Source: Heliocybe sulcata (Eukaryota > Basidiomycota > Agaricomycetes > Gloeophyllales > Gloeophyllaceae). From it: DNA of 64,000 nt. The translations under genes were made by a program, and so were the position numbers. Of the stretch, positions 1-64,000 are shown in pieces. Position 1 is the first letter of the stretch, and each line of letters begins with the position of its first letter. Below the pieces are notes generated by a model. That model saw nothing but the letters and a program-made list of their open reading frames with translations, was not told the origin of the DNA and did no database searches. The stretch is taken from assembly GCA_004369045.1 (NCBI GenBank), contig ML213505.1:1-64000 (forward strand), in the 5' to 3' direction.

Positions 1-682
1 ACATATGGCTCGTACGGGTCCTCGTCCTCCTGCACAGCCGAAGTTTCACCCTCAGTATCAGCAGCATTCCATGGCCCAGGTACATTAAGATCATCCTCAG
101 ACCCAGACTCGCTCGCTTCAGACTCATCATCCTCATCTCCAAATGGGTCGAGGTCATCGTCGACATCAGAAGGGACAATATCTTCATCATCATCAGCCTC
201 AGAGACTGCATCAAGCTCGGGCATTCCATAGAATGGGTCATTGAATGCTGCATTGGTTGCGGCGGGCGAGTCAGGGGTGGCATAGCCAGGAGGTGGGACA
301 GACTCGACATCGGCACGCATAGATCCAGAATGGCCTGGAAGATCGATTGGTGCACTCTTTAGAGGGGAAAGGACATGAATAAATAAAACATAAGGACAGA
401 TAAAAGACTCACCATGGAAGCATCCTCGGGGGCAGCAGCAACAAGTCGCTGTCGCTTGGGAGCAGGCAGGCCCATCTGGCTCGAGGATGCTTGAGAAGGT
501 TCTCCGGCAGCCTCAAGCACAGCCGCTCTGTCGGCTAGGAATTTCTGTGTTGATGGGAGGTAGTTCTGTACGCGGTCCTCTTCACGGTAAGGCTGATGTG
601 CACGGAAGGTGTCATACGCAACCATACGGCCACTGCCACATTTTCTCGAGCAAGTGCAAAACTTCTGTCGTTTCTGAGACAT
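1..682 (-). CDS. Tnp2-type (CACTA/EnSpm) transposase, N-terminal part, runs off window
   Basis: Partial gene on the minus strand. The likely start is the ATG at 682. Exon 1 (682-413) encodes MSQKRQKFCTC followed by a second Cys, Gly-rich turn and His, the short Cys/His head seen at the start of Tnp2-domain proteins of Agaricomycetes. An intron (412-357, GTGAGT...AAAG) leads to exon 2, from 356 to the window edge, which encodes a Pro/Ser then strongly acidic Asp/Glu linker. The catalytic Tnp2 domain would lie to the left of the window. This is a plain cut-and-paste DNA transposon gene. Terminal inverted repeats could not be fixed. The call rests on the N-terminal motif and the acidic linker, so the family is probable, not proven. 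Confidence 0.55.
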
Positions 683-2861
683 CCCGTCAGATAGCAATGT
701 CGTTACAAGCTGCCCGAGTTGTTTTGTTACAGAGGCGGTCAGACAGACCTGGCTGAGGCTGACTCGACAGCGGGACACGCTGACTTACGCGTACACACTT
801 CCGAGCACGCTGGCCAACACGAGGCGTGCCCAGGGCATTTGCTAAACATGGAACGCGCCATCTCGAGCAGACCGCAGACCTTACGCTCGCTCAGAAGATC
901 TTTCCGTGAATTCCCGTGCCAAATCGGGACGCCCCGCACGCCAAACTTACGCCAGTTCGTACTTTAATCGTTGCAATCAGGCCCTTGATAGCTGGCAATC
1001 GCGCTCAGTCTCTCAAGGTCTGATTTAATCGAAAGCTAAATTCCGGGTTTTGACTGGGGATAAATGTCGACGGCACTTACTGCTAGTAAGCGTCGTCGAA
1101 CAGTCTGATCTATTAATGGCCTTAGACAAATATGGAAATAGAACAACCTAATATAGGAATTGTGCTATGATTCGCTGATGGGGGCGGGGATGTCGAGGTG
1201 CGGGCTCGTACCTTGCGACGACGATGTGCCTTCCTAACTTCCGGGATATACCCTGGCGGGAAAGAGTCGGTGAAGCTGATTCCGACGCTACGAGCGCTCG
1301 CAGAAGTCCCGACAGTGCCTGATGCGCCCTGGTTCAGGACACCGTCCGACGTCGACAGAGTGCGACATCTGACTAGTGACTGGTTCAGGGACACGATAAG
1401 GATAAGGATTAATATTGTTGTTGATACTCCCGTACACCATAACTCCGATTTGCTTAAGTTACCTAGGAGAGTTGATGCATGACGTGGCATTGGGCTATCC
1501 ATCTCAGGCAGCATCTAGGGTCGTAGGACGGCTTTTGCATTTCGACTCACCACAAGCCTTGGCACTAGAGATTCGCTGTAACCCCGCACTACAGTCTGGG
1601 CTGACCCTGGACCAAGTTACTGTGCGCTGAACCGACATCGAGACAACAGCGAGACCCAATATACCTTCCAGGCCCAGACAGCTCAGCCATATATACGGGC
1701 GGATCGCATCCCGTCTGGTTCCTGCTTCGCTAACCACACTAGTCGAAGCTAATCTGCTGGTAGTCTTGGGTCCAGACTCTGCTGCGATACTTGCGTCTCT
1801 GCTGTGGGATCACGAAACGGCGATGACTCTCAGCGGTGAAAGCGCGCGATATCGTCGTTCGCGGGCTCTCGGCCCACGCATCAAGTTCGAGAGTGTCTTC
1901 GATGGAGGTACGATGGTCGAGAACGAGATAGCAACCGCAGCTTCTGCTATCTGCTAGGCTAGCTGGAGGGGAGACGGGATTTTGGCGCCGAGTTGCTGGG
2001 AGAGAGAGTACCGTGACCGAAGAAAGATGACGAGAGAGTCGGATGTCGGTGAGAGGTTTCTACTTCTTGCAGAAGACGAATCTGCGCCGATGCCGATGGA
2101 CCAGGGTTGGGGCGGGTGTTTTCGGGATTGTGGCCCTTCAGCTTCTTCCACGACCACTCTCACAACCACCGTAACTCGCCGCCCGACCTGCCTATTCCTT
2201 TACCTACTTTGTGCCGGCTGGTCCGCCGCGTTGTCGGTGCAATATTGTACACGATCACAGGGCGGGCGGACTCGGGATTTCTTCTGCTGGAATGCAAATG
2301 CGTGCCGAGACATGCGGAACGTACACGCTCGCAGCTTTGTCATGAACTGGCTCTGTCATTTTCCAGCTATCTCTCGACGGTCTGTAATATGTGCCTTTCC
2401 GGCCTACTGCTTGGCAAGACATCTCTATAGGATGATGGAAGGGGATACCCGAAGTCCATCTGGTATAGCTCGCCTAGTCACGATCGCCGTTTATTTGGAG
2501 GAGATTATAAGCGGTGCTGCGCCTGCTACCAGCCCCACTGCAGCGAACGTACTGCTTAGTGCTGCGCACCCCGGTTTGGCCTCGGCTTTAGCATTACCGT
2601 GACTTGCTGGGCTTGAGTATCACACATGAATGGCTTGGAGGGGCAGCTATAACATCGCTGTCTGCGAACTCCTTTGTCCCAGAACAGGCTGCGACTCAAC
2701 GTTCTTACGAGTTCGGAGGCTTTCTGCGAAGTCCTCAAGCAGCGCAAGTCGCACGATCATCAAGTAGCATAACCGGGCCCGGACTACTTTACAGCCCAAT
2801 TATCTGTGTAACATCTGCCGCCTGCACCATGGCCACTGCCAGACGACAACCCATGCCATGT
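683..2861. other. Gene-poor stretch, 2.2 kb
   Basis: No coding region could be supported. Open frames here are short or lack family motifs. The longest (1982-2602, plus strand) has no recognisable domain and a biased Arg/Cys/Ser composition typical of chance frames. A short imperfect direct repeat (ggttcagg-acac) occurs at about 1331 and 1382. The left part may belong to the 5' region of the Tnp2 element. Confidence 0.5.
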
Positions 2862-3730
2862 CTACAAGCGCAGCACGAAAGTGAAACCATCCCAGCTCCT
2901 TGCTCCGACCGTTTGTACCGTCGTCGCCTCGAAATCAGGACTACTCTTCAAATCCTCCAACATCCTGCGCACGCCGCTGGAGTCCGTGTCGTCTGTCACG
3001 GACAAATCGCTCACTCGGCCTTGGCGCACGACGTTGTCTACGATCTAGGGGGGGAAGACGCAGTCCGAATGAGCATCTGGTGCTACCACGAGGGTTAACC
3101 GTGACTTACGATCACGCCTCCTTTCCGGACAAGCGTCTTGCAGTACTCGAGGTAGACGGGATATCCAGCCTTGTCCGCGTCCATAAAGACGAAGTCGAAT
3201 TTGTGTGCAGGGTCCATCTTGGCGAGCGACTCGGCTGCTGGGCCGACGACAATCTTGACCTTGGATGAGAGTCCGGCGTGCTCGATGTTCTGGCCGGCGA
3301 CCTCCGAGGACGTCAGATTCTGGACACTGTTTCGTGTGAACATGAGTTCTCGCGTACCTCAGCGTGCATGGGACTGTACTCGCAGGTCACCAGCTCCCCG
3401 TCTGCAGGAAGCGCGCGCGCGAGCCATATGGTCGAGTACCTACAAAACAAGTATCTCTGTCTGCTTCCCTTCACGAAGACTGGTGGCGCACCCTCCCAGT
3501 GTCCCAAGCTCGAGAATCCGCTTGGCACCAATCGCTCTGGCTTGGAGCTGGATGTACTTCCCTTCCATGCCCGAGACGGCAATGTGGGGAAGACCGTGCT
3601 CATCGCTGTTCTTGAGACAAAAGTCGAGCGCCTCGTCGTGGTCGTGTTTATCAAGGAGAAAAGATGCATGGTACTGCTCTTCGCGTGCCCAGCGCTCGTC
3701 GACTCCAGTGTTGTAATAAGTTCGCGACAT
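2862..3730 (-). CDS. Class I SAM-dependent O-methyltransferase (copy 1)
   Basis: Four exons join in phase (3730-3492, 3439-3358, 3301-3110, 3044-2862) to give 231 residues, the usual size for catechol/caffeoyl-CoA-type O-methyltransferases. Motif I is ILELGTLGG at the end of exon 1 (SAM binding). Exon 3 carries FMDADKAGY, holding the metal-binding Asp and catalytic Lys. Exon 4 begins IVDNVV, the second metal-binding Asp-Asn pair, and ends GARSWDGFTFVLRL. It should move a methyl group from SAM to a hydroxyl of a small, probably phenolic, substrate with a divalent metal. The substrate is unknown. There is no signal peptide. Two close paralogs lie at 10.2-11.1 and 12.8-13.7 kb. Confidence 0.88.
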
Positions 3731-3805
3731 GATGAATGGTATCTGGGGCGGGATGGGTATGGCGTCAGGTGGGTGGTGGTAGGTCTCATGGGATCCCTCC
3801 ACTGC

Positions 3806-3814
3806 GTTATATAC
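3806..3814 (-). promoter_or_regulatory. TATA box of O-methyltransferase copy 1
   Basis: On the minus strand this reads GTATATAAC, about 80 bp upstream of the ATG at 3730. The two paralogs have a TATA box at the same distance. Confidence 0.5.
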
Positions 3815-3944
3815 GAGTACCCTCTGTGACTTGGTGCTTATTATTAGAGTCGGTATGACCCCATGCTCGCTAAACCATGGCTCTAATTGCACTCTAGAAA
3901 GAGAGCCGAGCATATCCCGCCCATTGCTAAATGAAGTATCGCCT

Positions 3945-3961
3945 TATCTGGTAAGATGCCA
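3945..3961. promoter_or_regulatory. Shared upstream element of the O-methyltransferase genes (copy 1)
   Basis: TATCTGGTAAGATGCCA lies 215 bp upstream of the ATG. Nearly the same 17 bases occur at matching distances before copies 2 and 3. The centre resembles a GATA-factor site. Confidence 0.5.
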
Positions 3962-5640
3962 CAGAGGGACGAATGCTACAGTAGCAGCAGACAAGCAAGA
4001 GAACATTGACTCGCGATCGTGGGTAGGTCGACGTATCTTATTTGTAGTGACGCGGGTCTCCTCGCCATGGTTCCTACGCGGAGCGTAGCACTCGGTGTCT
4101 TCGGTTTCAGAATCGCCCGCGCTGGGCAGGTCTGTTTTTTCGAGCTGCGCAGAGACCATTGATGCTAACGTCTTCTCAGGAGGATGGAGGTAATGCGCAG
4201 TGAATTGTACACCGTCGAGATTCCTGGCCGACACCCAAGGACTGTCTAATCTGATAAGATTAACCTTGTGGTGCCCTCCCTTTATTGACGAAGCGGCATC
4301 CCGCCATGTCTGCTGAATGGTACGATCCCTGACCTTTGCTAGAATGTCGACGGCCGAACTGCGATAATATTGATGACTTCGCATACCCGGGTGCAAGGTA
4401 TGATATATTGATACTCTGAATGGTGTACCCTAGCAAGACCTTGCGAGCAATGCGAATGCACGTCGACTCCTTCGAGAGCAGAATAGCATAACACATCAGC
4501 TTCCCTACCAGAGCTCCTGCCCGGCAACAATTGTCGGCGTCATTCTCAAAAGTCATTCTCAACAATGCCAGGCTGAGGAATCAAGTAATTAGCCACAACG
4601 GTTGGAAGCGGGAGGACGCTTACCGTAATCCCTTCCTCATCAATCACGACACCGATCTCGGTTGCTGCAGGAACAATGGCACAGACAATGTAGTTGCTAT
4701 CAGCCCGCAGTAAGGATTGTGATTGCGTCTCCTCGCCTCCGCTATCGGGGCTAGAAGATTTTCTGCAAGTCGGCATGTCAGCGAAGCTTTCGTGCGTTCA
4801 GTCACTGTCAGCACTGATCTTTCCCCGGCAGGTTACGTCCAATTGGCGCTTCCAGATAAAGGAGAGCTAATATATTTGGAGCACAAGCCTCACCCTTCGA
4901 AGTAACCGGTTAGGACCTACAAGACGCAGCAGTGTCTAGCACGGCGAGTTATTGTCCAAGCTGGAGATCGTCATTGGCGAATGCAGTAGAGTCTCTCGAG
5001 ACGGATCGAACTAGTTTTGGGCTTTATGTTCATTGACGCAGCAGGAGTAGTTGTCCCCTCGACATGAAGGTGCCTACCGGGGTGCTGTTTACGGGAAACC
5101 ACAACGGTGTGGCGCTTGCTCGACATCGCTCCGGGCGTCTAGCCCTAACGCGCTCGAGTCATCTTTGGGCTTGAGTCATCTGAAGCAACCGATGGCAACG
5201 CGCTGATGGAGAACTTAGTAGAACACGCGATATCGGCTGATTCGTATCCCTCACAAGCGGTGTGGCGTTCCGCTTATATTTTGCCAGGTGCTCCTTGAAC
5301 CCTTCCCGGACCATGGCAACGTGTAGAAGAATGAATAAACAAAGTATGAGATAATAGTACTTGATGTGGAACAACGATAGAGGAAGCCGTGCTGCTTCGT
5401 CTACATGCGACAGCCAATGCAGAAACCGCCGCCGTGGCGTGCGACACAGAACGTGATGCGACTCCACCACGTGACCGTGTTGCGCGCGCCAACGGGCTGC
5501 CTTGCGTTGTTCTCAATGGCTCAATGGGCCTTCTTGATCAGTACTGCATTCTGAATCGGTACTGCATCGATAATCAGTGCCGTGTGTTTAACGGAGCTTC
5601 TGTGACCGAGTCAACTGAACTCGTGTTGTCAAGCAAAGCC
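3962..5640. other. Gene-poor stretch, possible remnant on minus strand
   Basis: No gene could be confirmed. On the minus strand a frame at 4776-4623 (Ser-rich start, then NYIVCAIVPAATEIGVVID) can be joined by a GTAAGC intron to a second frame at about 4554-4433 (NDADNCCRAGALVGKLMCYA). This could be two exons of an unrecognised gene or a decayed fragment. No family was identified and neither end is defined. Confidence 0.3.
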
Positions 5641-5641
5641 C

Positions 5642-5649
5642 TATATAAG
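5642..5649 (+). promoter_or_regulatory. TATA box of FunK1 kinase gene
   Basis: TATATAAG lies 37-44 bp before the ATG at 5686. It favours this start over in-frame upstream codons. Confidence 0.5.
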
Positions 5650-5685
5650 ACGCTCGTAGGCCTTCTTTCCATCCCCATTATCGCC

Positions 5686-8390
5686 ATGTCTAACCCTCGA
5701 GCGCTTTCCCATGATTCCAGGCTTCCCTCAGAGGCACCATCTATCTACCAAGACACCGTCTCTATACCAAGGTCTTCTCCGGAGCCCCTTCTCGACTCGG
5801 AGTCCGCATTCGACGCCTCTGATTCTCCAGAATCTTTCTCGCCTCCTGCAGCTAGAGTCCAAGACAAGGGCAAGGCTCGGGCTGATGAGCGGCGACCTGT
5901 CGACTATCATCCGGACACGGTATTCCCGGAGACGAACCACCTTTTCGACCTGTATCATCACGGTAGTATGTCGATCGGAGAGATCATGCAACGCAGCCCC
6001 GAGCCACCTGGCACGCCCCCGCCGCGACCTATTCCCTCCGACTCGAGCGCCATAAAGGAGACTCCGCATGGCATCAGCTCTGACGCGAACGATCACCTTT
6101 GCGTCGACGACCTGCAAGGAGCTCTTGATATCGAGCTGCATGGCACATGGGTGAATGGAGGGCAGGGCATGGTGGACTCCTTCATCGATAGCGCGAAGGT
6201 CCCGGACATGCCCTCCGACGATAATGTTGACGCGTTTCTTGTGTCCTATGATGGATATGTGGACGGTAGATGGAAGGATGTTCCCAAAGATGCCACAGTC
6301 GAGGACGAAACATTATACGAACCCATTAGGAGGCATATCAATGCAATACTACGGGAGTATGGACGAATCACTCGCAGCGCTGTTGCGACCCATGCCACCA
6401 CAATGGGTCATATGAACAACATGTACGAGACGAAGCTCAAAACGAAGCCGGATATCTCTCTCATGGGGTACGGTTCCTCCGTGTCCGGTGTTGAGGGCAT
6501 CCCGAGTCCTCCAGAGTATACCCACTGTATCGCCCCGATCGAAGTGAAGCGCGAGAAGACCAAGTCCCTGGTGAACGACCGGATCCAGCTGGCTGTTTAC
6601 GCCCGCGAGTGTATCATACAACAACCCAGTCGTAACCTCGTGTACAGCACTGTTCTTACGGAGAAGAACATCCGGCTTCACCAGTACGACCGCTGCGGTG
6701 GCATGTTCTCTTGCGAGACGGACATCCACGCCAACGCGCGGACTTTTGTCAAGATTGTCCTTGCGCTTTCGACAGTCCACGAGAAGCTACTGGGCTTCGA
6801 GACCCGCATCTACTGGGACGGCCCAGTACGATATTTCAAGCCTGACTTGGCCAAACCGGACGCATACGTGATCGACAATCCGGATAAGCCTTTCCGCAGG
6901 CATACGATACGGGGCCGCGGCACAACTTGCTGGATTCTCAACGGCTATGACGGCAACAAATTGTTGTTGAAACTTGCGTGGCGTACTATCGAGCGAGATG
7001 CGGAGTGGACCTTCCTCGACACGATTCTGGGAGAGAATAAGAAACGTGCAGAGCAGGGACGAGCTCCTATCCCGGGCATCGGTTCCATTTTGGAATATGG
7101 CGATCTGGAGAAGCTTTCGGATTTTCGTCATGGCATTCCAATGGTCGTCCCTGACCGTATTTATTATTGGATCTTGCAGCCGTACTATGGACCGGCACTC
7201 GATCAGGCGCCGTCCGTCTTGCAGTCTTTGAACGCCCTTTGTGATATCATCCAAGGTGCTTGCCTTCCACAGCAGACGTTAGAACATTTCTCACCATACT
7301 CTTAGGGCAAGCGGAGCTCCATGAACTTGGTATCGTGCACCGCGATATCAGTGTCCTCAACATGGCGGTCAGTCCTAGTCTCGAGACAGCAGAGGGACAA
7401 CGAGGGCATCTGATCGATTTCGATATGGCCAAAAGAGTAGACAGAGAACAAAGTATGGCAGGTAAAGACCTGCGTACAGTGAGTGGTCAATGATCATATT
7501 GTCTCAGCCTCTGACTATCCACGCAGGGCACTCGGGTATTCCAGTCCATCAAGGTTCTTGAAGGATTGGGCAGTCATGACTACTTAGACGACCTCGAGTC
7601 GACCTTCTGGGCGTATACCTGGATCGCGTGCACTAGCGTGAAACCAGCAGAGCCCATGGACGGAATCCCGACTCAACTGGTCGGCTGGGGTTCGTCAACC
7701 TTAGATCGGGCCATCAAGTCTAAAGAAGACTTCCTCAAGAACAAGAGATGCTATTACTTGGTGTCCCCTGGAATGGGTCCCCATGTCAAGAACCTAATTT
7801 CATATATGGCGCGTTTCTTCCATTCGACAGCTCTACCTAGGCTTGAAAGGCTGAGAGAAGAGAGAGACGACGGTCTAAGCCATGACGACAAGCCATTAGA
7901 CTACGCTACTAGGGCCCTCATAGAACAGGGTCTGATTGACCCTCCGCACAACACCGGCGATTCCAGTAAGTCTTTTGCTTCTTCAACTCGTCATCCTATG
8001 CCTGACTATGACTCAGGGCCCGCTGTGGCCGACGCGAGAAAGCACTTCGGGGGCATACTATGGGCAGTGCGGGATGCGATCAAGAACGAAAAGGTCGACC
8101 TGGAACGCAAGGCAGCAGGCGCCTTTGTTCCCGTCCCGGACAAGGATTACGAGACTCCAGTCCTCGTCACTAAGATCCCTGGGGTCATGAACCAGCAGCA
8201 GCCTGTACGACAAACTAAAGCTAGCCGCATGAAGCCCTCGAGGAAGACCCTGGAGGAAAGGGAGAGAGCACGCCGCGATGAGGAGAACGTTACCTACGAG
8301 CTCGAGATGGGTTCAAGCAGCGGCAGCAACAAACGCGTCCGTCGACAGGTCGGGGAACCTAAACCACAGAAGAAGTCGAAAGGGAAGTGA
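5686..8390 (+). CDS. FunK1 fungal-type protein kinase
   Basis: Four exons (5686-7255, 7306-7478, 7527-7965, 8017-8390) join in phase to 851 residues. The third intron (51 nt) is a multiple of three and has no stop, so it could be retained. The N-terminal third is Pro/Ser-rich. The kinase part shows a glycine-rich GRGTT loop, a candidate beta3 lysine in LLLKLAW, the catalytic loop VHRDISVLN and the metal loop LIDFDMAK (DFD instead of DFG), all typical of the FunK1 family (Pfam PF17667). The C-terminal tail is basic (RKTLEERERARR and a Lys-rich end), suggesting nuclear location. The family is expanded in multicellular basidiomycetes and substrates are unknown. A decayed relative follows directly downstream. 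Confidence 0.88.
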
Positions 8391-8835
8391 CACTGTTAGC
8401 TTGGCGCGCTTCGTATGAGTCGTACTCGGCCACTCTTCCGTTCTCGTCCGCTGCCTAACGTCGTGTATGCCGTTTTGAGTCTACGCCGGGGTGGAACGTC
8501 ATGTCGGTCTCGTAGCTGGTGCGCCTGCTGCATATATTCTCTGCTGTCACCGCTTTCCTGCTCGCTGTTCGAAGATGTGATATGTAAGCATGGATCTACT
8601 ATGGATGTAATATCGTATTTGTATGAAATGTATGTAATCAATATTGACGGGATTCGCGGACATACATGGACCCCAAGAGTGCTGCTCCGACACTCATAAC
8701 CATGGGAGTATTCATGTCTGAACGTACTGGGAAGGCAAGCACTCGGACTTGCGATTCGAGTGGCAGTCATAGACGCGAGGCGCCCACGTGATCACTGTGC
8801 CTGACCGACCCTGCAGCCGAAGGCAACTTCCATCC
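8391..8835. other. Intergenic, no gene seen
   Basis: 3' region of the FunK1 gene and spacer before the kinase remnant. No RNA gene or open frame could be supported. Confidence 0.5.
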
Positions 8836-9560
8836 TGTATTTATTGATCCTCTAGTCTCTACGACATCATCCAAGGCAAATGTCGTCCTGTTGTATATGT
8901 GGCCTTCCCCATTATTGTATTTCAGGCCAGAGACGACTCTGCGACTTATCGCGTCCTAACTGCAATATGCTCTGCAACTCAAATCCCGAAGCGATACCTG
9001 GGCGGCGGGGGTACCTCATCGGTTTTGATATGGCGAAGAGTCCGACGAAGCCATCTAACCTTCCTGGACAGGACGCCCGAGCAGTACGTGATGCGATTCT
9101 GCAAGTCGTCATATCGCGACCTTTATTACCAGTATTATACAGATAATAACGAGCTGATGGTAGTGACGTAGCATCGATCCAGGATGTGTAGGCCCACTTC
9201 AGCGATGTTCTGAGTGCCGTGCAAGAGGCTATTGAAGGCGAAGAAGAGGCCGCCCGTACAAATCACTCCAACCGGTCCTTGGCTCTATCCGTTCCAATTA
9301 CAAGGCCTCCGAGCTTGCCTTGCAGCTTCTAGGGCACGGGTCCCCGCCAGAGAGGGCGCGAAGAAGTGGGCAATCTCGCTATCTGGCGGGACGAGAAGGA
9401 GCTTGACGCGAACCCGGCGTTCGTCACGAGCAACAACAGCAGTGGTAGCAGGCGCAAGTGCCAGTCCAGAAGCGAATCTCCTCCGTCTGAGTCTGGGGAA
9501 GGCGCCTCCAAGCCCAAGAAAGCGAAACAGTTTTGTAGCCGCGGCTCTTCCCCCATCCCG
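8836..9560 (+). pseudogene. Decayed FunK1 kinase fragment
   Basis: Pieces of a second FunK1 gene lie here in the same order as in the intact gene. At about 8860 the frame encodes YDIIQG, matching CDIIQG in the neighbour. Around 8960-9070 it encodes a run ending GRRGYLIGFDMAK, matching GQRGHLIDFDMAK. From about 9193 it encodes AHFSDVLSAVQEAIEGEEE, matching the neighbour's tail. The frames change between pieces, the catalytic HRD segment is gone and the metal-binding Asp of DFD is replaced (GFD). It is a tandem duplicate that has lost function. Confidence 0.6.
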
Positions 9561-10220
9561 CGGCCTTCCATCCACTATTGCTTTTGCGCTCCCCGTATCT
9601 CCTCGATATCTCTCGATGGTCCGCATGTCGGGTTGACTGCTTGGCAAGCCACCGCAAAGTAGGGTCCGGGTGTCCACGCGCGGGAGGATGTCCTGCGTGC
9701 ATCCCGGATTGACTACTCTCGAGCTCTCTATGCAGTCGCTGCTCAGAAGAATCACGACTTCTCAGATCTCAGAAACCAACCTGTGGTCGTGAATGGCTGG
9801 TTTGTTCGTCCTACGAACGTCTCTATGGTGGATAAGGAGCCTCTAATTGCTACAGTACTTGGTATCAGCTTCACTTTATGAACTACGCCATTGCGTTCCA
9901 AGACTGGACTTCGCGGTCTCTACTGCAGCAGTGCCGTGAATAGGAACACATGTAAAGCTCGCAGAGGCAGCGCCAAATTGGCTTGGTACGAGGCCCGTTC
10001 CTGGAGAAAAGCTGGCGACTCTGAAATCTTTGGAACGGCTTCCGGACTGGTATCGATCTTCTAGTTGGTACTCAAGCAGCAAAAAGAACATAATGCATTA
10101 AGTAGCGTTGCTGAAACGAGCTGTTGTTAAGCTTGGATATCTCACGCTAGCAACTGCAATGCGTCCACTTCCAGGCAACAATCAATTCTCTGTCGCTATA
10201 AAAGAATCACACGCGGTGTT
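9561..10220. other. Gene-poor spacer
   Basis: No coding region could be supported. A short plus-strand run near 9770-9840 (RNQPVVVNGWFVRPTN) is open but has no start, family or partner exon. Confidence 0.4.
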
Positions 10221-11096
10221 CTACACGCGCAGGACGAAAGTGAACCCATCCCAGCTCCTCGCTCCGACGGTTTGCAGTGTCGTGGCCTCGAACTCCGAGC
10301 TGTTCCCCAGATCCTCCAGCGTCTTGCGCAATCCATCAATGTTTTTGTTGTCCTTCACCTCCGGGTCGCTCACGCGGCCACCGAAGACCATGTTATCCAT
10401 GATCTGCAAGTTATCCAGACGAGTCGATCAGCAACCTGTCAAGATTGAATGTGGAAAAGGACATACGATGACGCCTCCCTTGCGTACGAGCGTCTTGCAG
10501 TAATCGAGGTAGGCGGGGTAGCCCGCCTTGTCCGCGTCCATGAAGACGAAATCGAACTTCTGTGCAGAATCCATCTTGGCAAGCGCTTCCGCTGCCGGAC
10601 CGACGAGAACCTTGACCTTGGAGGAGAGGCCAGCGTGCTCAATGTTCTGGCTTGCGACCTACCAGAAGGTCAGACTACGTGCGCTTTGCTGGGTCTGAAA
10701 TCGGTGGTGACATACCTCAGCATGCTTGGGACTGAACTCGCAGGTGATCAGCTCTCCGTCATCGGGGAGTGCACGCGCCAACCAAATGGTCGAGTACCTA
10801 TTAATCATTAGTTTGCTGCGCAGTTTGTTCTACTGCTTACTACCACCGACGCACCCTCCCAGAGTACCCAGCTCAAGGATCCTTTTGGCGCCGATCGCCT
10901 TGGCCTGCAGCTGGAGGTACTTGCCCTCATTGGGACCGACGGCGATGGGAGGCAGACCGTTGTTGTCGCTGTTCTTCACGCAGAAGTCGAGGGCCTCGTC
11001 ATGCTCGATGCCCTTCATGAGGAAGGAGTTGTGGAAGATCTCTTCGCGCCTCCAGCCCTCGTCTACAAAAAGTGTGAACGGAGTGGACTGCGACAT
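10221..11096 (-). CDS. Class I SAM-dependent O-methyltransferase (copy 2)
   Basis: Four exons (11096-10855, 10797-10716, 10658-10467, 10403-10221) join in phase to 232 residues. Intron positions and phases are the same as in copies 1 and 3, so the three arose by duplication. Motif I is ILELGTLGG, the metal/catalytic motif is FMDADKAGY, exon 4 starts IMDNMVFGG and ends GARSWDGFTFVLRV, so all active-site residues expected for a cation-dependent O-methyltransferase are present. The start is the ATG of MSQSTPF. The substrate is unknown. It has the same TATA and upstream element as its paralogs. Confidence 0.9.
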
Positions 11097-11186
11097 GGCG
11101 GATAGCGGATGAGGATCGGCTGTGCTTCAGGTGTTATCCACTGTTGGGTCTGAGGTGGGTGATGTCCGTCTCTTAGGATACCCCAG

Positions 11187-11194
11187 CTTATATA
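11187..11194 (-). promoter_or_regulatory. TATA box of O-methyltransferase copy 2
   Basis: TATATAAG on the minus strand, about 91-98 bp upstream of the ATG. The surrounding plus-strand sequence CCCAGCTTATATAT also occurs before copy 3. Confidence 0.55.
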
Positions 11195-11339
11195 TGTCTC
11201 GTCTCGCTCTCTCTATGATTTCCCACCTGTCCCATGCACGACTACTCTCTATGCTCCATGTCTTAGAGGTGAACCTTTTAGGCTGCGGATGGCTGAAATG
11301 GAACGCGTCATTGGTGTCGGCCATCAGTCTCTGCCATCA

Positions 11340-11356
11340 TATCTGATATGATGGCA
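11340..11356. promoter_or_regulatory. Shared upstream element of the O-methyltransferase genes (copy 2)
   Basis: TATCTGATATGATGGCA, 244 bp upstream of the ATG of copy 2. It differs at a few positions from the elements before copies 1 and 3. Confidence 0.5.
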
Positions 11357-12379
11357 CTGCGGTCCGCAGCACTTTGCGGCTTAAGTGTCCTACAGTGACT
11401 CGTCAAGAGTGCAAGGACGTAAATCCGCTGAATTCTTTCTTTCTAGCCGCACTCAGGACTTTCATCCTCCTTGCCGATGTCCAGCCATGCCGGAGCTGAC
11501 ATACGCATTGTGGAGAAGCATCACTTGCTATGGAGAAGGCCATGTGGATTGGCTGAGTCTTTCGAGCGTTCCCCGTCCTTCGCGGACTCTACAGCGTACA
11601 CGCTCTCAAAGGTATGAGTCCTCCGTGGCGAATTGACGTGAAGAGTCTAAGGCTGACCACTTTTCTGTGTCACTCAGGATCTCGTGTCCTTTCCTTTATT
11701 GCCTCGTACGCAGCAGGTACAGTTGAAAAGCTCGTGGAGAGTAAAACGATGTGGATACCTCCGTGTCTAGGGCTGCGCCCGGGGATCTCGTTCACAGGGA
11801 ATATGGGGACGCTCCTGAGGCCTGAAATCTTCTAGTGTCACTCGGGAACGGCTTGATGACGATTCAGATGATCGTTTAGGTCGGCCAGAGGTCGCAAGCA
11901 TACGCGCGTCTGCTTGTGTAGCGTGTCTGGGCCTGACGAGGTGCCGCGATCTGGATGTTTACCGACTACTCAGCTGCTGCTCAAGGAATCAAGCTTTGCC
12001 ATGTCTCGCCTGCCGTTGTGGAGGGTGATGGTTTCTCCAAATTGTAGGTCTATCGCTCTGCGTACCTGCTTTCCTCGACGTCTGGACCTCTTCCCCCGCC
12101 ACGGTGGTCGGTCTCAGTTTTTCTGCGTCTCTTCTGCTCCCACCTTATCAGATTTCTTCTGCCCCTGCGTACGCCTTCCGAGGTCTCAGGCATTCACGCT
12201 CTCACAGCCCCCTCTGTCTGTTTACGGCTAGCTGGGCGAGTCTCTTATTGCTGGAGTTGCAGACCGAATTATAACGACCTAGCGAACTCTGCTGCTGCGG
12301 TGCGTTCAATCTTCCCTAGAACAGGCAGCTTCTCCAGACTAGCGCCATGCCCAAAACAGCTCCTGCGTCACTCGGCAGT
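11357..12379. other. Gene-poor spacer with a block repeated near 14.26 kb
   Basis: No gene could be supported. A block at about 11674-11760 (starting TGTCACTCAGGATCTC) resembles one at about 14256-14345 (starting TGTCACTCAGGACCTC, with a shared tcctacgcagg/tcgtacgcagc part). This suggests that the OMT duplications carried flanking DNA with them. Confidence 0.4.
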
Positions 12380-12700
12380 GTATACGGGCACTGCGAAGGT
12401 GAAGCCATTCCTGCTCTTTATCCCAATGGTCTGCAGCGACCAGCTCGAACTCTCTGCTGTTATCTAAGTTCTGCAGCGTTTTACGCAGACATTGATAGTT
12501 TTGGTCGTCTGTGACGGACAAGTGGCTGACTTAGCCCATAATATCGATGATCTACGATGGGAAACCAGTTCGAGCGCGCGGGACTCTTGGGGTAGATTGG
12601 GACTTACAATCGCATCTGGCCTGCGGACAAGGGCCCTCCATTGGCACTCCTGGTAGACGGTAACGATCTTCAGGAAGGCAAACAGAACCTCAAGAAGCAC
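12380..12700 (-). pseudogene. Decayed O-methyltransferase (fourth copy), 3' half
   Basis: On the minus strand, 12655-12590 encodes YQECQWRALVRRPDAIV, a worn match to the end of exon 3 in the intact copies (YLEYCKTLVRKGGVIV). From about 12546 it continues IIDIMG, a stop, then a run containing LSVTDDQNYQCLRKTLQNLD, matching exon 4 of copy 2. The Asp-Asn metal pair has become Asp-Ile and the conserved GARSWDGF end is frameshifted. Exons 1 and 2 are missing. It lies between copies 2 and 3 in the same orientation, as expected for a dead tandem duplicate. Confidence 0.7.
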
Positions 12701-12813
12701 GATGATCACGTAGTGTCAAAGAGTGGGGGTTTATACGCTTCGGCTGACCTGGCCGCTGCCAGGCGACAAGTCATTCAACTCGCTAGTCTTACAAAGAGAG
12801 ATGGGAGAACGCT

Positions 12814-13694
12814 CTACTTCCGCACTATGAAAGTAAATCCATCCCAGCTTCTAGCTCCGACCCTCTGCATCGTGGTCGCCTCATAGAACTCGGTGTTGTT
12901 TCCCAAGAACTCCAGCGCCTTGCGACATTCATTGATAAAGTCGTAGTCTGTCACGGCGGTGTCGCTAACATAGCCACCGAAGACCATGTTGTCGATGATC
13001 TGCGAACCGCTGGTCAGCTATCCGTACCTGTCAAGATTAAATAAAGGGACATGACATACAATGAGGCCTCCCTTGCGCAAGAGCGTCTTGCAGGACTCAA
13101 GGTAGTCGACGTAGCCGAACTGGCAGTCCATGAAGACCATGTCAAATTTCTGCGCGGGGTCCAGCTTGGCTATCGACTCTGCGGCAGGGCCGACGAGGAC
13201 TTTGACCTTGGAGGAAAGACCGGCGTGCTCAATGTTTTGCTTCGCGACCTGAGAAGGAGGTCAGTCTGTAGGCCCTTTAGGCGGTCTGAACGTGGTCATT
13301 GGCGTACCTCAGCATGCTTGGGTTTCAACTCGCAGGTGATCAGCTCACCGTCTTCTGGGAGTGCGCGCGCCAACCAAATGGCCGAATGCCTGTCATTCAG
13401 ATATCAAACCACCGCAATATTAGCTTTAAAACAAGTACCGGCTCACCCTCCCAAGGTTCCCAGCTCGAGGATCCTCTTGGCGCCGATCGCCTTGGCCTGC
13501 AGCTGGAGGTACCTGCCCTCGTTGGGGCCGATAGAGATGGCAGGCAGACCGTTCTTCTCGCTGTTCTTGGTACAGAAGTCGATGGCCTCGTCATTCTCGA
13601 CGCCTTTCAGGAGGAACGAGTTGTGGTAGTTCTCTTCGCGCACCCACCGCTCATCTACGAAGGGTTCCCAGCTTAGAGCAGCGGACTGCGACAT
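12814..13694 (-). CDS. O-methyltransferase-like protein (copy 3), altered active site
   Basis: Four exons (13694-13447, 13389-13308, 13248-13060, 12999-12814) join in phase to 234 residues with the same structure as copies 1 and 2. Motif I (ILELGTLGG) and the exon 4 Asp-Asn pair (IIDNMVFGG) are kept. In exon 3 the motif that reads FMDADKAGY in the paralogs reads FMDCQFGY: one residue is lost and the catalytic Lys is gone, while the first Asp remains. The exon 1-2 junction reads GGHSAIW instead of GGYSTIW. The rest is well kept, including the end GARSWDGFTFIVRK. It may bind SAM with changed or no methyltransferase activity. Confidence 0.85.
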
Positions 13695-13765
13695 CGTGGA
13701 TAGCAATGGAGAGTTGAATAGGGTATGCTAGCGCTGGTGATGTCTATTGCGCGGAATGACCCCAG

Positions 13766-13775
13766 CTTATATATA
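13766..13775 (-). promoter_or_regulatory. TATA box of O-methyltransferase copy 3
   Basis: TATATATAAG on the minus strand, about 72-81 bp upstream of the ATG at 13694, in the same CCCAGCTTATATAT context as copy 2. Confidence 0.55.
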
Positions 13776-13912
13776 TCTGTATGCTTTCTTTAGGGACTTC
13801 ATCCCGGTCTCGTTCAACTACTGGTCTACCCATGTCTTTGGAAGTTCGACCAATCATAGTGCAGCCGTCACACGGCGTCAGGATCCGCCGTCGGCTGTCA
13901 TTCTCTCATCAT

Positions 13913-13929
13913 TATCTGATAAGATGGCA
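13913..13929. promoter_or_regulatory. Shared upstream element of the O-methyltransferase genes (copy 3)
   Basis: TATCTGATAAGATGGCA, 219 bp upstream of the ATG of copy 3. It contains TGATAAG, a good GATA-factor site. Confidence 0.5.
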
Positions 13930-15263
13930 ACGCTCCGTCATGAGCAACTAGCATCACTCAGGACTTTTCCTGTTCTTGGTACTGGGCAGGGTACACGCCA
14001 TCGTCGCCATGACGCGTCGACTCGGCGGCAAGAAAGACGTGAATTAGCTGCATGTGTCTAGCTATAGCGCAGCCCAGGCCTCACATCGTCCTTCGCTGAT
14101 TGTCACGTTCGCCGCACGAATTATGGACTGTCATGTGATAAAGGGGTGGAGACCTGTCTTCCCAAACAGGGCTTTCAGGTTCTCCGCCGATTATGCACAC
14201 ACACGGTGACTGTACTCATATTTGTTGTCGGTAACGTTGGGTGAAACTTCTTCAGTGTCACTCAGGACCTCACATTGTGCTGCGTCCTACGCAGGAACAG
14301 CGTCGAAAGCACACCTTGCCGAGGACAACACGATCCGGACCTGGTGTATCTGCTCTGGCGGCCAGATATCTCTGAATGATGACTCAATTATAGTCAGAAG
14401 AGTGGCACAGCAATCTTTCTACCGTCGCACAGGACACCGTATGCCCCTTCTCAGACCCACGAGTTTCAGAATGCCCGTTTGAGCGCGACCCTTCTGCAGA
14501 GCAATGCCGTGTACGAACCTGTTATTCTCATATGCTATGTCCGGCTTGAAATCCTGTGCGCTCGACTCTGCCAGAAACAGAGGACTGCTCGCTGTTGCCA
14601 ACATGCGAGCCGACCAGTGATGTCTACTGCGGAGGTCTCAACGGATATGCTACGCCTATCGTACTCAGCCGTGCTTCTCTTTCTAGAGACCCCTGCGCGT
14701 AAGGCTTCAGGTCTGCTGCTGACAAGGACTGAGCGAAAGTCCAGCCACTGCACTGACGCCATGTCCGAGCACCGACAGCTGAAGCGCTGGGTTTCAGTCA
14801 GTGTCTGGCAGCTGATCTTGCGGGAAACTCCAGTATATTGGATAGCAGGCGAGTCTTGTTATTCTGCGCGGCTGGGCGGTGATAGATCTCATGAACCTCA
14901 AATACCAGGAAACGGGCCCAACAGATCTCTAACCCGCTCTGCTGCTGTCCGGACTAGTCTCTGGAGTCGGTAGAGTCGTGGCTTGCAAAGCGCGAGAGAG
15001 ATCGGAAAATAACTCCCACCGAATATGATTTCGGATTGGCCGAACGGAATTCCAGAGGGAGTCTCGGAATACCCACCTTCGCTCACTGGCTTGTTCAGAT
15101 GTCTGTCCCTGCTCTCTCTGGAACCTCAGCAAAGGCTGTAGTCGAGCATACCGGAATTCCGGGCACCGTGAGGGCGGATTATGCCTCCGTTGAAGGACGC
15201 CCCATTCTCGATTATAAATTGGCATGATTGCCTCCACCCCCCCACTGACCATCTTCCGCAAAT
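13930..15263. other. Gene-poor spacer upstream of the MFS gene
   Basis: No coding region or RNA gene could be supported. It contains the second copy of the repeated block described for 11.67 kb (here about 14256-14345) and otherwise short chance frames only. Confidence 0.45.
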
Positions 15264-16989
15264 ATGTCTCCTTCACCGCGAACGAGTAGCAACTCTCATG
15301 CAACACTCTCGGACGTCTCTACTCAGCTATCTCGTATCGAGCGACTGCGCGCGAAATTCAAGCCTATTATCATAGCCATCTTTGCTGGCTCCATGACACT
15401 GGACATCTTCAATGTCACGGGCTTGGTCTTTGCACAGAGTTCAATAACCGAGCAATTTGGTATCAGCGAAGCGGAAGCAAGCTGGACGCTCAGCGCATAC
15501 TCGCTTACCTTTGGAAGCTTCTTACTCCTAGCCGGACGAGCTGGTGAGCGTTCCGCCTCTAAATTATACGGATCTGCTTTATTGACGCGTCCGTTAGGGG
15601 ATATCTTCGGTCACAAACAGATCTACACTGTCGGCCTACTGTTTTTCTCGCTATTCGCGGCGTTGACAGCGGGCATAACTTCGTCCTTGATCGCGTTGAT
15701 CATTCTGCGAGCGTTTCAAGGTATTGCTGCAGCAGCCACGATCCCAACCGCCTACGCTCTTGTTGCAACAAGCTTCCAAGGCAAGGCTCTAGAGATGGCT
15801 GTCGCAGGGCTGGGTGCTTGCCAATGCATAGGTGTCATTGCAGGAGTTGTTCGTGGGTCATGACGCCGCATCGCTATTGTCGCCCGTTAACGAGACTTCA
15901 CAGTAGGAGGCGCGTTCGCAGGAACATCCATTGGTTACAGAGGTCTTCTCTGGCTCTCCTTCGGGCTGGGTGTCCTCTTCGGCTTCCTCGGATTTCTCCT
16001 CATTCCACCGACGCCATCGCGCCTCAAGGATATGCAGTCACTTGATTACGGAGGCGCCGTGATCGCAACAAGCGGAGCATCACTGCTCGTCTTAGGCTTC
16101 ACAGAAGCACAAGCTGGATGGAATAGGGCGACTGTCATAGCGCCTATTGCCGTGGGTGGTGTCGTGTTTGTTCTCTTCGGTCTCTACGAAGAGGTAGTCC
16201 TTCAGCGATGGATGAAGGGAGTAGAGCCGTTGATTCCTCGGCGTGTCTGGAGCTACAAGAACCTGGTGCCGATATTGGGAGTCACTAGCTGCTATTACGG
16301 CGCATTCTTCATCCTCATTCTGAATGGCTCTCAGTTCTATGTCAACGTGCAGCATGTAAGTAGCCCATATGGTCATGACGTCTCGAATGCATGGCTTGAC
16401 CTGACGCATCTTTCACTAGCGATCTACTATCATATCGGCGGTGCAGTTCCTGCCCATAGCAGCAGGAGCATTCCTCCTGATGCCGATCGTAGGCCACTTC
16501 TACAACCACCGCTTCATGCCCCCGAAGTGGGTGATCGCGTTCGGGCAGTGCCTATGCCTGGCCGGCGTAGCGCTCTTCTCGCAAAATCAAGTGGACAGCT
16601 CCTACTGGCACTGGGGTTTCGCTGGATTGGTGTTGTTCCCCTTCGGCGCTTGCACCTTCTTTGTCAATTTTCTGAACATCGCTTATGCTAGCGCGCCACC
16701 CGAGGAGCAAGGGCTGATATCTGGCATAGTCCAAATGGCGGCGCAGGTGGCAACGGCTTTGGCCTCCGGTATTGCCAGCTCGTTCATATCGGGTGGTACA
16801 AGGGAACAGCTGCTTGAGCAGTACCGGCGCAGTTTCTATCTTGCCGTCGCACTTGCTGGACTTGCTGTTGTGATTGCAGCCGTCTTCATCCGGCCCATTC
16901 CTCCGAAGCCGAAGAAAAGCACGGACGAAGAGAGAGTAAGCAACGAGATCCAGCGAGGGCGGAGGAGAGCAGCTGACACAGTCGAATAA
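15264..16989 (+). CDS. MFS transporter, DHA2-like (14-TMS) family
   Basis: Four exons (15264-15543, 15598-15852, 15904-16355, 16420-16989) join in phase to 518 residues, typical for the DHA2 drug:H+ antiporter type. After a hydrophilic N-terminus, hydrophobic segments follow throughout. Between TMS2 and TMS3 the motif LLLAGRAGDIFGHK is the family signature (motif A) and is restored across intron 1. LILRAFQGIAAAATIPTAYALV is typical of TMS4. The C-terminus is a charged cytoplasmic tail (KPKKSTDEERVSNE). It should sit in the plasma or vacuolar membrane and export a small molecule in exchange for protons. The substrate is unknown. It resembles Atr1-type exporters in motif style. It lies near the OMT genes, but co-function is only a guess. 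Confidence 0.88.
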
Positions 16990-17258
16990 TTGTATACATT
17001 CCTGATGTATACGGTGCAGTCGTAGGCCAATAACAAGGACGACCCGTACGGACATCGCTCAGCTGCTGGTTTAGACAGAGCGGGACGATAGCCTATACTA
17101 ATTTTGATTCTGCTCGGTTCCGTCGTGCGTGTGGAAGCGTCAAAGCTCGAGATAGTGACTTCAGCCACAGTGGGATGAGGTAGCAGGCCACATTATACAA
17201 CCTAGAAATACAGATTATATTCATCCAATATTGCACCTTTCTCGGCACCCATCGTACG

Positions 17259-18224
17259 TCAGCCACTAGGAGGGAAGGGAGAGTAAGGGGGGAAGGGGAT
17301 TGGGATAGGTAAATGACTGTATGTCGGAGATGGGAACTGTACTTGAATATTGAAGACCGGATAATAGTAGGGCGTCGTATAAGACGCTCTACGCTCCTTA
17401 GCAGTCAACTTCGGCGTCTGCAACACCCAATATAAGTACGTCAGGAAAGCAAGGGTAGCGCAGGAGAAGACCCACGTAAATTCCGATCCCAACGTGGTCT
17501 TCTGCGCGTCTGAGCAGGCATACGCTGGCTTTGTCGAAGTGGTCTTTACTTGCGTACACGACATCCACCTTGACTTCGATGTCCGAGCTGTTGCCCATTG
17601 TGAAGTCCATAGTTCCCTGCGGGAGCGTGCCCCGACTGAAGAAGAACAATTTCGTCGTATGGGATAAGGAGAAGGACGCTGTGGCATTGTGAATATGGGG
17701 CTGCAACGGTTGGGACCGCCATGGCCATGGTCGCTTAGGTTTGGGTTCCGTTGTCGAGTTGGTGCTGGAAGAGAAGAACAGGGGTTCTTGGGACCCCAAG
17801 TGAGTGTGATTGAACGCGGGGCTGTAGATGCAACGAATGACTTCGCCGTCACTTTGCTCCGGTACGGCGTACTCTATGTCCGTAATCACCTGCCCGCATA
17901 TGTCAGCACGCTGACGCGAGACCACGTCCAAAGAGCACTCACTTTGACGTATTTCGTGTATTCTGCCGAAAACACGACTTTGAGGATTAGTCCAAACACT
18001 GTCCAGATCACGATTGCTGTGACCAACGCCCGAAAGAATCTCTTCTCCGCCGAGATACTATCGCCTTCTGGTTCTGAAGGGTAGTACGGATTCGCGGCAT
18101 GATAGCCAGCCTGAGCGTACGGCGGAGGAGGGCTGGGCAGCTCCTCCTGTCCTGCTTCCAAGTCTCCATTGTACTGGCTCTTAGTCGGCGATACAGGCTG
18201 ATCGTCCTCCGGCAGAATAATCAT
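17259..18224 (-). CDS. Single-pass membrane protein with DUF7330-like domain
   Basis: Three exons (18224-17943, 17889-17476, 17417-17259) join in phase to 284 residues. The N-terminus is acidic and Pro-rich (MIILPEDDQP, then PSPPPPYAQAGY). A single hydrophobic segment, FFRALVTAIVIWTVFGLILKVVF, at about residues 67-90 anchors it. The exoplasmic or lumenal part carries the beta-rich pattern SFSLSHTTKLFFFSRGTLPQGTMDF, then DKASVCLLRRAEDHVGIGIY, and ends FNIQVQFPSP, which matches the fungal DUF7330 pattern as I recall it. The first ATG of the frame is used since no upstream ATG is open. Function is unknown and no partner gene is evident. Confidence 0.7.
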
Positions 18225-19245
18225 CTCGTCCGCAAGTCGTTGGGCACGCTCTGGGTACAAATCGAGAGGCACGGAGGTAAGGGGATCCTAGCCCTGCAGC
18301 CCGACTGCGCAGATGCAGGAGAGTATACATGGGAAAGGTTGCTGTGTTGACTAGCAGTGCGCAGCAGGCACTAGTTACGAGTCCTGAGTTTACGAAGGAT
18401 GAGTCTTTGCATGCATTTTTTGGGCGCGCTGCCGAACGTTCCCGCCGTGGAAAAGTAGATGCCGAGTAATCGGAGTATGAACGTCTTTGTAGTTATCAAT
18501 ACACTCAAATGAAACCCCGCCCCTATTGAGACTACAAGCGGAGTACGAAACGCGTTTTGTAGTGGTCCCGATCACTAATTCTTGTCGGTCTCCATGATGC
18601 TCACTCTTTTGCACCTCAAATTTTGAATATAAGCATATGAGAATGGGACCTGCGTACTGGAATATTTTCAAGATTTTATCACCCCTTTAGCATCCCTCAC
18701 CCTTCAAACCTGTCGAATTCACCTCTGTTACCGTGGGAATACGCGTTGAATGGGACTTGTAGTCGGTGGCGCAGGTCAGTTGAGCCCGATTCTATGGCAC
18801 GATGCGTGAAGTATATTCAACTGGAGGGTTTTATTTACCGGGATCACTGTAGTATTATATGTATAGTATTATATTTAGTGTTACTTAATCACAACGCTAC
18901 CACAGGACTCGTAAAAATGCCACGTGAGCGGTGGCCGGCTACCCCCAAGTTGGTTTAGCGCCCGAGAGTTAACTGAGTGGCAACTGGCAGGAGTTCATCC
19001 TTGGCTATGTAGCAGGAACTAAAGCCTCTTTCAAACAAAATAGCTGTCTCTTGACCGTCTCTACATACATTTCATTCAGTTCACCATCATATATCATGAA
19101 ACGGTACCAAATCCGCGTAACAGCATCCTCAATTGTGGACTCCGACTGGGTGCTGCCCACGGAAGAGAACATGAATAGATAGCAGGGTACACTATAGTAC
19201 ATGGTTTCTACATGGCACGATACCAAGGTATTGGCTTGACCCATG
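18225..19245. other. Intergenic, 1 kb
   Basis: Promoter side of the DUF7330-like gene and 3' side of CTF18. No gene seen. An AT-rich near-repeat (tagtattatatgtatagtattatat) sits at about 18852-18876. Confidence 0.5.
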
Positions 19246-22200
19246 TCATAACATGAACGATGCCATTTTCACGGGTTTCCGGACGGCTGCAGAGTTTCCT
19301 TCATGGAACTTATAGCTGACACGGTACTTGGTTTGCGGCGCGCTGCCCGAGCCTCCTTTCCCAGAAGGAGCAATGGGTTTCGTGATGGGCCTCCCGAAGA
19401 AGTCGACAGGGGGCTATGCCGACGAATCTTAGTTGGTTGAACACCTCCAGGCTACGAGTTACTTACCCTGTCGGCGATATCCACCTTGATATCAGCAAGT
19501 GTATCTTTCGCTGGGACTCGGGATGGAGGTAGCTGGTATGGCCTCATGAGTTTGCCATCCTGCTCTACCCCTTCCGTGTCACCACGACTCTCGTCTTGAG
19601 CTTCTTCGGGCGGCGCGAATCTGCGTATTGATGGATAAATATAGAACAGGACAGAACGGATAACACTCACGAATTCCGGTATTTATCAACAGCTACGGCG
19701 TGATTCACGATTGACTGAGCCTCCACCTGAAGGAGTGGACGAGATCAGCCACAATCTTCTAAGCGGCGTCAACCACTCACCTCTGCTGCCACCAGCTGTC
19801 GGACTGCATACCTTGACGCGGATATGTCCGAGGTACGCTTGCCATCGTAAGTGACGAAGACGTCTATCGGTCTGGAGCACATGTTCAATTCGCAGTTCGG
19901 CGATTGCAGTTGACGCACTCACGGCTCAAGTCTGTATACCAGCTGGGCGTCTTCCCCTTTGTCTTGAATAAACTGCAAGTCCATGGACACCATGACATCC
20001 ACCAATCTGGAAAGGAGCGCTTTCTCTTCAGGACGGATAACCTGCCTGTTGACCTGAATGGTATTTCATTAGCAACACGCGTTAGATCCAGCGGGAAAGG
20101 ACGTACTGGTCGTAAAGGCGGAGAGATGATCCTGTTGATATAAGGCGCGAACTCGAGCCGCAAGACCTGTTCGGAAGCGAGATGGCGGTAGTCTCCACCT
20201 CTGCGACCGCAAGCCAGACGGAGGCATCTCGACAGACTTTGATATATCTCCTCATTGGTCTTCGTCTTGAGATAATTCTAAAGCCAACGTTAGCTTGTCC
20301 GGGCACCTCCTAGACAGAACAGCGGCACCTCGTAATCATCCTTCGGGCGCTCTACTTTCGGCGTACCCCTTTCTTGAAAGAGTGTATAGAATGGAACAAG
20401 AAAGTAGGACAGGTAGGGCATCAGCGAATATTCTCGCTCGGAACGCATGGCTCCAGATAGATGGTCATATGCTGTTAGCCACCGGTTTGCCTTCTCGTAC
20501 CGCGAAAACGTAGCGTCGTGCCGACGGAGATTGGCATAATGCTCAAAGCAACCTAAGCACGAGGTAAAGCACCACTAAACAGATTAGAAAGACTCAACGT
20601 ACCCATTGCCACCTTGTCTGTAGAACCAGAGCCGTCAACCTCTCTGCTCAGACGATCGACGTAACGGGTCTCCTCTTCCTCAGTCAGGCCGGCCTCCTTG
20701 ACGCGCTTCTTGCTCATGGGCGAGAACAAGTCGTTCAGTACAGAGGTCATAGACGTGTCAGCCTCCTTCATGCCGATAGTAGCAGCGCGTATCGTCGTCT
20801 CCGTCACTTCCTGATTCCGTGCCTTTACGAACTGCACGGCGAGGACATCTCAGTCGGACAAGCCCATGTAGTGAGTGGTGGCAGAGGACGGACCTGCAGT
20901 GTATTGAGGCATCCTCTTAGGTCGCCCTTGGCTACTCCTACCAGTGCCGTCAACGCCCGCGAATCGGCCTTGAGGGCCTCATTTTCGCAAATTTCGCGCA
21001 GACGCTTGACTATGTATATATCCGCTGGACGATTAAAGCGGACGATGCGGGCATGTTGACGAAGCTTCGCGAGCGACGATGCGTATAGGTCGTTGCAAAT
21101 GCAAATGATGGGCCGTAGGAGGGGTCTGTTGGCTGACGGATCCTTCTTGCCGCCTGTGGAGGTCACTTCAATAAAAGATGGAGCATAAGGGTTGAATAAA
21201 CCGACGCTTCTTTCTCGGCTTGTCCGATGTTAGCTCTACCAGTTTGTGAACGAAGCCTCCGACCTGCAATCTCGTATTAGAGAGTCTATCTTTTGCATAC
21301 CAAGGCGACTTACATTCTCTCCGGATCCCGTCGCGCCGTCGATCTCATCAATTACAACGAGAACAGGTTTAGTGCCTCCCACAGCTGCACCCGCTTCGAG
21401 AGCCGGCCTGATACGGTCGTCCACTATTTGGCCAGATCGGGCGTCGCTGTCATAAGGTCAGCACTGGATACGAACTGGGCGCAGCGATATTTACCTAGCA
21501 TTGATCTCGAACACAGCGTATCCAGCTTGCTTCGCCACCACATGCGCAAGCGTCGTCTTACCAAGTCCTGGCGGCCCAGAGAGAAGTAGGATCTACGTCA
21601 CTAAGCTTCATTCTCACAGATGACTTAATTGTTAGAGACCTACCCTTTCCCTTGGTCGATGAAATTCGTCATTGTAATCGAGGTCCTGATCGTCCCGAGC
21701 CCTCTTCTTGCCTTTCTTCTTACCGAAAACGCACCAATCCCACTCCTTCACCCAGGCCATGGTCTCTCGATGGACGCGTTCGTCGCCAAGGAGATCGGCG
21801 AAGACTCTAGGGCGGTAGCGGTCTACCCATAGCTTGTCTTGGGAGATCTTGGCTCTTGAAGGTTCCTGGTGGTTTTCACTTTCGACTGTGGTCAGGAAAA
21901 GGTCATATATGGACTGAATAAATCTCACGGGTTCGCCAGTTTCGTCGCGGTCGTCAAAGATAACTGGTCCATCAGTCTGTGCAATGGGACATCCAGGAGG
22001 TTCCCCATCTGCTGCTGACGGCTACTGCTATCCGGCTATTTCACTTTTCAGCGCTAGTGCTGTTTTGGTGAGGGACAGGACACGTACATCTCGTCGTCTG
22101 ATCTCTCGCTTTCTCCGAATGTACAAGGGCTTCCCGTCGTAGGTAGTGGCCTTGATAGAAATTCGGGCCAACCGTTCGGCAGCAGAATCGCCGTTGAAGA

Positions 22201-22730
22201 GTGAGTCAGCGGGAATATCTGAGCTTTTGGCAGGATTCCCATATTCTCTCAAAATTTGCGATACGTTAGGTAGTGAGTCGTCTGCGGTCGAAGGCCGAGG
22301 TGAGTTGGGTGTCTCTCACAGATCTCTCTATACATATTACATACCTTGGGATAGTGGTGAGCAGGATTGCAACACTTCAAGTAGGGTTATTTGGGATAGC
22401 AGAATAAAAAGAGTAACCTGCACTCACAATCATTGCTCTGCGTCGTTCCAAGCAGACCATTGGACGTGAAAGCCTCTTCGACCAAAGTTTGCTCTAGTGT
22501 GGTAAATACGTACAGTTAACTCGCACAGAAGTCTGGATCTCACCGGTAGTATCGTAGAAGCTCGTCTGAAGCTCGCCAGAAGGCCTGTTCTCCAGCATTC
22601 CCGCGGACACGAGGGGGCTAGGAGCGAGTCCCAGTAGACCATTAGAGGTAGGCTCTGCATCTTCAGGTCTGTGCATATCTATGTCGCCTCCGAGGAGTCC
22701 AGTCGGCTGAAACATCTCCAGCTCGACCAT
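19246..22730 (-). CDS. CTF18: Chromosome transmission fidelity protein 18 (RFC-like clamp loader large subunit)
   Basis: A multi-exon minus-strand gene from the ATG at 22730 ([11 protein letters not shown]) to the stop at 19246. In order: a variable N-terminus; [24 protein letters not shown], the RFC-box start; Walker [10 protein letters not shown] (about 21578-21552); EINASDARSG; Walker [12 protein letters not shown]; a sensor region with [19 protein letters not shown]; and the conserved Ctf18 C-terminus, where exons give VDFFGRPI and finally [21 protein letters not shown]. Ctf18 with Dcc1, Ctf8 and RFC2-5 loads PCNA and supports sister-chromatid cohesion in the nucleus. Introns are 45-65 nt. 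Two MCB boxes lie just upstream. The identity is firm, though individual exon borders were not all checked. Confidence 0.93.
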
Positions 22731-22762
22731 GGTGGACAGTCAGTACTGGCGTAGCAGGCACG

Positions 22763-22804
22763 ACGCGTCTGTGGCGTTATGCCGCGTCTCGTGTTACGAC
22801 GCGT
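22763..22804. promoter_or_regulatory. Pair of MCB boxes (ACGCGT) upstream of CTF18
   Basis: ACGCGT at 22763-22768 and 22799-22804, about 33 and 69 bp before the CTF18 ATG. Both sit in GACGCGTC context. In other fungi MBF binds such sites and drives G1/S expression. The region also forms the 340-bp divergent promoter with the SAP kinase gene. Confidence 0.5.
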
Positions 22805-23070
22805 CCCAGAGTCCGCTGAGTCAGCTGCTCTGCCACAAATATGTTTGCCTTTATTTGCTCCCCTTTGCTGTGACCTCCATCGAGCTCAACAAACGACGAC
22901 GACGACGGCGGCGACGTCGGCACGTACGACGACAAACCCCCACCCCTCGCTGTTACTACTGATTCAACTTGCTTATTGATACTCTGGATCTCCTTAATTG
23001 TCTTAGGAGAGGCTAGCTGGCCACCACGTTCCGCGTGGCGCTTCTGTTGCATTGACATATCCCAATTGTT

Positions 23071-26000
23071 ATGGCCCAACGTCGGTCGCCGCATAGAGTC
23101 TCTACAAAGCCCAGCAACGTCTACAGCCATTCAAAGCTGCGACGCGCCTCAAACCCACCCGAACGCGCTGCCGGTCGATTCAGACAGTCCTCGAATAATT
23201 CCCACGCCTCTGTCGCGTCCACCGACAGTCCATCCGACGGTCTGCGTGCAGTACTGGTGCCGCTGCGCACTAATCTTCGCCGTTTACCTTCTCGGATACT
23301 TGCCGCAGGGAAGGGAGTCATGCGCGATGCCAGTCAGAGCCTCGGTGTCTCCGCAGGTTCTAAGCGGAAACGCGTCGTGAGCGGAACTGAGAATTCGCAG
23401 AGTGAGGAAAGACAAGTGAGGGGAAGTAGCAGAAGGAAAAGGTTAAGATCTATGTCGAGCAGGATGGATACCAGTGACGAGGACCACCTGAGCGAGATGG
23501 ACGTGGACGATGGAGAGTCCGGTGTATTAGCCGCGGATTCCGGAGGCGAGGATTCCCCTGAATCGTGTAAGTCGCGTGTCTTGACCCTTGCTATACGTTA
23601 ATGACCCGCTTTGCAGCAGATGACTATCTTATCAATGAAGCTGAGCCCCGTCAACTGCGCCGCCTTCGCAAAGACGAGCTTGTGCACCTATATAACGCTG
23701 CCGGACTTTCAGGAGACCCCGAAACCCTGACGAAGCCCGAGATCGTGGAGGCTATTACCGCTGCTCGGGAGGATGTCGCGGAACTCCCACCCACTTCTCC
23801 ACCTGTTGCTGCAGTGGACAACTCCAGTGAATGCTCATCAGACGATGGAAATTTCGCAGCGGGCGAGGAGACTGACATCAGCAGCAAGTATGGTGCTCGC
23901 TCACACGGACTTAGGAGACGTGCTACTCTCCATGACTTGGGCGAGAAAATGAATAAGGCGCTCAAGAGCCGAAGTCTGTCGTTGGGCCGCTTGGATTGCG
24001 CTGCCGCCCAGAATGCAACACGTCTCGTCAACGGTAAGAGGAGCCCCATAAACGCCGGATCTGGTTCTCTCGGACGGTGAGAATTAGCCTGTTCAAACTT
24101 CACATCCGCTGACATCGCGTTGTGAAGACGGCGTTTGAACCATGTGATGACCGCTTCTCCTTCTCCGACCACTTCCGCCACTTCCAGTGGTCTCCCGTCT
24201 CCGCCCATTACTAGACTAAGAACACGGCAAGCGTCTGCAGAGCAGCAAGCCTTTACTTCTTCGTCGAAAAACAATAAGCAGAAAGGAAAAGTCAAGCATG
24301 TCGATTTCAGTGATAACGTCGAAGTCAACGGTACCGCACCCGCGTCCTCTCCTACCGATGACGAGAGCGAGTTAACGGATCTTGCAGAGCTGGAGGAGTC
24401 TGCCAGTGCCGTCAATCCAAGTCCTCGACGGCTACGAAGCAAGGATAAGCAGGACAAACGCGATGGCAAGAATAAATCTGAGCCCAAAATCGATCGGCTT
24501 ACCCCAGCTCGTAAATCCCAGTCTAAAGCGAAGAGTAAGACGAAGTCAGAAGATCTTCACGAGGAGAACGGCGGATCAGACGCAGAAGAAGACGAGGAAG
24601 AAGAAGTTGATGAACTTATCTCGTCAGCAGAGCCATCCCCCGTGCCTCCTGCTGTGAGACAGACTCCAGTCAAGCGCCGTTTAAGGCCTCGACGAGTTCA
24701 GACGCATACTCCTCCGACAGACAGCGATGACGCTCATGAAGGAGATGATGAGGAAGAGGAGGAACTAGAGGAGACGGAGACGGAGGAGGTAATCGAGGAA
24801 GCAGTCGAAGAAGAGAGACTGGATGGAGAAGAAGATGCCGACGAGGAGGGTACAGTCGTAACCAAACCGCGGAAGCTGCGGAGCGGGAAGGTCGTCGGAA
24901 ATGGAGAGGCAGCAGAAGAAGATATCGAAGAGAGTGACGATGAGGAAGATGAGGAGTACATGGACACCGAGATGCAAGTAGGCGACCTGGATGCGGAGGG
25001 TGAGACGGAAGAGAGCGAGGAGTCCGACGAACCGATGGAAGACGATGGTATGTTTCCCGTACCGTCCTCTCATATGTTGACGGCTTACCCAAGACGCTGT
25101 TAGTCGATCTCACGGTTGCAACCGTGAAAGCTTTGGTTCGCCTGCGCCGTGATGACCTGGTCAAAATGTGTGAAAGCCGAGACATCGAACCTACTGGCAC
25201 TAAGCCGCAGTTGGCGGAGGCTTTACTTCAATGGCGCGATAGGCGATCCGAGTTTTCATCACCGTCATCCGCCGGTACTGCTCGCCCTCCATCGACCGCC
25301 AGGCCGCGCCGTACAAAGACTCGTAGTTCGACCAACCCTCGCGACATCACTCCTGTCCTTCTTCGTTCTGAGCGGGTCCACGTCGAGCAGCCTCAAACCC
25401 CTCCCGTCTCGCAGATGAATAGAAAGGAACCTGAGCCGGAGCTAGAGTTGGACCTGGAGAGTTTGGGACTAGAGGACCGTGAGATTCCTCCCGACAAAAT
25501 CACAAAATTGGAGAAGATCGGAAGTGGTGGTTTCAAAGATGTCTATATCGGAAAATTCAAGGGCAGACGAGTTGCTATTGCGGAGTTCCGTGGACAACTG
25601 AATGCAAGTGAGTAGCAGATTTGCGGTCCGCTTTCATGTGCATCGCTGACGCCTGTCTTAAGTGGACATCAAGGAATTAAAACTTTTGGGCGATTTCAAT
25701 CACCCAAACATCGTCAAATTTGTGAGTACCGTAATACTTGCAAAATCCGAGCTGCAGGTGCTAATATGTGCGTACTAGCTTGGTGTCAGCATCCCTGAGA
25801 ATACGCGAGAGACGCCTGTGATGATAGTCAGCGAATTATGTTCAAATGGAGATTTGTTTGACTATACTCGCAACGTCCCCGCACCCTCCCTCTACCGCGT
25901 GGTACGTCTTCTTCTCGATCTTCGGTATTCAATCCACTGAATCCTAATCCAGCTGTCCATGATGCTTGACATTGCTCGAGGCCTCGAATACTTGCACGCC

Positions 26001-26576
26001 CGCAAGCCTTCGATCATCCATAGGGACTGCAAATCCTCGAACATCCTTATCACTTCCCGTGGCGTGGCTAAAATTACGGACTTCGGTTTAGCTAAAGTAA
26101 AACAATCAACGCGGTCCATGGTCCGGAGTTTGGTCGGCACTGTCAATTGGCAAGCCCCGGAGCTTTGGCATGCTCATCCAAAGTACAATCATAAGGTAGA
26201 CGTGTTCTCCCTTGCCATGGTGTTTTGGGAAATGCTTCAATGGCACCTGCCGAACAAGAAATTCCCTTGGGAGGTGCGTCCTGCGGTCGAGTGCCTTTCT
26301 CGTCAGGCTTTGATCGGTCATAATGCAGGGTATGAATGAGCACGCTATCTATGAGATTGTCGGAGCGAAGCGTCAGAGGTGAGCTCTTCCCGTCCTGCTC
26401 GAATGACCGTGTTCTAAGAAATCATTGTCAGACCATCAATCAGTGGCTTACGGAAGCAGTGGTGTCCTGAGGTCGTCGATCTGATGGATCGCATGTGGAT
26501 CCACGAACCTCAGGAACGACCAACTATGACTGAAGTCGTGCAAGAGCTCGAGCGACTTCAGGCCCGCTACCGATGA
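23071..26576 (+). CDS. SAP-domain protein kinase (TKL-like) with WNK-like lysine placement
   Basis: Nine exons (23071-23566, 23617-24076, 24128-25047, 25104-25607, 25663-25721, 25779-25901, 25953-26273, 26329-26378, 26432-26576) join in phase to 1,025 residues. The N-terminal 750 residues are basic/acidic and low in complexity, with two SAP-like helices: EPRQLRRLRKDELVHLYNAA at about residue 175, and TVKALVRLRRDDLVKMCES near 635. The second is the clearer DNA-binding SAP motif. The kinase domain (about 758-1020) has GSGGFKDVYIGK, VAIAEF at beta3 (no canonical Lys), the catalytic loop IIHRDCKSSNIL, ITDFGLAK and WQAPELW. It probably acts in the nucleus on chromatin. SAP-plus-kinase proteins occur in Agaricomycetes. 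The substrate is unknown. Confidence 0.88.
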
Positions 26577-27147
26577 CTGCCATGACCTACCAGCATTTAC
26601 GCGTTAAGCGTCTCTTGCTCGCCGGACGCACATATTGCTCTGATTCTTCTCAATGACGAACTTATCATCATCTTATTTCAGGACGTTTCTCGCCTTCTCG
26701 GCGACGCGCCCGTCTTATTCGATTTGTATCATCGTTCAAGTTCTTACTAGCCATCATTAACACCCTCATCACAACTGTGTTCATATATAGCATTTGTATT
26801 GTAGATTCAAATCAAGCAGTGCATCGTTCGGACGGATATTCTGGGTGACCGGTCTTGAGCTTGAGCGCTTGAGTGAGTGGGCGTGTTGCCGGTCCCAACG
26901 AGCGAAGTTCGCTCTCACAGCACGGTCAGAAGCAAGGGGCGAGATACCTAAACTTCGACAAGTGATCTGCGCGCTTTCGCGACCTAACACAACCATCCAT
27001 GATGGAGTACTGAAGTTGCCGATCGTCCAGTCAGCTACTCGGTCATTCGGGTTTATGTCGCCGTCGGCGTGCAGGCCGCTTTGCAATAAATAGAGCGTCT
27101 ACATCGATTTCATTATCGTGTTCGCAAGGTCATCCAGCTACTCAGCC
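26577..27147. other. Intergenic between kinase and aminotransferase
   Basis: 3' region of the kinase and promoter region of the aminotransferase. No further gene. A TATATA run occurs at about 26784, more than 350 bp before the next ATG, so its role is doubtful. Confidence 0.5.
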
Positions 27148-28924
27148 ATGGCAGTAAACGGGACTACCAAGGCCGATGGTACAACATTGCCAGACTTATC
27201 ACATCATCTATCGTCAGAAACAAGAAGCAGAACAGAAAACCCCATGAAAGCTATATGGAGATTGGCCCAAGAAACTCCGGGCCTCATTAACATGGCCAAC
27301 GGTCAGTAGAAACATCAATTTACCCTATAGCTGGGAAGACGTGTTGACACGTTTCTTCCTTCTAGGCGACCCGCATCACACATTGTACCCCATATCCGAA
27401 ATAACCTTCAAGGTACCATCCGTCTCTCAAGCAGACCCTGTCCGTGCCTGGCGTACAGGCGAAAGCAAGACACAGACCTTCATCTCCTCCAAGGACGAGC
27501 AATGCGCGCTCAGGTTGCGATCAGCGCTGCAGTATGGCAGCGGATCAGGTCTGCCAGAGGTCCGAGAGGCCTTGCAGCAGCTCACACACGTTCTCCATAA
27601 GCCCTTGGCCGACCATGCCATAACGATGAGCCTAGGGAACGCGGACGCCGTGACGAAGTGTTTTCGCCTTCTCGGTGACCCGGGCGATGCATTTCTAGCG
27701 GAGGAGTTCTCGTTCCCAGGGATGACCAATGCCCCGATTGCGCATCGGATTCGATGGGTACCAGTAAGGCTTGATAAAGAGGGTATGATCCCCGAGGATA
27801 TGGACCGAGTCCTCAGGCAATGGGACGAAGGCAAGCAGGGGAGACGCCCACACGTGCTGTATACCATACCGTAGGTTCCAGCAGCATACAAGCTTAGTGG
27901 TTAGTGACCCAACGACTGGCAGATGCGGGCAAAACCCAACGGGAAGTACTTTGACGCTGGACAGACGTAGGAAGATCTACGAGATTGCTTGCCAATGGGA
28001 CTTGATTATTGTGGAAGACGGTATGGCGTAGGGTTTTCTCTGCTTGGGGAATTAGGACCTGACCCGATGATAGATCCATATTACTTCCTTCAATACGACA
28101 AGCCTCCACTAGACGCGGCGGAGATCGAAAGGGAAGGCTTTGCAAAGGCATTCACCCGCAATCTTGCAGCTTCTTTTCTTTCACTTGACACCGAGGGACG
28201 TGTGATGAGGATCGATAGGTAAGCGGCAGAAACAACTGCGCCATTCATTGTTCCAAATTGAATTTCCATGTAATGCAGTTTCAGCAAGATCATCGCCCCA
28301 GGAATGCGCCTCGGCTGGATCACCAGCAACTCCGTCTTCGCCTCACACCTAGAGAACCTCATCGACTCCTCCACGCAACATCCACACGGCCTGGGACAAG
28401 CATTCGTAACAGAGATGCTCGTCGGCAAAGGTGGGTGGCACACGGACGGCTTTGCGAGGTGGGTGAAGAGCCTTTGCGACGAGTATCAGCGGCGAAGGGA
28501 TTTCCTCGCGAGCTTGTTCAAGGCGGAGCTGGGCAGTTCAGGGTATGCAACCGTCGAGATACCCGAGGCGGGGATGTTCCTTTGGATAAGGATCAACCTT
28601 GAAGAGCACCCGCGTTACTGCAAGCAAAGTACCGGAAAGAGTAACACGCTGGCGTTGATGAAAGAGTTGTTCGAGAGGGTGCGACAAGCTGGGGTCATGA
28701 TGATGCCAGGATACATATTTGCTATCGTGGATGAAGACAACCCTGATGCGGTCAACGATATACACGAGGTTTGGCGTTTCCAACGTTTTTGAAAGGTAGA
28801 GCTGACTGAGAGCATGCCACAGCGATGCAACTATTTCCGAACAACTTTCGCAGGGATGGAGGAAACTATGGAGGAAGGCATGGCGATATTCGGAGAGGCT
28901 GTTCGGGCATTTTTTGAAGGTTGA
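27148..28924 (+). CDS. Aromatic aminotransferase, Aro8-like (PLP fold type I)
   Basis: Six exons: 27148-27301, 27366-27870, 27923-28021, 28075-28218, 28279 to 28768 (or 28750), and 28823-28924, giving about 491-497 residues. Landmarks are PMKAIWRLAQETPGLINMANGDPHHTLYP near the start, CGQNPTGSTLTLDRRRKIYEIA, DLIIVEDDPYYFLQY, and the PLP-lysine motif SFSKIIAPGMRLGW. The last exon is the usual C-terminus, CNYFRTTFAGMEETMEEGMA. The final donor is either GTTTGG (54-nt intron) or GTCAAC (72-nt intron); both keep the frame. It should transfer amino groups between aromatic amino acids (or 2-aminoadipate/kynurenine) and 2-oxoglutarate in the cytosol. Confidence 0.9.
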
Positions 28925-28996
28925 CAGATGGTGGTAGAAAGGAAGACTCGAAGGAATATCCTGTGGGTCATCCTCGAGCAGTTCATATCGGCCAGA

Positions 28997-29863
28997 CTAG
29001 AGTTTTGCTGATGTATGCGGATCCGAAGGAAGCTGCAGGTCGGTAGTACACAGAATCATGGTATCTTTCAGACTGGGGAGCCTGTGCTTATGGTTAACTT
29101 CCTGGTAATCTTCGCTTGCGATCATGTCCGCGAAATGTGCGATACTGGGGTAGTGGGCCATAGCGAATTCGTCCCACAGTTTCTCTCTATCAGTAACATA
29201 GCCATCAGATGATTGCTGGGATGAGGGCGATATGACATTCCCGACCAGCTTAGCGCTGCCACCACGGCGAGACCCCACAGATTTTGCGAAAGCCTAACCG
29301 GCGAAGTCGATCAGTCAGTCTCTAGAATAACTGACACGCAAACATACCTTTCCGTACTTGATGTATTCGCTCTTCATCCCCTCATTGAATGCGAGGAGGT
29401 TTAACATAGTCACGGCCTGCGCTCCTCCGCTTTTCTGAAACTTCTCTATCCAGTGCAGAAGTTCGTCGGACAGTTCCAGGTCTTGGGCAGAATCAGGCGC
29501 TTGACCATGCCTCTTCTCTAGAGCACCCGTAAGTGGTGGTATCGACCCCGGCACAGGGTGAAGCAGCTCCTGGTTCCGCTTCCCGAAGTCGGATAACAAT
29601 CTCGACGGAACGCCGACCTCTACTTTCCATTCTGCCGCCAGTAATTCAGCAACTTCTGTCTCTACTAGGCCAACTTGTCCTGGTAGTAGAAGGACAATAT
29701 GCCATTCCTTCCGAAGGAGTTCGGAGGAGATGGAAGGGGTGATGACCCATCGGTGGACGTTCGCTACAACAATGGGTCTCAGTGCAGAGTCTTGCACCAG
29801 TTGGTCAATGAACTGTGAAACGGGACAGCTAAGAGACAGTAGATGTAGAGTGCAGATAGGCAT
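28997..29863 (-). CDS. Conserved protein with ferredoxin-fold (DUF1330-like) part
   Basis: Two exons (29863-29348 and 29293-28997; intron 54 nt) join in phase to 270 residues. The N-terminal half starts MPICTLHLLSLSC and contains VHRWVITPSISSELLRKEWHIVLLLPG. The C-terminal half reads MLNLLAFNEGMKSEYIKYGKAFAKSVGSRRGG and then DEFAMAHYPSIAHFADMI followed by DYQEVNHKHRLPSLKDTMILCTTDL. That pattern (strand, YxxYG helix, HYPS-F-DM, Y-H-R--L-D) fits dimeric alpha/beta-barrel proteins of the DUF1330 type. No enzyme function can be assigned. There is no signal peptide or membrane segment. It is convergent with the aminotransferase, with only about 70 bp between stops. Confidence 0.65.
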
Positions 29864-30060
29864 CGTGTTTTAGTTGCGGCAGCTGTGTCGTCAATGCACG
29901 AAAAGCTTCAGCCTGATCGATGATAAGCGGCGGTTTGTGGCGGTGCTAATTACATGACTTGGAAGCAACTATACCGGCCGCAGGAGCAGGGAGACTTTCG
30001 GCGTCACAACATGGCAGCAATTATCCAGCTAAAAATAAGGAAGTACAAACAACAAGAGAG

Positions 30061-33000
30061 CTATATCGCCCTACCGGGACCCGCCACCCTCGTCCCATAG
30101 ATCTGAGCTAGTAATCCAATGACTCCTGCGTCCTCCAACCCATCATCTTCCTCTTGTCTCTCCTGTGACCCCGACGCAAAGGCTCTCGCCCGCCTCGCGT
30201 TAACGGCTCCGTCCACATACGAGCCGCCCAAGCCGCTCCCGACACCTCCATCAGGAGCGATATCCTCCTCCGGTATATCGTCGGTCTGGTTTGCGGGAGG
30301 ATCGAGCACTTGACTCCCTTGGGAGTCACCCAGAATGGTAGTCTGCGCCGTCTCCATCCCCGCAATGCCTGAACGGAATATAGATGAGGAGGATGGCCCT
30401 TGGCCTTGATCCAGCGTACTCCCGGCGCCAGTGAGGACCGTGGACCCGTGCCGTTGTCGCGCTAAGGCTTGGCTCTGCAATAGAGCCCGATCGTATTCCT
30501 GCGCACGGGCTGCGAGGTCAGGCTTGGGCTCTCTAGATGTATGAACCGTCGTATCGAGCGCAACAGTTGACGCCGCTGGCCACTGTTGTCGACAACGGTT
30601 CAAGGGTCCCAAGTGGTTTGCACGGTAGTCAGCCATACGACTTAGGTACATGGAGCCAGAAGGATCAATAGGATTCCATGTAGGATTTGCAGCCTAGCAA
30701 GGGTCATGTCAGTACCTGGCCAGCGCCATCCTGACATAAACCCACCTTGAAGTTCAGGAAACTCTTCTCCATCTTGCCATCCTTTGATATCAATCTCTCG
30801 TCATTGACCTTCGACGGCGCTCCAAACTTCACATTCCCATGTTTCTCGAAGTTAAACTGGGCAAAGCTGCAGATATATCCTATTCCATCAACATGGATCG
30901 TAAACGTGCGGAAAAAGTCGATGATCTCCGGCGCACAATCAGGCAGCGAGAACCACAGGATGAAGGGCGTCAACACGACCGAGAGCAGTTCCTTCGCGAA
31001 AATGATGATCTTCATGGCGAACAGTTCGCCGAACTCTTGGTGCACCTAGACAGTCCTTTGTTACAATCGTATCACGGAGATTCTAACTTGACCCACCTTC
31101 TTCGAGTGAAGTTCATTCTTCCAATGATCGGGCATGTAGTGTGTATACTGGACCACCTCCGCCATCAACGCCTCGGGATCGAACACAAAATTCTCCGCTG
31201 GGATCATACCCCTTGCCACGGCGAGCACAGATCCAAAGACACCGATATAGAACAGGACCGTCCGGTGCGGAGTGACTTCGAATCCAAGGAACAGGTCAGG
31301 GTCGATGACTGAGGCGAGAATGAGGACAGCGGCGAAAGAGCCCGCGATGAATGCGACGAATCTACAGTTGAGATGTCAGTACGTCATCCATTTTGCTCGA
31401 GGGGACCAACAACAGACCGCATGACAAGAGCTATTTTCTCGTTCGGGAATTGTCCAATATACATGCTCGCGACAGGGTACGATTCATCCAACCGTCTTTG
31501 AAAGATATGAGGTAACTCGTTGAACTCCCGGAATTTCCATTCTGCGAAGGGTGTATATCGCCGACCACCAATTGTAGAGGGATTCTTGTGGTACTCCTGC
31601 ATAATAACGCTGAGCAACAGAAGCCAGAAGATTGATGATCAGTTTACCTCGAAATACCGGAAGAAGGAGTACATGAGCAAATAGAGTACTATGAACGGCG
31701 CGAAAATCGCGTTCAAAATGCCCATGAAGATAAGCCTTCTTTGCAATCTTCAAGGAACCATGAGCATTTCACTGTCAGACATCGTCAAACCACACGCACC
31801 CTTGGATCAGCGCCCCCCTATTCTTACTCTTGAGGAACACCTTTCTAACCCTCCCGCTCGGATCACACAGATACTCCATCAAGCAGAACCTCAGATTCCA
31901 CTCCAGCGCCCTCGTCAACGTCCGACCCTTGCCTTCCTCGGGTGGCACGAAGCGCTTCAAGGATGCCGGCAACGGCACACGCAGATCAAGTAGCTCTTTA
32001 TTGAACAAAGCAATCAGGTAGTTCTCTTGACGCATAATACGGTTCGCAATGGTATGCGCGTCGAGTTTCATAGCAGTCTGAGGGGATCCCTTGGATGAGA
32101 TGGCCGTGAGCGGGTTCTCGTCTCGGATGGCACCTATGCGGCGGACGATTTCGGGCCACGAGATTGTTTGGATGTCTTCCTGGTTGTGAAGCAATGTCTG
32201 TCAGTGGCGAACTCAAGGCGTGAGCATGAGTGCTTACATCGGGTATTCGAAGTAGGTGGGTATAGAAATTATACATGTCGACTAGGCGAATGACGTCTAG
32301 AACGTACGAGACAACCTGCCAGCAATAAAATGCACCGAATAAGAGGACAGATAGTAGTGTGAAGCCCGAGATCCTAAAGCGTCCAGATATGCGTAAGAAG
32401 AAATCGGTATGCGTTTTGGAAACACCGCACCTGGAGACGCATCGATCCACCACGACGTCAGACAGGCGAGTGATGCCTTCGGGCTTTATCCTAGAGTAGT
32501 CCACACATCCTAGAAGGAAGGTAGAGAACCCGATAACGAACCCTACTGTTCTAGCGCACGGGTTTAACGACTTCGGGGAAGAGAAACAAGGAAAAATCAC
32601 GGACAGAAGATTCAGGCCTCGTTCCAAGGCAATACAATATATTCCTTTCCCCTCATAGTAGGCGTACACCTCCTGCAGAAATGCGTCCAGGTTGTAGACG
32701 TTCACCCAGTTCCATAGTGCCCTCTCGTACGCATCCAGCCCTCGCATCTGCTTGGGTTCTCGGGGTGTAGGTGAATGTGGCGGATCATGGGTCTCTTCCG
32801 GGGTGGTCTCAAACGGCCGGGGAGGGATGGACACCACCGGTGGAGGGTCATCTCGGGGAGGTGAACCCACCGGCGTACTTCGTTGCGGCGGGAACGAGGA
32901 CAAGGGCGGTCGTGCACTCCCCATATCTTTCGACTTGCCCTTTCCATGTCTCGATCCCTGTCGACCCGGCGGCGTCGCAGCCGCTTCGATCATGAAACTC

Positions 33001-33365
33001 TGGGGGACCTCGTCGTCCTCATCAGATGCCCGCTGCTCGTCAATCTTTTCATCTCTCCGTATATTAGGCCGTAAGTCGTTCATCTCACTTGCATCCACTC
33101 CCCAGGACACACGACCCTTGCCGCGCTTTCTACGTGGTGTCATGCGACCGGACTCGAGGTCCTCGTCCCGCTCCGTCTCGTTCTCCTCCTCCTCCAGGAC
33201 GGACTGGTTGGCTTGCATGTACCCCGCATGCGCGCGACCCATGGGGTTCAGCATGTTCAGGAATGGCCTTGAACTAGACGTTCCGGGTAGTAGTGACTGA
33301 GAGGCCTGAAATGATCGAGAGGCAGACAGCGCTAGCGTTGGTCGGTTGCGGGGAGGCGTAGACAT
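30061..33365 (-). CDS. ATG9: Autophagy-related protein 9 (lipid scramblase)
   Basis: Start at the ATG of MSTPPRNRP (33365), stop at 30061, several short introns. The cytosolic N-terminus is long, acidic and Pro-rich. The core is unmistakable: [162 protein letters not shown] and [18 protein letters not shown]9 is a trimeric multispanning scramblase on vesicles that seed the autophagosome membrane. The C-terminal tail is disordered and acidic. The second half is encoded by exons at 31.9, 31.7, 31.6 and 31.0 kb. Exon borders in the N-terminal membrane region were not all fixed. Confidence 0.95.
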
Positions 33366-33710
33366 GATTTGAGTCGCTACTGCGACTTCATATATCAATC
33401 GTTAGTCGTTTCGGGTCCGCGCTCAGGACTCAGTACGAAGCAGTCGGATGGGCGCTGCGGCAAGCTGAGTCGGTCGTAGCAGACGCCAGGTTATAGACGT
33501 CGAAGTTAGTCAAGTAGACGCGTCGAGCTTATGACATATGCGCCTAATTACCGAAGCTCGCTTTTCGCAGGCGCTTCAGGCAAAGCAGCATTTCAGAAGA
33601 ATGGTAAGAGCATTGCAAATGGAAAGCTGTAGCAACATTGATATACAAATGGAAGATAACGCTAGCAGCGTAAACTGCATTATTTTGATACAAAATTCCC
33701 TCATGCCACC
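33366..33710. other. Spacer between ATG9 and isopropylmalate synthase
   Basis: Upstream region of ATG9 and 3' region of the next minus-strand gene. A single ACGCGT lies at 33518-33523, 153 bp before the ATG9 start. No gene seen. Confidence 0.5.
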
Positions 33711-36283
33711 CTAATTCCCGTTCACCAGACTCTTCATCTTGAGATCCAATTTACTCACCGCACACAACACCGCCTTTAGCCCACTCGCTGTGATATCCGT
33801 ATCCCTCGCCACTCCCCATGCCGTATTCCTCTTCTCCTCTTCCCCCCTCACATACGTCAGCTCAACATAACTCGCCGCAGTCACCTCCGATCCTTCCCCA
33901 ATCGAATGCTCCGAATACTCCCTGACAGCAAACGTCCCCTCAATGAGGTTATGCAGTGCCGCGAGCATCGCAGATAGCGGCCCATTGCCCTCGCCAGAGA
34001 TTGCGCGCGCCTTGCCGTCGATCACCAGCTCCCCATTGATCTGCCGCCTCGAGTCGCTCCCGTCGCCCAGATAAACCATCTTGAACGACTTCAGACTCGC
34101 ACGCGCCTGCTCCGCAGGCACATCGTATCCATACGTCTCCTGGAACAACTGGATCAGGGTGTCGTACGACACCTCCTTCTCCAACACATTATCGTCCTTG
34201 TCTTTCACAGACCGCTGCACGACCTCGAAGAACGACGCCTGCAGCCGCTTGGGCAGCTCCAGCTGCAACGAGTTGAGGATGACGGACGCGACGTCTGCCA
34301 AGCTCGACTGCTTATTGAAGCCGACGAGCAACTTGAGCTCGGGCAGGGGCCGGTCGCCGATGTAGCTGTTCGCTGCGCTGAGGACGGCGCGTAGACCAGA
34401 GCCTGCAATGTCCGAGTCAAGGCCGACACCCCACCAACCGGGGCCCCTGATCTCGCCGGACTGCACCACCTCGACGTAGGACGCCGCCTTGGCCTCCTTA
34501 CCTTCGCCCATCGTGTGCTCCGAGTATTCCCGGATGGACAGGTCGATATCCAGGTGCGTCCGGAGCCCATTCAGCAGCGCGGATAGAGGCCCATTCCCTT
34601 CGCCCTTGATTACCCTCAATACGCCATCCACCAATACCGTTCCATCGAACCTCCTCCTCTCATCCTGCACATCGCCCGTCTCCCCATCGGGCTCCACGCT
34701 CGGTTCCGAGCTGATCTCAAACGCCCTCAGCGTCAGCCGTCCCTGATAGCTCGGGCCTCCAAAGTAATATGTCCTCCTAAACGCCGTGACAATATCGTCC
34801 ACCATCATCTCCCTCGCCTCGCGATCCGCAGTATCCTGCACGACCTGGTAGAAGGCGACCTGCATCTTGCGCGGCAGGTCCAGCCCGAGATGTTGCTTGA
34901 CGAGGTACGCAATGCCGCCCTTGCCCGACTGCGAGTTGACGCGGATGACGGCCTCGTAGCTGCATCCCAGGTCCGCCGGATCGATAGGCAGGTAAGGCAT
35001 GTCCCAGTACTTGTTCTCGCCCTTGGCCTCGGCTTCGGCGTGCCTTGTCCTTTGCACTTCGAAGCCCTTCTTGATAGCATCCTGGTGCGAACCGGAGAAG
35101 GCAGTGAACACCAGCTCGCCGGCGTACGGGTGCCGCGGGTGGACAGGGAGGTCGTTGCACTGTGTCACGACCTCAATCACAGATTGGATGTCGGAGAAAT
35201 CGAGATTAGGTGGAATCCCTTGGGAGTAGAGGTTCAGGGCCAGGTTGACGAGGTCGACGTTGCCTGTGCGTTCGCCGTTGCCAAACAGGCAGCCCTCAAT
35301 GCGGTCTCCGCCAGCGAGAAGACCACATTCGGCAGCTGCGATACCCGTGCCACGATCATTGTGAGGGTGCAAGCTGACGATGATCTTTTCACGCTCCGAG
35401 ATATGGCGGCAGAAGTATTCGATCTGAACAGAGTCAGGAAAAGCCATGAAGGAGTATGTCCTAGCTTACCATGTCAGCGTAGAGGTTACATGGACCGATC
35501 TCGACAGTTGCAGGCAAGTTAAAGATGATCCTGGCTTCGCCGGGGCCAGCCTTGCCCCAGGCAGCTTTGACCGCTTCGCAGACCTCCAGCGCGAAATCAG
35601 GCTCTGTCTGCGTGAAGGTCTCGGGGCTATATTCGTACTTGAACACGGTGCCCGTGCGAGCGGTACATTCTTCCGTCAGCTGGCGGATGATTTTGGTGTG
35701 CTTGACAGCGAGAGCGATCGTCTCTTCCTTCGAGTTCCGGAAGACGACGTTACGGAATAAGGGTGACGTCGCGTTGTACATATGAATAATGGCGTGCTTG
35801 GTACCCGCTACGGAATCGATGGTGCGCTTGATGAGATCCTCCCTCGCAGGAGTGAGGACCTGAGCTCGATTTTCGTTCAACACACTGATCCCCGCGTAGA
35901 GAGCTCACAACTAACCTGCAGCCACACGTCGTCGGGCACCATCTGCTTCTCGATGAGCATCCGGACGAAGTTGAAGTCGGTATCACTAGCAGCGGGGTAT
36001 GCGACCTCGATCTCCTTCAATCCGCACTTGACGAGCTGCTGGAAGAAGAGGGTCTTTTGTTCGATGGTCATGGGGTTTGCCAGGGCCTGGTTGCCGTCGC
36101 GCAGGTCGGTAGAGAGCCATATTGGCGCACTCGTCGTGCGCTTGGAGGGCCACTGGCGGTCCTGGATGTTGATCGGGGTGTACGACTTGTACTTTTTGGA
36201 GGGTTCCGCGCTGCAAAGTAGATCATTGGCATCAGTGAATAGGTGGCATATCCCAGATGAAGTCGCACTCACAGCATGGGCAT
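33711..36283 (-). CDS. LEU4: 2-isopropylmalate synthase with duplicated C-terminal regulatory half
   Basis: Four exons (36283-36273, 36210-35916, 35859-35470, 35423-33711) join in phase to 802 residues. Exon 1 is only 11 nt (MPM plus CT). The catalytic TIM barrel shows DLRDGNQAL near the start, [37 protein letters not shown] and [14 protein letters not shown], with the metal-binding His pair. It condenses acetyl-CoA with 2-oxoisovalerate, the first step of leucine synthesis. The C-terminal half occurs twice: about residues 395-588 and 602-802 both run LP-K/R-(M/L)Q-(A/S)F-(Y/F)-VVQ, then [23 protein letters not shown] and SGL-AVL. Yeast Leu4 has one such unit and about 620 residues. Confidence 0.93.
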
Positions 36284-36372
36284 GGTGGTTGTAAATGGAA
36301 GGAAACTAGAGCTACAGAGGGTAATACAAGAGAAAGTGCAAGGGTAATATGCAGGAGGATATAAAGCTGGAA

Positions 36373-36378
36373 TGACTC
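36373..36378. promoter_or_regulatory. TGACTC (Gcn4/CpcA-type) site in the LEU4-GUS1 divergent promoter
   Basis: TGACTC is the core of the site bound by the general amino-acid control activator in other fungi. It lies 90 bp before LEU4 and about 150 bp before the glutamyl-tRNA synthetase start, so one site could serve both amino-acid genes. Confidence 0.4.
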
Positions 36379-36526
36379 GACCAGCCGAGAACGAAGTGCA
36401 AAGCCGAAAAATTGGGGATTTCGAATGGGCGCTTATTATCCACGCGATTATCAGTGCATCTAATCGCTCGAGTCAAAGTCGCGTCTCAACATATTAAATA
36501 ATTAATCTTTGTCCTTTACTGCAACC

Positions 36527-39257
36527 ATGGCGGGCACTCTGACGCTGTCCACGAAGCTCTCGCCGTTTCCCTACGCTGCGTCGGCAGTAGCGACGTACAC
36601 AACGCAGGCGGAGGTTGCTTTTGACGATGCTGCGACCGAGGCCGTATTGGACTTCAATGGATCGAAGGTTACATCCGAAGACGCCATTGTACAAGCACTC
36701 GCCAAGGCGGGAGGGCTAGCGGATGACAGTGCGAAGGTACGTTAGCCTGTGCTTCGTATCTTGCAAGACAAGTGATATCTCCCGTAGAGTCAAGCTTTCT
36801 TCACTATCGCCAAAAAGATCCCAACGATCGCTGCCGTGCCTGAGCTCCTCACTGCTCTGGACTCGCTAGACGACCACCTGGCATTCCGCACGTTCTTGGT
36901 CGGACATGACATAACAGCAGCGGATTTTATGCTGTGGGGAGCGATCAAAGGTACGCACCTGTCTCTCTATTTGCCCGGGAAACCTACACTCACCAATCAA
37001 AACAGCCTCCATGAAAACAGTCGGCCTTTTGAAGCACAACAAGCACGTTCACCTTTCGCGCTTCCTTGCCCACATTGAATCTCTCCCTACTACGCAAGCC
37101 GCACTATCCCTCCTTACAGCTGAGAAGGCATCCGGCAGGCGCTCCAACAAGGTCGCCGCCTCCTTCGCACTGGGCCTTCAAAATGCTGTCGATGGCCAGG
37201 TCGTGACCAGGTTTCCGCCCGAGCCAAGCGGGTACCTACACATTGGGCACGCCAAGGCGGCACTATTGAACCAGTACTTTGCGAAGATGTACCATGGGAA
37301 GATGCTAATCAGGTTTGACGATACGAATCCTACGAAGGAAAGGGTAAGCCTGTCCGAGTTGGTTCATCGTAGTTTAATATGCTGAATGGGAGTCTAGTCG
37401 GAATTCGAGGAGACTATCCTCGAGGATCTGGCTCTACTCGATATTCATGGCGATGCTCTCGGCCACACCTCCGACTACTTCGACCAGCTGTACGAGCTGT
37501 GCATCAAAATGATCGAGACTGGCAAGGCGTACGCTGATGACACCGTGCAGGAGCAGGTTCGTTATTTTCTCCTCATTGCGACCCACTCTTATGTCATCCG
37601 GAAATCGTAGATGCGTGCAGAGCGTATGGACGGTATTGCCTCGAAACACCGCGACGACTCTGTCGAGGACAATCTGAAGCACTTTGCCGAGATGAAGGCG
37701 GGCACGGAGGAAGGTCTGCGGTGGTGCATCCGTGCCAAGCTTAGCGTGGACAACCCGAACAAGGCTCTCCGCGACCCTGTTATCTACCGCTGTAACGTCC
37801 TTCCGCACCATCGCACTGGGTAAGCTCCTGTTATCCCACCTCTATCAGAATGCCTATCAATCATGTGATCCAGTGACAAGTGGAAAATCTACCCGACCTA
37901 TGACTTCGCCTGCCCGGTCGTGGACTCGCTCGAGGGCGTCACACATGCGCTCAGGACGAACGAGTACCGTGATCGTAATCCGCAGTATTTCTGGATGATC
38001 AAGGCGCTCGATCTCCGGCCCGTGCATATCTGGGACTTCAGCCGGTTGAACTTTGTGTACACGCTCTTGTCCAAGAGGAAGTTACATTGGTTTGTGGATA
38101 ACGGCCTCGTCAAGGGATGGGACGATCCGCGGTTCCCTACTGTGCGTGGTAAGTGACTTGGACGTTTGGGTACTGTGACGTGGCCGGTTGATGTGTTGTG
38201 ACGATAGGTATTCGGCGTAGAGGTATGACGGTGGAGGCTCTCCGACAGTTCATGCTTCTGGTGGGCCCGTCGCAGGCGATCGTCTCCCTAGAGTGGGACT
38301 CCATTTGGGCAATCAACAAAAAGGTCATTGACCCTGTGGCCCCGAGGTTTTGGGCTGTTGCTAAGGATAAGATGTTGATGCTTTTCTCTTGAAATGGAGC
38401 GTACATATCTGACATGGGGCCCAGGGTACCTGTGACTATCAAAGGCGGTCCTGAACCGCCTGAGGTCAAGTCTGTTCCGAAACATAAGAAGAACCCGGAG
38501 GTTGGGGAGAAGCAGACGATATACACGTCTCATATCCTCATTGAGCAGGAGGATGCGCTTTCCTTCGCTGAGAACGAGGAGGTGTGTCGGTTGCTGGGTC
38601 CGTTTTGAAGTCATGCTAAGCTCAGGCGACTAGATCACATTGATGGATTGGGGTAACGCCATTGTCCGCTCAAAGACCGTTGACTCCTTAGGAGTCATCA
38701 CTGCGATCGAGATGGAGCTGCACCTCGCGGGCGACTTCCGCAAGACATCAAAAAAGATTCACTGGCTCCCGCAGCCGTCCAGCGCGCCCCAAGGCAAGCC
38801 AGCCGTAACGTCAGTCACACTGCTCGACTACGACTACCTCATCACTAAGAAGAAGCTCGAGGAGAACGACGAGCTGAAGGACTTCGTCACACCCGTGACG
38901 GAGTTTAAGGAGGAGGCGCTCGCGGATGCGAATGTCCTCACCTTGAGCAAGGGCGATATCATCCAGTTCGAGCGAAAGGGGTACTTTATCGTGGACCGGG
39001 TGGCGGAGGATGCGAACGGGGAGAGGACGATGGACTTCATCAGGATTCCGGACGGGAAGGCGGCGAACCTGGCGAGTAAAGCGGGGGCTGCTGTGCCGAA
39101 AGCTGGTGAGAAGAATTCTGCCGCAAGTCTGAGGATGGGGATTGATACACCTGTGGATACGAAGATGTATAAGATGCAGAAGGTGTATGGGGAGGATGAT
39201 GTGATACCGAAGGCGGAGACGAAGATGTATTCAGTAAAGAATATTTACAGCTCATAG
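36527..39257 (+). CDS. GUS1: Glutamyl-tRNA synthetase, cytosolic
   Basis: Nine exons (36527-36736, 36788-36950, 37006-37343, 37398-37556, 37611-37819, 37874-38148, 38208-38373, 38425-38581, 38634-39257) join in phase to 766 residues. The N-terminal 190 residues resemble a GST-like Arc1/complex-binding domain ([20 protein letters not shown]). The catalytic core starts [23 protein letters not shown] (HIGH motif), then [12 protein letters not shown], and has the KLSKR-type loop as [23 protein letters not shown] and the C-terminal beta barrel ([24 protein letters not shown]) follow. It charges tRNA-Glu with glutamate in the cytosol. The intron at 38374-38424 uses a weak GTTGAT donor, but phase and protein continuity support it. 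Confidence 0.96.
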
Positions 39258-39517
39258 GAGGCATTGTATCTCCAGCCAATACTACATAGGCTGGATCTTC
39301 ATTTCCTGCAATTGTTGGTGACTTCTCCTTGGCACTCAAGTTAATCGGCTCGTAGGTGTTAACTTACCCCAGAGCCTCGATATGAGTGGCTGCGATGGCT
39401 TCGAAACGTACTGCCACCGGCCAGGAAACGCGGGAGACGCCCGAGGCTGCCCTTGCACCACAACTCTTTGACCTGCTTTCACCTCCACGGCATCCCGACC
39501 GCTGGGCTTAGCCTAGA

Positions 39518-42422
39518 ATGCGTCTGCCGCTTCCGCTCGTTCTTCTCTTGCTGCTGCCGCCATGCGCGCTCTCCTCTGGAATGGCAAAACGCTCGTACTC
39601 CACGCACGACTACTACGTCCTGGAGCACCGGCCCCTCGGTCATGCATCGCTGGACGAATGCGTGAGCAGGCTTGGACTAGAGGTCATTGAACAGGTCGGG
39701 GAGCTGGATAACCATTGGCTTGTAAGACGTAGGAAGGCTGCTCGGGATGTGTCTGCGAGGACGACAGCGGACCCGGTAGTGGAGTTGCTGCAGAGTCTTC
39801 GACAGCAAGTGCAGAGAGGAAGCACCCATGCTCGATCCGAGGACTTGGCCGTTGCCTGGAGGGTATCCTCGTCGATAAAGTACCTGGAGCCTCAGGCACC
39901 ACGACAGAGGGTAAAGCGCGCACCACCACCAGTCCGCCCCGGAGACGGGGATGTAAAGTCGAATGCCCGCGAAGTCGCCTCCCGCCTGGGTATCCAGGAC
40001 CCTACGTTCACGAAACAGTGGCATCTTGTCAATGATGAGAACCCCGAGCATATGATGAACGTGTCAGGACTCTGGGAGGAGGGTATTACCGGCTCGGGCG
40101 TAATATCAGCCCTGGTAGATGATGGGTTGGACTACAACAGCGACGACCTCGCCGCGAACTTCGTACGTTCTTTCAATATCTGATTGAAGTGTCTAATTGC
40201 CACATAGTTCGCAGAAGGCTCGTACGACTTCAACGACCATGAGGATCTCCCTACACCCAAACTCTTCGACGACCATCACGGAACGCGATGCGCAGGCCAG
40301 ATAGGTGCAGTCAAGAACGATGTATGCGGAGTCGGCATTGCCTATGATTCTAAAGTCGCTGGCATCCGCATACTCTCCGGTCCCATCTCGGACGTGGACG
40401 AGGCTGCGTCACTCAACTATGGCTACCACAATACCTCCATATACAGCTGTAGCTGGGGTCCGGCTGACGACGGCAGATCCATGGAGGCACCCGGCTATTT
40501 GATTGAGAAGGCTGTACTCAACGGGATACAGAATGGCCGTGGAGGGAAGGGTTCCGTCTATGTCTTCGCGAGCGGAAACGGCGCTCAGCATGACGACCAG
40601 TGCAATTTTGACGGTTATACGAACAGTATCTATTCGATAACCGTGGCTGCCGTTGATTTCAAGGGACTGCATCCGTATTATTCAGAGGCTTGCGCCGCGA
40701 ATATGGTCGTAGCGTACAGTTCAGGCAGTGGTAACAACATCGTGAGCTGTTCTCATCCTTTCTCTCAGTGCTCGCGAGTTGACACATGTAAGCTAGGTTA
40801 CAACTGATGTCGGCAAGAATAAGTGCGCTACTACCCATGGAGGTACATCGGCTGCCGCCCCCAACGCCGTTGGCGTGTTCGCGCTTGCTTTGTCTGTCCG
40901 GTCAGTTTCTGCTTCGTCTATGGATGGATCCATTCGTTGACTTTCCTTCACAGACCCGAACTAACATGGCGTGACCTGCAACATCTTTGTGTCAAAACGG
41001 CGGAGATGATCAACCCCGAGGACCCCGACTGGGAGACCACCGCTGCCGGACGACCATTCAGTTACAAATATGGGTTCGGACGCCTCGATGGATACTCGTA
41101 CGTCAAGGCCGCGCAAGCTTGGGAGCCCATAAAGCCCCAAGCCTGGCTCGAGATACAGCCCGTCCAGATCGAGAATGGCACTATGGACATACTCGGGACG
41201 ATGTCCGGCGGTGCGCCCATCACTACGGACGGCGTAAAGAACATTATCACTATCACGCAGGACATGCTGGCGCAGAATAATCTCGAGAAGCTTGAGCATA
41301 TAACGATCCGGGTGTGGATTTCACATACGCGGAGAGGTGATGTCGAGGTGGAGCTGGTTAGTCCTAATGGGATCAAGAGTGTGCTGGCTGCGAGGCGGAG
41401 GTATGATGCTACAAACACCGGGTTCCCTGGGTGGAGGTTCATGACCGTGAAACATTGGTATGTCACACAACTGTTTTCTTTCTGAATGATGTTACTCAGG
41501 TGACTGTAGGGATGAGAATCCGGTTGGTGACTGGACCATACGAGTCAATGACCAAGGCTCAGAGGGCGAGTTCGGCAATTTCCTAGGCTGGACTATGACG
41601 CTCTGGGGTTCCACCATTGATGCGTCCAAGGCGAAACTGTACGAAGTTCCGGTGGTTGAAAACTTGTTACCTCCACCTCATGAGGACGCCGTCACAACGA
41701 CTACTACTCCGGTGGTGGCCACTGCGACTACTAAGTCGTATGCCAAACCCACGTCGCACCTTCCTACTGATCATGGCAGCGTCGAAGGAGAGGCCACCAA
41801 ACCCGCCTTCACCAACAAGCCTGGGGGCGCGACGCCCACTGCTCAAGACGATGCTGCTGAGGCAACTGAGACCATCCCCAGTGAGAGCATCACACCGACA
41901 CCGGATGAAGGCTGGTTTCCCGACATGGACAACCTGGTCTCCAACCAGAAATGGTTCTTCGGTGCCGTTGGCGCCGTCGCCGTGTTTGGCCTATCCGCTG
42001 GCATATTCTTCTGGAGGCGCGCTGTGAATCGCAGGCGCCGTGCTCAGTACAGCACCCTATCCATGGGAGATGATGTACCCATGAGTTCGGTCGCACGAGA
42101 TCGTGGCGTGTCCGGCCAGGGAACGAAGGAGCTCTATGATGCATTCGGAGAGGTCTCGGATGATGATGATGTCGACGAGGAGACGGGTCTGACAGGTGGT
42201 CGACCGCAAGATCGGTCACCTGGTGGGCTGGGATTCCATTCCGGCTTTCTGGACGACGATGACCCGCAGTCAGCCAGGGCCACACAGACATCTTACAGGG
42301 ACGAGCCAGAGGATAATGATCGCCTGCGATCCCATTCAACATCGTCTTCGCGGGTGGAGAGTCCAAGTAGTAGTGGAACCGGCGACGGCAGTTGGGAGCA
42401 TGCATCGCAGCAGTTGCGATAG
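39518..42422 (+). CDS. KEX2: Kexin, KEX2-type subtilisin-like proprotein convertase
   Basis: Five exons (39518-40162, 40208-40741, 40797-40900, 40954-41457, 41510-42422) join in phase to 899 residues. It has a signal peptide (LPLPLVLLLLLPPCALSSG), a propeptide ending in the self-cleavage site RVKR, and the S8 triad: Asp in ALVDDGLDYNSDD, His in DDHHGTRCAG and Ser in THGGTSAAAPNAVG. VFASGNG holds the oxyanion Asn. A P/homo-B domain (ITIRVWISHTRRGDVEVELVSPNG, then GSEGEFGNFLGWTMTLWG) follows, then a Ser/Thr-rich stalk, one membrane helix (WFFGAVGAVAVFGLSAGIFFW) and an acidic cytosolic tail. It cuts proproteins after Lys-Arg in the late Golgi. Confidence 0.97.
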
Positions 42423-42568
42423 CTGACATTCGTTATGGGACTGTTCTACTGTACTTCGCAGGATTTTGGAGGGCTTGATTTAATATAAACTATGCGCTAC
42501 AACAAGACATGACACCAGACAGGGATAACAGATATGCATGATAATCAAGACATAAGAAACCGACACAG

Positions 42569-45391
<2,823 letters not shown>

Positions 45392-45422
45392 GGTGGCGGT
45401 GGGAGAGGTGGTAGAAGGAGAG

Positions 45423-45439
45423 ACGCGTCGTTTACGCGT
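45423..45439. promoter_or_regulatory. Pair of MCB boxes in the MCM7-DNMT divergent promoter
   Basis: ACGCGT at 45423-45428 and 45434-45439, 32-48 bp before the MCM7 ATG and 69-85 bp before the methyltransferase ATG. The whole space between the two start codons is 116 bp, so both genes very probably use these sites. Confidence 0.55.
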
Positions 45440-45507
45440 CTGTCACGGACTGGAGTCACACCAACACTTCCGCGTCTCGCGTTCAGTCCGTCCTCATCGC
45501 CGAACGG

Positions 45508-48500
45508 ATGGCGTCCGACTCGAAGACCCGGAGGAGAAGAACAGAGCCGTCGGACGATGGCTATTCCGAGATCGCTCCCTCAGCCCGCAAAAAGGCGAAA
45601 GGAAGTACCCGAGTCCCTTCAAGTTTAAGAGATACGGCGACTGGCATGGAGCAAGAAGTAAGCTATTGATGGGCTGAAACATTACCACTAAGTTCTAGAC
45701 AATGACAGATGGCTGCAGTACAGCTTGGATGCTCATCAGCATCCCCTGCTGCACGTACGGGCCTTCCCTCGTCTGGACCTTCGAGTTCCGTCCGAAGGCT
45801 CTCTGAGCCTAATCTTTCTGACCCCACAAGTAACCTTTAATCAACATAGTCGTACTGCCCTTGTTTCTCACTCATATTCTGTAGGACAGCCTGCTTATGA
45901 AGTCAGGGAAGATGAGCTGGAGGAAGCCCCTGACCTCCAGCTCATCGGCGAGGTCACTCCTGATTCGCAAGAGGACTTCCCCGACATACCCGTGCGACTT
46001 CTCTCTGAGTTTTGCATCTATGAAGCAGACTCTGGACAGCTGGTTCACATTGAGAGACTATTGCTTCTCAATAAACAGACCTGTTGCACGCGGTATGGTG
46101 CCTCTGGCATTGTCCAGCCATATATCGAGGATGGCTTTGACGATGATGAAGACTCAGCGGAGCTGGAACTCGAAGAGCAGCATCTGAAGCTGTCTGATAT
46201 TATTGATTTCAATGTATATGATGTGAAGCACGGTATTCTGGATGAGTAAGTAATGCCAGTTTATCAGATTTGGTTATCATGGCTGAAGACATTGCATACA
46301 GCAAAGTCTATATCAGGACAGCCTATGCTTGGTATATTCTTGAGATCCCCTCAGACAAGTATAAGGCTTATTACACCGACTTCTATGTGAAGCACCACAT
46401 AGTGTGCTTAGTGGTATCTATAGCCTTGCTTGACCCGGAAACCACTCTCCAAGGGTTCCTTAAAGCACTCCACAGTGGGGATTTTGCAAAGTTTGATCCA
46501 CTCTACCATAGTATAGTTGGGAGACGACTATTATATGAAGACTGGCAGCTTGAAGATAATGTACATTTCCTTGATTCTCCTGTTATTAGTGAACTGACCT
46601 ATTACTATTTTCTTAGAGATCCTATCTCCTGAGCTCTCTCCTGGATCTGAGAGAAGATCATGGTCTCAAAATGAAGTTGTCCACTTCACCATTGTTCAGA
46701 TCTTGTACTGGGACAACTCCAGAGTCCTTGGTGTTGGACCCCTCACCTGCTGCTGGTAGCAAACACAAGCCTCAACTTCATCAGAATGATGAAAGGACTG
46801 TGGTCACTCCTGCTGTGCATCATATTGTCAAAGACCAATTTCTACAACCATTCAAAGTTGTTGGTCATTTCCTTGCACCAGAACCCATGCCACCAATCGA
46901 GCAAGAGCCATCCAAAGAGCATTATGGTAATCCAGAAGTGATTAGCTGGGTTAAGAGTGATTGTCAATCTGTCAGGATGGATGGAGTCACATATTCGGTA
47001 GAGTCCAAATCTGTTGAATTCCATCTGTACTGGGAACTGACATAGACTTAAAGGTGGATGATATTGTGGCTGTGATACCAGGTGGTGATGGTGATTCAGC
47101 TCGTGCCAGCCATGCACAAGCACCTTCTACGCACTCAAAGAATGTTCTGGTGAACGAGTTCTGGTATGTTATTTGTTGGTGCTTCTTATGCAGTGTTTCA
47201 ATATAGTACCACAGGTTTGCCCAGATTGTTTACTTCATTCCAAGCCAGAAACCTGGGCTCTTCCATGCCAGATGGATGGAGCATAGCTCTAAGACTGTGT
47301 TGGAAGAGCTGGAAAACCCAAGCATCCTTTTCTACTCATCATATGAATGCAAGGATCTCAAGCTGTCCTGTATCTATAGCAAAGTGCATGCTCACCACCT
47401 GAGACCAGGCCAAGATGAACCATTTCTTCAAGATAACTCTCAATTTTACTACAGGTAGGTGCCACATGTTTTTCATCTTGCAGTGGATACTGATAAATCT
47501 GGTAGTCATGTCTGGGACAGACACAAATCATCCTTCACATATCTATCACCCTTAAAGGTTGATCCCTCCAGTTGTGCCTCATGTGGAATGGAGTCCTTGA
47601 ACGATCAAGCTCCTGATCACCAGCAATTCCACAAGCAGGACTTTATATACTTGTTCCCAAGCACCACCACAGAAGATTCCGTGGAGCCTTACTTGATTGC
47701 TCAAATTACTGAGCTTAGGCAGTCAAATCTGATAATTCAACCATATAGCCGCTTCAATGATGTGCTTAGCCAGCTCTCCATTCAATCTGCCTTTCCTGAT
47801 GAGGTGAGTGCCTTTCTCTGGTAAGGCATCTTGTAACTAACATAGTGAGTCTACAGAGGCGATTAGTCTTGGCTGGAGAAATCATGCAGATACCCAGGTC
47901 CCAAGTAGCTGGTAGATGCTATGTCATCCATGCCGACCTGCTTGATTCTCAAGCCTTGGAAGAGGGCTGGTTGGCCAAGAATGACCACTTCCTGGTTGCC
48001 CATGCAGTGAAGTCTGGAGCACTGATGGACATACATCCAGATGATTTCCATGTTTGCCCCCAGTGTCATGAGGCTGAGCTTTTAGAAGTCAAGCAGTGCC
48101 AGTCATTGCTGTCAAGGAATCAGCCTCTACAAGCACTGGAACTCTTCAGTGGTAAGATAATGCATTGTTTTAGCACTAAACTGGCTAATCAATACAATGG
48201 CAGGGGCAGGAGGTCTGAGTGTAGGATTGAATTCTACTCCATATATTCAGACCAGATGGGCAGTTGAGCTGTCAGAAACTGCAGCTGCAACCTACCAGTA
48301 AGTCCCAGTAATCTTGTGTGGTGATTGATATTGAATCCAATATGTAGGGAAAATCATCCAGAGACTGCAGTATATTGTACAAGCACCAATCAGTTGCTTG
48401 AAGCTACAATTGTAGCTCATGAAAGGAACAAGGATGCAATTTTTCCTTCTCTCCATGGTGAAGAGAGGATGCCTAGGCCCTCAGAAGTAGACTTTATTTA

Positions 48501-50309
48501 TGGAGGTAGTGCATTGTCTGCTGAGATATGGATATGGTAGGAATTGATTATTCATTTTAGGTCCACCATGCCAGTCTTTCAGTGGGGCTAACTATAACAA
48601 AGTGTGTGTTCTGACTGAATTCCTTATCTATCTCTCTCACACTCTAGCAATCTTTAGAGGCCAAATGATCCCAGGTCTGTCATAGCGCAGTTGTTTTTTG
48701 ATTGTCACTGATACTGACAAGCTTCTTGCAGGTCTGCCTTGATTGCCAACTTCATGGCATGGGTCGACTACTATAAGCCAATGTACTTTCTCATTGAGAA
48801 TGTTGTTGGTATTCTCAGCCATAGGCTCAAGGCCGAGAAGGTCAACAACAGGATCACCGGTGGTATTGAGATGGGTATGGTGAAGTTTATCATGCGAGCT
48901 GCCACAAGCTTAGGGTATGGATTAGTTGGACTTTACTGTCGGCACATTCTAATGATTGTTTAGGTACCAGGTTCACTGCAAGGTTCTGCAAGCAGCACAA
49001 TATGGCTCGCCTCAGGGCCGGGAGAGGGTCATATTCCTGGGGTCCAGAGGGCTGATACCCTTACCAGAGTTTCCTCTTCCAACTCACTGCTTCCCCAAGA
49101 GAGTCATGCAGAGAAAAACTGTGACTGGTAATCCCATAACAGGAGTGGACCGTCATCCAGATCAGCCCAACATCCGATCTGCTCCATTTCCACAGGTGAC
49201 AATCAATGATGCCATTGGTGACCTGGTAAGTAAAATATTCTTACATCCGGGGGACCTTGACACTGATATCACCCTTATCCACTAGCCTTCATTTGACTGG
49301 TATGACGTCCAGAACTCTGCCGAGAAGGTCACTAACCTTCAAGTCCAGGATCAACCCGGCCCAGATACGTAAGCCTGGTCCGGATGAGATGGCTCAGGTA
49401 GAGGCGAGATTTGTGCAAGGTATAGCACAGTGCCTCGCACACGATGCCTCCCATGGAGAGTATTCCGGGTTCCCTAGTGCCGTGCACTATGCCTCAAAAG
49501 CTATGAATGACTATCAGTACTGGATGCGGGGAGCAGGGAAGGCGGAGAAAGTCCAGGGACACTACACCAGGCTTTTTACGCCTGCAGTGGTGGAGAGGTA
49601 TGCAGTGCTCATCTGTCTAGCGGGAGAGAAGTTGAGGATACATCACAGAGTTGTCAATATTCCCTTGCGTGCCGATGCAGACCACGAAGGTACGTAATCC
49701 CAGTCTCCTCATGGGCTAAGAGATCCATAGCCATGCTGCAGATCTTCCCGACTGTCTTAAGGGCACGAAGACAATGCAGTCCGGCGATGCAAAGAAGCTC
49801 AAGGGTAAGTAAATAGGCCTGCACGGTCTGCCAAGCTGCTCGCTGAACCATTCCGTCACCAGGGTTGTACAGCCGGCTGAATGGGAATGGGCATTTCGCT
49901 ACCGCACTGACAACGGTATCACCAACAGCGAAGCCAGGTGGCAAAGTCCTACACCCGTCCGTAAGTTCCAGACATATCAACAGCATAGTCCTCGGACCCG
50001 TACACTAACCGCTCTCGTCATCAGCAAAAGCGTATCCTCACAGTACGAGAATGCGCTCGAGGCCAGGGCTTCCCAGACGACTATGTCTTCAAGACCAATG
50101 GGAAGACCGGAACCGCGAAGGTGGAGGATGTGAGTTGCTCCGTATAATGCAATATCCTGGCCGCTAACCGGGCTTTACGTGTGCAGCAACTTCGACAGAT
50201 CGGCAACGCAGTACCCGTGCCACTGGCGCGGGCTCTTGGGAAGGTGATTGGAAACTCAATGCTACAAGTCTGGGCGGAACACGAGCGGGAAGGCAGTCCA
50301 CAGGTCTGA
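45508..50309 (+). CDS. DNMT1-type DNA (cytosine-5) methyltransferase
   Basis: Twenty-one exons join with consistent phase to 1,230 residues; the smallest are 14 and 17 nt. The start is MASDSKTRRRR, with a basic nuclear signal (SARKKAKGS). Domains: an RFD-type targeting domain (HSYSVGQPAYE...IPVRLLSEF...RYGASG...AYAWYILEIPS, residues about 70-330); two BAH domains (VTYSVDDIVAVIPGG; KQDFIYLFPS...GRCYVIHADLL) at about 435-720; and a full catalytic domain with ELFSGAGGLSVGL (motif I, near 748), IYGGPPCQSFSGANYNK (motif IV, Cys nucleophile), LIENVVG (VI), QGRERV (VIII), and RQIGNAVPVPLA (X). It methylates CpG, probably as a maintenance enzyme at replication forks. Exons 3-14 are strikingly poor in CpG. 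Confidence 0.95.
46381..48660. other. CpG-depleted core of the DNA methyltransferase gene
   Basis: Counting by eye, this 2,280-bp stretch holds about 12 CpG, and three 300-bp blocks (47161-47460, 48061-48360, 48361-48660) hold none. A 300-bp block of neighbouring MCM7 (43801-44100) holds about 28. TG and CA are frequent. Both exons and introns are affected, while the first about 500 bp and the last about 1 kb of the gene look normal. Confidence 0.85.
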
Positions 50310-50407
50310 TACGCAATACAGAAGGGAACTTAGAAGAAGCATACATCGATAGAACTTCTGTGCTTACTCAAAAATAGCTCCAAGCCTTAGAATTATACAC
50401 CAGCCAG

Positions 50408-51026
50408 TCACAGCCCGTCCTTCGCCAATATCTCCCTCACACGGGCTACTTTGCCCTCATTGCCTGTACCCGGTACGATATCTCTATCAACTCGCGTACC
50501 AATGCGTATGTCGGTCGCTATACGAGGAGCGCCCTTGGCATGAACGGCAGCGTGGCAGTCACCGATAGCTTTGGTTACGGCCGACCAAGGTCCTTCTACA
50601 ATCAGAGAGATATTTAGCATCGTACACCATGTGGTATCACAGGACACACCTAGGTTTGTGCCATAGCCACTAGAGAAGGTATCGTTCAAAACAACATCGA
50701 ACTTCGGAATCAGATAGCTTACTGCATCTGGAAGGGTATTGAACGAAAGGCTGTCGCTGCATCGACCGAACGCACGCACCTTAAACTGGAGGCCGCTCTT
50801 CTCCAGAATTCGTTGACATTCAGCTATATAATGGGCAACCTACCGATCATTATTGTCTCAGTACTCAGTGTCGGCATGATCGGAATGCGTTCGAACATAC
50901 GGATGATTCTCCGGTGCCCATCGGTATGAGACAGAAGTCTGACGACAATTGAATATTAAGTAGCCGCCCACTGGGATAGAAGTTATACATACCAGCGACC
51001 GCATACAGCTCGTTGCCCTCGGCCAT
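50408..51026 (-). CDS. ECM15: Ecm15/UPF0045 (MTH1187-type) protein
   Basis: About five short exons encode roughly 118 residues. Start MAEGNELYAVA, then DFCLIPMGTGESS, VAHYIAECQRILEKSGLQFK, a small exon giving GYGTNL, and finally EGPWSAVTKAIGDCHAAVHAKGAPRIATDIRIGTRVDRD. These match the UPF0045 family of tetrameric ferredoxin-fold proteins, some of which bind thiamine-like ligands; yeast Ecm15 is the reference. The exact role is unknown. It converges with the methyltransferase gene (99 bp between stops) and diverges from the EH-domain gene. Confidence 0.82.
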
Positions 51027-51144
51027 CGTTATAACCCCTTGTACTATCTCGTAGAAGTAAGGCGGCAGGGTTGGGTGGTGGCAGAGAAGTTGCCTCCGCC
51101 ACCGAGCGCGTGCGAGCCACTACGTACTTCCTCCTCCCACCACC

Positions 51145-52871
51145 ATGGCCCCATCGACAGCTCTTCAGTCTAGGATCAACGCCTTTGAGTCATTCGGAGG
51201 CCCTTCTTCTGCATCTTCTGGCAAACCTCCACAGAAAGCTCGAGCCCGTTCGCCGTCCAATCTACTCGATAAACCGATCTCGCCGACAGCGACGACGATC
51301 CCACCCATTACACCCTCCCGAACTCCCAAGCCTGCCGGTGCATCTCCTTCTCCATCTCCGCCGAATTTGGGCAGGAAGACCTCGTTGATTGACTTGAAAG
51401 ACTGGGTGGTGGATGATGGGCCTGTACAGGGAGAGAAGAGGCTCGCGAACGGCGGCGCAGCGACGAGGACACAAGCAATCGGACTTGGGTGGCCGTCGAG
51501 TCGAGACGTCTCTAGTCCTCCTCCACGGTCTAGTACTGCACCCCTCATCAATTTTGAATCCCATTCTCCTCCCCGCGCAAAGCCCCAAGCGCCGCCTCTG
51601 CCGCCGAGGAAGCCGTCGAAGCCGTCACTCAGACCTACCGCGTCTGCGCCAGTTTCACCGCCCTCAACTGCGCATATCCAGTCAAAGGACTCCTTGACTG
51701 TCGACGCTCCTTACCCTCCTCTGTCGAAGCTCGATGTTGCTGCTCTGAGCCCGGTGCGGAAAGGTCAAGGCCACGTTCCTGCGTCGTCTGTCTCATCATT
51801 CCATTCGATTTCGCTCTCCTCTGATGGCGGAACTGATGGAGTTGGGACGCCAACATCTGTCTCGGAATTCGTACATACGTATCCTATGGACCGAGACCAC
51901 GATACGGACACAAACAGCCTCGATGGCTCGTACGAGAATGTGTCCGCCGCGACATCCCTCGCCAACAGTCCCGTCGTATCTATAACTCATGATTGGGAAC
52001 TCAGCAACAAACGCGCTGTCCCAGAACCTCCTAAGCTGCCTCGTAGACCCGTCAGACCGCCCTCCTCCCCTATATCCTCGCCTCCCAGCATCCATTCACC
52101 CCTTCCCACTTCACCCCGCCTCACTCCAACACAATCGACTTCTTCAGCGATGGGTCGGCGTGCTCCTCCTCCCCCACCTCCAATCCGCTCTCGTCCGCCA
52201 TCGTCACGTACCTCCATTGCCTCGTTCTCCGACCGTTCCTCTATCTTGAGCAACGCGACATCTACCTCTCGGACTAGCGTAAGCACGTTCGGTTCTATAC
52301 AGAACAAGCTTCTCCGTCCCACTCCAGTGCCGATAGCAGCCCGTCGTAGGTACGAAAAGGTATTCAGCGCCAATGTGCTGCAGTCACGCAAGCAGAGACT
52401 CGGTGTGCCGCAGAACAGGAAGAACCGTTCTGCAGCGGGGTGGCGAGGGCTATCGGTAGATCTAATCATAAGCCCAGAGCCAGAGACACCGACGACTCCT
52501 ATGCCCTCGAAAGAGAAGAGTGCAGATGAGGATGAAGAGGTGGGACCAGAAGAGAGGCTCAACGGGCATGTCGTAAGGAGGATCTGGCTTTGCTCAAAGT
52601 TGGACAAGCAGAAGTTACGAGACTTGTGGTATGTCCCCGCATATTACATCGTTTTTGGTATCCAGTCCATGACCTATTGGGTTTGCGTAGGAGTGAATGC
52701 GACCCGAACGGCACGGGTGGCCTTGACCGTGAAGCCTTCGTAAAAGGTATGTGGCGCATAGATGAAGAGCTCCGGCGAGCCCAGTTGCTGCGCCAAACTT
52801 CTTCGTCGGGGGCATCCAATCGATCACGTTTAACACCAAGACGCATGAATTCTCGACCTATTTTGCGCTAG
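51145..52871 (+). CDS. Irs4/Tax4-like EH-domain protein
   Basis: Two exons (51145-52628, 52691-52871) join in phase to 554 residues. The first 430 residues are Pro/Ser-rich and disordered, with SH3-like ligands (APPLPPRKPSKP, RRAPPPPPPIRSRPP). The C-terminus is an EH domain: LNGHVVRRIWLCSKLDKQKLRDLWSECDPNGTGGLDREAFVKGMWRIDEELRR, with an EF-hand-like loop DPNGTGGLD. This layout fits Irs4/Tax4, which in yeast activates the Inp51 phosphoinositide phosphatase and affects autophagy and cell-wall signalling. The tail is basic. The intron falls inside the EH domain at the Trp codon. Confidence 0.85.
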
Positions 52872-53208
52872 GCTCTGTTGGGAAGCTTTGGCTACCTTGC
52901 CATTGCGCTCTTTACGCTTGGACATTGCAATGTTCTTACATACCCCTTCATTCGCTTGGCTTTGGATACCCCTTACACTAGGACAACGAAGATAGAGTAT
53001 TGCTTGGTCTATTAATCCATGTATTCATCACCTACGTACGGAAGCCACGCATTTTTACGAAGCTCAATATGCTCAATGGTGGCTTCGTGACATACAGGGA
53101 GCGTAACGCGCCTTTGTGCCCAGTGCCGGGAGCACTCTCCCATTTCCCGATAGAGCATATCGAAATGAAGATGTGGTCGATGGAGTCCATCAGGCTTGCA
53201 CATAATGT
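52872..53208. other. Spacer between Irs4-like gene and HYPK
   Basis: Convergent 3' regions. No gene or RNA seen. Tail-to-tail spacing is about 340 bp. Confidence 0.5.
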
Positions 53209-53580
53209 CTATGGTGTTATCATCGCTTTAATCGTTTTCATCAAGTCCCCGCCGTTCTCTTGCAGGGTCTTTTCTGCCTGTGCCCGAGGAATCTCGAACT
53301 CGTTCATCTATACAATTGTCAGACCCTCAGCCAAAATGTGTCTCGGGAGTACTTACGATTAGGTCGATATCTTCCTTCTTGCAGGCCACTTTGGGTGTGT
53401 CTTTCGATTTCTGGGCTGGCTTTTCAAAGAGCCCGCTCCGGAACGCTTCCTCCATCTTGCCTTTGGAGTATGCGTAGCCATCTTGGTACTGGGGCGTGAG
53501 GTCGTATGTCAGAGGTGAAAAGGCGCGAAAGGCGCTTAGATGCATACGTTAACGATGACTTCAGGCTCAGGTCGCGACAT
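53209..53580 (-). CDS. HYPK-like UBA protein (NatA regulator)
   Basis: Three small exons (53580-53548, 53488-53357, 53307-53209) join in phase to 87 residues. The C-terminal part, CKKEDIDLIMNEFEIPRAQAEKTLQENGGDLMKTIKAMITP, is the HYPK/NAC-type UBA fold. The upstream helix (KGKMEEAFRSGLF) fits the segment that contacts the NatA catalytic subunit. HYPK binds and restrains the N-terminal acetyltransferase NatA at the ribosome. The fungal form is shorter than the human 129-residue protein, as expected. It is too short and split to show as one open frame. Confidence 0.82.
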
Positions 53581-53905
53581 GTCGTCTTGTGTCCTTAAGG
53601 GGAGACTGTCAATTCACAATGAAGCTTGCGTCAGTAACTGGGTAGCCTAGGGCACATTTCTACAATTACCTTCTGAGTTCTACAGGTGAAGCCCGTATGG
53701 TGTTGCAGTCCAAGTAGAGTAGTGACCGGCGCTGATCGGATGCCTTCGGACACGAAATCGCATCCCCACGCGCACCATCGGAGCCATGAAGAAGCAACGG
53801 AACTGGATGAATGACGGTACACAAAGTTCTGTTATATATTACAACATGCGGTGGTATAGTAGCCTGCCTCTCGATACAGCATTAGAAGAGACGAGATCCA
53901 TCGAC
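53581..53905. other. HYPK promoter and POT1 3' region
   Basis: No separate gene seen. Small plus- and minus-strand frames here have no family features. Confidence 0.5.
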
Positions 53906-56900
53906 CTAATTACCGTCCGCCTGACTAATATTCATGATCGCATAAGCCCGCTCGCCGCCTTCACCCACAGGCCAACTGTAGATGGTGCAATGGACAAAGG
54001 GACTGTCCGGTGTGAGCTCTATGTTCTTCTCGATATTTTCGTGGACTTCTAGAAGGTTGCCGAAGAAAGGTTTGAGACGGGCTTTCAGGTCATCCAGGAC
54101 ACTGTCATCTTCGTAAGGATCAGCGGGCTGGAAATCCCGCAACACCGAAAACTGCATGCAACCAATGTTAGGCAGACATCCAGACAGGCAGAAATGCGTG
54201 GCACATACGTCAGGATCGCACGCCGATACTTCCAACATAGAACCATATATATCTGCCAAGCGAAAGAAAAGCCGCAGGAAGCACGACACGGTGTCATCAT
54301 CGTCATCGCAGTTCATACACCCTTTCATCTTCTTAGAAAGACTAAAGATTTGTGAGAGCATGGATGCCTGGATAGGGAAACCACCTACTTCTTGTTGCAT
54401 CGCGTGCATCGCAAGAACAGGCATTCGTCGAGCGCGAGCGGGTAGAAATCGGCAATCCGAGCGAAGACCATGAATTTCCTCGGACACCCTGCACTCGTCT
54501 TGACCTCTTCCAAAGTAGAATACCCCTCCGGCAGCGGAAGCGAGGGCCGCGAAACTAGGGGCACTGCAGCTACCTCACCGGCGCTATCATCCTTTCTTTG
54601 CTCAACCGGCGGATTAGCTAAGAGGTCTTGTTCACGGTTCCGCCAATCATTCTTACGCCTGTCAAGCAGTCAGCGCTTATGTCAGCTTCAGCCATGGGAT
54701 TCTCGCCTTATAAGTTCCTGCAGTAGAGGGTCGGAACTACCAGCGTGCATTTTGAAGATATGCTTGCCTTCACCTCCGAGACGACCCTCATAGTGACCGT
54801 CAAAAGAGCGCTTCGCTTGAAGGCTCCGGATTTTACAAAAGCAGCCGGGGATCAGCTTTTCGGCCATTACAGCTTGTGCATTGTACAGACGGATGGTGAG
54901 GACGGCATCTTCTAGGCCCCTGGACCATTGGGCATCCTGCCGAGGAATCGAGCTGTTTGAGGTGTAATCAGTCACATAGAGATATGATACGTGCTGCTCC
55001 GGGAGATGAACTGCGTGGAGAACCTGCCAAGGCATAACATCATGCACCCATGAGGAATAGAGTAACGCCCTCTTCCTACCTCGACAGTGCAGTCCATAAA
55101 CCTATCTCGTTGGATTTCCTTGATCGTAAGATGTTCGAACCCCGGATTGGGATCTTGCTTGTCTTCATATTCTTGCTTCCTCCTATAGAACACGTCACGC
55201 GAAGCGACCAGTACGGTTTACAGAACAACGTACGCAAGAAGAGCCTGCAGATTCGCGTTGTTTTGGCCAGCTTCTTCCTCTGGGACTAGTTTGACGCATT
55301 TCAAATCGTTCGCTTTCGCTTCGTAGTATCCGCTCCTGCCGACCCGGAATTTCACGTTACCAAGCGCGTAATATTCTCCGGCCTGCATACTCTCGCATAG
55401 TTCCTTCGCCGCGTCCCACGCTTCGATTTGGAGGACATAGTCTGCGAATTCGGGACGACACCAAGAAGTATCAAGAGGCATAGGAAACTTATTCTTCGTG
55501 TAATCAGTAACCCAGAGACTGAGAGGACGGCCAGCCTCGCTGGGATAAACATGTGTTACCTGGATGGGGTGGCGAAGTAAATCTGTTGAGATCTCGAAAC
55601 ACAAATAATAATTCACTTACTTCCACTGTGCAGTTGAAGTACCCAGCAGGGGGCATATCGGGCGTACAATCGGAAATCAACCTATGTTGCTTTCCCCCTC
55701 CCATAGAGTAGCGCGGCACCATCGAAACCTGTTGTATAAATCCCATTCGCTTCCGCTTCTCCTTCTCCATCGCCTGCCACCAGTCTGCCAATTGGATACA
55801 ATACTCCAGCTCGTCTTGTTGCATATCCCAGAAAGGGCTGAAGGGCGCGCCGAAGCCGCCGCCAAGGGCCATCACCCTTGGAGCCTCGCCGAGGTCGCCA
55901 TGATGCCATTCACCGATGGACGGAGAGTATATGGCCCAACGCAGTTTGTCGAAGTAGCCAATTCCCATAGAGCTCTCTTGCCAAATAGACCGCTATAAAT
56001 TTTGCAACGCATGCGGGAGTTACTTCAATGAACGAGGGTGTGAATGAGCAAATATACCTTGACTTTTCTCAGGAGAAGTACATCGCCCTGGCGTGGTCGG
56101 GGCAGCCATTCTTGGTAAAGCTTACTGAAACAGTTGATCTTGAAACCGTCCTTATCGCCGAAGCCATATCCGCTGTCGAGATCTGCATTCGATGGATCAA
56201 GGACAGTGATGCAAGCCATCCAATCTATGTCCATGGTCAGTAAAAAACAACGACTGGTCTGCAATGCCATGCAATCTACCTCCCGTCCTCTTTACCTCGG
56301 GTGCCGAGGCTGAGGTGACTACGCCGATAGTACAGAACTCCCAGTATTGATGCGCATCTGATAGAGGTATGTAGTAGTCCTATTCAACCACCGTCAGAAT
56401 GACGTATTTCAGTCCCATAAACATGACTTGCATCCTTTAATAACGTACAGTAGAAGTCCTCACGCCCGCTTGCATAGTTAAAGCAGGATCCTCAAGCTTC
56501 GCTGATACGCCGTCCTCCGAAGCTGGGGCTTCCGGGTGGAAAGGAGTGCCTCCCGGCTCTTCAGTTTTGAAGTTATGGGTAGCAGAGGCTTGCCGAATTT
56601 CCTCTGATTCCATTGCTTGCTCTACAGGATTCCCTACTGCAATATCCGGAGTCACCGGTGATACAAGATTCTCCGTCGCCTGCAGGACTTGACGCTGTTG
56701 TTTCTCTTTCTTCAAACGAGCGCGCCTTGCTTTCTTTGACTCATTTTCAGTGTCTATTTCTTCAGATGAGACCTCTGCTGTGGCTGATTCAGGCGCCATG
56801 TTGGTGAGAGACGGTCCGACACGAGATGAATCCAACTCTAGGCGGTGCTGGGGAACATATCGGACTTCGTCCGTGTCAGCAGCGGCAGGCTGAGCAATAG

Positions 56901-57676
56901 GAAGAGAGACAGTATTTGCGGATGCGCCGTCGGTCTCAGATTTGGCTAAGAGGTCGCCGATGGGAATAGCAGCAGCCTGACCTTTCAACTCCGGCGCATT
57001 GTCCAACCCCTGACATTCCGTAGGATCCAATTTCTCATCTTCTTCTGGTACGACGTTCAACGGAGCTGCTCCCTTGATCGGTTGCCTAGCAGCACTCTCG
57101 CGCCGAGTAGAAGGAGTAGAGTACCAATCATCGGGGTCTATCATCCTACGCGAAGGGGAGGGGCACCCCTCTTGACATAGCTTCTCTTCAGCTGAAAATA
57201 TCCAGCAGGTGATGAGTGAAGATCAGGTCTACAGACTTTATGAGCTTACATGTCCAGAGATTTACAACTATTCCCTTGTCCTCTACTTTCTTGCTTCTTG
57301 AAACGTACTTGAAGGCAATCCCATCGTCATAGACCAAAGAAAGCGTTCCGGCGGACTTAGACTCCGCAATTTTGACGCCCTTCAAGCTGACTTGGAGGAC
57401 GTCCCCAATGTCGAAGCCGAAGGAATCCCACTGTTCGGCGCATCTTCCACGCAGTTCTATCTCGGCACTGCGACCGTGTCCACTGAGCCTCACGCGTTTA
57501 ATTGCAGCCCACCTCATCAATACTTTTCCCTGGATATATTCTCGAATGTCCGCATCTGCACTTCCCGCCACGACATCCGACGTATTGATTAAGTTTGAAG
57601 GACAGAAAAGCTCCAGGTCGGCGGCATCAGAGGAGTAAGTCGTTCGAGGCTTCTTCAATGGCCTTTCTTCATTCAT
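53906..57676 (-). CDS. POT1: Protection of telomeres protein 1, with extra N-terminal domain
   Basis: One minus-strand gene from MNEERPLKKPRTTY (57676) to a stop at 53906. In order: an N-terminal OB-like region (REYIQGKVLMRWAAIKRVRLSGHG...FGFDIGDVLQVSLKGVKI) ending NLW; a long acidic/basic linker with KKARRARLKKEKQQR; the POT1 OB1 domain (YIPLSDAHQYWEFCTIGVVTSASAPE...WMACITVLDPS...QGDVLLLRKVK); OB2 and following parts (VTHVYPSEAGRPLSLWVTDYT; VSYLYVTDYTSNS); and a C-terminal domain with two Cys pairs, RCTRC and GCMNC, as in the zinc-bearing third OB of POT1. It binds single-stranded telomeric DNA in the nucleus. The N-terminal exon joins in phase across a 57-nt intron. Confidence 0.88.
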
Positions 57677-57757
57677 ACTTCGTCCGAACTGAACAGTCGT
57701 GGCCAGAGAAGCGCAGATGGACGTGGCGGCGAAATGCAAGCGGCAGCGGCGTCGAAG

Positions 57758-57795
57758 ACGCGTCTTGAAACTGGCGCACGTGACAGCTGACGCGT
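57758..57795. promoter_or_regulatory. Pair of MCB boxes upstream of POT1
   Basis: ACGCGT at 57758-57763 and 57790-57795, 82-119 bp before the POT1 ATG. The next gene upstream reads the same way, so the pair belongs to POT1. Confidence 0.5.
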
Positions 57796-57929
57796 AAATA
57801 GGTGGTGATCATGAAGGCGTGTGGCATATACAATTTATGAACGACAAATATGCGCTAGTGATACAAAGATACAACAAATGCTATGAGCTTGCTAGGATTA
57901 CACTGACTATCCTTGAGGGAGAACGTCGA

Positions 57930-59611
57930 TTAGTATTTCAAAGTCTCGACGATAGCATCCATAATGCGCAGAGCATCTGGAATATAGAATTTCTCGTACT
58001 GCAGAGGAACAGGGGTGCTAAACAACGAGGTGTCAATAAAGAGCATACGGGTGTCATGGCACGACACAACTCACTCCCACCCAGTAATCCTTCTCACCGG
58101 GGCCTCCAGCTTCAAGAAACACTTCTTCTGCACTGTCGCCGCAATCTCTGCCCCCACTCCGGCAGTCAGACCGGCCTCGTGCACAATAACGAGACGGCCG
58201 GTCCGGATAACACTCTCTACAACCGCCTCCACGTCCCACGGCAGGATCGTGCGGAGGTCGATGAGTTCAATCTTCGCGTTCCGAAGAGACTCGGGCACGT
58301 GCTTGTCCAGACCAGGCGGAGGAGAAGCGAGCATGTGCAAGGCAGTTTCGCAGTGGTAGAGGGGCGTACCCCACGTCAAGAGCGTCAGGTCAGAGCCGCG
58401 GACGAGTGTGTCGGCGCGGCCGACGGGGAGCTCGAAGTCGTCTATTGGGACTTGCTCGACTTGTACGGGTTAGTATTCAGTACACGGGCTAACCATCGAT
58501 CATAGACTTACCAGCTGAGCGATAGAGAATCTTCGGCTCCATGAATATGACCGGGTTAGGATCCCGTATAGACGCAAGTAATAAACCCTTGGCTTGAATA
58601 GGCGAGCGAGGGATGACAACCTGGGCCACATCAACACCCAAGTACCCATGACTCCGATGTCGCCTACCTTCAGACCAGGGGCTCCCATGAAGAATCCCTC
58701 AGGGCTCTGTGAGTGGTACAGGCCACCATGCCCCACGGACATCGTCGGACAGCGGATGGTCAGTCCTCCAACATTATACTGGCCGCCGGATCTGTACCGG
58801 AACTTGGCGGCTTCGTTGACGATCTAACGAGAGAAATCAGCGCTGCCACAGGGCTAGAGCCAGATTTTTCTTTCCCTAACCTGGTCGAATGCGGGGTATA
58901 TGTAGTCAGCAAATTGGATTTCGACTATAGGCGTGTGTCCCATGGCCGCAATACCGATACCGAAGCCTACGATACCCTGTTCACTGAGTGGTGTGTTGAA
59001 GACTCTTTCACGGCCTGGGGAACCTCCATGAGCTCCGTCGCAGATTTTATTCTGGAGTGACGTACCAAACTCCTCAGCTAGTCCCTGACGTCTCCAGCAG
59101 AAATGTCTGAGGGCCAATCACGTCGGTTCATAGGTCTCACAACGCTCACCATTGTGCATCTGAAGACACCACCAAAGGCAACATCCTCGCCGAATATTAC
59201 CGCAGTGTCGTCCTTCATTAGGGCAAGGCTTATATGCGATGAGCTCTGCATCCCTTCCATAGCAATTATCTGCACGACGTACCTGAGGGCATCCCGTATT
59301 GATTGGTATGTATTCATCTTGCGAGTCTCTCGACCGCCTACTATGGTTCTAACTGGGCCCGAGTTATCCTCGTCTGCCCATCTGATCCCTGGTGTACGCA
59401 AGGCTTCGTCTCTCGTAGGTCTCAGTAGCTTGGACGTCGCCACTGAGGGCAGATGCCCGGCCGCCTCAGGTGTAGCGGTCGACTGCCATCGTCGAAGAAA
59501 GCGGAGTCTAGGCTATGAGAAGCAGTTAGCTATAGAGTGCGAGAGATGCGGAGTGCTTCTGACCTTAAGAGCTACTGCACGCCGTGCGCAATGCGGGGTA
59601 AAGCAGGACAT
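57930..59611 (-). CDS. Branched-chain 2-oxoacid dehydrogenase E1 subunit beta, mitochondrial
   Basis: Multi-exon gene, start [16 protein letters not shown] (59611) continuing [12 protein letters not shown], an Arg-rich mitochondrial targeting peptide. Then [117 protein letters not shown], and the end [20 protein letters not shown]. This matches BCKDHB rather than pyruvate dehydrogenase E1 beta, especially the GVFRCT and [13 protein letters not shown] segments. With the alpha subunit and ThDP it decarboxylates the 2-oxoacids from Val, Leu and Ile. It diverges from the WD40 gene (118 bp). Confidence 0.93.
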
Positions 59612-59729
59612 GGCCGTAAATAGTGTAACCCCGAAGTCGAAATATGAGCTAGGAACCCGGTCTGCGATCACCCGACAAGCGCTGAGCTAACGCTGACCAT
59701 TGCTGCCACTGTCGGCGTCGCACACGTCT

Positions 59730-61947
59730 ATGGAGAACGACTTGACCTTCATCGCTCCCGAAGGCGTCTACTCCGTCACCGAAGAACACAAGCCGATTGC
59801 GCTGCATGTCCCCGCGGCACCTGCACTCTATCCAACTCGGATATCTACAGTCACTGTTCGATTCGCCGTAGCCAAGACCGGGACATCACAGGGATTTGCC
59901 CAGCTGCTTGGTGGCAACAAGGATAACAGACGAGAGAAGGAGAGAGAGAAAGAGAGGGCTGCCAGAGAGAAGAAGGGGGAGGACAGCGTCAGCTTGTCCA
60001 GCAGCGACACCGAGGGCAATACGTCCCCGGACCCTTCCAACCCCTCAGCAGGGCAGGATAACCCTCCGGCATCTCCGCAGATAACGCACGACCAACCACA
60101 TACCATATTCTCCCATCCGACCCCCATTGGAAAGAAGAAGACTGTCTCGAGACCGAAGCATAACCTACGGACTACCTCATCTACATTTATCACTCGGTTG
60201 CAGACAGCCGAAGGATTGGCAAAATCACTACAGTCTAAGCAAGGGGAGACCACATTTTTATTCTATAATACATCCAAGAACTTCTTCTGGACCGAGGCCG
60301 GGGCGAAGCTGAAGGTACGGAGCTCCATCGTTCAGAGGCGATATTCACTGATATATTTCTTAGGACCCGCTAGCCCGGATTACGTTCTCGGCTTATCCTA
60401 CTTGTCATGACGTGAATCTCAGTACAGCGTCCTCGGAACGACTAGATATTGTTATTGGCTTCAGTACAGGGGACCTAGTTTGGTTCGGTGAGTTTTCCAT
60501 CCGTACGATCAGAAGGTTGCCAGGGCTCATGATAAATAGATCCCATCAACTCGCGGTATGGGCGACTTAACAAGGGCGTAAGTCCCGCTGCTTTACGGCG
60601 AGACATGTGAATGACGGACGGTCTATGCAGGGGTCTATATCAAACTCGCCATGCACATCAGTCCGCTGGGTGCCGTCATCTCCGACACTTTTCCTCGTCT
60701 CCCATGCGGACGGGACCATCATCATCTACGATAAAGAACGCGACGATGGCACTTTCACTCCGCAGTTGCCCTATTCCATGGTTGCCGCCCCGTCCTCAGC
60801 TGTGGACAGCAATGCCTCTTCTAGTGACACCGATTCGACGAAGGGGGAATGGAACCCCCTAGATCGAATATTCGTTACGATGCCGCCATGGCATCCTGTG
60901 ACTGCAAACGGGTTCTCAGGGGGAGGCGGGAAAGGAGAGAAGGAGAAGGAGAAGGCCGCAAAGAACCCTGTCAGCCATTGGAGAGTCTCGAGGCGCAGTG
61001 TTGTTGGTGAGCTGCGACGTACGTGTCGGGATGTTCGTACTGACTCAGAGTATGCAGACTTTGTGTTCTCGCCGGACGTCAAGTATGTCGCTTGCATATC
61101 AGAAGACGGCTGCTTACGAGTCATCGATGCTCTGGCGGAACAGTAAGCATCAATATAATTTCTTGTCCCGGGTCTCATCTCTGTTGTAGGCTTGTAGACT
61201 GTTATGCCTCATATTTTGGCGCACTGACGTCCGTTGCATGGTCTCCAGACGGGAAATTTATCATTGTAAGTTAGGACGTGCGGTTACGATCGAATACTCA
61301 CATATATTGCCCCATCGTTCAAAGACAGGTGGCCAAGACGACCTCGTAACGATATTCTCACCATGGGAGCAGCGGGTCATCGCGCGATGTCAAGGTCATT
61401 CGTCATTCGTTTCCGCTTTAGCATTTGATGATATCCGCTGCGACGGACGAACATACCGCTTCGGTAGTGTTGGCGAAGACAACAAGCTTATTCTCGTGAG
61501 CCCATATATTCAAAAGTGCTCTACGGCCTTAACTCGGTTTCGTTGCAGTGGGACTTCTCGAGTGGCGCTCTCCATCGACCAAAACTGCAGGCGGCTCACC
61601 ACCAGCGCATGTCTATGTCCTCAAGCCTGTCTCTTGCCTTCCGCCGCGACCGCTCCACCCTGTATCTTCCCCCGCTGGGCTCACCCGACGCCGATGGCAT
61701 ACCCCCACTCCCTCGATACCACCCTGCTCCCTCTCGCAACGAGGTTGCGATAGTACAACCCGTGCTTGTCAAGCACACCGAAGGCGACCTCCTGAGTGAC
61801 ATTTCCTTCCTTCCGCGCGGTCTGATCACCGCGAATAAGGCGGGCTATATCAAGTTCTGGATACGGCCTCTTGCTGTCCGCGGCCGCCATCTCAAAACTG
61901 CCCCTCGCGGCCACTCGTTGGCGGACGTGCGGGATTTGATTGCTTGA
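59730..61947 (+). CDS. WD40 protein of the CreC/WDR20 family
   Basis: Start [22 protein letters not shown] (59730), stop at 61945-61947, with several short introns. After TVRFAVAKT and a charged, disordered insert, the WD part begins [32 protein letters not shown], then [107 protein letters not shown] and [16 protein letters not shown]. This is the CreC/WDR20 layout. Aspergillus CreC stabilises the deubiquitinase CreB and acts in carbon catabolite repression. The last exon resembles the usual CreC tail only loosely. Confidence 0.87.
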
Positions 61948-62157
61948 CCGTTGCGATTATCGTATACTATTTTTAATATGTAGAGCATTGTACAGCACTA
62001 GCACTATAATTTATAGGGAGATGGGCATACCTAAGTGGAATCCGTGACCTGCGCTGGACGGCATGGCATACACACTCCGGCAATGGACTACTTGAGTCAA
62101 GAGGCTGATAGTTCAAGGTCGACAAGAAGATCACTTACAAGTCCCGGTGAAAGACGC
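61948..62157. other. Convergent spacer between WD40 gene and APC15
   Basis: Short shared 3' region. A tRNA gene was looked for and not found. Confidence 0.4.
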
Positions 62158-62767
62158 CTAGACGTCCGATGGTTCCTCTTCGTACTCCTCAGTCTCTCCT
62201 TCCTCCATGTCTTCTGTGTCTACCGTGGTATCAGCCGGGGGTTCGTCCATGTCCTGGATCTCCGCGTCTAAATCTGCGGCGTCCTCGCCATTTTCTTCCT
62301 CAACTCCTGACTCTTCGCCTGCAGAATGCTCAGAGTCCCCTGTTACCTCGCTGTCGGCGTCGGCGTCGTCTTCTCCCTGCATTGACAACGTACGTGAGGG
62401 GTGGCCCTTCCGGATCTAAGCAGAGTGCTCACGTTATCATTGCGTTCCTCCCGTTGTGTAAGGAGTTTGCCTAAGGGGACCATATAATCGAAGCCTCGGT
62501 TCCTATGTGCCAAGGACTGTGGCGGAAGACAATGTTAGCCCATGGGTTGTATGGTCAACTCGATCTCCAAGTACGCACGATATTGTCAAGCTCTGTCTCC
62601 TCGTCACTAAGCTGCTCCATTTCCCGATGAAAGTCGCGCTTTATCCGGCCCATATGCCGTCCGGGCTTCGCGAGCGGTAGAGGGTATGGCTCGGATGGCA
62701 TCTTCGGCATGAGTTCAGGAAAGATCTGGTTCCTGGGCAGAACCGTAGGTGATGCGGCTGTGCTCAT
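62158..62767 (-). CDS. APC15: Anaphase-promoting complex subunit 15
   Basis: Three small exons, start MSTAASPTVLPRNQIFPEL (62767). The diagnostic part is SDEETELDNIVRTWRS joined to LAHRNRGFDYMVPLGKLLTQREERND, which parallels human APC15 (ETEL, a helix, then LVPIGK), followed by a very acidic tail (EDDADADSEVTGDSE to EEEPSDV), also as in APC15. It helps the mitotic checkpoint complex turn over on APC/C. The protein is short, and without joining the exons it would look like disordered frames only. Paired MCB boxes lie upstream, consistent with a cell-cycle role. Confidence 0.72.
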
Positions 62768-62849
62768 AGTAAGTACAAGAGTAACAGAGACAGGAGATTA
62801 GGTGAAAGAGGAGGAAAGAATACACCAGAAAGCAGCGGATAAGACGCAG

Positions 62850-62890
62850 ACGCGTCGGAAGGCACGAGATGTCACATCTGAGAGACGCGT
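62850..62890. promoter_or_regulatory. Pair of MCB boxes upstream of APC15
   Basis: ACGCGT at 62850-62855 and 62885-62890, 83 and 118 bp before the APC15 ATG. Confidence 0.45.
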
Positions 62891-63007
62891 GACATACGCA
62901 ACTTGCCACGGCCACAACGAATCAGTACCGCGGCAGGCGTCAAATTCCTAGCTATACATTGCGTAGATACTACAGCATGTGAAACAATCTTCCCTTATAA
63001 TCATGAG

Positions 63008-64000
63008 CTACACCAAGCCATTTTGTCCTCCCAAAAAGGTCCAAAGCGCCGAGGCATCCTTATAATCGTGGTGCACGATGCTCACTAACCATCTTTGATC
63101 TCGTATGTCTTTCAAGAGCTTCCGCTGCTCCGAGCCTGGTGCATAGAAGCTAGCCCACTCTGATAAGATTGAGAATGCTTCCTCCTACATGTTGGACATA
63201 TTGTCAGCCCTAGCTTCACCACACGAGACAATGACGTACCTTCCACGACAAAAATGATTCACGTTCGATGATTGTGGTCTGAAGCACTTCCTGGCCAGGG
63301 AACACTCCCCAAGTGACGGCGTTCCTACCACCGTCAGGGACATTGCTCCGGCATTCACCCTGGTATTCAGAGACGATATCAATCTCTATGAACACCTGTA
63401 CGTAAAGCAACATCTTACCTCGAAATTGCCTGCAAAGTAATCAACCCACCCATCCCCGTTCTCTGCGATCTTCTTCTCGATCTTTTCGACATCCTCTCCC
63501 GTCGCGAAGAACTCAACAAATGCCTTCTGGTATACATACCCACTTGGCGGACCCCACCCAAACACCTCATCTGTTGACCGTATGCCATCCACCGCAGGCT
63601 GCGACCCCACAGTCCACCACCCCCTCTTATTCAGCTTCTCCAACTCCTTTAAAATTAATATTGATTCCGGCGAGAGCGGCCCATGCGAAAACGGGGTCGA
63701 GTCGATCTCGCCTCTCAGATGCCGCAAGAATATCTCCGTCAAATCTTCCACAGTCTTCGGGTCGCCCCATTTTGCTAGGGCTTCCCCTCTCTATATCATA
63801 AATAATAATAGATAATTAAGTATCTACATGGGCATCCTCGGGCTACCGCTAAACCGGCGACTCACGGTGATGACAGGCCCGCCCCATTGATCCTGCTCAC
63901 CGAATGCGGGACTCTTGAAGTCGCCGAAACGACCGTTCGGGTATTCGTCCCAGCTGGAGGCGTTATTTTTCTCGCCCCGCCCTGCATCCGGAGGCAAGGA
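63008..64000 (-). CDS. Methylenetetrahydrofolate reductase, C-terminal part
   Basis: Partial: the 5' part lies beyond the window. Exons from the right edge to 63866, 63788-63419, then from 63395 and a last exon ending at 63008. Encoded pieces include SWDEYPNGRFGDFKSPAFGEQDQWGGP, KWGDPKTVEDLTEIFLRHL, ELEKLNKRGWWTVGSQPAVDGIRSTDEVFGWGPPSGYVYQKAFVEFF, NAVTWGVFPGQEVLQTTIIERESFLSWK and EEAFSILSEWASFYAPGSEQRKLL. This is the SAM-responsive C-terminal half of eukaryotic MTHFR, which makes 5-methyltetrahydrofolate for methionine synthesis in the cytosol. Fungi have two paralogs (Met12 and Met13 types); the visible part does not decide which. Confidence 0.93.

Follow-up and report, generated by a model that had tools for sequence, protein, structure and literature searches.

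The question raised by this locus is how a DNA methyltransferase gene can be nearly devoid of CpG sites through most of its body and yet encode an intact enzyme. The gene lies within a stretch of 64,000 nucleotides of the Heliocybe sulcata genome (hereafter the window), and its CpG loss resembles the erasure left by long methylation, which suggests that the methyltransferase gene has itself been methylated for a long time. The gene model was built by hand from a three-frame translation, with the frame and the GT-AG introns verified, and has the following features:

45508..50309, plus strand: DNMT1-type (DNMT1/Masc2-like) DNA methyltransferase gene, 22 exons, 1,220 amino acids, intact
Residues 126-251: RFD (Pfam DNMT1-RFD, 5.3e-09, above cut-off)
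Residues 476-552: BAH domain (Pfam, 1.1e-08, above cut-off)
Residues 732-1202: C5-methyltransferase domain (Pfam DNA_methylase, 7.3e-53, above cut-off)

The rebuilt model has one exon more than the 21 of the initial annotation. All its 21 introns are GT-AG and 49-64 nt long, and the frame check found no in-frame stop across the 22 exons. A pseudogene was ruled out, as the intron after position 46997 is an in-frame 56-nt GT-AG intron in the unaltered sequence (an earlier AG acceptor breaks the frame). The best PDB matches of the protein are DNMT1 structures (E 6.8e-62), and in these alignments the catalytic motifs FSGAGG, PPCQ, ENV, QYG..QGRER and GNAVP match DNMT1. With the RFD ahead of the BAH and catalytic domains and the motifs intact, the predicted product is a DNMT1-type enzyme; a single BAH domain passes the Pfam cut-off, and the order RFD, BAH, C5-methyltransferase is the same as in the DNMT1/Masc2 (DNMT1-RFD) enzymes of basidiomycetes (PMC5073141, PMC7862722). 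Fungal orthologues were not found among the viral-contig and genome-contig matches. The viral-contig search gave two loci for the catalytic half and no relatives among eight matched stretches for the RFD-BAH half, while the 17 relatives among 26 matched stretches in the genome-contig search were all prokaryotic and were left out of the analysis. The enzyme itself looks ordinary; what is unusual is the base composition of its gene, for which the following features are relevant:

46178..49303, no strand: CpG-depleted tract in the best sharp-edged (three-segment) cut, 25 of 571 CpG+TpG+CpA sites being CpG
46250..48750, no strand: deepest part of the tract, CpG observed/expected (o/e) 0.12
45642..46171, no strand: 5' shoulder of intermediate depletion, 19 of 99 sites CpG
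48765..49666, no strand: 3' shoulder of intermediate depletion, 10 of 98 and then 14 of 67 sites CpG
45421..45590, no strand: CpG-dense stretch over exon 1 and the interval separating the start codons of DNMT1 and MCM7, 24 CpG in 170 bp
42655..45391, minus strand: MCM7 gene, divergent neighbour, with matches to the MCM P-loop, OB, MCM lid and MCM7 winged helix

In the deepest part of the gene body roughly nine in ten CpG sites are gone, and the CpG o/e of 0.12 there (46.25-48.75 kb) compares to 0.99 outside the gene and to 0.87-1.13, with none lower, in 2.5-kb windows outside it. The eight 500-bp bins of 46001-50000 hold 9, 3, 3, 5, 0, 6, 15 and 24 CpG, and the remaining 120 of the 128 bins of the window 21-52 each. 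The CpG share of CpG+TpG+CpA sites is 0.044 in 46178-49303 and 0.348 outside the gene, and the o/e contrast and the segmentation together rule out chance as the cause of the loss. Several counts of the initial annotation are reproduced: about 12 CpG had been claimed for the core, and exactly 12 are found over 46.40-48.68 kb; CpG-free 300-bp blocks recur as six overlapping windows with no CpG (starting at 47201, 47301, 48001, 48101, 48201 and 48301); and the claimed abundance of TG and CA is seen in a TpG o/e of 1.42 and a CpA o/e of 1.44 at 46250-48750, compared to 1.04 and 1.06 outside the gene. Introns are depleted as much as exons, as had also been stated, with 2 CpG in 642 bp (12 introns, o/e 0.09) and 17 in 2,076 bp (11 exons, o/e 0.16) within 46246-48963. 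Per kb, 64 CpG were lost and 45 TpG/CpA gained, leaving about 30% of the lost CpG without reappearance as TpG or CpA. The initial annotation had overestimated the contrast to MCM7, which holds 30-42 CpG per 500 bp (five bins, 43001-45500), or about 21 rather than 28 per 300 bp. It had also proposed a search for many other equally depleted genes; this was run on the other 59 kb of the window, where neither the bins nor the 2.5-kb windows contain a comparable tract. As judged from 64 kb of one genome, the depletion may thus be specific to this gene.

The transition into the depleted tract is gradual. Graded edges beat sharp ones by 9.8 log units, a gain reached in none of 200 sharp-edged simulations (at most 3.1), and smoothing one edge alone, whichever it is, gains about 4. 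Among sharp-edged cuts, five segments have a BIC (1331.8) marginally below that of three (1332.4), because the CpG-dense 45471-45638 and the intermediate 45642-46171 receive segments of their own, whereas a stepwise 3' edge, as in the four-segment fit, is disfavoured (1337.8 against 1332.4 for three), smooth edges being favoured. The gene ends had been described as normal; this holds for 49668-50309 (43 of 135 sites CpG) but not for 45642-46171 and 49306-49666, which at 19 of 99 and 14 of 67 lie below background. The CpG-dense stretch at 45421..45590 ties with one other place as the densest of the window. The probable MCM7 start codon, inferred from the ORF as the first exon is without a domain match, lies 116 bp from that of DNMT1.

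On both strands the loss is restricted to CpG, and third positions elsewhere are nearly or fully as in other ORFs of the window. As background for the codon test, 24 stop-to-stop open stretches of 200 codons or more were taken from the window; 10 of the 20 that were scanned against Pfam gave a match, so some of these ORFs are possibly non-coding, and the main test was repeated with the 10 matched ORFs as background. Among C/T third positions before G, C is found in 9 of 104 in the core compared to 692 of 1,279 in the 24 other ORFs, while before A, C and T the figures are 154 of 279 and 1,362 of 2,377 (p 0.52). Among A/G third positions, G occupies 3 of 64 after C (524 of 919 in the 24 ORFs) and 128 of 214 after other bases (1,293 of 2,049, p 0.37). 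The CpG contrasts persist against the 10 Pfam-supported ORFs; at non-CpG third positions C then gives p 0.15 and G is slightly low (128 of 214 against 656 of 973, p 0.04). A direct test for the change of lost third-position bases into their transition partners was borderline (p 0.05 and 0.13). At codon positions 1-2 the CpG content fell as much (7.2 compared to 49.8 per 1,000 codons), and arginine has dropped to 4.0%, a lower share than in the two ends of the gene (6.6%, p 0.05) or the 24 ORFs (7.3%, p 0.001). Nothing clear was seen of a TpCpG decay bias, 6 of the 25 residual CpG in 46178-49303 following T. Eleven of these 25 follow C, somewhat more than in the background (p 0.03, uncorrected).

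From this pattern we infer methylation as the cause of the CpG loss. There is about an even chance that the gene body was for long CpG-methylated in the germ line, with the promoter and first exon free, and that its CpG decayed while the protein was kept. Dense methylation would then have covered the body of this DNMT1-type gene over a long evolutionary time, the promoter and first exon staying unmethylated throughout, and methylated C in CpG would have decayed to T on either strand, in introns as in exons, until some nine tenths were lost in the deepest part. The mark would have tracked the gene, with a depletion that sets in downstream of the CpG-dense promoter, weakens ahead of the stop codon and spares MCM7, and selection would have preserved the frame, splice sites and catalytic motifs during the decay. 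Decay in place with the protein kept, as the initial annotation had proposed, is supported by the CpG specificity on both strands, the intact frame and splice sites, the motifs aligned with DNMT1, and a simple simulation in which unselected decay produced 4.2 stops per 692 codons and zero stops in 1.9% of trials. In a further, speculative step, a DNMT1-type maintenance enzyme (the gene's own product or a paralogue) might hold the mark as a feedback on its own gene. CpG depletion alone does not identify the enzyme behind the mark or the reason for it, and it is a rather doubtful proposition that a mark on the gene body, with the promoter spared, acts as a long-lived brake on the gene's own expression, the CpG desert being the fossil of this feedback.

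In animals and plants, gene-body methylation leaves a CpG-poor body with graded ends, a CpG-dense promoter and a gain of TpG and CpA on both strands, as here; unlike these cases, the present one is a single gene amid 64 kb of normal genes, in a fungus, and is read from sequence alone. RIP, known from Neurospora and other ascomycetes, likewise changes C to T on both strands of a bounded stretch. However, CpA is not consumed here (o/e 1.44 in the core and 1.06 outside; TpA 0.71 and 0.77), which rules out RIP of the ascomycete type, and the target is not inactivated, having no stop codons and only GT-AG splice sites. CpG-directed decay to TpG has been described in the basidiomycetes Microbotryum, Ganoderma and Rhizoctonia (PMC4352252, PMC4457147, PMC4014442), but these reports concern transposons or, in Rhizoctonia, genome-wide genic SNPs between nuclei, rather than a loss that is fixed and limited to a single intact gene. 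The dim2 gene of Zymoseptoria tritici is, as reported, also a fungal DNA methyltransferase gene with C-to-T scars (PMC8016269); it occurs there in many copies, subject to RIP and with function lost, while the present gene is affected at CpG only, is intact and has no second copy within the window. The matches listed from the open-licence literature included no report of a CpG-depleted fungal DNMT gene.

The main rival to decay of the gene's own mark is homology-triggered methylation, in which another copy resembling part of the gene, past or present, led a MIP-like or CpG-directed RIP process to mark both copies, whereupon CpG decayed. In that case the tract would document a past duplication rather than a property of the gene as such. 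Agaricomycetes are reported mostly to have two to three DNMT1-RFD genes (PMC13297926), the CpG-to-TpG decay of basidiomycete transposons has been linked to a Masc2-like enzyme and a MIP-like process (PMC4352252), the methylated genes described in Ganoderma sinense include three adjacent CYP5150 genes of >90% similarity (PMC4457147), dim2 is known in Zymoseptoria tritici from many RIP-mutated copies (PMC8016269), and the tract spans only part of the gene, like a partial copy. Yet the 64-kb window holds no second copy, the edges are graded (although RIP is described as leaking past repeats; PMC4014442), RID and Masc1 are reported as absent from basidiomycetes (PMC5073141), and this gene is intact where the dim2 copies are not. 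On balance we hold this explanation to be unlikely, though worth serious consideration.

The strong CpG contrast between the core and the ends of a single gene could also mean that an earlier core was replaced by sequence copied from a CpG-poor paralogue in the same genome, a possible donor, or from another genome. This idea, raised in the initial annotation, is weakened by the graded edges and by non-CpG third positions that equal those of the other ORFs (p 0.52, 0.37) or are slightly off (p 0.15, 0.04; 10 Pfam-supported). As they nearly match the window ORFs, a foreign donor would have to share their codon use, and any donor must itself have lost CpG. A foreign block is for these reasons not our first choice, and replacement of the core in general is improbable; decay in place fits better, because the loss is of CpG only, introns equal exons, the edges are graded and the promoter is CpG-dense. 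Selection against CpG, by which the gene would escape methylation by its own product, draws on the predicted action of that product on CpG and on some lost third-position G being balanced by more C, not by A alone. It appears very improbable, since introns are depleted as much as exons, the mostly protein-changing CpG at codon positions 1-2 fell as much, with arginine also down, and TpG and CpA rose together.

Returning to long methylation of the gene body, its persistence on a working gene would be surprising, as fungi are reported to have mostly lost methylation of this kind (PMC13297926) and in Pleurotus it is labile, with methylated gene bodies in one shared ortholog pair, and accompanies low expression (PMC6627472). 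A recent review suggests that mutation of coding sequence may be why fungi mostly abandoned it (PMC13297926). The methyltransferase gene seems to have paid that mutational cost almost fully and is nevertheless intact. Two questions are thereby made testable, namely by what means fungi lacking a DNMT3-type enzyme direct methylation to single genes, and whether a mark on DNMT1's own gene sets the dose of DNMT1. Should the feedback reading be true, the mark would have been held for long in a lineage that otherwise largely dropped gene-body methylation.

The DNA-methyltransferase gene at the centre of this analysis and its divergent neighbour are the following:

45508-50309, + strand: DNMT1-type DNA methyltransferase gene, 22 exons and 1,220 residues, from three-frame translation
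neighbour of the DNMT1-type gene, - strand: MCM7 gene, identified by Pfam

The 21 introns of the methyltransferase gene model measure 49-64 nt each, all (21/21) are bounded by GT-AG, and no in-frame stop occurs in the 22 exons between 45508 and 50309. The gene is thus intact despite its CpG-poor core, as claimed in the initial annotation, while the 21 exons counted there become 22 in the rebuilt model. Its product carries, in order, the Pfam domains DNMT1-RFD (5.3e-09), BAH (1.1e-08) and DNA_methylase (7.3e-53). In the PDB it is closest to structures of mammalian DNMT1 (5gut, E 6.8e-62), and the catalytic motifs align with DNMT1 in the PDB alignments. The domain order equals the architecture reported for basidiomycete DNMT1/Masc2 enzymes (PMC5073141, PMC7862722 and PMC13297926) and, together with the abundance of short introns, points to a basidiomycete as the source of the window. 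No fungal orthologue was found in the genome and viral contig collections searched; the best-scoring relative of the catalytic half in the genome collection lies at positions 5001-6056 of a Lokiarchaeota MAG contig, and its best segment (query residues 1-471) is 28% identical. Only 116 bp separate the probable start codon of MCM7 from that of the methyltransferase gene (45391-45508), so that a single short, CpG-dense promoter probably serves both the replication-licensing gene and the maintenance-type methyltransferase gene. Elsewhere in the window, two adjacent ORFs (5365-8387) match Pfam Pkinase_fungal.

In 500-bp bins the CpG observed/expected ratio (o/e) is about 1 across the window in general, and falls to 0.37, 0.13, 0.13, 0.18, 0 and 0.25 in the bins covering 46001-49000; the next two bins give 0.45 and 0.68, and the one starting at 50001 reaches 0.94. 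The almost CpG-free core noted earlier within the gene at 46-49 kb is therefore real, with a ratio of 0.12 in its deepest part (46250-48750, the core) versus 0.99 outside the gene, where 2.5-kb windows range from 0.87 to 1.13. The commonness of TG and CA is likewise borne out (TpG 1.42 and CpA 1.44 in the core, 1.04 and 1.06 outside the gene), as is the depletion of introns as much as exons (0.09 and 0.16). The longest CpG-free run of TpG/CpA sites is 133 in the gene versus 24 outside, and per kb of core 64 CpG were lost versus 45 TpG+CpA gained. The lowest bin outside the gene, 1-500 (CpG 0.61, TpG+CpA 1.28), may belong to the margin of a further depleted tract that the window truncates.

Synonymous third positions, which give the clearest test, were compared with those of 24 ORFs from the rest of the window, each 200 codons or longer; these are open stretches rather than curated genes (20 of the 24 were scanned with Pfam, 10 with a match). 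Before G, C makes up 9/104 of C/T third positions in the core versus 692/1,279 in the 24 ORFs, and after C, G makes up 3/64 of A/G third positions versus 524/919. The corresponding controls are C before A, C or T (154/279 versus 1,362/2,377, p 0.52) and G after non-C bases (128/214 versus 1,293/2,049, p 0.37). CpG, on both strands, thus accounts for nearly all of the difference between core and background. The CpG contrasts persist against the 10 Pfam-supported ORFs (350/617 and 249/430, respectively), relative to which the control for C shows 676/1,126 (p 0.15) and that for G 656/973 (p 0.04), a small G deficit of the core outside CpG. The gene ends are intermediate, both for C before G (13/45 in the 5' end, 19/48 in the 3' end) and for G after C (13/25 and 13/43). 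Replacement of the lost third-position bases by their transition partners goes in the same direction at borderline significance (p 0.05 and 0.13). Among residual CpG in 46178-49303, 11/25 are preceded by C versus 970/4,129 in the background (p 0.03, uncorrected), a modest excess that could reflect CCG being methylated less or decaying less.

Sharp-edged segmentation places the depleted tract at 46178-49303, three and five segments being nearly equal by BIC (1332.4 and 1331.8); the latter add a CpG-dense stretch (45471-45638) and an intermediate one (45642-46171). Smooth edges, fitted with the CpG-dense 45380-45640 left out, gain 9.8 log units over sharp ones, versus a maximum of 3.1 in 200 sharp-edged simulations, and the eight best fits have an edge scale of 200-400 bp and centres at 45.78-45.98 and 49.35-49.48 kb. 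Directly upstream, the 170 bp of 45421-45590 contain 24 CpG, a density equalled at one other site of the window and exceeded at none, and 49668-50309 is normal (CpG at 43/135 sites). The edge fits, the dense upstream stretch and the normal 3' end indicate that the depletion begins past the promoter region and fades before the stop codon; the MCM7 bins (500 bp) lie outside its reach.

In simulations on coding sequence sampled from the background ORFs, unselected decay of 88% of CpG gave 692 codons a mean of 4.2 new stops; 1.9% of 2,000 trials ended with zero stops, as observed. Arginine makes up 4.0% of core codons. The gene ends have 6.6% (p 0.05), the 24 background ORFs 7.3% (p 0.001) and the 10 among them with Pfam support 6.8% (p 0.006). 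AGA/AGG account for 82% of arginine codons in the core, as opposed to 43% for the ends and 32% for the 24 ORFs. The protein is thus somewhat worn, though the reading frame, the splice sites and the catalytic motifs are preserved.

Judged from the sequence, the core pattern is that of 5-methyl-CpG decaying in place; that conversion or transfer brought in a CpG-poor core is improbable, and that selection against CpG emptied it more improbable still. The depletion is about eight-fold, compared to about five-fold in the human genome, where 70-80% of CpG is methylated (PMC13297926), and would require either dense and long germ-line methylation or a faster CpG-specific mutation process. Methylation or mutation triggered by homology is a less probable but live alternative, which several published findings favour: DNMT1-RFD genes number two to three in most Agaricomycetes (PMC13297926), Ganoderma sinense has methylated CYP genes that are similar and adjacent, in transposon-rich regions (PMC4457147), transposon CpG decay accompanies Masc2-like enzymes (PMC4352252), and dim2 of Zymoseptoria has been multiplied and mutated (PMC8016269). 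Causes not thought of take the remaining probability.

The gene-centred shape of the depletion favours a mark following the gene. Unlike in Rhizoctonia solani, for which PMC4014442 describes CpG-to-TpG change in genes genome-wide and between nuclei, the loss is here in one gene within 64 kb. However, the fungal literature counts against such a mark: gene-body methylation is described as largely lost in fungi (PMC13297926), a CpG o/e survey places fungal gene bodies at ultra-low to weak methylation (PMC6336885), and two Pleurotus species have only one ortholog pair with methylated gene bodies in common, highly expressed genes being less methylated (PMC6627472), a negative correlation with expression also given in PMC5974365. 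In a rust fungus CpG gene-body methylation is present, on lower-expressed alleles (PMC12129025). On balance, methylation anchored to the gene has an even chance of explaining the depletion, and half of that chance falls to the case of a true feedback, in which the methyltransferase would methylate its own gene.
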